Positions 1 through 40,046 of a DNA stretch of 40,046 nt are shown here, piece by piece; position 1 is the stretch's first letter; the number at the start of each line of letters is the position of its first letter. Location of the stretch: NCBI GenBank assembly GCA_021324255.1, contig JAJPJL010000081.1, forward strand, positions 1-40,046. Direction: 5' to 3'. Below the pieces are notes generated by a model. The model was not told the origin of the DNA and made no database searches. It was given only the letters and a program-made list of their open reading frames with translations. Source of the DNA: Bacillota bacterium. GTDB lineage: Bacteria > Sysuimicrobiota > Sysuimicrobiia > Sysuimicrobiales > Segetimicrobiaceae. The position numbers were made by a program, and so were the translations under genes.

Positions 1-606
1 ACGATCCTCTCCGCGCAGTCGACCGATGCGCAGGTCAACCGCGTCACCCCCGCGCTCTTCCGGCGGTACCGGACGCCCGCCGACTTCGCCGGGGCGCCGG
101 TCCGGGAGCTCGAAGCGCTGATCCACAGCACGGGGTTTTTCCACGCCAAGGCGCGGTCGATCCAAGCCTGCGCCCGCGCGCTCCTGGAGCGCTACGGCGG
201 CGAGGTGCCCCGGACCATGGACGACCTGACGACCCTGCCCGGCGTTGGGCGCAAGACGGCGAACGTGGTCCTGAGCGGCTTCGGCATCCCCGGCATCGTG
301 GTGGACACCCACGTGCGGCGCCTCGCTCAGCGCCTCGCGCTGACGCCCCACGACGACCCCGATAAGATCGAACAGGATCTCATGCCGCTCATCCCGCGCG
401 ACGAATGGAGCGCGTTCTCGCTGCGGCTGATCTACCTCGGCCGCGAGGTGTGCACCGCGCGACGGCCGGGGTGTTCCGTGTGCCCGCTCGCGGAGGTCTG
501 CCCGTCGAGCCGGTACGGCGGGGTCCCGCCGTGGATGGCGGGGCGCTCCGCGCGCGGGACCCCGAGCACACGCGCGCCCGGGGGGCCCTCCGGACGGAAG
601 CGATGA
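1..606 (+). CDS. nth: Endonuclease III (DNA-(apurinic or apyrimidinic site) lyase), 5'-truncated by the window edge
   Basis: Base-excision-repair glycosylase/AP lyase removing oxidised pyrimidines. The frame is open from base 1, beginning TILSAQSTDAQVNRVTP, the conserved early part of Nth, so only a short N-terminus lies outside the window. A helix-hairpin-helix LPGVGRKTANVVL carries the catalytic lysine, and VVDTHVRRL carries the catalytic aspartate. The C-terminal 4Fe-4S ligands follow the canonical C-X6-C-X2-C-X5-C spacing (CTARRPGCSVCPLAEVC). After the cluster there is a Pro/Arg-rich tail of about 35 residues. It is convergent with mutY, the other HhH-GPD glycosylase, across about 190 bp of non-coding DNA in which I see nothing. 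Family assignment is secure. Confidence 0.95.
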   Translation, partial: TILSAQSTDAQVNRVTPALFRRYRTPADFAGAPVRELEALIHSTGFFHAKARSIQACARALLERYGGEVPRTMDDLTTLPGVGRKTANVVLSGFGIPGIVVDTHVRRLAQRLALTPHDDPDKIEQDLMPLIPRDEWSAFSLRLIYLGREVCTARRPGCSVCPLAEVCPSSRYGGVPPWMAGRSARGTPSTRAPGGPSGRKR

Positions 607-795
607 GCGGCCTGCTCACCGCGGACGGCGATCGAGCCGCGGGCGCCGCCTAAGCCGCTGGCACGCGCTCCGGCCACGGCCTGTAAGGCTCACCGCCGGG
701 CGGCCGGTGACGATTCGAACGCAAACAGCGCTCGGACGGTAGGCAGCGATCGGATCGCAGGCGGCGATCCCGTTCGGGCGGACGCCGCTCCTCGA

Positions 796-1449
796 TCAGG
801 GCGCCGCTTCCGCGAGCGGGAACGACGCGCACGCCGTGGCCACGGGACAGCGTCCGCAGCGCGGGCGCCGCGACGTGCACACGGTCGCTCCCAGGTCCAT
901 GAGCCCCTGGTTGAAGTCGTACGCCTGCCCGCGCGGGAGCACGTCCGCCGCCAGCGCCCACAGCGCCCGCTCGGAGGGCCGCGCGCGGTCGCCGGCAAAA
1001 ACCCGGCGCAGCACGCGGCGCACGTTGGTGTCGAGGATCGGCGCGTCCTGGCGGAACGCGAAGCTCAACATGGCGCCGGCCGTGTACGGACCGATGCCCG
1101 GCAGCGCGAGCAGCTCGCCCCGCGTGCGGGGCAGGCGGCCGCGGTAGCGGCGGAGCGCTTCGCGCGCGATGGCGCGCAAGCGGATCGGCCGGGCATTGTA
1201 GCCGAGCGGGTACCACGCCTCGCGCACCTCCCGCGCGCCCGCCCGGGCAAGCGCCTCGATGGACGGATACCGGCGAAGCCATTCACGATACTTGGGGATG
1301 ACGCGGGGCACCTGCGTCTGCTGCAGCATGACTTCCGAAACGAGGATGTGGTAGGGATTGCGCGTGCGCCGCCACGGCAGGTCGCGGTGATGGCGGCGAT
1401 ACCAGGCCAGCAGCCGGCGTTGAAACGAGCGCCGCCGGGCCCGCGTCAC
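796..1449 (-). CDS. mutY: A/G-specific adenine glycosylase MutY, short form lacking the NUDIX-like C-terminal domain
   Basis: Removes adenine mispaired with 8-oxoguanine. The catalytic glutamate lies in SEVMLQQTQV (about E39), the HhH is LPGIGPYTAGAML, and the catalytic aspartate lies in ILDTNVRRV (about D140). The Fe-S ligands are C191, C198, C201 and C207 (C-X6-C-X2-C-X5-C). I start it at GTG 1449, just before the conserved block ending DLPWRR. The frame stays open further upstream, but that would overlap the preceding gene, whose stop is at 1476. At 217 residues the protein ends soon after the cluster, whereas typical MutY is about 350 residues with a C-terminal MutT-like domain that recognises 8-oxoG. 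It is 26 bp downstream of the secreted propeller protein gene and is possibly co-transcribed with it. Confidence 0.9.
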   Translation of the reverse strand: MTRARRRSFQRRLLAWYRRHHRDLPWRRTRNPYHILVSEVMLQQTQVPRVIPKYREWLRRYPSIEALARAGAREVREAWYPLGYNARPIRLRAIAREALRRYRGRLPRTRGELLALPGIGPYTAGAMLSFAFRQDAPILDTNVRRVLRRVFAGDRARPSERALWALAADVLPRGQAYDFNQGLMDLGATVCTSRRPRCGRCPVATACASFPLAEAAP

Positions 1450-1475
1450 GGCAATCCGCTCGGCCGGGCGCCGGC

Positions 1476-2672
1476 TCACCTCGGCGGCACCCGCGCGTAT
1501 TCGACCCGGGATAGCCGCCCGGCGACATGGGTCCACACGAGCGCCGCGGCCGCCCCGTCGGCGGCGACCGCGGGGAAGGTGTTGCCGCCGTCCCCGGTGA
1601 CCCGCTGCACCGGTCCCCACGTCCCCGCGTACCGGCGCAGGTAGATCTGACCGTCATCCTGATCCCAGGCGACGTAGACGGCGCCCGACGACGTTACGGC
1701 CACGGACGGATGGCGCGCCGGCGCCGCGCCCACGGACAACGTGACCGGCCCCTGCCACGCTCCGCCCGCACGGCTCGCGTAGACGATCGCGGAGTTGAGG
1801 TCGGTGTGCGCCTCCCACGCGAGCGAGACCCGGCCCTGACTGTCCGCGGCCAGGTCCGGGTTGAACTGGTCCGAGCCCGTGTGAAAGACTCCCTCGGGCG
1901 CGCTCCACGTCCCGTGGTCGCGCTCGGCGTAACGGACCTGATAGGCGCGGCCGTCGTACTGGTACCAGGCGGCGAACAGCCGGCCGTCCGGGCCCGTCGC
2001 GATCGCCGCGTTGACGGAGTCGGGCACCCCCGTGGAGACGAGCAGCGGCGAGGACCAAACGCGCCCGTCCCACGCCACGTAGTAAATCTCGTAGATGGAC
2101 CCGTGGCGGGTATAGGCGGGCACGCCGCCGCCGCGGATGCCGTACCACACGACCTGCGGCCGGCCCGCCCTGTCGACCGCGAGGCCGGGGTAGCCCGCGT
2201 AGCCGCTGCCGGGCGAGATCCGCGACTGGGAACCGAGCCAGCGTCCGGCCCACACGCGATAGTAGATCTTGCCGACGCCGTCGTCGTACCGGGTCCAGGT
2301 GACGTGGAGGCGGCCCGCCGGATCGAGCGCGATCGCCGGGAGCCGCGACGGCCACGGACCGTCGCTCACCCGCGCCAGCGGGATCCAGTGGGCCCCGCCA
2401 TCCCGCGAGCGCGCCAGATACACCTGCGCGCCGCCGGGCACCGCGCCGACGTAGGCCACGACGAGGCCCGCGGCGTCCCGCGCGAGCTTCACCTGATTGT
2501 TGGATGCCGTCGCGTCCTCCGTCGTGCCGCCGGCGACGACGACCGGGGGGCGCGGCGCAACGGCGGCCGCCCGGGCCACACGCGGAACGAAGGAAAGACA
2601 CAGCCAGGCGGCGATCCCAAGACCGAAGGCAGCGCGCACAATGGTAACCCATTGGCCGGAGCGCGGGGGCAT
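1476..2672 (-). CDS. Secreted beta-propeller/BNR-repeat-like protein of unknown function
   Basis: 398 residues. The N-terminus has a hydrophobic stretch at about 11-36 ending in small residues (ARAAAVA), a signal peptide or anchor. The rest is built of repeating units with patterns such as P-A-hydrophobic-A-D-GRL-hydrophobic-V-W-hydrophobic, spaced roughly 45-50 residues. One Asp-box-like motif SRDGGAHW is seen at 89-96. This is the signature of sialidase-type (BNR) six-bladed propellers. I see no assembled sialidase active site (arginine triad), so exo-sialidase activity should not be assumed. The start ATG 2672 has GGAGGG directly abutting it, which is closer than ideal, so the true start could be GTG 2639. 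It is divergent from ndk, and mutY follows 26 bp downstream. Confidence 0.7.
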   Translation of the reverse strand: MPPRSGQWVTIVRAAFGLGIAAWLCLSFVPRVARAAAVAPRPPVVVAGGTTEDATASNNQVKLARDAAGLVVAYVGAVPGGAQVYLARSRDGGAHWIPLARVSDGPWPSRLPAIALDPAGRLHVTWTRYDDGVGKIYYRVWAGRWLGSQSRISPGSGYAGYPGLAVDRAGRPQVVWYGIRGGGVPAYTRHGSIYEIYYVAWDGRVWSSPLLVSTGVPDSVNAAIATGPDGRLFAAWYQYDGRAYQVRYAERDHGTWSAPEGVFHTGSDQFNPDLAADSQGRVSLAWEAHTDLNSAIVYASRAGGAWQGPVTLSVGAAPARHPSVAVTSSGAVYVAWDQDDGQIYLRRYAGTWGPVQRVTGDGGNTFPAVAADGAAAALVWTHVAGRLSRVEYARVPPR

Positions 2673-2736
2673 CCCTCCGCGCCATGCGCCGATCCAGGCG
2701 CCGGCGCGCTCCCGCCGGGAAGAGTTCCCGCGGCGC

Positions 2737-2745
2737 TGGTATAAT
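2737..2745 (+). promoter_or_regulatory. Extended -10 promoter upstream of ndk
   Basis: TGGTATAAT is a perfect -10 hexamer (2740-2745) preceded by the TGn extension. No good -35 lies 17 bp upstream, which fits an extended -10 promoter. It would leave a leader of about 64 nt before ndk. The flanks form a near-palindrome (GGTATAATACC), so the complementary strand also reads TATTAT and could weakly serve the divergent gene. Confidence 0.65.
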
Positions 2746-2815
2746 ACCCCACTGGTACACGCCGGCGCAGGGTCGGCTCACGCGCGCGCCCGCGATCGCG
2801 ACACGGGAGGGCCGA

Positions 2816-3445
2816 ATGCACGATATTCGCAACGAACGCACGTTGATCCTGATCAAGCCGGACGGCGTCCAGCGCGCGCTCATCGGCGAGATCCTGGCGC
2901 GGCTCGAACGCGTGGGGCTCAAGGTGGTCGCGCTCAAGCTGGTGCGTGCGGAGCGCCGGATCCTCGAGCGCCACTACACCACCGATGAGACGTGGGTGCG
3001 GACGATCGGCGGCAAGACCCGCGAGGCGTTCGAAAGCTACGGCCTGGACGTCAAACAGATGATGGGGACGGACGATCCGCTCGCGATCGGCCGCCAGGTG
3101 CGCGAGTGGCTGATCGACTTCATGCTGACCTCGCCCGTGGTGGCGGCGGTGTTCGAGGGCGTGCACGCCGTGAGCGTGGCGCGCAAGGTGGTCGGGAATA
3201 CGCTGCCGGTCTTCGCCGCACCCGGCACGATTCGGGGCGACTTGTCGGCCGACGCCCCGACGGTCGCCAACGCGGCGCGCCGGCCGGTGCGCAACCTCAT
3301 CCACGCCTCCGGGACAGTCGACGAAGCCGCGCACGAGGTCGGACTGTGGTTTGCGCCCGAGGAGATCCACGCGTACCGCCGGGCCGACGAGGACATCATC
3401 TTCGGCGAGGCGGATAGCCGGCGGGGCGCACCGTCGCGGACCTAA
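2816..3445 (+). CDS. ndk: Nucleoside diphosphate kinase, enlarged form
   Basis: Transfers the gamma phosphate of ATP to NDPs through a phosphohistidine. The N-terminus RTLILIKPDGVQR, the GNTLPVFAAPGTIRGDL block and the catalytic-loop motif NLIHASG (His163) identify the family. The usual loop reads N-x-[IV]-H-[GA]-S-D; here the aspartate is replaced (ASGT). At 209 residues it is much longer than the usual 140-150. About 40 extra residues (roughly 57-100) lie between HY and the PVVAAVFEG block, about 10 more before the active-site loop, and a C-terminal tail of about 30. ATG 2816 is chosen because GGGAGGG lies just upstream and the family N-terminus starts here; the frame is open upstream without homology. 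An extended -10 promoter lies upstream and a GC-rich hairpin downstream. Confidence 0.92.
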   Translation: MHDIRNERTLILIKPDGVQRALIGEILARLERVGLKVVALKLVRAERRILERHYTTDETWVRTIGGKTREAFESYGLDVKQMMGTDDPLAIGRQVREWLIDFMLTSPVVAAVFEGVHAVSVARKVVGNTLPVFAAPGTIRGDLSADAPTVANAARRPVRNLIHASGTVDEAAHEVGLWFAPEEIHAYRRADEDIIFGEADSRRGAPSRT

Positions 3446-3502
3446 GCGCGGCGGCTGAGCAGCCGGCGCATCCGCGCGCGACGCCGGCGGGTACGGCGTG
3501 CG

Positions 3503-3533
3503 CCTCGCCGCGCGCCGCCGGCGCGCGGCGAGG
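3503..3533 (+). terminator. Perfect 14-bp GC hairpin downstream of ndk
   Basis: The arms at 3503-3516 and 3520-3533 are perfectly complementary with a 3-nt loop (GCC). It sits 57 bp after the ndk stop and about 30 bp before the MFS gene. No T-tract follows, so it is either a GC-type or Rho-assisted terminator, or an attenuating hairpin before the MFS gene. Confidence 0.45.
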
Positions 3534-3564
3534 GGCGCTCTCCGGCATCGTCGAAGATGATCCT

Positions 3565-4806
3565 GTGAACCGGCGCATTCTCGCGACGCTCAGCTGCGGC
3601 CATCTCGCCACCGACCTCCCGCAAGGCGCGATCCCGGCGCTCTTGCCGCTGTTTCGCTCGGAGTACCACCTCTCGTACACCCAGCTCGGCCTCATCGTGC
3701 TGCTGGCGAACGTGAGCTCGTCGGTGATCCAACCGCTGTTCGGCATCCTGAGCGATCGGATGAAGATGTACTGGTTGATGCCGGCCGGCACGCTCGTCGC
3801 CAGCGCCGGCATGGTCCTTGCCGTCGCCGCGGCCCGGCAGTACTCGACCGTGGTCGCGATGATCTTCCTGTCCGGCCTCGGCGTCGCGGCGTTTCACCCT
3901 GAAGGGTACAAGTACGCGGGGCTCGCCAGCGGCGCCGGCCGCGCGACCGGCATGTCCTACTTTTCCGTCGGCGGCAACTTCGGCTACGGCCTCGGACCGC
4001 TGGCCACGACCGTCGCGATCGCGCTCTGGGGCAAGTACGGGATTGCCTACAGCCTCCCGCTCGCCATCGCCGCGTCGATCATGATGTGGCGGGTCGTCTC
4101 CCCGTGGGCCGCCGGCGCGCACGCGGAGCTGCCCGCCGGCGGCGCGTCGCCGGCGCGACGGCCGGCCCGGGCGAACGCTCCGCGCACCGCCGCCTGGATC
4201 GTCGGGTTGCTCGTCACCTTCGTCGTCCTCCGCTCGTGGGTCCAGGTAGGCACGGCGAGCTACATCCCGCTGTACTTCACCGGCGTGCGGCACATGAACG
4301 CCACGTACGCGGGCATGCTGGTGAGCGTCTTCCTCGCGGCCGGCGGCGTGGGAACGCTGCTCGGCGGCATGGCGGCGGACCGGTGGGGGCACCGCGCGAT
4401 GCTCATCGTTTCCATGGCGATCCTGCCGCCGTTCCTGTGGTTGCTCCCCAGAACCGCGGGCATCTGGCCGGTGCTCGCCGCGCTCATCGGCGGCATGGCG
4501 GTGGTCAGCACGTTCGCGGTCGCGATGGTGATGGCGCAAAACGTGATCCCACAGCGCATCGGCCTCATCTCGGGCTTGATCATCGGGTTCGCCGTGGGCA
4601 TGGGCGGGGTCGGCACGACGCTGCTCGGCGGGATCGCCGATCGCTGGGGTGTGCTCCGCGCCATGGACGTGACGGCGCTGTTGCCCGCGGCGGCGCTCGC
4701 GATCGCGCTCGTGTTGCCCAAGGACGCCGGGGCGGAGCGGAACTCCGCCCCGCGCTCCCGGCGTACCAGTATGAGCGGCGCGGACGCGCCCGCAGGAGGA
4801 TCGTGA
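3565..4806 (+). CDS. MFS transporter, fosmidomycin-resistance (Fsr)-like
   Basis: 413 residues with about 12 hydrophobic segments. The N-terminal pattern CGHLATDLPQGAIPALLPLF, a cytoplasmic loop PLFGILSDR, and FHPEGYKYAG followed by FSVGGNFGYGLGP are characteristic of the Fsr-like branch of the major facilitator superfamily (drug/H+ antiport at the inner membrane). The actual substrate is not predictable from sequence. It starts at GTG 3565; an ATG at 3557 in another frame leads only to a 3-codon reading frame. The stop overlaps the start of the next gene by one base (TGATG), so the hydrolase-like protein is translationally coupled. A GC hairpin just upstream separates it from ndk. Confidence 0.85.
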   Translation: MNRRILATLSCGHLATDLPQGAIPALLPLFRSEYHLSYTQLGLIVLLANVSSSVIQPLFGILSDRMKMYWLMPAGTLVASAGMVLAVAAARQYSTVVAMIFLSGLGVAAFHPEGYKYAGLASGAGRATGMSYFSVGGNFGYGLGPLATTVAIALWGKYGIAYSLPLAIAASIMMWRVVSPWAAGAHAELPAGGASPARRPARANAPRTAAWIVGLLVTFVVLRSWVQVGTASYIPLYFTGVRHMNATYAGMLVSVFLAAGGVGTLLGGMAADRWGHRAMLIVSMAILPPFLWLLPRTAGIWPVLAALIGGMAVVSTFAVAMVMAQNVIPQRIGLISGLIIGFAVGMGGVGTTLLGGIADRWGVLRAMDVTALLPAAALAIALVLPKDAGAERNSAPRSRRTSMSGADAPAGGS

Positions 4807-5726
4807 TGGATCGTCCCGCTCACCCGGAAGTTCGGTGCGGACGCCGGCGGATGCTGCGCGGCCTGCTGGCGTTCGGAGCGGCGGGCGCCGCATTACTGCC
4901 GGCGCTGGCCGGGCGCGGACCCGCCGCGCGGGCGGCAAAGGCGCCGGCGCCGCCCGTGCCGCCACCGCCGCCGGGTGCGCCGCCGACGAAGTCGGACGCG
5001 AAGGCGGTGACGGTCTCCCCGCAGGATCCCGCGATTACGGCCGCGGCCGTGGAATACCCGGGCTTCGTCGTCGGCACCATGCAGGGCTACCTGGCCGCGC
5101 CGTCGGGTGGGGAGATCTACCCCGGCGTCATCGTGCTGCACGACGCGATCGGGCTCACCGAGCACATCCGCGATGTGGCGCGGCGCTTCGCCCGGGTGGG
5201 ATACGTCGCCCTCGCCCCGGATCTGCTGTCCCGCCTGGGCGGCACGGCGAAGGTCGGCGATCAGACCCACATCATCACGGCGCTCGAGGACACGTCATCG
5301 CAGGACTACGCGAACGCCCTCAACGCCACGGTCCGGTACCTGGAAACGCGGCCCCAGGTCGCGAAATCGAAGATCGGCGTCATCGGGTTCGGGCTGGGGG
5401 CCAACCTGTCATGGCTGCTGCTCAACATCAACGCGGACGTCAAGGCCGCGGTCCTGTTCGACTCGCAGGTGCCGGATCCGTCGGTCGCGCCGCAGATCCA
5501 CGTGCCCGTGCTGTCGATCTGCGGCGAGGACGACAAGCAGGCGAACGACGGGCTCAAGGCGTTTGACGACGCGATGAAGAAGGCGGGCGCGGCCTGGAGT
5601 TCCAAGGTCGAGCCGAAGGCGAGCCACGGGTTCTTCGATGACGCGCGGACCACGTTCGTCCCCGACGCGGCGAAGGACGCCTGGCAGCTCACGCTGGCCT
5701 GGTTCCAAAAGTACCTCGGCAGCTAG
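4806..5726 (+). CDS. Secreted dienelactone-hydrolase-family protein lacking the catalytic nucleophile
   Basis: 306 residues. The N-terminus has CGRRRMLRGLLAFGAAGAAL (11-30), a Tat-like or Sec-like signal, followed by an Ala/Pro-rich linker to about residue 65. From about 85 it is an alpha/beta-hydrolase of the DLH family: PGVIVLHDAIGL, YVALAPDLL, KIGVIGFGLGAN, then an acid in CGEDD (about D242/D243) and a histidine in SHGFFDD (H274). In DLH the nucleophile elbow is G-x-C/S-x-G; here it reads G-F-G-L-G, with Gly196 in place of Cys/Ser. The glutamate that normally precedes the oxyanion region is also replaced (LHDAIG). It may be a non-hydrolytic homologue. AGGAGG at 4794-4799 gives strong initiation at ATG 4806, coupled to the MFS stop. 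Confidence 0.85.
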   Translation: MDRPAHPEVRCGRRRMLRGLLAFGAAGAALLPALAGRGPAARAAKAPAPPVPPPPPGAPPTKSDAKAVTVSPQDPAITAAAVEYPGFVVGTMQGYLAAPSGGEIYPGVIVLHDAIGLTEHIRDVARRFARVGYVALAPDLLSRLGGTAKVGDQTHIITALEDTSSQDYANALNATVRYLETRPQVAKSKIGVIGFGLGANLSWLLLNINADVKAAVLFDSQVPDPSVAPQIHVPVLSICGEDDKQANDGLKAFDDAMKKAGAAWSSKVEPKASHGFFDDARTTFVPDAAKDAWQLTLAWFQKYLGS

Positions 5727-5769
5727 ACCGCGGCGCCCGTCGCGGACGGCGCTCGCCGGAAGGACGACG

Positions 5770-6927
5770 ATGCGGATCAGCGATGTGCAAGTCTACGTCA
5801 TGGGCTCCGCCTGGCGAAACTTCGTCCTCGCGCGCCTGCGCACCGACGACGGCGTGGACGGCGTCGGCGAAGCGCGCCCCGTGAACCGCGAGGAGGCGGT
5901 CGCGGCGTATCTCGAGACGATCGCCCACCGCTACGTGGTCGGCAGCGATCCGTTCGACGTCGAGGATCTGGTCCTTCGCGTGACGCGGCACGACTACGAG
6001 GTCCCCGCGGCGGTGGAGATGACGGCGCTCGCCATCGTGGAGATGGCGTGCTGGGACATCATCGGCAAAGCCGCCGGCCAACCCGTGTACCGGATGCTCG
6101 GCGGCGCGTGCCGCCGCGCCGTCAAGGCCTACGCCAACGGCTGGTACCAGGTGGCCCGCACGCCCGACGAGTTTGCCGCGGCGGCCCGCCGCGCGGTCGC
6201 GCGCGGGTATCGGGCGTTAAAGTTCGATCCGTTCGGCGCGGGCGCCGGTGAGCTGGACCGCGACGAATATCGGCGTTCCGTGACGCTCGTCGAGGCCGTC
6301 CGGGACGCGGTCGGCCCCGACATCGAGCTGTTTGTCGAGATGCACGGGCGGTTCACGGCGGCGCAGGCGATAGCGCTCGCCAAGGATCTGGAGCGGTTCG
6401 TCCCGGGCTGGATCGAAGAGCCGGTCCCGCCCGACCAGCCCGCCGCGCTGGCGCGCGTCGCGGCCCATACGACGCTCCCCATCGCGACCGGGGAGCGGCT
6501 CCACAGCCGCGCGGCCTTCCGCGACCTGCTCGCCGCGAACGTGGCCGACATCGTGCAGCCCGACCTCACGCACTGCGGAGGGTTGTGGGAGACAAAGAAA
6601 ATCGCGGCGATGGCCGAGGCGTCCGGCGCGCTCGTGGCGCCGCACAACGTCAGCGGCCCGATCGGCACGGCGGCGGCGCTGCACCTCGCCGCGTGCACGC
6701 CGAACCTCAAGATCCTCGAGTACTTCAACGACTTCGCGGAGCCGTTTCTCAACGAGAGCGCCTCGGGGCTCCCGCCGGTCGTTGACGGGCATTTCGCGCT
6801 CCCGGCCGGCCCCGGGCTGGGCGTCACGCTGAACGAGGATGTGGTGGCCGCCCATCCCTATCGGCGCCAGCACTTCAACCTCTTCAGCGAGGACTGGCAG
6901 CGCCGGCAGGCGAGGACGGTGCCGTGA
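5770..6927 (+). CDS. Enolase-superfamily sugar-acid dehydratase (galactonate/gluconate dehydratase-like)
   Basis: 385 residues. Mandelate-racemase/muconate-lactonizing-type capping domain (1-125) plus TIM barrel. Mg2+ ligands are visible as E190 (ELFVEMHGRF), E216 (WIEEP) and E242 (ATGERLHSR). H192 and H292 (VAPHNVSGP) are placed as in the acid-sugar dehydratases of the galactonate dehydratase group. The reaction would be dehydration of an aldonate to a 2-keto-3-deoxy acid. The next two genes, a KDPG-type aldolase and a KDG-type kinase, supply exactly the following steps. Which sugar acid is used (galactonate, gluconate or other) cannot be decided from sequence. Start ATG 5770 has GGAAGGA at 5758-5764; the upstream open frame overlaps the previous gene. 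The stop overlaps the aldolase start (GTGA). Confidence 0.85.
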   Translation: MRISDVQVYVMGSAWRNFVLARLRTDDGVDGVGEARPVNREEAVAAYLETIAHRYVVGSDPFDVEDLVLRVTRHDYEVPAAVEMTALAIVEMACWDIIGKAAGQPVYRMLGGACRRAVKAYANGWYQVARTPDEFAAAARRAVARGYRALKFDPFGAGAGELDRDEYRRSVTLVEAVRDAVGPDIELFVEMHGRFTAAQAIALAKDLERFVPGWIEEPVPPDQPAALARVAAHTTLPIATGERLHSRAAFRDLLAANVADIVQPDLTHCGGLWETKKIAAMAEASGALVAPHNVSGPIGTAAALHLAACTPNLKILEYFNDFAEPFLNESASGLPPVVDGHFALPAGPGLGVTLNEDVVAAHPYRRQHFNLFSEDWQRRQARTVP

Positions 6928-7571
6928 CGCCGGAGCGCGCCCTCGACCTCATCCTCCGGGCGCGCGTCGTGCCGATCGTCCGTACCCGCTCGACGGCATG
7001 GGCCGCCGAGGTCGCCGGCGCGCTGGCCCGCGCCGGGATGGACGTCATCGAGATCACGTTCACGGTGCCGGACGCGGCGTCCGTGATTCGCAGCCTCCGC
7101 GCGGCGTTTCCGGACATCCTCGTCGGCGCCGGCACCGTCACGGACGCGGCGGCGGCCGCCACGGCCGTGGATGCCGGGGCCCAGTTTCTGCTGAGCCCCG
7201 CGCTCTCGCCGGGCATGGTCGAGGTGGCGCGCCGGCGCGGCGTGCTCGCCGTACCCGGGGCCTACACGCCGACGGAGGTGCTGGCCGCGCTCGAGGGCGG
7301 CGCGCAGATCGTCAAGATCTTCCCGGCGGAATCGGGCGGGCCGGCGCACATCCGCGCGCTCCTGGGGCCGCTGCCGCACGCGCGCCTGCTCCCGACGGGG
7401 GGCGTGCGGCCGGACACCATCCGAGAGTGGCTCGACGCCGGTGCGGCCGCGGTGGGCATCGGCTCGGCGCTGGTGGGACCCGCCGATCGCCCGATCGACG
7501 CCGCCGCTCTCCGGGCGCGGGCGGCCGCCATCACCGCGCAGGTGGCCGGCCTGCCGCGGGCGGACGCGTGA
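6924..7571 (+). CDS. 2-dehydro-3-deoxy-phosphogluconate/phosphogalactonate aldolase
   Basis: 215-residue class I aldolase of the KDPG/KHG family, cleaving KDPG (or its galacto epimer) to pyruvate and glyceraldehyde-3-phosphate. The motifs run in order: VVPIVR, IEITFTVPDA with the catalytic glutamate (E43), VGAGTVTDA, FLLSPALSP, VPGAYTPTEV, the Schiff-base lysine in IVKIFPA (K131) and a phosphate-binding LLPTGGV. Length is normal for the family. It starts at GTG 6924, overlapping the dehydratase stop by 4 bases, and its stop overlaps the kinase GTG in the same way (GTGA), so the three genes form a tightly coupled operon. Confidence 0.9.
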   Translation: MTPERALDLILRARVVPIVRTRSTAWAAEVAGALARAGMDVIEITFTVPDAASVIRSLRAAFPDILVGAGTVTDAAAAATAVDAGAQFLLSPALSPGMVEVARRRGVLAVPGAYTPTEVLAALEGGAQIVKIFPAESGGPAHIRALLGPLPHARLLPTGGVRPDTIREWLDAGAAAVGIGSALVGPADRPIDAAALRARAAAITAQVAGLPRADA

Positions 7572-8527
7572 GCACCGCCATCGATGTCGTCGGCGTCGGC
7601 GAGGCCCTGCTCCGCCTGACGCCCGCGGGCGGCGAGATCTTGGAGACGGCCGGCGCGTACGCCGTACATGTCGGCGGCGCGGAAGCGAACGTCTGCGCCA
7701 ACCTGGCCGCGCTCGGCCTCCGCACGGCGTGGATCTCGCGGCTGCCGGCAAACCCGCTCGGGCGGCGCATCGCGGCGACGTTCGGGGGCCTCGGCGTCGA
7801 CGTGCGCGCCGTGGGCTGGGCGCCGGAAGGGCGCGTGGGGTTGATGTTTGTGCAGCCCGCCGCGGCACCGCGAAGCGGCGAGGTCCTCTACTACCGCCTC
7901 GATTCCGCGTTCGCCGGGATCGATCCCGACGACGTCGCGTGGGACATCCTCGACGGCGCGTCGGTCGTGCACCTCACGGGCATCACGCCCGCGCTCGGCC
8001 CGGGGCCGCGCCGGCTCGTCGCGCGTGCGATCGCCGAAGCGCGGCGGCGGGACGTCCGCGTCTCCTTCGACGTGAACTACCGCGTCACGCTGTGGTCGCC
8101 GTCCGTAGCGTGTGAGACCCTGGAGCCCCTGATGCGGGGGCTCGACCTGGTCTTTCTGAACGACCGCGACGCGCTGAGCATCTTCGGCGCGGCGGGCGAC
8201 GCGGACACGGTCGCGGCGTCGCTCCGCCGCCGGTTCGACTGCGCCGTGCTCGTGCTGACCCTCGGGGCGGACGGCGCCGTGGCCCACGACGGCACCGCGC
8301 GCCGGCAGGCCGCGTACGAGGGGCACATCGTGGACCGCATCGGCCGAGGCGACGCGTTTGCCGCCGGATTCCTGTACGGCTACCTCCGCGGCGACATGGA
8401 CGCGGCGCTGCGCTACGGCGCGGCGATGGCGACGCTCAAGCAGACCTACCCCGGCGACATCTGCCGGGCGACGCCCGCCGACATCGACGCCGTGATCGAA
8501 GGACGCGCGGCCGGCTTTCGCCGCTAG
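7568..8527 (+). CDS. kdgK: PfkB-family sugar kinase, probably 2-keto-3-deoxygluconate kinase
   Basis: 319 residues. PfkB ribokinase-fold features: VVGVGEALLRLTP at the N-terminus, the glycine-rich substrate loop HVGGAEANVCANLAALG, SFDVNYRVTLW, and the C-terminal signature DRIGRGDAFAAGF with catalytic base D262. The DRIGxGDAF variant (rather than DTxGAGD) is typical of 2-keto-3-deoxy-sugar kinases. With the dehydratase and aldolase upstream, the product would be KDPG or its epimer, giving a complete (semi-)phosphorylative aldonate route. Start GTG 7568 overlaps the aldolase stop. The stop TAG shares the palindrome CTAG (8524-8527) with the stop of the convergent M28 peptidase. Confidence 0.88.
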   Translation: MSTAIDVVGVGEALLRLTPAGGEILETAGAYAVHVGGAEANVCANLAALGLRTAWISRLPANPLGRRIAATFGGLGVDVRAVGWAPEGRVGLMFVQPAAAPRSGEVLYYRLDSAFAGIDPDDVAWDILDGASVVHLTGITPALGPGPRRLVARAIAEARRRDVRVSFDVNYRVTLWSPSVACETLEPLMRGLDLVFLNDRDALSIFGAAGDADTVAASLRRRFDCAVLVLTLGADGAVAHDGTARRQAAYEGHIVDRIGRGDAFAAGFLYGYLRGDMDAALRYGAAMATLKQTYPGDICRATPADIDAVIEGRAAGFRR

Positions 8528-10338
8528 CGCGCCCGCCGGCGGGACCGGCGGCCGGGCTTCGCGGCCGAGCCGCTCCGGCCGCCCCGCGGCGATTGGCGCG
8601 CCCGGACCTGGCGCGCGGCCCGAACCGGCCGTCGCGCCCGGGACGCGGAAGCCGCCGCCGGCGCACCGGCCGCGGCGAGCCACGCGTCGACCGTCCGGCA
8701 CCCTTGCTGGATCGCGTCGGCAACGGCGTTACGCGCGCGCACGAGATCCACGCGCAAAAACTTCGCCTCATCGCTGTCCGCATCGAGCGCGGCGAGCGTC
8801 CGCGCCGCCTGGAGCCCGGGGAGAAACGTCGTCTCCAGCGCGGGGTCGTGCGCGTATGCCCCGGAGGCGGTGTACGTCGCCGGGACGAGTTGCCGCCCCA
8901 GGGCGTGGATGCAGTCGTTGATCGCCGCCGCCCCCGCGCCGCCGCCGGCGCGGGCCGCCGCGCGGCCGAGGCGCGCGCACAGCGTCTCCAAGCGGGAGGC
9001 CGCGGTCACGGCCGGCGAGAGATCCAGCGCGCCGCCGACCGCGGCGGCCAGCGTCTCCAGCTGCTCCCGCAGGTCCCGCGCCGCCGCGGCGTAGTCGAGC
9101 GGCACGACCGGGTCCGTGAGAATGCGGTCCAGGACCAGCACAAAGACCCGCGTGTCGCGCTCGAGGCGCGCCGCGTCGATCTTGTCCAACGTGTCGTGGG
9201 GTGTGTGCCACCACCACCCGAGCGTTCCGTCTCGTTGCCGCGAGAGCGACCCCAGGATCGACGGCACGCCGGCGCCGAGAAACGACTGGTCCGAGTTGCG
9301 GCCGACCCGGTGTGCGTCCAGTTCCGCCCCCGCGACCTGCCGCACCGCCCACTGTGCGACGCCGGCTGTCTGCGGCATCGAGTTGGTCCCGAAGTCGTCG
9401 GCGTCGATCGCGCCCACGGAGTCGATGTTGACGTGGACGAGGCAGCGGCGGTGCAGGTCCAGCCAGTTCGTGTCCGCGTACCAGGCCGACGACGAGTACC
9501 GCCCGTGCGAGTGGCCGGACCAAAACGCCAGGCGGAGTCCCCGGCGGAGGCGCTTGCGCTGCGGCGCCAGCACGCGCGCCGCCTCCAGCATGGCCGCGTT
9601 GGCGCTGCCGTTGTCCATCGCGCCGACATACCAGCTGTCCAGGTGCCCTGAAAACAGGACAAACCGATCCTCCGCCTCGGGGTGACCGGCCGCGAGATCC
9701 GCGATGACGATCGGCGTCGTCGTCCAGCCCGTCGTGACGGCGGCGGTGGCGTGCACCTCGACCCGCCCGGACCGGCACAGCTCGCGCAGGGCCAGCCCGT
9801 CCTCCCGGGAGACCGACAGCAAGACCGTGTCCGGCAAGTCCGCCGCCGTGCGCCGGGACGGGTTGCCCCACACCGGGGAGCAGCACATTTCGTGCGGATA
9901 CCGCCCGCTGATGCACACCAGCCCGGCGGCGCCCGCCCGCGTGGCGTTGACCGCAAGTTGCGGGGTCGCCCGGCCCTCAACCAGCGCGACGCGGCCACGC
10001 GCGCCCGCCCGCTCGAGCTCCTCGATGCTGCCCCGGCCCGCGTCGACGAGATCCGCGGTCAGCCCCTGAGGCGGCGTCGGCTTCCCCATCGAATGCGTGA
10101 TCACGGACACCGTCCGCTGTTCCGGCGCCTGGACCCGCAGCGTCGCCTCCCCCGGCAGGCTGATATACGCGTCGTGCTTCACGATCTCGGTCGCGTACCC
10201 GAACCCCTTGAGCGCCCGGGCGACGTATTCTGCCGCCGCCGCCTCGTCCGGCGTGCCCGAGAGGCGCGTCCACTGCGCGAGCGTGCGGTTGAACGTCATC
10301 AACTCCGACCGCGATACGGCTTCGAGATCGATGCTCAC
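8524..10338 (-). CDS. M28-family metallopeptidase-like protein with PA domain (paralogue of the one at 31086-32861)
   Basis: 604 residues. Order: N-terminal helical part, PA-type inserted domain (about 100-200), then an M28 zinc-peptidase-like core with FSGHLDSWYVGAMDNGS (first His and bridging Asp), HVNIDS (Asp) and WWWHTPHDTLDKID (final His). Where classical M28 enzymes have the catalytic Glu-Glu pair, this protein reads FWSGHSHGRYSSS, so a His replaces the general-base region; the paralogue has the same change. No signal peptide is evident. The last 40 or so residues are extremely Arg-rich and Lys-poor. I chose GTG 10338 because a GAGGTGAGAG purine run precedes it; the frame is open slightly further upstream. 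Aminopeptidase activity is the family expectation but is uncertain given the substitution. Confidence 0.8.
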   Translation of the reverse strand: MSIDLEAVSRSELMTFNRTLAQWTRLSGTPDEAAAAEYVARALKGFGYATEIVKHDAYISLPGEATLRVQAPEQRTVSVITHSMGKPTPPQGLTADLVDAGRGSIEELERAGARGRVALVEGRATPQLAVNATRAGAAGLVCISGRYPHEMCCSPVWGNPSRRTAADLPDTVLLSVSREDGLALRELCRSGRVEVHATAAVTTGWTTTPIVIADLAAGHPEAEDRFVLFSGHLDSWYVGAMDNGSANAAMLEAARVLAPQRKRLRRGLRLAFWSGHSHGRYSSSAWYADTNWLDLHRRCLVHVNIDSVGAIDADDFGTNSMPQTAGVAQWAVRQVAGAELDAHRVGRNSDQSFLGAGVPSILGSLSRQRDGTLGWWWHTPHDTLDKIDAARLERDTRVFVLVLDRILTDPVVPLDYAAAARDLREQLETLAAAVGGALDLSPAVTAASRLETLCARLGRAAARAGGGAGAAAINDCIHALGRQLVPATYTASGAYAHDPALETTFLPGLQAARTLAALDADSDEAKFLRVDLVRARNAVADAIQQGCRTVDAWLAAAGAPAAASASRARRPVRAARQVRARQSPRGGRSGSAAKPGRRSRRRAR

Positions 10339-10688
10339 CCTCTCACCTCGCCAGGCGCGCGATCGCCCCGGGGAGGTCGGTCCGGGGCGGCGCAAGATGG
10401 GGAACGAATTCGTCGCCTGCCGGCGCGCCGCCTCCGCGCCCCCCGATCTCCGGCGTGCATCGGATGCGAGTAGCGGCAGGAGTCGCGGGCGTCTTGATCA
10501 CGCTCGTCGACCGCACGCCGGCTTCCGGCCGCGCGTTAGGCCGGGCGAACCCCGACGCCGGCAGCGAGACGCACAAATAGCGCGGACGGGCGGCCGCGGT
10601 AGCGCGCGCCGCGTCAGTCCCGGCGCCCGCGCGCGGCGGCGTGGATCGGGGGCGGCGCGGCCTTGCGGGGTCGGCCTGCCGGCCGCCG
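10339..10688. other. Intergenic region, 350 bp, no convincing gene
   Basis: Only overlapping GC-driven frames are seen. A 38-codon frame at 10464-10580 (+) starts with a hydrophobic stretch but lacks a convincing ribosome-binding site. The right edge contains one arm of a 13-bp inverted repeat (10591-10603 with 10688-10700), listed separately. Confidence 0.5.
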
Positions 10689-10700
10689 CTACCGCGGCCG
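10591..10700. repeat. Perfect 13-bp inverted repeat spanning the 3' end of the secreted-protein gene
   Basis: CGGCCGCGGTAGC at 10591-10603 is the exact reverse complement of 10688-10700, with 84 bp between. The right arm includes the TAG stop of the minus-strand gene (10689-10691), so the hairpin would form in its 3' untranslated RNA. It may act as an mRNA-end structure or terminator. Confidence 0.4.
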
Positions 10701-11348
10701 GAACCGAAAGTTGCTGTACTCCGCCTCCAACGACGCCCCGAACCTCGAGGTGTGCACGTACTGATACACGAGCACCCAGGCGCCGGAAAGCCGCTCGTAC
10801 TGTTGGATGGTATCGATGTCGCCCCAGGAGTACCGGACCGTGCCGTCCAGGATGAGGCCGCGATCGTAGTCCACCCATCCGATGAGACCGTGGGGATTGT
10901 TGCGGGGATCCCGGGCCGTTCCCTCGACGAGATAGAATGGGCGGCCGTCGACGAGCCGCCACCCCAGCACCCAGAAATCGAACCGCGACAGAAACTGGGC
11001 CGGCGGTTCGCTCCCTTCGAACAGCCGTCCAATCACAAACCGGTTCAGCGCCCAACACTGCAGCCCGCCGCTGCGGTTCGCGATCTCGACACGCTGGCGG
11101 CCGTCGCGCAACTCGATGCCGCCAGAGAACTCGCAATCCGGCGGGGCGGACACCGGCTTGTTGAGGCGAAACCTGAAGCGCACGTCCGCGCCAGCGACGA
11201 CCGGACCGCGCGCGTTGGCGGTAAGGATGCGTTCCACGACTTGGTCCGACGCCGGGATCACGACGCCGGAGGCGCCGGCGGCGGTGACGGCCGCGGCGAT
11301 GGGCACGACCGCCGCCAGGAGTCCAAACCGCCGGGTCAATCCGCGCAT
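10689..11348 (-). CDS. Secreted protein of unknown function
   Basis: 219 residues from ATG 11348, starting MRGLTRRFGLLAAVVP: an N-terminal basic stretch plus a hydrophobic segment rich in Ala/Val, a likely Sec signal peptide. The mature part is about 190 residues, probably beta-rich, with alternating hydrophobics and many aromatic residues, ending in FRFRPR. The last 80 residues (GLIGWVDYDRGLILDGTVRY, then YERLSGAWVLVYQY) vaguely recall LolA/LolB-like lipoprotein-carrier folds, but I would not assign it. An alternative TTG start at 11366 would merely extend the N-terminus. It is divergent from ctaAB, with a strong hairpin about 55 bp upstream. Confidence 0.65.
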   Translation of the reverse strand: MRGLTRRFGLLAAVVPIAAAVTAAGASGVVIPASDQVVERILTANARGPVVAGADVRFRFRLNKPVSAPPDCEFSGGIELRDGRQRVEIANRSGGLQCWALNRFVIGRLFEGSEPPAQFLSRFDFWVLGWRLVDGRPFYLVEGTARDPRNNPHGLIGWVDYDRGLILDGTVRYSWGDIDTIQQYERLSGAWVLVYQYVHTSRFGASLEAEYSNFRFRPR

Positions 11349-11402
11349 GCCGACCACCAGCCTCAACGATTCGCAGGCGTCTATTGTTCCCGGCCCGGGC
11401 GA

Positions 11403-11462
11403 CGGTTCCTACCGTCACGCGCCCCCCGGCCGCCGCACATCATGCGTGACGGTCTCGAACCG
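11403..11462. repeat. Strong two-tier inverted repeat (16 paired bases) between divergent genes
   Basis: The outer arms CGGTTC (11403-11408) and GAACCG (11457-11462) pair. The inner arms ACCGTCACGC (11411-11420) and GCGTGACGGT (11444-11453) pair perfectly. A 2/3-nt internal loop separates the tiers and the apical loop is 23 nt. It could be a 5'-leader RNA structure of the leftward gene or a regulator-binding site. Confidence 0.5.
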
Positions 11463-11627
11463 CCGGCACGGACGCGAGCCCGGGAGAGGCACCGCCAAGA
11501 CTCCCATGCCCACGTCCGGCGCCGCGTAGCCGGGCGCGCGGCCGGCGGCATCGATCCCCAATCATGTTTCGCGCCGCGATCTCAGCTCGCGCGGGCACGC
11601 CACGCGTTTCGGCATTTCGCCGAGCGC

Positions 11628-11656
11628 TTGTGGCACCAACCGCGGGACGCTAGTAT
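11628..11656 (+). promoter_or_regulatory. Promoter of ctaAB with the start codon 6 nt after the -10 box
   Basis: TTGTGG (11628-11633), a 17-bp spacer and TAGTAT (11651-11656). The GTG start codon is at 11663, only 6 nt past the -10, which is where transcription would begin, so a leaderless mRNA is likely. No Shine-Dalgarno sequence is present upstream of the GTG. Confidence 0.5.
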
Positions 11657-11662
11657 GGTAGG

Positions 11663-13558
11663 GTGCCTCGCCAAGATCAGCGCGCCCGTGCGTCCCCGAA
11701 CGCCGTACCCGCAGTTCGCTGGTATCAGCGGCTTTCGGTCGTCACCGCGATCGCCGCGTACCTCTTGATCCTCCTCGGGGGGCTTGTCCGGATCTCGGGA
11801 TCCGGCATGGCCTGCCCCGACTGGCCGCTCTGCCACGGGCGGCTCATCCCGCCGCTCGAAGGGCCGGTTCTGATCGAGTACGCGCACCGCCTCGTGGCCG
11901 CGTCCGTGAGCGCGCTCGTCCTGATCACGACCGCCGCGGCGGTCATGGCCCGGCGCGCCGTTCGCGGGGCCGCCGCGACCGCCGGCATCGTCGTCGCGCT
12001 GGTGGCGGTGCAGGTCGTGCTCGGCGGCATCACGGTCAAGATGGATTTGACGCCGGCGCTCGTCACCATGCACCTCGGCGTCGCGATGTTGTTCCTGGCC
12101 GGCCTGCTGGCCCAAGCGGTGGTGGCCCTCGAGGTGCCGGCGCAGCCGGCGCCTCTCCGTGTGCGCCGCCTCGCGTTCCTCGCCGCGGCCGCGACGTATC
12201 TCATGGTGCTCATCGGCGGGTTCGTCGGGTCGAGTGCCGCGGCCCTCGCGTGTCCCTCGCTGCCCGCCTGCCGCGGCCCCGTGGTGCTCCCACCGGATTG
12301 GCCGGGACGGCTGCACATGCTGCACCGTGCCTGGGCCGTGATCGTGACGCTGCTCGTGGTTGCAACGGCCGTCGCCGCGTGCCGCTCGGGCCCACGCCGC
12401 GTGGCCGCCGCGGCAACCCTGGCCGCGGCGCTCGTGGTCATGCAGTTCGCGGCGGGCCTGCTGAACGTGGCGACCCGGCTGTCGCCGGCCGTGCAGGGCC
12501 TCCATCTCGGTCTCGCGGCGGCGCTGTTTGGCACCCTGGTGGTCCTCTCGATGCTCGCCGTGCCGCTGCCCGAAGCCCGGGCTGCCGCCGCCGCCCCTGC
12601 GGCACCGCTGCGCACCATCGCCGGCGGCTCCATCGACGATCCCACAGGTGCGCTCCGCTGGTCGCCCGCGGGGCCTTCCGGCGTGCCTCCCGCGGTGGCG
12701 CTGGCGCGCGATTACCTGCAGCTGATGAAGCCGCGCATCATCCTGCTGCTCTTGGTGACGACCGTGACCACCATGGTCGTCGCGACGCCGCACCATCTGT
12801 CGCTGGCCGTGCTTGCGCTGACGGTGCTCGGCGGCACGCTCGCGGCCGGGTCCGCGAACGCCTTTAACATGTATATCGATCGCGATATCGACGCGGTCAT
12901 GCGGCGCACGTGTCTGAGGCCGGTGCCGGCGGGCCGCCTGCGGCCGCGCCAGGCGATCGGCTTTGGAATCGTCACGGGGTCGCTGTCCGTGCTGGTCATG
13001 GCCTGGGGCGTCAACACGCTGAGCGCCGCGCTCTCGACCGCGGGCATCGTCTTCTACGTCGCCGTCTACACGCTCTGGCTCAAGCGCACGACCCCTCAGA
13101 ACATCGTCATCGGGGGGGCCGCCGGAGCGGTGCCGCCGCTCGTCGGGTGGGCGGCCGCGAGCGGCCATCTCGCTCTACCGGCCGTGGCGCTCTTCGCCAT
13201 CGTGTTTCTCTGGACGCCGCCCCACTTTTGGGCGCTGGCGCTGGCCAAGGCTGACGACTACCGTGCGGCGCGGGTGCCGATGCTGCCCGTCGTCAAGGGC
13301 GAGCAAGAGACCCGGCGGCAGATCCTGTGGTATTCGCTCGCGCTGTCCGCGGCCACGCTCGTGCTGTACGCGCCGCTGCACGCCCTGGGGGCCATCTACC
13401 TGGCCGCGGCGGTCATCCTGGATGGCGTCTTTGTGCTGATGGCGTGGGCCGTGTTTGCCGGGCGGGGTCAGCGGGCGGAAATGACCCTCTTTGGGTACTC
13501 GCTTCTCTATCTGGCCCTGCTGTTCGGATCGATGGTGGCGGACCGCCTCATCGGGTAG
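11663..13558 (+). CDS. ctaAB: Fused heme A synthase (CtaA) - protoheme IX farnesyltransferase (CtaB)
   Basis: 631-residue polytopic membrane protein. Residues about 20-305 are CtaA/COX15-type: four conserved heme-ligand histidines (about H75 in EYAHRL, H137, H221 and H281) and two extracytoplasmic cysteine pairs (C51/C57 and C197/C203). Residues about 348-631 are CtaB/COX10-type prenyltransferase: SANAFNMYIDRDIDAVMRR with the Asp-rich Mg-diphosphate motif, LKRTTPQNIVIGGAAGAVPP and FLWTPPHFWALAL. One chain would thus farnesylate heme B to heme O and oxidise it to heme A for an aa3-type oxidase. No oxidase subunit genes are in the window. The linker (about 305-345) is Ala/Pro-rich. The GTG start follows a -10 box directly. 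It is convergent with ogt, with 8 bp between. Confidence 0.92.
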   Translation: MPRQDQRARASPNAVPAVRWYQRLSVVTAIAAYLLILLGGLVRISGSGMACPDWPLCHGRLIPPLEGPVLIEYAHRLVAASVSALVLITTAAAVMARRAVRGAAATAGIVVALVAVQVVLGGITVKMDLTPALVTMHLGVAMLFLAGLLAQAVVALEVPAQPAPLRVRRLAFLAAAATYLMVLIGGFVGSSAAALACPSLPACRGPVVLPPDWPGRLHMLHRAWAVIVTLLVVATAVAACRSGPRRVAAAATLAAALVVMQFAAGLLNVATRLSPAVQGLHLGLAAALFGTLVVLSMLAVPLPEARAAAAAPAAPLRTIAGGSIDDPTGALRWSPAGPSGVPPAVALARDYLQLMKPRIILLLLVTTVTTMVVATPHHLSLAVLALTVLGGTLAAGSANAFNMYIDRDIDAVMRRTCLRPVPAGRLRPRQAIGFGIVTGSLSVLVMAWGVNTLSAALSTAGIVFYVAVYTLWLKRTTPQNIVIGGAAGAVPPLVGWAAASGHLALPAVALFAIVFLWTPPHFWALALAKADDYRAARVPMLPVVKGEQETRRQILWYSLALSAATLVLYAPLHALGAIYLAAAVILDGVFVLMAWAVFAGRGQRAEMTLFGYSLLYLALLFGSMVADRLIG

Positions 13559-13566
13559 CGCTGGTG

Positions 13567-14091
13567 CTACAGGGCGAGCAGCGACGGGATCGCTCCCTCG
13601 TGCTCCAATAGCCGCCGTTTGAGATCGAGGCCGCCCCCGTAGCCGACCAATGACCCGTTGGCGCCCACGACGCGATGACACGGCACGATGAGACACACCG
13701 GGTTGCGGCCGGACGCCAGCCCCACGGCGCGCGCTCCGTGCGGGCTGCCGAGCTTCATGGCCAGCGCCGAGTACGTGCTGACCGAGCCGATGGGGATCCG
13801 CCGCATCGCCTGCCACACGGCGAGCTCGAATGGCGTCCCCCGGAGATCGAGCGCCGGCGATTGAAGCTCGTCGAACCGGCCGGCAAAATACTCGGCGAGC
13901 CACGTCCGCGCGCGGTCGAGATGGGCGCGCGCCTCGGGGGCGTCCGCACCGCGCCGGTTCTCGTCGCTCGCGGCGGGCGATGGTGACGGCCGCGCCCCGC
14001 GCCGGAACTCGAGCGCGCACAGCCCCCGCTCGCTCGCGGCCGCCGCGAGCGGTCCGACGGGCGTCATGATCGTCGTCCGACACACTGCCAT
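13567..14091 (-). CDS. ogt: Methylated-DNA-[protein]-cysteine S-methyltransferase
   Basis: Suicidal repair protein that takes the methyl group from O6-methylguanine onto its active cysteine. 174 residues, normal size. The active site is IVPCHRVV (C138), preceded by the DNA-binding helix-turn-helix with the arginine finger (GARAVGLASGRNP) and followed by the conserved GYGGGLDLKRRLLEHEG. ATG 14091 is chosen because GAGGAGGGG lies about 9 nt upstream. An in-frame ATG at 14115 would add only 8 Arg-rich residues. It lies between ctaAB (convergent) and ndh (divergent). Confidence 0.93.
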   Translation of the reverse strand: MAVCRTTIMTPVGPLAAAASERGLCALEFRRGARPSPSPAASDENRRGADAPEARAHLDRARTWLAEYFAGRFDELQSPALDLRGTPFELAVWQAMRRIPIGSVSTYSALAMKLGSPHGARAVGLASGRNPVCLIVPCHRVVGANGSLVGYGGGLDLKRRLLEHEGAIPSLLAL

Positions 14092-14271
14092 CGACCGGCC
14101 CCTCCTCGGGTCCATTGCCCGCCGTCGAGGTCGCCTCACCCGCCGCGGAGACAGTGCTCGCACCCCAGCGGCAACCCCCTGTCCGTCGCGCCGCCGCGTT
14201 ACCATGTTCAACGCCGGCGCGGCGTTGCCCGCTCCCGGTGCATCGATGCCGGCGGCGGGACGCCTCCACTG

Positions 14272-14282
14272 GATAATATCTT
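14272..14282 (+). promoter_or_regulatory. AT-rich -10 region directly upstream of the type II NADH dehydrogenase
   Basis: GATAATATCTT contains GATAAT (14272-14277) and overlapping alternatives TAATAT and TATCTT. The ATG is at 14289, giving a leader of at most a few nucleotides and no Shine-Dalgarno sequence. I cannot find a good -35. Confidence 0.45.
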
Positions 14283-14288
14283 AAATGT

Positions 14289-15605
14289 ATGGCGTCCCGT
14301 AGACCACGCGTCATCGTCGTCGGAGCGGGCTTCGGCGGGCTCACGGCGGCCCGGCGGCTGGCCCGGTATCCCGTGGACGTGACCGTCATCGATCGCAAGA
14401 ACCACCACACGTTCCAGCCGCTCCTGTACCAGGTCGCCACCACCGTGCTGTCGCCCGGGCAGATCGCGTACCCGATCCGGCGCATCTTTCGCGGGCGGTC
14501 GAACGTCGAGGTGATCCTCGGGGATGTGACCGCGATCGATCTCGCCCGCCGCACCGTGGAGGTCGCCGGCGCGCCGCGCGCCTACGACTACCTCGTCGTG
14601 GCGACCGGTTCGGGGCACTCGTACTTCGGGCATCCCGAATGGGCGGAACTCGCGCCCGGCCTCAAGACGGTCGAAGACGCGATCGAGATCAGGCGGCGCG
14701 TGCTTTTGGCGTTCGAACTGGCCGAGCGTGACGCCGGCGCGGGCGGCGGACCGGACACCCCCGGCCGGGCGCCGGCGTTCGTGGTCGTCGGCGGCGGGCC
14801 GACGGGCGTGGAGCTCGCGGGAGCCCTCGCGGACATCGCGCGCCGCGCCGTGGCGCGGGACTTCACGCGGATCGATCCGATGAGCGCGCGCATCGTGCTG
14901 ATCGAGGCCGGACCCCGTATTCTTCCCGCGTTCCCCGAGGATCTGTCGCGCCGGGCCGCGGACCAGCTCGAGCGCCTCGGCGTGGAGATCCACACCTCGT
15001 CCACCGTCGTGGGGGTGGAGCCCGGCACCGTGCGCACGGCGGAGCGCGCGTTCCCGGCCGCGGTGACCCTCTGGGCGGCCGGCGTTGCCGCGTCGCCCCT
15101 GTCCCGTCAACTCGGCGACGTGGATCGCGGGGGACGCGTTCGGGTCGGCGCGGATCTCAGCCTTCCGGGACATCCGGAGGTGTTCGTCATCGGCGACATC
15201 GCCGCGTGCCCGGCGCCCGGCGGCGGGCTGCTGCCCGCACTGGGGGCGGTCGCAACGCAGCAGGGCCACGCCGCGGCCGAAAATATCCGGCGTGACGTGC
15301 GGGGCGCGGCGCGCCTGCCGTTCCACTACACGGACAAGGGCAACCTCGCCACGATCGGCCGGCGGGCGGCCGTCGCGCAGTTCGGCCGGCTCCACGTCTC
15401 GGGATTCGTGGCCTGGCTCATGTGGCTGCTCGTGCACCTGCTGTTGCTCGTGGGCTTTCGGAATCGCCTGGCCGTCTTGTCCGACTGGGCGTGGGCGTAT
15501 CTCACCAGCGAGCGGAGCGCGCGGCTCATTACGGGAAGCACAACGCTGCCCGGATGGAACGCCGGGACACGCGCACCGGAACGGCGCGTGGGGTCGAGGC
15601 CCTAG
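14289..15605 (+). CDS. ndh: Type II NADH dehydrogenase (NAD(P)/FAD-dependent oxidoreductase)
   Basis: 438 residues. Single-subunit, non-proton-pumping NADH:quinone oxidoreductase. The N-terminal FAD-binding motif is VVGAGFGGLTAARRL, followed by HTFQPLLYQVATTVLSP, typical of NDH-2. The second Rossmann motif VVVGGGPTGVELAGALAD binds NADH. EVFVIGDIAA is the FAD-contacting aspartate motif. The C-terminal amphipathic/hydrophobic segment (VAWLMWLLVHLLLLVGFRN) is the membrane anchor. It is monocistronic by context; ogt is divergent. The probable -10 abuts the start codon. Confidence 0.92.
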   Translation: MASRRPRVIVVGAGFGGLTAARRLARYPVDVTVIDRKNHHTFQPLLYQVATTVLSPGQIAYPIRRIFRGRSNVEVILGDVTAIDLARRTVEVAGAPRAYDYLVVATGSGHSYFGHPEWAELAPGLKTVEDAIEIRRRVLLAFELAERDAGAGGGPDTPGRAPAFVVVGGGPTGVELAGALADIARRAVARDFTRIDPMSARIVLIEAGPRILPAFPEDLSRRAADQLERLGVEIHTSSTVVGVEPGTVRTAERAFPAAVTLWAAGVAASPLSRQLGDVDRGGRVRVGADLSLPGHPEVFVIGDIAACPAPGGGLLPALGAVATQQGHAAAENIRRDVRGAARLPFHYTDKGNLATIGRRAAVAQFGRLHVSGFVAWLMWLLVHLLLLVGFRNRLAVLSDWAWAYLTSERSARLITGSTTLPGWNAGTRAPERRVGSRP

Positions 15606-15822
15606 CCGGACCGGGGCCAGCTCGCCCGTAGCCGGGTCGGCCGGGGGCAAAGCGGATGGCGGTAGCGGAACAGTCACCGAGCCGCCGTGCGCACGCCACC
15701 TCGCGGGGGAGGGGAGGTGGACCCGACGGGGTTCGCCGGCGGGCGCACGAGCGGCCCGATGACCGCCCCACGCACCCGCGACCAGACCGGCGGAAACGGG
15801 TGCGGGCCCAGCGTAGCATGCA

Positions 15823-15877
15823 ACGATGACGGGACGATGACGCGCATTTGCGCGCCCTGCGCGGGCACCGATATACT
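15823..15877 (+). promoter_or_regulatory. Promoter and tandem direct repeats upstream of the two-component operon
   Basis: TTGCGC (15848-15853), an 18-bp spacer and TATACT (15872-15877), with the ATG at 15886, so the mRNA should begin within about two bases of the start codon. Just upstream of the -35, ACGATGACG occurs twice (15823-15831 and 15834-15842) with an 11-bp period. This is the geometry of tandem OmpR/PhoB-type sites, consistent with autoregulation. Confidence 0.5.
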
Positions 15878-15885
15878 GAAATCCC

Positions 15886-16578
15886 ATGCATCTGCTGCTG
15901 ATCGAAGACGACCAAGCGCTCGGCGACGTCGTGCGCCGCGGGTTGGAAAGTTACGGGTACCGCGTGGCGTGGGTGCGCGATGGAACGGAGGCCTACGATG
16001 TCGCCAGCGCGGGGTCGTTTGACGCGCTGATCCTGGATCTCATGCTGCCGGGGCTCGATGGGCTCGCCCTCCTCCGCGGCCTGCGCGACGCCGGCGTGCG
16101 GACGCCGGTGCTGTGCCTCACGGCGCGCAGCGGCGTCCGGGACCGCGTCACGGGGCTCGACGCCGGCGCGGACGATTATCTCGTCAAGCCGTTCGCCTTT
16201 GAAGAGCTCCTGGCGCGGCTGCGCGCGCTTCTCAGGCGTCCGCAGGATCTGCTGGTCCCGGAGACCCTCACCGCCGGATCGCTCCGCCTCCAGCCGAGCG
16301 AGCGGCAGGTGACGGTACAGGGCCGCCCGGTGGACGTCCCGCCCCGTGAATTCGACGTGCTCGAGTACCTGCTGCGGCACGCCGGCCGGGCGCTCTCGCG
16401 GGATGCCATCCTGGAGCGCGTGTGGGGGCCCGGAGAGGAGCCCCGTGCCAACGTGGTCGACGCCACGGTGTCACGGCTGCGCCGGCGCCTTCGCGGCGGC
16501 GGGTGGGAAGGACAGATCGCGGCCGTGCCGGGTCACGGCTACCGGATCATGGCGCCAACCCAGCGCTCCGCCTCATGA
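15886..16578 (+). CDS. Response regulator, OmpR/PhoB family
   Basis: 230 residues. The receiver domain (1-115) has the acidic pair IEDD, the phospho-acceptor Asp51 in LILDLMLPGLDG, Thr79 and Lys101 (DDYLVKPF). The winged-helix DNA-binding domain (about 130-225) has RQVTVQGRPVDVPPREFDVL and ANVVDATVSRLRRRL, typical of the OmpR class. It ends with an ATGA overlap with the sensor kinase gene, so the two are co-translated. Its stimulus and regulon are not predictable. The tandem repeats upstream are a candidate self-binding site. Confidence 0.93.
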   Translation: MHLLLIEDDQALGDVVRRGLESYGYRVAWVRDGTEAYDVASAGSFDALILDLMLPGLDGLALLRGLRDAGVRTPVLCLTARSGVRDRVTGLDAGADDYLVKPFAFEELLARLRALLRRPQDLLVPETLTAGSLRLQPSERQVTVQGRPVDVPPREFDVLEYLLRHAGRALSRDAILERVWGPGEEPRANVVDATVSRLRRRLRGGGWEGQIAAVPGHGYRIMAPTQRSAS

Positions 16579-17777
16579 ACGCGCTCGCCTCCACCTTCCA
16601 CCTCCGGCTCCTGCGCAGCAGCCGCTGGCGCGTCGCCGCGCTCGGGGCGCTCGTGGTCACGGGTGTGCTCGGCGTCATGGCGGCCGGCGCGTATCTCACG
16701 CTGCAGAGCGCGATCGATGCCCGCCTCTACGAACGGCTCGAGCTGGCGGCGATGCGCTTCGACGTCGCGGGGACGCACTCGTTCTATCTCGTCGTGGACG
16801 AGCGCGGCCGCCCGCTCCTGGGGCTCCCGCAACCGGAGGGGTGGCGGGCGTCGTGGGAAGGATTTCGCATCGTATCCGACCCCGACGTGGGCGCGTTCGC
16901 GATCCTCCACGCACCCGTCCCCGGCGGAGGCATGCAGGTGATCGCCACCCCGTGCCAGGAGGAGATGAGCGTCCTCCACGAGGTGCTGCGGATCCTGGCG
17001 GCTCTCACGGTGACAGGCGGGATCGTCGCCCTGCCGGTCGGATACGCGCTGGCCGGCCTGGCGCTCCGGCCGCTCGACGAGGCGGTGCGCGAGCGGAGCG
17101 GCTTCGTGGCGCTCGCGTCGCATCAGCTGCGCACGCCCCTCGCCGTGATCAAGACCGCGGCGGAGCTGGCGCGGGCCGGACGCGGGGTCTCGCCCGACGA
17201 GGCGCTCGCGACCATCGCCCAGCAGACCGCGCGGATCGAAGCGCTCGCGGCGCGGCTGACGGCGCTCGGCCGCGCCGAAGCCGACACCACGCCGCAAGAC
17301 GCGCCCATCGACCTCGGCGCGGCGGTGCGCGACGTCGCGAGCGGCCTCGCCGCCGCCGCGCGTCACAAGGCGGTCGCGATCCACGTCGACCATCAGCCCG
17401 CGTGGGTCCGCGTGGACAGGGACGCCGCGAGCGACATGATCACCGCGATCGTCGAGAACGCCATCCAGTACTCCCCGACCGGCGGCACGGTCACGGCGCG
17501 CGTCCGGTCGCGCGGCGGCCAGGCCACGGTCGAGGTGGAGGACCACGGCCCGGGGATCGCGCCGGACGAGCTCGCCATGGTGACCGTCCCCTTCTACCAG
17601 GGAACGCGGGCGCGCGGGGGCTACGGCCTGGGTCTGGCGATCGCACGCTCGGTTGCCGAACGGCACGGCGGGCGGCTCAGCATCGCAAGCACGGTCGGCC
17701 GGGGCACGACCGTGCGCGTCACGCTGCCCGCGCGACCCGGGCCTCGGCCGCACCCCATGGTCACCACGGGGCCCTGA
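16575..17777 (+). CDS. Sensor histidine kinase partner of the OmpR-type regulator
   Basis: 400 residues. TM1 at about 20-43, a periplasmic sensor region of about 90 residues (45-135), and TM2 at about 137-160. Then the H-box ALASHQLRTPLAVI (His183), N-box IVENAIQYSP, G1 box DHGPGIAP and G2 box GYGLGLAIARSVAERHGG. Only about 20 residues separate TM2 from the H-box, so a full HAMP linker is missing. The periplasmic part contains a single cysteine (about C127). It starts at ATG 16575, overlapping the regulator stop. Confidence 0.92.
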   Translation: MNALASTFHLRLLRSSRWRVAALGALVVTGVLGVMAAGAYLTLQSAIDARLYERLELAAMRFDVAGTHSFYLVVDERGRPLLGLPQPEGWRASWEGFRIVSDPDVGAFAILHAPVPGGGMQVIATPCQEEMSVLHEVLRILAALTVTGGIVALPVGYALAGLALRPLDEAVRERSGFVALASHQLRTPLAVIKTAAELARAGRGVSPDEALATIAQQTARIEALAARLTALGRAEADTTPQDAPIDLGAAVRDVASGLAAAARHKAVAIHVDHQPAWVRVDRDAASDMITAIVENAIQYSPTGGTVTARVRSRGGQATVEVEDHGPGIAPDELAMVTVPFYQGTRARGGYGLGLAIARSVAERHGGRLSIASTVGRGTTVRVTLPARPGPRPHPMVTTGP

Positions 17778-17869
17778 GCGCCCGCAACCCTGCCCAGATG
17801 CGGGCGACCTGGCCGGCGGCGGCACGAAGAACTCCTTGACGGACCCGCGAGGGAGACGGCGGGCGATGA

Positions 17870-18118
17870 ACGGCCGATAGGGTCCAAAGTCAAATCATCC
17901 AAGACCCACACCGAGGGGATCGGAAGCGGCCACCCCTCGGGTGGACCTGGGTGGAGAAGTTCAAGGCCGAAAATGACCAGTGGCTTATGGCCTACGAAAT
18001 CCGCGCGCGCGACCACGTCGTCATATTTCACGCTGTCGGCCAGCACGAGAATTTCTACCGGGATCTCACGAAACACGTTCAGCCGGGGGGCGCGAAGATC
18101 GCACGACCGCAACAGTAG
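17870..18118 (+). pseudogene. Remnant of a RelE/ParE-like toxin gene
   Basis: A frame open from 17870 to TAG 18116-18118 reads, in its second half, LMAYEIRARDHVVIFHAVG followed by QHENFYRDLTKHV. This resembles the C-terminal beta-strands and the HxxxYR end of RelE/ParE-superfamily toxins. No proper N-terminus or start with a ribosome-binding site is visible; GTG 17951 would give only 55 residues. Base composition here is less GC-rich than in the flanking genes. I read it as a decayed toxin next to an intact Phd/RelE pair, with modest certainty. Confidence 0.35.
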
Positions 18119-18212
18119 CAAATGATAGCAATATGGTACAAGCTTCGGCTTGCCTATGGGGAGCGGCCGGAGGGTCTTGTGAGCGTGGCGCCGTAGCGAC
18201 TTCAACTCAACT

Positions 18213-18467
18213 TCACGAACGATACACGTCTTTGCGGTGCCGCACGACGTGCAACACAATCAGCTGTCCATCGATATCGTAACGGATGCGGTAGTCGCCA
18301 ACCCGGCGTCGCCACCGCCCAACAGGTACGTTCACCAGCCGACGGCCGTGATGCGGGTCGGCCTGGATGCGAGTCAGGGCTTCGAGAACTTGTCGCTGGA
18401 TCTTCTTGGGGAGTTCACGGAAGTCGTCTTCAAAGCGCTTCGTCGGGATGAGCCGGAACCGCGCCAT
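18213..18467 (-). CDS. Type II toxin, RelE/ParE family
   Basis: 84 residues, the usual toxin size. RFRLIPTKRFEDDFRELP, then KKIQRQVLEALTRI (two helices), GRWRRRVGDYRIRYDID and the end LHVVRHRKDVYR match RelE-type ribosome-dependent mRNA interferases; the basic residues and the terminal tyrosine are those used in catalysis in the family. The ATG immediately follows the antitoxin stop (TAG-ATG, zero spacing), so the pair is co-translated. It lies in the less GC-rich accessory patch between the two-component system and the IS21 element. Confidence 0.9.
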   Translation of the reverse strand: MARFRLIPTKRFEDDFRELPKKIQRQVLEALTRIQADPHHGRRLVNVPVGRWRRRVGDYRIRYDIDGQLIVLHVVRHRKDVYRS

Positions 18468-18761
18468 CTACTCGCTGCCGGCGTAGATCGTCTGGAGGGC
18501 TTCCAGACTAGAGACCTCCCCGCGCTTGTATTGTCGTGCCGATTCCTTGAGGGCTCTTTGGAGTTCCTTATCCTGGCGCTCGGCGGCGATCTCGAGCAAA
18601 TCCTCGAAGTCGTCAATGCTCATGAGGACCATCTGGGGCTTACCCTTCTTGGTCACAATAAACCGCTCGCCCTCAGCGACGCGCTTGATGACTTGCCCCA
18701 AATGGGTCCGGGTTGTGAATGCGTCAATGGTTTTGGGCATAGAATCGCGCTTCATGGCCAC
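18468..18761 (-). CDS. Type II antitoxin, Phd/YefM family
   Basis: 97 residues from GTG 18761, chosen because GAGG lies 8 nt upstream. Other in-frame starts are GTG 18770, ATG 18755 and ATG 18740. The N-terminal half (MPKTIDAFTTRTHLGQVIKR, then ERFIVTKKGKPQMVLMS) is the Phd/YefM DNA-binding and dimerisation domain. The C-terminal half (LQRALKESARQYKRGE) is the toxin-wrapping helix. It neutralises the adjacent RelE-like toxin and probably represses the shared promoter. Confidence 0.9.
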   Translation of the reverse strand: MAMKRDSMPKTIDAFTTRTHLGQVIKRVAEGERFIVTKKGKPQMVLMSIDDFEDLLEIAAERQDKELQRALKESARQYKRGEVSSLEALQTIYAGSE

Positions 18762-18776
18762 AACTGACACCTCTAT

Positions 18777-18820
18777 AATTCACTAGTTAAAATAGTAGGC
18801 GTTTCGAAGGCCGCAATCAA
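18777..18820 (-). promoter_or_regulatory. Promoter of the toxin-antitoxin operon with a candidate operator
   Basis: On the minus strand TTGATT (18815-18820), a 17-bp spacer and TACTAT (18792-18797) form a good housekeeping promoter. Downstream, around the expected start of transcription, lies TTAACTAGTGAA, a nearly perfect palindrome centred on ACTAGT and suitable for antitoxin autorepression. Confidence 0.6.
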
Positions 18821-19070
18821 GCCCCTCGCGGTCAATGGTGATCGCACGATCGCGCCTCGAGACGTTCTCCCACGTCCCGGCCACGACCGCGAGGTGGTTG
18901 GCCCGCCGCCATGACTTCGTGATTCTCGTACTTCCCCCGACAAGTGGCATCCGCCAATGAGCAATCAGCAAACGCGCGAGGAAGCCCGGGTCCCGCGCCG
19001 AACGGAGTTCCGCGCGATGGTCGCCGGGCGGGCAGCGTGCTTCTGCAACGCATGCTACGCGGAGCGGCAT
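18821..19070. other. Region between the TA operon and the broken methyltransferase, no recognised gene
   Basis: A 95-codon minus-strand frame (19070 down to 18783) and a plus-strand frame from 18957 both lack recognisable domains and good ribosome-binding sites. The plus-strand frame merely runs into the methyltransferase start at 19071. I would not call either a gene. Confidence 0.4.
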
Positions 19071-19145
19071 ATGCCGGTCGATAATGAACTGTACGACCGA
19101 TTGTCTGACACTTGGTGGGACGAAGGCACTGTACTCGGCTCTATG
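19071..19145 (+). pseudogene. 5' fragment of a UbiG-like methyltransferase gene, interrupted by the IS element
   Basis: Starts at ATG 19071, with GGAG 7 nt upstream, and reads MPVDNELYDRLSDTWWDEG then TVLGSM. The NELYDRLxDTWWDE pattern is the N-terminus of UbiG-like class I SAM methyltransferases. The frame runs into IS sequence at 19146. The last six bases before the element, TCTATG (19140-19145), are repeated after it at 22027-22032. Removing the element and one copy joins ...VLGSM to RIGLNPGRLAYF in frame. Confidence 0.8.
19140..19145 (+). repeat. Target-site duplication, left copy
   Basis: TCTATG adjoins the left terminus (TG...) of the IS element. An identical copy is at 22027-22032 after the right terminus (...CA). 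Six base pairs is within the range known for IS21-family elements. Confidence 0.8.
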
Positions 19146-19159
19146 TGCGGATTCCGGCG

Positions 19160-19270
19160 AAACTGATCAGTCATTCCGGTTTCAAACCGATCATCCAGTC
19201 CGGTAAGTCCTGATCACTCAGTCCGGTGGATTCCGATCACTCGGTCCGGTTACTCCTGATCACCGGGCTG
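19160..19270. repeat. Left subterminal repeat array of the IS (5 copies, about 23-bp period)
   Basis: GATCA cores start at 19165, 19189, 19212, 19235 and 19258, so the steps are 24, 23, 23 and 23 bp. Each core lies next to a TCCGGT-type box. The units are inverted relative to the right-end array. They are likely IstA-binding sites. Confidence 0.75.
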
Positions 19271-19466
19271 GAGCGCCGGATATGGTGTCCCCCGGAGTCG
19301 CCACCTCCTGTCTTGCCTACTGGAATGCCGCTTCTGATTCGGTGCTTCAGCACGGTCTCCTGGCGGCCCCCGAAGTGCCGGATGGAGGCGGACGGCTTGA
19401 CCGGCCGACAAACCAGGCCCCTGGGAGGCCCGTAGAGCCCCGGGACGACGGCGGGGAGGCATTGGG

Positions 19467-20216
19467 CTACCCCCCGTCAGACGCCTTCGCCGCCCGGAGC
19501 TTACGCATCGACTCGCCGCGCAAGGCGATCCGGTGGGCGGCGTGCACGATGCGATCCAAGAGTGCATCGCCCAGCGACGGGTCCGGAATCGTGCCATGCC
19601 AGGCGTCGACGGGCAGTTGGCTGGCGATGATGGTGGACCGCCGCATGTAGCGGTCGTCGATCACGTCCAAGAGCTCGCGGGCGTCGGCAACGGACATCGG
19701 CACGAGCCCCCACTCGTCCAAGATCAACACGTCGGTCTTGGCGAGCCGCGCGAGGAACCGGGGGTAGGACCCGTCCGCTTTGGCGATGCCGAGGTCCGCC
19801 AGGAGACGGGAGACGCGAAAGTAGCGGGCCGTGTACCCCTGCCGGCAGGCAGCATGGCCCAAGGCGCTGGCGATGTAGGTCTTCCCGACACCGGCGGGAC
19901 CGGTCACCAGGGTGGGGAGATGGTCCAGGATCCAGCGGCCCTGGGCCAGCGTGCGGATCAGGGCCCGGTCCAGGCCCCGCGGCACCGTGTAGTCGATGTC
20001 TTCGACGGTGGCGTTGAGTGGCAGCTTCGCTTCCTTAAGCCGCCGGGCGAGTCGGCGACTCTGGCGCCGGCTCCACTCCTGATCGGCGAGTAGGCCCAAG
20101 CGCTCATCGAACGACAGCTGATGGGCGTCGGCGTCGCGCAGTTGCACCTCATAGGCGTCGGCCATCCCCGCCAGGCGCAGCTCCCGCAGGGTCGTGAGCG
20201 TCTGCTGGGGCAGCAT
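19467..20216 (-). CDS. istB: IS21-family ATP-binding helper protein IstB
   Basis: 249 residues, normal for the family. AAA+ ATPase that forms the target-selection complex and stimulates the IstA transposase. The N-terminal helical domain (1-75) contains the motif RRQSRRLARRLKEAKLP. Walker A is VTGPAGVGKT (about 104-113) and Walker B is VLILDEWGL (about 163-171). The C-terminal part ends in IALRGESMRKLRAAKA, the conserved IstB tail. Its ATG overlaps the istA stop by one base (TGATG), so it is translationally coupled. Confidence 0.95.
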   Translation of the reverse strand: MLPQQTLTTLRELRLAGMADAYEVQLRDADAHQLSFDERLGLLADQEWSRRQSRRLARRLKEAKLPLNATVEDIDYTVPRGLDRALIRTLAQGRWILDHLPTLVTGPAGVGKTYIASALGHAACRQGYTARYFRVSRLLADLGIAKADGSYPRFLARLAKTDVLILDEWGLVPMSVADARELLDVIDDRYMRRSTIIASQLPVDAWHGTIPDPSLGDALLDRIVHAAHRIALRGESMRKLRAAKASDGG

Positions 20217-21775
20217 CAGTGCACCTCCTCCTTGTGGTCGCTGAAGTAGTCGGCGCCGCGGACGTTGGCGTGCGGGCCCACGGGGCGTAGCTCCGGGACC
20301 AGGTCAAGCGTCGTCTGATCGAGCCCGTGCTCGAGGATCGACTTGAGGCTCCGGTACGAATGGGCGCGCACCGCCAGCGCGCGGGCCGCGGCGGCTTCCA
20401 AGCGCCCCGGAGGATAGTGCGTGCCGAGCCGGATGATCCCCATGCACGTGCGATAGCCGTGCTCGGGGTGGGGCCGCTCCCGGAGGATCGTCTCGACGAG
20501 CTGGGCGGTGTGCGGGCCGACACTGCGCGCGTACTGGATCAGCCGCTCCGAGGACCAGTCGAGGTAGCGCCGATGCGCGGCCGGCCGATGAGCTGGATCG
20601 GTCACGTAGTGGCCGCGGCCGATCACGCGGGCATGACTGGCGACCCGCCGGCCATGATGCAGCAGCTCCACCGTGCGCGCGGTCAGGCGCACGTCCACGC
20701 GCTCCCCGACGAGCCGGTACGGCGCGCTGTAGAAGTTGTGCTCGACCGTGACGTGGTAATCGAAGGGGACCTTAGCCTGGCGCCACTCCGCAAACTCGTA
20801 AGGCGTCGGGGGCAGCGGCCGGAGGGCGGGACGATCGAGCGCCTCAAACAGCTGCCGCCGCGTGCCCGCGCGCTTCCGGAATGGCCGGTCGTTCAGCGCC
20901 TCGCGTAGCGGGGCGATCGCCTCGTTCCACTGCGCCACGCTCGTCATCGTCCGGTGGCGCAAGACGGCGAGGATCCACCGCTCGGCCAGGAGCACCGCCG
21001 CTTCGGCCTTCGCGTTGTCCCGGGGATGGTCCGTGCGGGTCGGCAGGATCACCGTGCCGTAGTGCGCCGCCCAATCAGCGTACGTCGGGTTGAGCGCCGG
21101 CTCGTACCAGCAGGGCTCCTCCACCCCCGTCTTCAGGTTGTCGCACACGACCGCTGCGGGGACGCCGTGGAAGTACTCCAGCGCATGTGTGTTGCCGCCG
21201 ATCCACCGCGGCAACGTCCGATCCTCATGGGCCTCCGCAAACGTCATGGAACTGGCGCCCAGCGCCGCCACGAACAAGGACGCGTCGCGGATCTCGCCGG
21301 TCCGCGGATTCACGACCGGCAGCCGCGGGCCCGCATAGTCGACGAACATCTTCTCGCCGGCCCGGTAGGTCTGCCGGAGCACGACGTCCTGGGTGGCCTG
21401 CCAGCGCGCGAAGTGCTGACAGAACTGCGTGTACTGTAGACCGTCTGGATGCCCGTGCTTGTACTCGAGCCATAGCAGCTGCAAGGTGACGCCTTTCCGC
21501 CGCAGTTCCCGATCGACGGTGGGCCAGTCCGGCTCGGGCCGGACGCGGGGCCGGCCTTGATTCCCCGTATACAGGGCACGCTCCAAGCCGGCGTCATCCA
21601 GCTCTGGCGGCAGCGGCCACCGAAGCTCCGCCGCCGTCGCCCGCCGCACGACCTCGTGCACGCTCCCGTACGACACGCCGAGACTGTGGGCGATGGACCG
21701 CATGCTGAGTCCCTGGAACCAGTGGAGCCGAAGAATGTCCCTGATCTGCCGCATCACGAGCCTCCGATTAGCCAC
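20216..21775 (-). CDS. istA: IS21-family transposase IstA
   Basis: 519 residues. The N-terminal helix-turn-helix region (MRQIRDILRLHW, then GLSMRSIAHSLGVSYGSVHE) binds the element's ends. The DDE catalytic core includes MFVDYAGPRLPV (first Asp), GVPAAVVCDNLKTGV (second Asp) and a downstream DNAKAEAAVLLAERWI region supplying the glutamate. GTG 21775 is chosen because AGGAGG lies 9 nt upstream; the frame stays open to 21892 into the right-end repeats without homology. ATG 21754 is an alternative. No frameshift or internal stop is present. Confidence 0.94.
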   Translation of the reverse strand: MANRRLVMRQIRDILRLHWFQGLSMRSIAHSLGVSYGSVHEVVRRATAAELRWPLPPELDDAGLERALYTGNQGRPRVRPEPDWPTVDRELRRKGVTLQLLWLEYKHGHPDGLQYTQFCQHFARWQATQDVVLRQTYRAGEKMFVDYAGPRLPVVNPRTGEIRDASLFVAALGASSMTFAEAHEDRTLPRWIGGNTHALEYFHGVPAAVVCDNLKTGVEEPCWYEPALNPTYADWAAHYGTVILPTRTDHPRDNAKAEAAVLLAERWILAVLRHRTMTSVAQWNEAIAPLREALNDRPFRKRAGTRRQLFEALDRPALRPLPPTPYEFAEWRQAKVPFDYHVTVEHNFYSAPYRLVGERVDVRLTARTVELLHHGRRVASHARVIGRGHYVTDPAHRPAAHRRYLDWSSERLIQYARSVGPHTAQLVETILRERPHPEHGYRTCMGIIRLGTHYPPGRLEAAAARALAVRAHSYRSLKSILEHGLDQTTLDLVPELRPVGPHANVRGADYFSDHKEEVH

Positions 21776-21883
21776 GCCCCGTGTCCTCCTCTCCGTCCGG
21801 TTTGAAACCGGTTGCGGAGGACACGGGCCGGAATCCTGGCACCGTGAGACCCCGAGGGGCCCCGGCGCTCCGGAGGGGCCGCC

Positions 21884-22026
21884 GGTGATCACGAATTACC
21901 GGAATCGGTGATCAAGATTTTCCGAAACGGGTGATCAGGAATTACCGAAAGAGGTGATCGGATTGAAACCGGAACAGGTGATCAGGAATTACCGAAACGG
22001 GTGATCAGTTTGGTCCGGAATCTACA
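21884..22026. repeat. Right subterminal repeat array of the IS (6 copies, about 23-bp period)
   Basis: GGTGATC cores start at 21884, 21907, 21930, 21953, 21977 and 22000, with steps of 23, 23, 23, 24 and 23 bp. The consensus unit resembles GGTGATCAGGAATTACCGAA. The array reaches almost to the terminus at 22026 and mirrors the left array. Confidence 0.8.
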
Positions 22027-22032
22027 TCTATG
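22027..22032 (+). repeat. Target-site duplication, right copy
   Basis: TCTATG directly follows the CA terminus of the IS and matches 19140-19145. Confidence 0.8.
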
Positions 22033-22304
22033 CGCATAGGGCTCAACCCGGGCCGCCTTGCGTACTTCAAGCAGGTCCTCGACAAGCTTCGCATCGATCC
22101 GGGCGGGAAAAAGGTTCTCGACGTCGGATGTGGCGGGGGCTCTTGGCCGAAGAATTTGCGCGGCTGGGGTGTGCCGTCACAGGGATTGACCCATCGGCAC
22201 CGTCCCTGGACACCGCCAGAAAGCACGCCGGCACCTCAGGCCTGTTGATTGACTACGAAGTTGGAACGGGCGAACGCATCCCCTGCGCTGAACCAGTGGA
22301 TTAG
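22027..22304 (+). pseudogene. 3' fragment of the interrupted UbiG-like methyltransferase, also frameshifted and truncated
   Basis: Continues the interrupted gene with RIGLNPGRLAYFKQVLDKL and the SAM-binding motif KKVLDVGCGGG. At the G5 run 22135-22139 one base is missing compared with an intact frame. In the shifted frame from 22140 it reads LLAEEFARLGCAVTGIDPSA, then SLDTARKHAGTSGLLIDYEV, then GERIPCAEPVD and a stop at 22302-22304. The C-terminal half expected after this motif (about 150 residues in UbiG) is absent. The gene is therefore dead three times over: IS insertion, deletion frameshift and 3' truncation about 30 bp from the tRNA-Asn 3' end. Confidence 0.8.
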
Positions 22305-22336
22305 CAGCCGAACCGCATCGCTCTGTAGGCCTTGAT

Positions 22337-22411
22337 TGGCTCCTCGGGTAGGACTCGAACCTACAACCCTCCGGTTAACAGCCGGATGCTCTACCATTGA
22401 GCTACCGAGGA
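22337..22411 (-). tRNA. tRNA-Asn (anticodon GTT)
   Basis: On the minus strand the acceptor stem TCCTCGG pairs with CCGAGGA. The D-arm is GCTC-AATGGTA-GAGC, the anticodon arm TCCGG-CTGTTAA-CCGGA with anticodon GTT, and the T-arm GTAGG-TTCGAGT-CCTAC. The discriminator G and the CCA end are encoded (22337-22340). Total 75 nt including CCA. Confidence 0.97.
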
Positions 22412-22422
22412 ACGGTCCCCTG

Positions 22423-22452
22423 ATTGTATGGAGCCCACCGCGCGACTGTCAA
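22423..22452 (-). promoter_or_regulatory. Promoter of tRNA-Asn
   Basis: Minus strand TTGACA (22447-22452), an 18-bp spacer and TACAAT (22423-22428). Transcription would start about 5 nt before the mature tRNA 5' end at 22411. The -35 is part of an inverted repeat shared with the divergent promoter. Confidence 0.8.
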
Positions 22453-22472
22453 GCCTTGTTGCCTTGACAGTC
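22444..22472. repeat. Inverted repeat formed by two back-to-back -35 elements
   Basis: GACTGTCAAG (22444-22453) and CTTGACAGTC (22463-22472) are perfect inverted copies separated by 9 bp. Each arm contains a consensus TTGACA facing outward. Confidence 0.85.
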
Positions 22473-22493
22473 ACGGAAGCCGGTGGCAATAAT
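22464..22493 (+). promoter_or_regulatory. Promoter of the MFS-mgtC-perM genes
   Basis: TTGACA (22464-22469), an 18-bp spacer and AATAAT (22488-22493), about 30 bp upstream of the MFS start codon. It is divergent from the tRNA-Asn promoter. Confidence 0.75.
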
Positions 22494-22522
22494 GGAATCC
22501 GTTTCGGGAGGGCTTCCTCTCA

Positions 22523-23746
22523 ATGGCAATGGCAACGGATTCGCGGCGGTCCGGACCGCCGCCCCTCGGGAATCGAGCGCTAATCGTCCTTTTTTTGGCC
22601 ATTTTCATCGTGATGATGGGCTTCGGCATCGTGCTGCCCGTCCTGCAGTTCTACGCCCGCGATGTCGGCGCGACGCCGTTCCAGATCGGCCTGCTGGCTA
22701 CGAGTTACGCGTTCATGCAATTCTTGTTCGCACCCCTCTGGGGCGGGCTGAGCGACCGGATCGGGCGGAAACCCGTGTTTTCGGTGGGTCTCCTCGGCTA
22801 CGCCGCGTCGTTCGTGATGTTCGGCCTCTCCCATCAGGTCTGGCAGTTGTTCGTCGCCCGGATTCTCGGCGGCGTGCTGAGCGCCGCGACGCTGCCCACG
22901 GCGATGGCCTACATCGGCGACACCACCTCCGAGGAGCGCCGGGGGGGCGGCATGGGGATGATGGGCGCGGCCATGGGCCTGGGCTTTACGATCGGGCCCG
23001 GCATCGGCGGCCTCCTCGGCCGCCACAGCCTGTCGCTGCCGTTCTTCGTCGGCGCGGCGCTCGCGGTCGCCACGCTCCTCCTCAGTTGGGGATCGCTCCC
23101 CGAGCCGGTTCGCCATGACTCGTCCGCGGAGCGCCCGTCCCGGGTCGATTCGCTGCGCCGGGCCCTCGCCGGCCCCCTCGCCTACTACTACGTCGTGACG
23201 CTCGTCGCGGCGTTTGCGCTGGCCGCGCTCGAAGCCACCTACGCGCTATTTGCGCAGGACCGGCTGCACCTGTCGAGCACCGGAGGCGCCGGCGCCATCG
23301 GCGTCGTCTTTGTCGTCGTCGGACTCGTGCAGGCCGCGATCCTCGGCGGCCTGGTCGGTCGCCTGATCAGCCGATGGGGCGAGGAGCGGCTGGTCCGCGG
23401 CGGCCTGGTCGTCGCCGCGATCGGCTACCTTCTGGTCACGACCACGCACGATATCGCCACGCTAGCAATCTACGCCGCGATCGCGGGGGCGGGGCATTCG
23501 TTGATGCGGCCGAGCGTCGCGTCGCTGGTCTCGAAGCGCTCTCCAGGCTCCCAGGGACTCTCGATCGGCATCATGGACTCGTTCGACAGCCTCGGCCGCA
23601 TCCTCGGCCCGGCCTGGGGCGGCTGGATCTACCACGCGGGGATCGCCCTCCCGTACCTCGGCGCCGCCGTGGCGCTCGTGTTGACCCTGGGGTTCTCGTT
23701 CTCCGGGGCCGTGCGGCACGTCCCGGCTCACGCGGGCTCCGAATAG
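22523..23746 (+). CDS. MFS drug-exporter-like transporter (DHA1/TetA-like)
   Basis: 407 residues, 12 predicted transmembrane segments. Motif A GGLSDRIGRKPV between TM2 and TM3, ARILGGVLSAATLPTAMAYI in TM4, and the antiporter motif GLGFTIGPGIGGLLG in TM5 identify a DHA1-type proton antiporter (multidrug or tetracycline-like). The substrate cannot be assigned. ATG 22523 has GGGAGG about 11 nt upstream. The next gene begins 3 bp after the stop. It is transcribed from a TTGACA/AATAAT promoter divergent from tRNA-Asn. Confidence 0.87.
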   Translation: MAMATDSRRSGPPPLGNRALIVLFLAIFIVMMGFGIVLPVLQFYARDVGATPFQIGLLATSYAFMQFLFAPLWGGLSDRIGRKPVFSVGLLGYAASFVMFGLSHQVWQLFVARILGGVLSAATLPTAMAYIGDTTSEERRGGGMGMMGAAMGLGFTIGPGIGGLLGRHSLSLPFFVGAALAVATLLLSWGSLPEPVRHDSSAERPSRVDSLRRALAGPLAYYYVVTLVAAFALAALEATYALFAQDRLHLSSTGGAGAIGVVFVVVGLVQAAILGGLVGRLISRWGEERLVRGGLVVAAIGYLLVTTTHDIATLAIYAAIAGAGHSLMRPSVASLVSKRSPGSQGLSIGIMDSFDSLGRILGPAWGGWIYHAGIALPYLGAAVALVLTLGFSFSGAVRHVPAHAGSE

Positions 23747-23749
23747 CGC

Positions 23750-25012
23750 GTGCCCCAGCTCTCACCGCAGGGCGCAGACTTCCTCATCCTGATGGAGCGC
23801 GTGGGCATCGCGCTCGCGATCGGTATGATGGTCGGCATGGAGCGGGAGTGGGCGCATAAGGAGGTCGGCGTCCGCACGTTTGCGTTCGTCGCGCTCGCGT
23901 TCACGCTCGCGTGGACGATCTCGCCGGTCGCCACCTACGTCCTCCTGGGCGCGCTGATCCCCCTCGTCACCCTGCTGAACTGGCGCAGCTTCACGCGGGA
24001 CGGCACGCTCGAGATGACGACGACCGTGGCCCTCCTGGCCATGGCCCTCCTCGGCATCCTCGTGGGGCAGGGCCTCTTGCTCGTCGCCGCCGCGTGCGGC
24101 GTCGTGATGACGGCGCTCCTGGCGTGGAAGTTCGAGGTGGTCCGTTTCGCGGGCGCGGTCACCAACGAGGAAATCCGCGGAGCGCTGGTTCTCGGCGTCA
24201 GCGCGCTCGTCGTCTACCCCATCCTGCCTTCCGGGACCGTCGACCCGTGGCACCTGATCGACCTGCGGTCCGCCTGGGTGGTCGTCCTGGTCATCTCCGC
24301 GATCGCGTTCACCAACTACGTGCTGCTGCGCATCTACGGCACGCGCGGCATCCGGTGGACCGGGTTACTCGGCGGCCTCGTGAACAGCACCGCCACGGTC
24401 GCCGAACTCGCGAGCCGGGCCCGCAACGATCCGGCGCGGCTGTCGGTCTTCGCGCTCCTCGGAATGGCCACCGCGAACACGGCGATGTTGATGCGCAACG
24501 GCCTCATCCTCGGCGTCTTCGACGTGAACGCGCTGTCCTACGGCTGGCTCGGGGTGACGCTGATGGTGGTGGTCAGCGCGGTCGTGATGTACCGGATCCG
24601 CATCCGGGACACGGCCACGGAACCGCTGCGGATGCGCTCTCCCATCTCGGTGCGTCAGGCCCTGACGTTCGGCGCTCTGTTCCTGCTGATCACGCTGGCC
24701 GGCGAACTCGCGAACCGGGCGTTTGGGCAAACGGGCTTCCTGATCGTGGCCGCGGTGGGCGGGCTGGTGAGCAGCGCGTCGACCTCCGCCGCGGCCGGCA
24801 TTCTCGCCGCCAAGGGGACCCTCGCCCCCGAGCTCGCGGGCTACGGTGTCGTCGTCACGTCGATGGCCAGCCTGGTGTTCCACGTGCCCATGGCGCAGAT
24901 GGCGGGCCGGAACCAGGAGGTCACGCGACGCCTCGCCGGGCTCTCCGCGGTCATCCTGGCGGCCGGCGTCCTGGGACTCATCGCGGAGGCCGTGTGGAGC
25001 GGCCGCCCCTAG
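23750..25012 (+). CDS. MgtC/SapB-DUF4010 membrane protein
   Basis: 420 residues, almost entirely membrane segments. The N-terminal third is MgtC-like (FLILMERVGIALAIGMMVGM, then EREWAHKEVGVRTF and a conserved TRDGTLEMTTTVALL region). The C-terminal part (GLLGGLVNSTATVAELASRA, FGQTGFLIVAAVGGLVSSAS) matches the DUF4010 transporter-like module usually fused to it. The function is unknown; MgtC relatives modulate Mg2+ homeostasis or ATP synthase, and DUF4010 is uncharacterised. GTG 23750 starts 3 bp after the MFS stop, so it belongs to the same transcript. Confidence 0.85.
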   Translation: MPQLSPQGADFLILMERVGIALAIGMMVGMEREWAHKEVGVRTFAFVALAFTLAWTISPVATYVLLGALIPLVTLLNWRSFTRDGTLEMTTTVALLAMALLGILVGQGLLLVAAACGVVMTALLAWKFEVVRFAGAVTNEEIRGALVLGVSALVVYPILPSGTVDPWHLIDLRSAWVVVLVISAIAFTNYVLLRIYGTRGIRWTGLLGGLVNSTATVAELASRARNDPARLSVFALLGMATANTAMLMRNGLILGVFDVNALSYGWLGVTLMVVVSAVVMYRIRIRDTATEPLRMRSPISVRQALTFGALFLLITLAGELANRAFGQTGFLIVAAVGGLVSSASTSAAAGILAAKGTLAPELAGYGVVVTSMASLVFHVPMAQMAGRNQEVTRRLAGLSAVILAAGVLGLIAEAVWSGRP

Positions 25013-25109
25013 CGGGCCGGGACGCCGTACGCCGCCTGCCTCGCCCGGCGCCGGATCGCGGGGCCGCACGGCCCCCGCGAGGTCGTGCCGCAGCCAGGGA
25101 GCGCGCGCC

Positions 25110-26231
25110 GTGACGCAGCGGCAGCTCGTTGGGCGCACGGCCACGGTCATCGGCATGGTGGTGCTCGCCTGGATCGTCTTTTGGTTCGTGGCCCACGTCA
25201 CCGAGATCCTGATCTTGCTGCTGATCTCGGCGATCCTGGCGGCCGGCCTGGCGCCGCTGGTCGCGAACTTGGAGCGGTGGCGCCTGCCCCGCGGCGTGCG
25301 GCTCGCGCGAGGCGCGGCCATCCTGCTCCTCTACCTCGCGTTGTTTGTGGTCATCAGCGGGGTGCTCTCCATGATCATCGTCCCCGCGGTCAACGAGACG
25401 GCCGCGTTCGTGGAGAAGCTGCCGGAGCTAACGGCGTCGATCCAGCGGTGGCTGACGCAGCTCCACCGGCAGTTCCCGTGGCTGCCGAGCCTGGCCACGA
25501 TCCTGCAGCACCTGCCGCAGCAGCTCACCAACGTGTCGGCGTACGGCACGACGGCCGCCGGCGTCGCGGCGCGCTTCATCAGGGGCTTCGCCGAGGTCGT
25601 GACGATCCTCGTCTTTACGTTTTACATGCTGCTCCAAGGCGCCCAAATGAAGCGCTCGTTCCTGGCGTTGTTCCCGCTCGAGGAACGCGCCCGCGTGAGC
25701 CAGGTGCTCGAGCACATCGGCGCCAAGTTCGGCGGCTGGCTCCGCGCGCAGCTGCTGCTGTCGTTCACCGTGGCGGCGATCGTCGCGCTCGGCCTCTTGC
25801 TGCTCGGCATGCCGTTTCCCGCGCTCCTGGGCGTGGTCGCGGGTCTCGGCGAGCTCATCCCCATGGTCGGCCCGTCGCTCGGCGCGGCCGTCGCGATCCT
25901 GGTCGGGCTGTCGCAGCCGCTGTGGCGCCTCATCGCCGTCATGGCGTTCTACGTGGTCATCATGAACGTCGAGCCGCACGTGCTCGTTCCCCGCATCATG
26001 GCCAGCGTGGTGGGGATGTCCCCGCTGTTGACCCTGGTCGCGCTTCTCGCGGGGATCAAGCTCCTCGGCATCCTCGGCGGGCTGCTGGCCGTGCCGATCG
26101 CGGCGGCGCTCCAGGTCATCGTCTCCGAGGTCGTGAGCGAGATTCAAGGACCGGGCATCCAACCCGCGACCGAGGAACCGGCGGCGCCGCGGGCCGAGGC
26201 GCCGGCGCCGCGTCCGGCGGGCCGTCGCTAG
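25110..26231 (+). CDS. AI-2E/PerM family membrane transporter
   Basis: 373 residues. AI-2 exporter-like (PerM, formerly UPF0118) protein with paired N-terminal TM helices, a central amphipathic region (about 95-160) and the conserved C-terminal block VVAGLGELIPMVGPSLGAAVAIL, VEPHVLVPRIMA and SPLLTLVALLAG. Family members have been linked to autoinducer-2 export or Na+/H+ antiport, so the substrate is open. GTG 25110 is preceded by an AGGGAG purine run; the longer open frame overlaps the previous gene. It ends in an Ala/Pro-rich cytoplasmic tail of about 30 residues. Confidence 0.85.
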   Translation: MTQRQLVGRTATVIGMVVLAWIVFWFVAHVTEILILLLISAILAAGLAPLVANLERWRLPRGVRLARGAAILLLYLALFVVISGVLSMIIVPAVNETAAFVEKLPELTASIQRWLTQLHRQFPWLPSLATILQHLPQQLTNVSAYGTTAAGVAARFIRGFAEVVTILVFTFYMLLQGAQMKRSFLALFPLEERARVSQVLEHIGAKFGGWLRAQLLLSFTVAAIVALGLLLLGMPFPALLGVVAGLGELIPMVGPSLGAAVAILVGLSQPLWRLIAVMAFYVVIMNVEPHVLVPRIMASVVGMSPLLTLVALLAGIKLLGILGGLLAVPIAAALQVIVSEVVSEIQGPGIQPATEEPAAPRAEAPAPRPAGRR

Positions 26232-26342
26232 GCGCGCGGACGCGGAGCCACGCGGGCCGGTCCTCGCAGGTCACGGCCGCCTCGGGGAGGGTTTGCCGTA
26301 CCCCGCTGCCAATTCTTGCGACCAAACTCGCGGAGGACACGC

Positions 26343-27089
26343 GTGGCGGCGACCCTAGAAGTGCGCGGCCTGACCCGAGAGTTCCGAGGCTTCCGGGCGC
26401 TCAACGGGGTGAACCTCCGCGTCGACGAGGGCGTAATCCATGGCGTGATCGGCCCGAACGGCGCAGGCAAAACTACGCTCTTCAATGTGTTGAGCGGGTT
26501 CCTCAAACCGACCCAGGGCCAGGTCCTGCTCAACGGGCGCGTGATTTCGGGACTCCCGCCGCATGAGATCGCCCGCCTCGGGGTCGCCCGGTCGTTTCAG
26601 ATCTCCAGCGTGTTCCCTCACATGACGGTGCTCGACAACATCCGTGTCGCCTTGAGCGCACGGACGTCGCTCGGGTATGCGTTCTGGCGCTCGGACCGGA
26701 TCCTGGACCGCTTCCGCGGGGAAGCGGAGGAGCTCCTCGCCGCCGTCGGTCTCGCCCCCGTTGCCGGCCGCGAGGCGGCCACGCTCGGCTACGGTCAGAA
26801 GCGCGCCCTGGAGATCGGCCTCACGCTCGCGCTGCGCCCGAACGTTCTCCTCCTCGACGAGCCGACGGCTGGGCTCAGCGCGCACGACGTCGCCCGGGTT
26901 GTCGAGTCCATCCGCCGGGTCGCCGCCGGCCGCACGGTCGTGCTCGTGGAGCATAACATGGGCGTCGTGGCCGCCCTGTCGCACCGCATCACCGTCCTGC
27001 AGCGCGGCCGGGTGCTCGCGGAGGGGACCTACGCGGAGTTGCGCGCCGACCCGGCCGTCATCGAAGCCTACCTGGGTGGTGCGGCGTAG
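26343..27089 (+). CDS. livG: Branched-chain amino acid-type ABC transporter, ATP-binding protein LivG
   Basis: 248 residues. Walker A GPNGAGKTTLF (about 37-47), LivG-specific GVARSFQISSVFPHMTVLDN around the Q-loop, signature LGYGQKRALEIGLTLA, Walker B LLLDEPTAGLS and the switch histidine in VLVEHNMGVV. The signature begins LGYGQ rather than LSGGQ, as is usual in LivG proteins. GTG 26343 is chosen because GGAGGA lies 5 nt upstream (26332-26337). First gene of a five-gene importer; livF begins directly after the stop. Confidence 0.92.
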   Translation: MAATLEVRGLTREFRGFRALNGVNLRVDEGVIHGVIGPNGAGKTTLFNVLSGFLKPTQGQVLLNGRVISGLPPHEIARLGVARSFQISSVFPHMTVLDNIRVALSARTSLGYAFWRSDRILDRFRGEAEELLAAVGLAPVAGREAATLGYGQKRALEIGLTLALRPNVLLLDEPTAGLSAHDVARVVESIRRVAAGRTVVLVEHNMGVVAALSHRITVLQRGRVLAEGTYAELRADPAVIEAYLGGAA

Positions 27090-27782
27090 GTGCTCGAGGT
27101 CGAGCATCTCGAGGCGTGGTACGGCGAGGGACAGGCGCTCCACGACGTGTCGCTCCGGGTCCGTACGGGCGAGGTCGCCACGCTGGTGGGCCGCAACGGC
27201 GCCGGCAAGACCACGACGTTGCGGTGCATCATGGGCATGCACCGCAACATCCGCGGCCGGATCGCGTTGGACGGCGTCGATCTCACACGGCTGTCCCCCC
27301 AGCGGATCGCGCGCCTCGGCGTGGGGTACGTCCAAGACGACCGCGGCATCTACGGCTCGCTCTCGGTCCTGGAACACCTCCTCCTGCCGCCGGCCGTGAG
27401 CGAGCACGCGTGGACCTTGGAGAAGATCTTCGAGGTCTTCCCCATCCTTCGCGAACGCGCCCGCTATCCGGGAACGCGACTCTCCGGCGGCGAGCAGCAG
27501 ATGCTGGCGATCGCGCGGGTGCTGCGCATGGGCGCCCGTCTCCTCCTGCTCGACGAGCCGACCGAGGGGCTCGCGCCGACCCTGATTCACCGCATCGGCG
27601 AGATCATCCAGGACATCAAGGCCCACCGGTTGACGGTGTTGCTAGTCGAGCAAAATCTTCGCTTCGCCACGACCGTCGCCGACCGGCACCATCTGATCGC
27701 GGACGGACGTACCGTCGAAGATTTGGCGAACGAGGAGGTGGTGCGGCGGGAGCATCAGTTGCTGGAGTACCTCGGCGTGTGA
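27090..27782 (+). CDS. livF: Branched-chain amino acid-type ABC transporter, ATP-binding protein LivF
   Basis: 230 residues. LEVEHLEAWYGEGQALHDVS is the typical LivF N-terminus. Walker A GRNGAGKTTTLR (34-45), signature RLSGGEQQMLAIARVL, Walker B LLLDEPTEGLAP and switch histidine replaced in VLLVEQN as in most LivF proteins. It starts at GTG 27090 with no spacing after the livG stop. Together with LivG it should form the nucleotide-binding heterodimer energising the LivH/LivM permease. Confidence 0.93.
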   Translation: MLEVEHLEAWYGEGQALHDVSLRVRTGEVATLVGRNGAGKTTTLRCIMGMHRNIRGRIALDGVDLTRLSPQRIARLGVGYVQDDRGIYGSLSVLEHLLLPPAVSEHAWTLEKIFEVFPILRERARYPGTRLSGGEQQMLAIARVLRMGARLLLLDEPTEGLAPTLIHRIGEIIQDIKAHRLTVLLVEQNLRFATTVADRHHLIADGRTVEDLANEEVVRREHQLLEYLGV

Positions 27783-27851
27783 GCGGCGGCGCCGGCACGC
27801 GGGCCGGCGGCCGCATCCACGCGCCGTAATGCCATGGAGGGGGTGGCTGAG

Positions 27852-29147
27852 GTGAAACGGAGCGCGGGACGTCCCATCGAACGGTACATCACGCGGCGGC
27901 GGTTCCTGCGGGCTGCCGGTGCGGCGGCGGCCGGCGCGGCGCTTGCGCCGCTGTCTCGGCCGTGGCGTGCCGGGGCCCAGACGGCGGTGCACCTGACGCA
28001 GGGCAAAGTCGTGATCGGGGTCCTCAACGACCAGTCCGGCGTGTACGCCGATCTCAGCGGCAAGAACGGCGTCGAGGCGGCGCGCATGGCGGTCGAGGAC
28101 TTTCAAAAGAAATACGGAGCCGGCGTGCTCGGCGGACCGATCCAGGTCATCGCCGCCGACCATCAGAACAAACCGGATCTCGGCAGCCAAAAGGCCCAGG
28201 AGTTCTACGACCGGGACGGGGTGGGGATGATCACCGACGTCGACACCTCGTCGGTGGGGATCGCGGTCGCCAATGTGGCGGCGCAGAAGCACCGGCTCTG
28301 CCTGAACGTCGGAGCGGCCACGACCGCCCTCACCAACGCCAACTGCAACCGCTACACGTTCCACTACGCGTACGACACGTACATGCTGGCGAACGGCACG
28401 GGCGTCGAGGTCACGAAGCGCATCGGGAAAAACTGGTACCTCGTGTACCCCGACTACGCGTTCGGGCAGGACATGGATCACTCGTTCACGTCGGCGATTC
28501 AGCGGGCGGGCGGCAAGGTGCTCCTCGCGGACGCCACGCCCTTCCCGAACGATGACTTCTCGACGTACCTGATCAAGGCGCGCACGATGCGGCCGCTGCT
28601 CAACGTGATCGGCACCATGCACGCCGGCCAGGACGTCGTGAACTTTGTGAAACAGTACAATCAATACGGGCTGCGCCAGCAGGGCATCAACCTCGCCATC
28701 GGCCTCCTCTTCCTGAGCGACATCCACGCGCTCGGGGTGGAGGCCTACCAGGGGACGCTGTATACGACGGCGTGGGAGTGGACGCTGGACAAGCAATCGC
28801 GCGAGTTCGCCGACCGCTTCCTGGCGCGCACCAAGGTGCGGCCGACGTTCGTCATGGCCGGCAACTACTCGGCGACGTGGCAGTACCTCGAAGCGATCCG
28901 GCGGGCGGGCACGGACGATCCGGACAAGGTCGTCGCGGCGCTGGAAGGCTACAAGTTCAGCGACTTCTTCATCCGCAACGGCACGATCCGCAAGCAGGAC
29001 CACCTCGTCACCCACGACGCGTACCTCGCCCGGGTGAAGGCGCCGAGCGAGGTCAAGGAGCCGTGGGACTACGTGACGATCCTCAGCACCATCCCGGCCC
29101 GCGACGCGTTCATGCCGCTCTCCCAGGTCACGTGCAAGATGTCGTGA
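27852..29147 (+). CDS. ABC transporter periplasmic substrate-binding protein, LivK-like, with Tat signal
   Basis: 431 residues from GTG 27852. GGAGGGGG (27836-27843) lies 8 nt upstream, so this start is preferred over ATG 27834, which contains that sequence inside the reading frame. The N-terminus carries a twin-arginine signal (ITRRRFLRAAGAAAAGAAL). The mature domain is a type I periplasmic-binding fold: VVIGVLNDQSGVYADLSGKN, VIAADHQNKPDLGSQKAQEF, then YLVYPDYAFGQD. Relatives bind branched-chain or aromatic amino acids, amides or urea, and the ligand cannot be fixed. It lies in the middle of the importer operon; livH overlaps its stop (GTGA). Confidence 0.9.
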   Translation: MKRSAGRPIERYITRRRFLRAAGAAAAGAALAPLSRPWRAGAQTAVHLTQGKVVIGVLNDQSGVYADLSGKNGVEAARMAVEDFQKKYGAGVLGGPIQVIAADHQNKPDLGSQKAQEFYDRDGVGMITDVDTSSVGIAVANVAAQKHRLCLNVGAATTALTNANCNRYTFHYAYDTYMLANGTGVEVTKRIGKNWYLVYPDYAFGQDMDHSFTSAIQRAGGKVLLADATPFPNDDFSTYLIKARTMRPLLNVIGTMHAGQDVVNFVKQYNQYGLRQQGINLAIGLLFLSDIHALGVEAYQGTLYTTAWEWTLDKQSREFADRFLARTKVRPTFVMAGNYSATWQYLEAIRRAGTDDPDKVVAALEGYKFSDFFIRNGTIRKQDHLVTHDAYLARVKAPSEVKEPWDYVTILSTIPARDAFMPLSQVTCKMS

Positions 29148-30016
29148 TCGAGAACCTGCTGCTGCAGGTCTTTAACGGGCTGGTCAACGGCGCCTTCTAC
29201 GCGCTGCTCAGCCTCGGGCTCGCCGTGATCTTCGGCATGCTCCGCGTGATCAATTTCATGCACGGCGCGCTGTACATGCTCGGCGCGTTCGGCGCGTATC
29301 TCCTCACCGCCTGGTGGGGGCTGCCGTTTTGGTGGACGCTCCTGGCCGCGCCGATCCTCGTCGCCGCGATCGGCCTGGTATTCGAGCGGCTGTTGCTGCG
29401 CCGGCTGTACGACGCGGACCTCCTGTACAATTTGCTGCTGACGTTCGGCCTGGCGCTGGCGATCCAGGACGCGATGCGAATCCGCTTCGGCATGCAGGGC
29501 GTGCCGTACGGGGCGCCCGCGGCGCTCCAGGGCGCGGTGGAGATCGGGCCGCTCCTGTTTCCCGCGTACCGCCTGTTCGTGCTGGCGGTCTCGGTGCTGG
29601 CCTGCCTCGGCACGTGGTGGCTCATCGACCGCACGCGGGCGGGCCTGATCATCCGCGCCGCGACGGAGCGGCCCATGCTGACCCGTGCGCTCGGCGTCGA
29701 CGTCGACCGCTGGATTCCCGCCGTGTTCGCGTTCGGCGTCGCGCTCGCCGGCCTGGCCGGCGTCCTGGCCGCGCCGATGCGCAACGTGTCCCCCGTCATG
29801 GGCGCCGACTTGATCATCACCACGTTCGCGATCGTCGTGATCGGCGGCATGGGGTCGATCCTGGGGTCGGTCGTGACCGGCTTCATCGTGGGGGTGCTCG
29901 AGGCGCTCGGCGCCGTCTACTACCCGTCCGCCGCCAACCTCGTGGTGTTCATCCTGATGGCCGCGATCCTCCTGGTGCGCCCCGCCGGGTTGTTCGGCAG
30001 CGCCGACGCCGGATGA
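29144..30016 (+). CDS. livH: Branched-chain amino acid-type ABC transporter permease LivH
   Basis: 290 residues, about 8 hydrophobic segments. LLLQVFNGLVNGAFYALLSL and LAVIFGMLRVINFMHGALYM are the conserved LivH beginning. Further in are RAATERPMLTRALGVDV (the EAA-like coupling loop) and VIGGMGSILGSVVTGFIVG. It starts at GTG 29144, overlapping the binding-protein stop; GTG 29132 is an in-frame alternative. The stop overlaps the livM start (ATGA). Confidence 0.92.
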   Translation: MIENLLLQVFNGLVNGAFYALLSLGLAVIFGMLRVINFMHGALYMLGAFGAYLLTAWWGLPFWWTLLAAPILVAAIGLVFERLLLRRLYDADLLYNLLLTFGLALAIQDAMRIRFGMQGVPYGAPAALQGAVEIGPLLFPAYRLFVLAVSVLACLGTWWLIDRTRAGLIIRAATERPMLTRALGVDVDRWIPAVFAFGVALAGLAGVLAAPMRNVSPVMGADLIITTFAIVVIGGMGSILGSVVTGFIVGVLEALGAVYYPSAANLVVFILMAAILLVRPAGLFGSADAG

Positions 30017-30987
30017 CCGCGCGCCGCCGGATCGGGTGGTCGCTGCTCGGCGCCGCGGCGCTCGTGTTGCCGCTCGTCGTCTATCCGGTCCTCGGCGCCG
30101 ACATCCTGGCGTGGGCGTTGTTCGCCGCCGCGTTCGACCTGCTGCTCGGGCACACCGGCCTCCTCTCATTCGGGCACGCCGCGTATTTCGGGTGCGGCGC
30201 GTACGTCGCCGCGCTCCTCGCAACGCGGCTCCAAGCGCCCTTTCCGCTGAACGCGCTCGCCGGCGGTGTGGCGGCCGGGATCCTCTCCCTGCCCCTCATG
30301 GGGCTCAGCATCCGGCGCAAGGGCATCTACTTCGCCATGATCACGCTGGCGTTCGCGCAGATGGTGTACTACATCGCCAACCAATGGCGCGGCGTGACGG
30401 GCGGCGAAAACGGCATCACCGGGGTCCCGCGCGGTCACGCCTTCGGCGTCTCGCTCGTGTCCTCGACGGTCTTCTATTACGCGACGCTCGTCCTGGTCAC
30501 GCTGGCGCTTCTCTTGTGCTGGCGCATCGTCCGTTCGCCCTTCGGCCGCATCTTGGTCGCCATCCGGGAGAACGAGGCGCGGGCGCAGAGCCTCGGCTAC
30601 GCGGTCGGACGATACAAGCTGATCGCGGCGATGCTGTCGGGTGCGCTGGCGGGTCTGGCCGGCGGCATCTGGGTCATCAATCACGGGTTCGTCGGGCTGG
30701 ACGCGGTCCACTGGTCCACGTCGGGCACCGTGGTGATCATGACGCTCCTCGGCGGGATGGGCACGCGGCTCGGCCCCGTCGTGGGCGCGGCGCTCGTGAT
30801 CGCGCTGCGCGACGCCATCTCCGCGTGGACGGATGCCTGGGGTGTCGTCACGGGGATCATCTTCATCGCGGTGATTCTCGCGTTCCGGCGCGGCATCGTC
30901 GGCACGCTCGAGGGAGCACTCGGGCGGCGGGCCGCGCCGGCCCCCGCCGTGCCGGCGCCGGAGCGGCCGCTCGGAACGATCCGCTAG
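30013..30987 (+). CDS. livM: Branched-chain amino acid-type ABC transporter permease LivM
   Basis: 324 residues with about 9-10 membrane segments. GHTGLLSFGHAAYFGCGAYV and IRRKGIYFAMITLAFAQMVY are LivM hallmarks. The coupling loop is AIRENEARAQSLGYAVGRYK, followed by TLLGGMGTRLGPVVGAALV. ATG 30013 overlaps the livH stop. It ends in an Ala/Pro-rich tail. It is the last gene of the livG-livF-livK-livH-livM run; the M28 peptidase follows after 98 bp and may be co-regulated. Confidence 0.92.
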   Translation: MTARRRIGWSLLGAAALVLPLVVYPVLGADILAWALFAAAFDLLLGHTGLLSFGHAAYFGCGAYVAALLATRLQAPFPLNALAGGVAAGILSLPLMGLSIRRKGIYFAMITLAFAQMVYYIANQWRGVTGGENGITGVPRGHAFGVSLVSSTVFYYATLVLVTLALLLCWRIVRSPFGRILVAIRENEARAQSLGYAVGRYKLIAAMLSGALAGLAGGIWVINHGFVGLDAVHWSTSGTVVIMTLLGGMGTRLGPVVGAALVIALRDAISAWTDAWGVVTGIIFIAVILAFRRGIVGTLEGALGRRAAPAPAVPAPERPLGTIR

Positions 30988-31030
30988 GCGGCACGCCGAT
31001 CCGGCAAGCGGGCCGTCCAGGAATGCGGCG

Positions 31031-31078
31031 CCTCGCGTGAGAATTCTCCTTGCATACCCGTACGGCCCCGCGAGGAGG
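31031..31078 (+). promoter_or_regulatory. Inverted repeat overlapping the ribosome-binding site of the M28 gene
   Basis: CCTCGCG (31031-31037) pairs with CGCGAGG (31069-31075). The right arm includes the first part of the AGGAGG ribosome-binding site (31073-31078) of the ATG at 31086. Pairing would occlude translation. The loop is 31 nt. Confidence 0.3.
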
Positions 31079-31085
31079 AACGACC

Positions 31086-32861
31086 ATGCCGAAAGATCCC
31101 GAGCAGGCCATCCGGCAGGCGGTATCGGCGACCAAGCTCATGGAGTACACCCGTGGCGTATCGCGCTGGGTGCGCATGTCCGGCAGCGAGGACGAGGCGC
31201 AGGCGTTCGACTACCTGGAGGCCACCCTGCGCGGATTCGGGCTCGAGGTCCGGCGTGAACGCCACGATGCCCTCATCTCCTGGCCGAAGTCCGCGTCGCT
31301 CGAGGTCGTCGATCCGGCGCGCGCACCGGTGGCGTGCATCACGCACTCCTTTTCGGCGTCCACGCCCCCGGGCGGTCTCGAGGCCGAGGTCGTCGACGTC
31401 GCCGGCGGCGACATCGCGCAGGCCCCCGTGCGCGGCAAGATCGCGCTGGTCGACGGACTGGCGATGCCCGTCACCGCCCACGCGGCGGAGGCGGCCGGCG
31501 CGGTCGCCGCGATCTTCGTCAACCCGCCGGAGCTGCACGAGATGATCATCTCCACGGTCTGGGGATCGCCGACGCCGGAGACGCTCGGCGTCCTGCCCCG
31601 GATCGTGGCCGTCTCGGTGCGTGAATCGGACGGCGTCGCCCTGCGCGCACGCGCGCGCGAGGGGACGCTTCGCGTGCGCGTGCACGCGGAGGTCGACACG
31701 CGGTGGCGGCCGACGCCGATCCTGACCGCGGATCTCGCGGGCGTCGACGAGCCGGACCGGTACGTGTTGTTCAGCGGCCACGTCGACTCCTGGCACTACG
31801 GCGCCATGGACAACGGCAGCGCCAACGCGGTGATGGTCGAGACGGCGCGCCTGCTGAGCAAGCGCCGGCGGCGGCTCCGCCGCGGGCTGCGGCTCGCATT
31901 TTGGTCGGGCCACTCGCACGGCCGGTACTCGGGCTCCACGTGGTACGCCGACCACCACTGGCGCGACCTGCACCGCAACGCGGTGCTGCACCTGAACGTG
32001 GACTCGTCCGGCGCCAAGGGCGCGACGGTGCTGAGCGAGGGCGAGACCATGGCGGAGACGTGGGCCTCGGCCGCACGCGCGATCAACGACGTCACCGGGC
32101 AGGCGCTGGAGCGGCGCCGCATCGGCCGGATGGGCGACCAGTCGTTCTGGGGGATCGGGGTCCCGTCGATGTTTGGCGGCGTCTCGGTGCAGCCGCCGGC
32201 GGAATCGGCCACGAGCGACGCGCTGGCCGCGCTGCACGGCGGGCCGCGGAAGTCGGGCGGCCTCGGCTGGTGGTGGCACACGACGGAGGACACGATCGAC
32301 AAGATCGATCGCGCCAACCTCCGGCGCGACGCGGAGATCTACGCCCTGGTCGTGTGGCGGTGGTGCACGGCCCCCGTGCTCCCGCTCGACTACCGCGCGA
32401 CCGCCGGGGAACTCCGGGAGACGCTCCGCCGCATCCAGGACGCCGCGGGCGACGCGTTCAACCTGGACGCGTGCTTGGACGCCGTCACCCGGCTGGCCGG
32501 CGTGGCGGACCGCCTGCAGGCCGCCGCGGATCGGCTCGCCGCGGCGCTCGGGCGGTCCCGGGGCACCCGCAAGCAGCGCGCCGCGGCGTCGCTGATCAAC
32601 GACACGATGATGCGCGCCGGACGGGCCCTGATCCCGATCAACTACACATCCACGGGACCGTTCGACCACGACCGCGCGGTGCCGATCCCGCCGGTTCCGT
32701 CGCTCCAACCCGCCGCCCGCCTGCGCACGCTCGAGCGCGGCACGCACGAGTACCACACGCTCGAGACCCGGCTCGTGCGCGACCGCAACAAAGTGGCGCA
32801 CGCGATCGAGTCCGCGGCGGACACGATCGAGCACGCCTTCAAGCATCTCGACGTCGGGTAG
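31086..32861 (+). CDS. M28-family metallopeptidase-like protein with PA domain (paralogue of the one at 8524-10338)
   Basis: 591 residues. Same architecture as the minus-strand paralogue: N-terminal helical part, PA domain (about 100-200), then a core with FSGHVDSWHYGAMDNGSAN (His, Asp), HLNVDSSGAKG (Asp) and WWWHTTEDTIDKID (final His). The classical Glu-Glu catalytic position reads FWSGHSHGRYSGSTWYAD here as well. No signal peptide, so a cytoplasmic location is likely. AGGAGG at 31073-31078 sets ATG 31086. Lying just after a branched-chain-type importer, it may process peptides or amino acid conjugates brought in by it, but this is inference. Confidence 0.82.
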   Translation: MPKDPEQAIRQAVSATKLMEYTRGVSRWVRMSGSEDEAQAFDYLEATLRGFGLEVRRERHDALISWPKSASLEVVDPARAPVACITHSFSASTPPGGLEAEVVDVAGGDIAQAPVRGKIALVDGLAMPVTAHAAEAAGAVAAIFVNPPELHEMIISTVWGSPTPETLGVLPRIVAVSVRESDGVALRARAREGTLRVRVHAEVDTRWRPTPILTADLAGVDEPDRYVLFSGHVDSWHYGAMDNGSANAVMVETARLLSKRRRRLRRGLRLAFWSGHSHGRYSGSTWYADHHWRDLHRNAVLHLNVDSSGAKGATVLSEGETMAETWASAARAINDVTGQALERRRIGRMGDQSFWGIGVPSMFGGVSVQPPAESATSDALAALHGGPRKSGGLGWWWHTTEDTIDKIDRANLRRDAEIYALVVWRWCTAPVLPLDYRATAGELRETLRRIQDAAGDAFNLDACLDAVTRLAGVADRLQAAADRLAAALGRSRGTRKQRAAASLINDTMMRAGRALIPINYTSTGPFDHDRAVPIPPVPSLQPAARLRTLERGTHEYHTLETRLVRDRNKVAHAIESAADTIEHAFKHLDVG

Positions 32862-32877
32862 GACGCGGGCACAGCGT

Positions 32878-32907
32878 CGCGGGGCCACCTCTCCGGGCGG
32901 CCCCGCG
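32878..32907. terminator. Hairpin between convergent M28 and guaB genes
   Basis: CGCGGGGCC (32878-32886) and GGCCCCGCG (32899-32907) form a perfect 9-bp stem with a 12-nt loop, 17 bp after the M28 stop and 55 bp beyond the guaB stop. There is no T-tract, so it could be a bidirectional GC-type terminator. Confidence 0.4.
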
Positions 32908-32962
32908 CACACCGGCATCCGGCCGCGCGGGCGCGATGACGCGCGCCGCGGCCCGCGGGACC

Positions 32963-34399
<1,437 letters not shown>

Positions 34400-34461
34400 C
34401 GGAACGCCTCCGCACGATCCCACTGCCGCAAAACCACGCCCAACGATACCACGGTGGATGC

Positions 34462-34467
34462 TATTAT
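34462..34467 (+). promoter_or_regulatory. -10 box placed 6 nt before the MFS start codon
   Basis: TATTAT (34462-34467) is followed by GGAAGA and then the GTG start at 34474, so transcription should begin at or next to the start codon (leaderless mRNA). The GGAAGA could alternatively be read as a short purine run, but it abuts the codon. No good -35 was found. Confidence 0.5.
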
Positions 34468-34473
34468 GGAAGA

Positions 34474-35763
34474 GTGCGACCGGGCGTGACCCATCACCCA
34501 TTCGCCGCGCTGCGCCATCGTAACTTCCGGCTCTTCTTCGTCGGCCAGCTCATCTCGCTGATCGGCACGTGGATGCAGCGGATCGCGCAGGCGTGGCTCG
34601 TGCTGCAGCTCACCAACTCGCCGTTCCTGCTCGGGCTGGTCGGCGCGCTGCAGTGGCTCCCGATGCTCATGCTGTCGCTGATCGGCGGGGTCGTCGCGGA
34701 CCGCACCAGCAAGCGCAACCTCCTCGTCATGACGCAGACGGCGCAGATGCTGCAGGCGTTCGGCCTCGGCGCGCTGGTGCTGAGCGGCGCCGTGCGCTAC
34801 TGGCACATCGTCGTGTTCGCGTGCGCGCTCGGGGTGACCTCGGCGTTCGACGTGCCCGCGCGGCAGTCGTTCATCTTCGAAATGGTGGAAGGCGCGGACA
34901 CGATGAACGCGGTGGCGCTGAACTCGACCATCTTCAACGCCGCCCGCCTGTTCGGCCCGGCGATCGCGGGGCTCGCCATCGCGTCCCTCGGGATGGCGTA
35001 CGCGTTTCTCGCCAACGGGGTGAGCTTCATCCCGGTCATCGCGGCGCTCCTGATGATGCGGGTGTCGGCGATGCAGAAGATCGGACTGGAAACGGGCGTG
35101 CTGGCGCACCTGCGCGAGGGGCTCGCGTACCTGCGCCGCACCCCGGTGGCCTTTCAGACGATCATGCTCGTCTGCCTCCAAAGCGTGTTCGTCATGAACT
35201 TCAACATCATCGTGCCGGTGCTGGCCAAGACCGTGCTGCACGAGAACGCGGGCGGCTTCGGGCTGCTGATGTCGGCCCAAGGCGCCGGGGCCCTCGCCGG
35301 CGCGCTCTTCGTCGCATCGGTGAGCCACCGCGGACCGCAGGCGGCCATGATGTACGGCGGCGCCGCCCTCCTCGGGTGCATGAATTTGATCCTCGCCGGC
35401 TCCGCGCGGTTCGGGGTCGCGGCCGTGGTCCTCGCCGCGGCCGGCGCGAGCATGGTCGCGTTCACGGCCACGGCCAACACGACCCTCCAGGTCACGGCGC
35501 CCGACCACCTGCGCGGGCGCGTGATGTCGATGTACGCCCTCGTGATGGGCGGGATGACGCCGGCGGGCGCGCTGTTCACGGGCACGGTCGCCCAGCTGTG
35601 GGGCGCGCCCGCGGAGCTCGCGATCGCCGGCGCGATCGGCGTCGTCTCCGCGGGCGCGGTGTTCCGCCGGTACCGGCTCACGCTCCGGGCCGAACCGTCC
35701 CGCCCGCCGCTCACCGTGGCCGCGGCGGCGGGGCCCGGGGAGACGAACGGCGCGGAGCATTGA
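34474..35763 (+). CDS. MFS transporter, EntS-like (DHA3/MFS_3)
   Basis: 429 residues with about 12 TM segments. ALRHRNFRLFFVGQLISLIG, then TWMQRIAQAWLVLQLTNSPF and FDVPARQSFIFEMVEG are diagnostic of the EntS/MFS_3 branch, which exports enterobactin, macrolides or other compounds by proton antiport. The substrate is unknown and no siderophore genes are nearby. It starts at GTG 34474 directly after a -10 box. The CocE-type hydrolase gene follows after 49 bp and may be co-transcribed. The C-terminal tail is Ala/Pro-rich. Confidence 0.87.
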   Translation: MRPGVTHHPFAALRHRNFRLFFVGQLISLIGTWMQRIAQAWLVLQLTNSPFLLGLVGALQWLPMLMLSLIGGVVADRTSKRNLLVMTQTAQMLQAFGLGALVLSGAVRYWHIVVFACALGVTSAFDVPARQSFIFEMVEGADTMNAVALNSTIFNAARLFGPAIAGLAIASLGMAYAFLANGVSFIPVIAALLMMRVSAMQKIGLETGVLAHLREGLAYLRRTPVAFQTIMLVCLQSVFVMNFNIIVPVLAKTVLHENAGGFGLLMSAQGAGALAGALFVASVSHRGPQAAMMYGGAALLGCMNLILAGSARFGVAAVVLAAAGASMVAFTATANTTLQVTAPDHLRGRVMSMYALVMGGMTPAGALFTGTVAQLWGAPAELAIAGAIGVVSAGAVFRRYRLTLRAEPSRPPLTVAAAAGPGETNGAEH

Positions 35764-35812
35764 ACACCAGGGCGCGGCGCCGCCGCGCGTCGCATGGGGA
35801 GGTGGACCGCAC

Positions 35813-37606
35813 GTGATGGACGGCGTGACGTGCGAGCGCAACGTCATGATGCGCCTTGCCGACGGGACGCGCCTGGCGTCCGACCTGTACCTGCCGGCCG
35901 GAGGCGGCGGCCCGTGGCCGGCCCTGCTGGAGCGCACGCCGTACGACAAGCTCGGTCCCGCCGGGGTCCTGGCGGCGAAATTCTTCGCCGGCCACGGCTA
36001 CGCCGTCGTCCTGCAGGACGTGCGCGGGCGGTTCGCCTCCGAGGGCGAGTGGTATCCGTTCGGCAACGAGGGCCCGGACGGCGTCGAGACCGTGGCGTGG
36101 GTGCGGGCGCAGCCCTGGTGCGACGGCCGGGTCGCGACGATCGGCCTCTCCTACTCGTCCTGCACGCAGACCGGGCTCGCCGCGCTGAACCCGCCCGGGC
36201 TCGCCGCCCAGTTCGTGAGCCAGGGCTTCCACAACTACCACACCGCGTCGATGCGCCAGGGCGGCGCGCTGGAAGTCCGGTTCTTTCTCTACGCGTTCAT
36301 GATGGCGACGACGTCCAAGGAGGCCGCGGCGGACCCCGTGAAGCGCGCGGCGCTGCGGCAGGCGTGGGGCGACATCCGATCGTGGCTCGGGCGCCACCCG
36401 CTCAAGCCGGGGTTGAGCCCGCTCAGGCACGTGCCGTCGTACGAGCGCTGGCTCCTCGACATCTGGCGGCACGGCGAGTACGACGACTACTGGCGGAGCC
36501 GCCCCGCCTACTCGATCGACGAGCTGTACGACCAGCACGCCGACGTACCCATCCACCTCCTGGGCAGCTGGTACGATTCCTACGCCCGGTCGACCGTGAC
36601 CAACTACGTGGAGCTCGGGCGCCGGAAGCGCGGCCCGGTGCGCCTGATCATGGGGCCGTGGATCCACGGCGGAGCGAACCTCGACCTCTCGCACGCGGGG
36701 GACGCGGAGTTCGGCCCCGACGCGCCGCTCGGCTACAACTACTTTCGCCTTCGCTGGTTCGACGCCGTGCTCAAGGGACGGCCAAACGGCATGCTGGAGA
36801 CGCCGCCGGTGCGGATCTTCGTGATGGGCGGCGGCTCCGGCCGCAAGATCCTGGGAACGGACCGGCTCGACGTCGGGGGCCGCTGGCGCTTCGAGCACGA
36901 GTGGCCGCTCCGGCGCACCGAGTACACGCCGTTCTACCTCCAGCCCGGGGGCGGACTGGCGCGGAGCAAGGCGCCCGCGGACGCGGCGCCCTCGCGCTAC
37001 GTCTTCGATCCGGCCGACCCCGTGCCGACCATCGGCGGCAACATCTCCGTGGGGTACGATCTGATGCCGGGCGGCGGGTTCGACCAGCGCGGCGGCCGGC
37101 GGGTGAGCGGTCCCAGGGACCCCTTGCCGCTCTCCGCGCGCCCGGACGTGCTCGTGTTTTCGACGCCGGCGCTCGATCGCGACGTCGAGGTCACCGGCAC
37201 CGTGGCCGTCAAGCTCTGGGCGGCGTCCACCGCCCCGGACACCGACTTCACGGCGAAGCTGATCGATGTGTACCCGCCCAACGCGGACTACCCGGACGGG
37301 TACGAGCTCAACATCGGCGACTCGATCATCCGCGCGCGCTACCGGAACTCATGGGACACGCCCGAGCTGCTCGACCCGGGCACGATCTACGAGTTCACGA
37401 TCACGCTCTATCCGACGAGCGTCGTATTCCAGCGGGGCCACCAGATCCGGCTGCACATCTCGTCGTCGAACTTCCCGCGCTTCGACGTCAACCCAAACAC
37501 CGGCGGCCCGCTGGGGCGCGAGCTCGTGCGGCAGACCGCGGTGCAGACCGTCTTCCACGACGCGGCGCACCCGTCCCACGTGGTGCTGCCCCTGATTCCG
37601 GCGTAG
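35813..37606 (+). CDS. CocE/NonD family (X-Pro dipeptidyl-peptidase S15-like) hydrolase
   Basis: 597 residues. Serine alpha/beta-hydrolase with the domain order of cocaine esterase and S15 peptidases. Core domain: ADGTRLASDLYLPAG, then VVLQDVRGRFASEGEW with the nucleophile in TIGLSYSS (S113). A cap insertion spans about 140-240. WYDSYARST (D255) and MGPWIHGG (H285) complete the triad. The C-terminal jelly-roll (about 370-590) includes TVAVKLWAASTAPDTDFTAK. Members hydrolyse esters, amides or acyl-dipeptides. No signal peptide, so it should be cytoplasmic. GTG 35813 fits GGGGAGG (35796-35802) better than the adjacent ATG 35816. Confidence 0.88.
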   Translation: MMDGVTCERNVMMRLADGTRLASDLYLPAGGGGPWPALLERTPYDKLGPAGVLAAKFFAGHGYAVVLQDVRGRFASEGEWYPFGNEGPDGVETVAWVRAQPWCDGRVATIGLSYSSCTQTGLAALNPPGLAAQFVSQGFHNYHTASMRQGGALEVRFFLYAFMMATTSKEAAADPVKRAALRQAWGDIRSWLGRHPLKPGLSPLRHVPSYERWLLDIWRHGEYDDYWRSRPAYSIDELYDQHADVPIHLLGSWYDSYARSTVTNYVELGRRKRGPVRLIMGPWIHGGANLDLSHAGDAEFGPDAPLGYNYFRLRWFDAVLKGRPNGMLETPPVRIFVMGGGSGRKILGTDRLDVGGRWRFEHEWPLRRTEYTPFYLQPGGGLARSKAPADAAPSRYVFDPADPVPTIGGNISVGYDLMPGGGFDQRGGRRVSGPRDPLPLSARPDVLVFSTPALDRDVEVTGTVAVKLWAASTAPDTDFTAKLIDVYPPNADYPDGYELNIGDSIIRARYRNSWDTPELLDPGTIYEFTITLYPTSVVFQRGHQIRLHISSSNFPRFDVNPNTGGPLGRELVRQTAVQTVFHDAAHPSHVVLPLIPA

Positions 37607-37614
37607 GCGCCCGG

Positions 37615-39168
37615 CTACCGGTACTTGTGCGCGACGACCTTGGGCTGCAGGAAGTTGAGCAGGTAGTCCGGGCCGCCCGCCTTGCTGTCGGTCCCCGACA
37701 TGTTGAACCCGCCGAACGGGTGCGTGCCGACCATCGCGCCGGTGCACTTGCGGTTGAGGTACAGGTTGCCGCACATGACCTCCCGCCGCGCCTTGGCCAG
37801 CTTCTCGGGGTTGCGCGAGTACACGGATCCCGTGAGCCCAAACGCGGTCCCGTTCGCGATGCGCAGCGCGTCGTCGAACGTGCGCGCCGGGATCGCCGCC
37901 ACGACCGGGCCAAAGATCTCCTCCTGCGCGATGCGGGCGTCCGGCGCGACGTCGAGAAATACCGTCGGCGCGATGTAGTGGCCGCCGTCCCGCGCGCGGC
38001 CTCCGCCGGCCGCCAGCCGGCCCTCGCCCTTGCCGATCTCGATGTACTCCATGATCTTCTGCGCCGCGGAGGCGTTGATCACGGGACCGGCGGGGTAGTT
38101 TTCGGGCGCGGGGCCGACCTCGAGGCGCCGGACGCGCTCCACGAGCGCGTCCGCGATCCGCCCGTACACCTTGGGCGTCGCGACCACCCGCGAGCCGGCG
38201 GAACATTTCTGCCCTTGATACCCGTAGCCCGAGGCCACGAGCCCGGCGACCGCCTCGTCGAGATCCGCCTCGTCGTCCACGATGATCGCGTTCTTGCCGC
38301 CGAGCTCCGCGATGATGCGCTTGAGCCAGGTCTGCCCGGGCGGCGTCTTGGCCGCGAGCTCGAACAGGTGCGTGCCGACCTCGCGCGAGCCCGTGAACGC
38401 GATCATGCGGACGCCGGGGTGCGTGGCCAGCCCCTCGCCCACGACCCCGCCGGGCCCGGGGACGACGTTGAGCACGCCCGGGGGCAGCCCGGCCTCGGTG
38501 AGCGCCTCGAGCGTCTGGAACGCGACCGCCGCGGAATCGCTCGCCGGCTTCATGACCACCGTGTTGCCGGCCGCGATCGCCCCGATCGCCATGCCCGTCG
38601 GGATGGCGAGCGGGAAGTTCCACGGCGAGATCACGGCCACGACCCCGATCGGGATGTACGTGTACTCGCTCATCTCACCGTCGTACGGCGGGAGCGGCCT
38701 GCCCTGCGCGTACCGGAGGACCTCGCGCGCGTTGTACTCGATGAAGTCGATGGCTTCCGCGACGTCGCCGTCCGCCTCGGCCCAGTTCTTGCCGACCTCG
38801 TAGCACATCCAGGCCGCGGCGCGCATGCGGCGGCTCCGGAGGAGATGGGCCGCGCGCATCAGCAGCGCCGACTTCTCCTCCGCCGGCACCCAGCGCCACG
38901 ACTCGTACGCGCGACCCGCGGCCCGCACCGCAGCCTCGACCTCCTCGCGCCCGGCCTGGTGCAACACCGCGACCACCTGGTCGGACTGCGACGGGTTCAT
39001 GGAGCGAAACGTCTTGGCGCCGCGCACAGGCTGCCCGTCGATCCACAGCGGAAACTCGCGGCCCAGCTCGCCGCCCACGGCCCGCAGCGCCTCCGACATC
39101 TCCCGCCGAGCGCCGTCGGTCGAAAAATCGCGGAATGGCTCGTTGCGAAACGCTGCCGGAACCATCAT
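37615..39168 (-). CDS. rocA: Aldehyde dehydrogenase, L-glutamate gamma-semialdehyde (P5C) dehydrogenase-type
   Basis: 517 residues, close to RocA/PruA length. PVRGAKTFRSMNPSQSDQVV at the N-terminus, VISPWNFPLAIPTGMAIGAI, the general base in IIAELGGKNAIIVD (E288) and the catalytic cysteine in GYGYQGQKCSAGSRVV (C322) fit the group 4 ALDHs oxidising glutamate semialdehyde to glutamate in proline/arginine breakdown. The C-terminus KAGGPDYLLNFLQPK is typical of this group. AGGAGG (39176-39181, minus strand) lies 7 nt before ATG 39168, which overlaps the aminotransferase stop; ATG 39165 is possible. No proline dehydrogenase gene is in the window. Confidence 0.88.
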   Translation of the reverse strand: MMVPAAFRNEPFRDFSTDGARREMSEALRAVGGELGREFPLWIDGQPVRGAKTFRSMNPSQSDQVVAVLHQAGREEVEAAVRAAGRAYESWRWVPAEEKSALLMRAAHLLRSRRMRAAAWMCYEVGKNWAEADGDVAEAIDFIEYNAREVLRYAQGRPLPPYDGEMSEYTYIPIGVVAVISPWNFPLAIPTGMAIGAIAAGNTVVMKPASDSAAVAFQTLEALTEAGLPPGVLNVVPGPGGVVGEGLATHPGVRMIAFTGSREVGTHLFELAAKTPPGQTWLKRIIAELGGKNAIIVDDEADLDEAVAGLVASGYGYQGQKCSAGSRVVATPKVYGRIADALVERVRRLEVGPAPENYPAGPVINASAAQKIMEYIEIGKGEGRLAAGGGRARDGGHYIAPTVFLDVAPDARIAQEEIFGPVVAAIPARTFDDALRIANGTAFGLTGSVYSRNPEKLAKARREVMCGNLYLNRKCTGAMVGTHPFGGFNMSGTDSKAGGPDYLLNFLQPKVVAHKYR

Positions 39169-40046
39169 CGTGATCCCTCCTCGGTCCGCTGGGCGCCGGC
39201 GGCTCCCGCCGTCGCGCGGCTCCCGCCGAGCGCGCGGGCGATCCGGTCCAGCCCCTCTGTCAGCCGCGCCATCGATGTCGCGTACGACACCCGGAGATAT
39301 CCGGGCGCCTCGAACGCCTCGCCGGGGACCGTGGCCACGTGCGCGCGATCGAGCAGCAACTCCGCGAGCTCGAGCGACGTCGCCGGCACGCCCGCACGCC
39401 CGAGGACGCCGCGCATGTCCGGAAACGCGTAGAACGCACCCTTGGGCATCCCGCACTCCACCCCGGGGATCGCGTTGAGCCGCGCCACCACGTACCGCCG
39501 GCGGCGGTCGTACTCCGCCACCATGGCGCTCAGGTCCACGCGGGCCGTGAGCGCGTGCAGGGCGGCACGCTGCGCGATGGAGTTGGGGTTGCCGGCGAGG
39601 TGCGCCTGGATCTCCGTGATCGCCGCGGCGACGGCCCGCGGCGCCGCGGCGTAGCCGATGCGCCAGCCCGTCATCGCGTAGGTCTTGGACATGGAGTTGA
39701 GCAGCACGATCTTGTCGCGCGCCTGGGGCCAGGTTCCGGGCACACTCAGGTGCCGCGCCCCGTCGTACACCATGCTCTCGTAGATTTCGTCGCTCAGCAC
39801 GTAGAACCCGTCGTGGCGCTGCGCCAGCGCGACGAGGCCGTCGAGCGTTTCGCGGGTATACACCGCGCCCGTGGGATTGTGCGGCGAATCGACGATGATC
39901 GCCCGCGTGCGCGGGCCGATCAAGCGCGCGACCCGGTCCGGCCGCGGCTGCCAATCGTCCCCGGCGTTGGTGGGCACCGGCACCGGCGTGGCCCCCGCGA
40001 GCCGCACCTGCTCGGTGTAGGAGACCCACGCGGGGATCGGCACCAG
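39165..40046 (-). CDS. Class I/II PLP-dependent aminotransferase, 5' end beyond the window
   Basis: About 293 C-terminal residues are visible; about 100 N-terminal residues lie to the right of the window. AIIVDSPHNPTGAVYTRETL contains the PLP-contacting Asn, FYVLSDEIYESMVYDG the Asp that pairs with the pyridine nitrogen, and NSMSKTYAMTGWRIGY the Schiff-base lysine. The arginine binding the substrate carboxylate is in YLRVSYA near the end. This is the aspartate aminotransferase fold I type. Its stop overlaps the start of the P5C-dehydrogenase-type gene, so the two likely act together in amino acid catabolism. Substrate is unknown. Confidence 0.9.
   Translation of the reverse strand: MVPIPAWVSYTEQVRLAGATPVPVPTNAGDDWQPRPDRVARLIGPRTRAIIVDSPHNPTGAVYTRETLDGLVALAQRHDGFYVLSDEIYESMVYDGARHLSVPGTWPQARDKIVLLNSMSKTYAMTGWRIGYAAAPRAVAAAITEIQAHLAGNPNSIAQRAALHALTARVDLSAMVAEYDRRRRYVVARLNAIPGVECGMPKGAFYAFPDMRGVLGRAGVPATSLELAELLLDRAHVATVPGEAFEAPGYLRVSYATSMARLTEGLDRIARALGGSRATAGAAGAQRTEEGSR

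Follow-up and report, generated by a model that had tools for sequence, protein, structure and literature searches.

The tRNA-Asn/MFS intergenic region

The window, i.e., the complete stretch of DNA analyzed (40,046 nucleotides), is one whole contig (C5) of a 3.74-Mb genome in 142 contigs. A tRNA-Asn gene and the gene for an MFS transporter lie 111 bp apart in it and are transcribed divergently, and the promoters of both are held in that distance. In base-pair order, the features are as follows.

22337..22411, minus strand: tRNA-Asn (anticodon GTT), tRNA gene search
22423..22428, minus strand: -10 hexamer TACAAT of the tRNA promoter, read from the sequence and promoter scan
22444-22453, no strand: left arm of the inverted repeat, GACTGTCAAG, repeat search
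22447..22452, minus strand: -35 hexamer TTGACA of the tRNA promoter, spacer 18, read from the sequence and promoter scan
22463-22472, no strand: right arm of the inverted repeat, CTTGACAGTC, repeat search
22464..22469, plus strand: -35 hexamer TTGACA of the MFS promoter, spacer 18, read from the sequence and promoter scan
22488..22493, plus strand: -10 hexamer AATAAT of the MFS promoter, read from the sequence and promoter scan
22506..22512, plus strand: GGGAGGG, probable ribosome-binding site, read from the sequence
22523..23746, plus strand: MFS transporter, 407 aa, ATG at 22523 (PF07690)
23750..25012, plus strand: MgtC/DUF4010 protein, 3 bases past the MFS stop codon
24846..26231, plus strand: open frame of an AI-2E family transporter

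The start of the last frame was assigned mechanically and overlaps the preceding gene, and the true start is therefore probably further on. Of the 45 tRNA genes found in the genome, which is estimated to be 94.85% complete, only this one is for tRNA-Asn, and Rfam found no structured RNA other than tRNA within 21800-23000. The top NCBIfam scores of the MFS protein were to Tet-type efflux models, far under the cut-offs of those models. Beyond the tRNA gene, the neighbor on that side is an IS21-like element, and membrane-protein and ABC-transporter genes lie downstream on the other. The element (19160-22019) encodes IstB, as identified by Pfam, and an IstA-like transposase, and its ends carry arrays of ~23-bp repeats in mutually inverted orientation; blastn found no match to it in stretches from seven relatives. 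By eye, the DNA between the element and the tRNA (22020-22310) looks like a broken methyltransferase gene.

Eleven bases separate the tRNA gene from its -10 hexamer. Placing transcription initiation 7 bp past each -10 puts the predicted tRNA start site at ~22416, with a leader of ~5 nt, and the predicted MFS start site at ~22500. The preliminary description of this DNA had reported a perfect 10-bp inverted repeat with a 9-bp gap that holds both -35 hexamers, and this was right to the base: the repeat totals 29 bp, and if the arms are stretched to 22441 and 22475, they match at 92% over 13 bp. In both directions, the hexamer is preceded by C and followed by GTC, and the gap from hexamer to hexamer is 11 bp. 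The 18-bp spacers to TACAAT (leftward) and AATAAT (rightward) that it had also described were confirmed by a promoter scan of 21500-23500, which returned two sites, exactly this pair, vs a mean of 0.3 (sd 0.7) in shuffled sequences. Both promoters score 11/12 to consensus, each with its 18-bp spacer.

Frequency of the repeat and of its components

When the 111-bp intergenic region was dinucleotide-shuffled 20,000 times, only 39 of the shuffles contained a perfect inverted repeat this long or longer (10 bp or more, gap 20 or less); the repeat therefore has a cause. The 40-kb window as a whole contains 20 overlapping inverted repeats of that kind, which reduce to 11 distinct places, the tRNA-Asn/MFS site included. 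Given two facing TTGACA boxes, the chance that the three bases GTC also match is ~0.025. The genome has a single copy of the 29-bp repeat, even when the gap between its arms is allowed to vary from 5 to 13, and CTTGACAGTC occurs four times vs ~2.9 expected from the base composition of the window. Its two sites elsewhere comprise one that is promoter-like by eye (L034) and one within a long reading frame (L035).

Two other ways of accounting for the arms were tried and rejected. For a cruciform or hairpin, the single strand of the window's repeat has a folding energy of -10.3 kcal/mol (z -2.44), which only 4 of 200 shuffles equaled; this counts against two merely coincident promoter boxes, but the arms themselves explain the energy. 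Nor is GTC a general extension of tRNA promoters: upstream regions were scored for 30 of the 45 tRNA genes (the remaining 15 were read for anticodon only), and in three of the 30 the best match has a perfect TTGACA, with GTC following the hexamer at tRNA-Asn only.

In the 12 genomes of the family, facing TTGACA pairs at most 30 bp apart number 28, vs one for a reversed-pattern control, and facing boxes as such are therefore non-random in these genomes. The tRNA-Asn/MFS locus accounts for five of the 28.

Comparison with family genomes

The comparison set comprised 12 genomes of the window's family, with G000 being the window's own; loci L036-L040 were omitted from all counts as duplicates of G001, G011, G005, G010, and G008. 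The tRNA promoter is recognizable in all 12, with a spacer of 17 or 18. Its -35 is TTGACA in ten and TTGACC in two (G003 and G011), and its -10 is TACAAT in eight, TAGAAT in three, and TAAAAT in one. The MFS promoter has the form TTGACA-N17/18-RATAAT in 10 of the 12, the spacer being 18 in nine and 17 in G004, and the -10 being AATAAT in four and GATAAT in six; G007 and G009 have a TATAAT -10 without TTGACA. G009 was counted in this way because its 75-bp gap involves a non-consensus box. Both sets of elements thus recur across the family, which bears out the preliminary description of a divergent promoter pair serving the tRNA-Asn and transporter genes.

In genus g3 (L005, L008, and L009, i.e., G009, G004, and G007), the MFS -10 ends 6 bp ahead of the GTG that opens the reading frame. 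The MFS mRNA of this genus may be leaderless, unlike that of the window's gene with its ribosome-binding site.

The two genes are adjacent and divergent in 10 of the 12 genomes, and the DNA between them varies greatly. Among the ten genomes with both boxes, six, from two genera, have hexamer gaps of 7-12 bp (G000, 11; G002, 11; G008, 12; G010, 8; G006, 7; G011, 8), and the other four have gaps of 72-1455 bp (G005, 72; G001, 92; G004, 134; G003, 1455). Both genes of G003 are on one small contig with ~1.57 kb between them, and each keeps its own promoter. In G007, the genes are at the ends of two contigs, again each with its own promoter, and the contig ends carry similar inverted sequence; the tail following the tRNA looks by eye like the end of a transposase gene, and what separates the two genes there looks like an insertion sequence. 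Each promoter is therefore conserved by itself in family genomes that differ in intervening DNA.

The closest relative as judged by the transporter (96% of residues) is G001. Its DNA is 97.5% identical to that of G000 over the 118 bases of the tRNA, the tRNA promoter, and the left arm, and 90.8% identical over 3,776 bases starting between the arms, yet it has 81 more bases than G000 between the boxes. Since the gap is 11 bp in the more distant G002, the simplest account of the additional bases is that they were inserted in G001. The left arm of G001 has GCC vs GTC in its right arm. The preliminary description had named a loss of symmetry in a close relative keeping both genes as an observation that would refute it, and this is what G001 provides: a 92-bp gap and a mismatch in GTC, with both promoters present. 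That GTC is common to both arms is correct for the window, but its conservation is not, as the full three-base match after the boxes was found in G000 only among the ten genomes with both boxes.

Outside the family, the adjacency scan took in L014-L031 and L041-L046 and left out L047-L050. No tRNA-Asn was found near the MFS relative in the 18 loci L014-L031, nor near an MFS gene in L041-L046, six relatives that are more distant. In L018, a tRNA-Gln was called within the transporter gene, probably spuriously. A plasmid origin was also considered and rejected: 102 records matched, but no place in them spanned 80% of the query, and among the 20 matches listed, all but two involved the tRNA end only.

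The repeat as a possible operator

Tet-type MFS efflux genes are often under a divergent operator, and the perfect 10-bp arms would suit a dimeric regulator acting on the exporter and the tRNA jointly. Both points favor the suggestion, made in the preliminary description, that the repeat could be a regulator's operator. We nevertheless consider an operator highly improbable. Half-site spacing ranges over 7-134 bp even where both genes adjoin, and over 7-1455 bp in all, and bases outside TTGACA are unmatched between the arms in relatives, so that neither spacing nor arm sequence has been kept. An operator is thus unsupported, as is a functional symmetric unit: the spacing and the GTC match vary, and CTTGACAGTC is near its chance frequency. 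There is no adjoining regulator gene within the window, and the site is the only one genome-wide. With a single tRNA-Asn gene found, repression would also be costly, making a repressor over its promoter unlikely.

A palindrome built from the same hexamers indicates how differently an operator-like site behaves. A pattern search, with the spacing preset at 6 bp, found the LacI-type operator-like palindrome TGTCAAAYCGRTTTGACA at nine sites in eight genomes (L126, L127, L130, L132, and L135-L139). A LacI-family regulator adjoins it in the three loci searched with Pfam (L127, L130, and L132), and its far side has a solute-binding protein gene in L132 and an FAD oxidoreductase gene in L130. As the preset spacing made the first search uninformative in this respect, the LacI-type gene was located first (E <=1e-80), and its surroundings were then scanned for facing hexamers, with every gap from 0 to 30 allowed (L140-L148, upstream of the LacI-type gene). 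The gene is present in 9 of the 12 family genomes at that threshold; eight loci have exactly one facing pair, each with a gap of 6, and the ninth (G002) has a 6-bp pair with one hexamer mismatch. The 6-bp spacing and a CG center are therefore held in all nine genomes with the regulator gene, in contrast to the spacing at tRNA-Asn/MFS. The facing TTGACA boxes of TGTCAAAYCGRTTTGACA themselves resemble the -35 boxes of a divergent promoter pair. A second recurring palindrome, TGTCAA-N5-TTGACA, was noted at four sites in four genomes (G001:C43, L124; G009:C61, L123; G000:C91:6510-6526; G006:C44:134819-134835).

Two probably independent promoters

The site very probably consists of two independent housekeeping promoters (sigma-70/sigma-A type) placed back to back, in which the repeat is simply the shared consensus box present once per direction. 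The consensus -35, TTGACA with its preceding C, would generate the inverted repeat when used in each direction, and the three further matching bases (GTC) would be chance. Each promoter would be used separately by the housekeeping holoenzyme and would be unregulated. With start sites predicted to be ~84 bp apart, the polymerases would come into contact back to back near -42, and their upstream (alpha-CTD) contacts would overlap. Any influence of one promoter on the other is accordingly expected to be mild. The pair has the properties of separate divergent sigma-70 promoters, i.e., two complete outward -35/-10 sets with spacers within 16-18 bp.

It is also conceivable, though we judge it quite unlikely, that the promoters are an evolved coupled pair in which the exporter follows tRNA-Asn expression via crowding or divergent supercoiling. 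The ~84 bp between start sites would suit such an arrangement, as would the tight spacing in 6 of the 12 genomes and the adjacency of the genes in 10, and of the seven facing CTTGACA pairs (at most 30 bp apart) in the 12 genomes, five are at the tRNA-Asn/MFS locus. Set against this are the four genomes that retain both boxes at a spacing of 72-1455 bp and the apparent insertion sequence between the genes of G007, which retains the promoters of both. In addition, the direct polymerase clashes of promoters with shared elements are stated in PMC12825309 not to affect separate divergent promoters. Supercoiling between divergent units can link neighbors (PMC4469952), and a mild influence is therefore possible at this locus as well. 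The tight packing and the non-random occurrence of facing boxes count against full independence of the promoters, in that the closeness of the boxes may be tolerated or even favored by selection, although shared descent together with a short intergenic region would explain it too.

Because six genomes have the tight spacing of 7-12 bp, a coupling effect in those genomes is possible. A more specific proposal, that in the tight genomes the facing -35 boxes share upstream polymerase contacts, such that tRNA-Asn initiation tunes the exporter operon without a regulator protein, strikes us as very unlikely. If true, efflux capacity would be tied to translation capacity, again with no regulator protein being required.

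Comparison with known systems

An open-access literature search found no title or abstract on the tRNA-Asn/MFS locus, although we do not claim that it is absent from print. Divergent arrangements as such are common: about 25% of E. coli genes are in divergently transcribed pairs (PMC4469952). Warman et al. (PMC12825309) distinguish separate divergent promoters from "bidirectional" ones, which have one shared symmetric -10 and start sites that are mostly 18 bp apart, with distances of 10, 18, or 23 bp being common. The tRNA-Asn/MFS site resembles bidirectional promoters in transcribing divergently from pseudo-symmetric DNA but differs from the latter, as described in that source, in having separate -10s (22423-22428 and 22488-22493) and predicted starts ~84 bp apart. 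With separate divergent sigma-70 promoters, it has in common two full -35/-10 sets directed outward from a short intergenic region; unlike the usual case, its -35 boxes are perfect and 11 bp apart, and hence they read as an inverted repeat. The LacI-type palindrome likewise has facing TTGACA boxes between divergent genes, but its fixed 6-bp spacing, CG center, and adjoining regulator have no counterpart at the tRNA-Asn/MFS site (for the regulator, within the window).

By itself, the site is of little importance, and its explanation is ordinary. The case does show that two outward consensus -35 boxes can mimic a palindromic operator, and that relatives tell the two apart. As judged from the sequences compared, the original observation was correct, and the tRNA-Asn/MFS site appears to be an ordinary divergent pair of a known kind.
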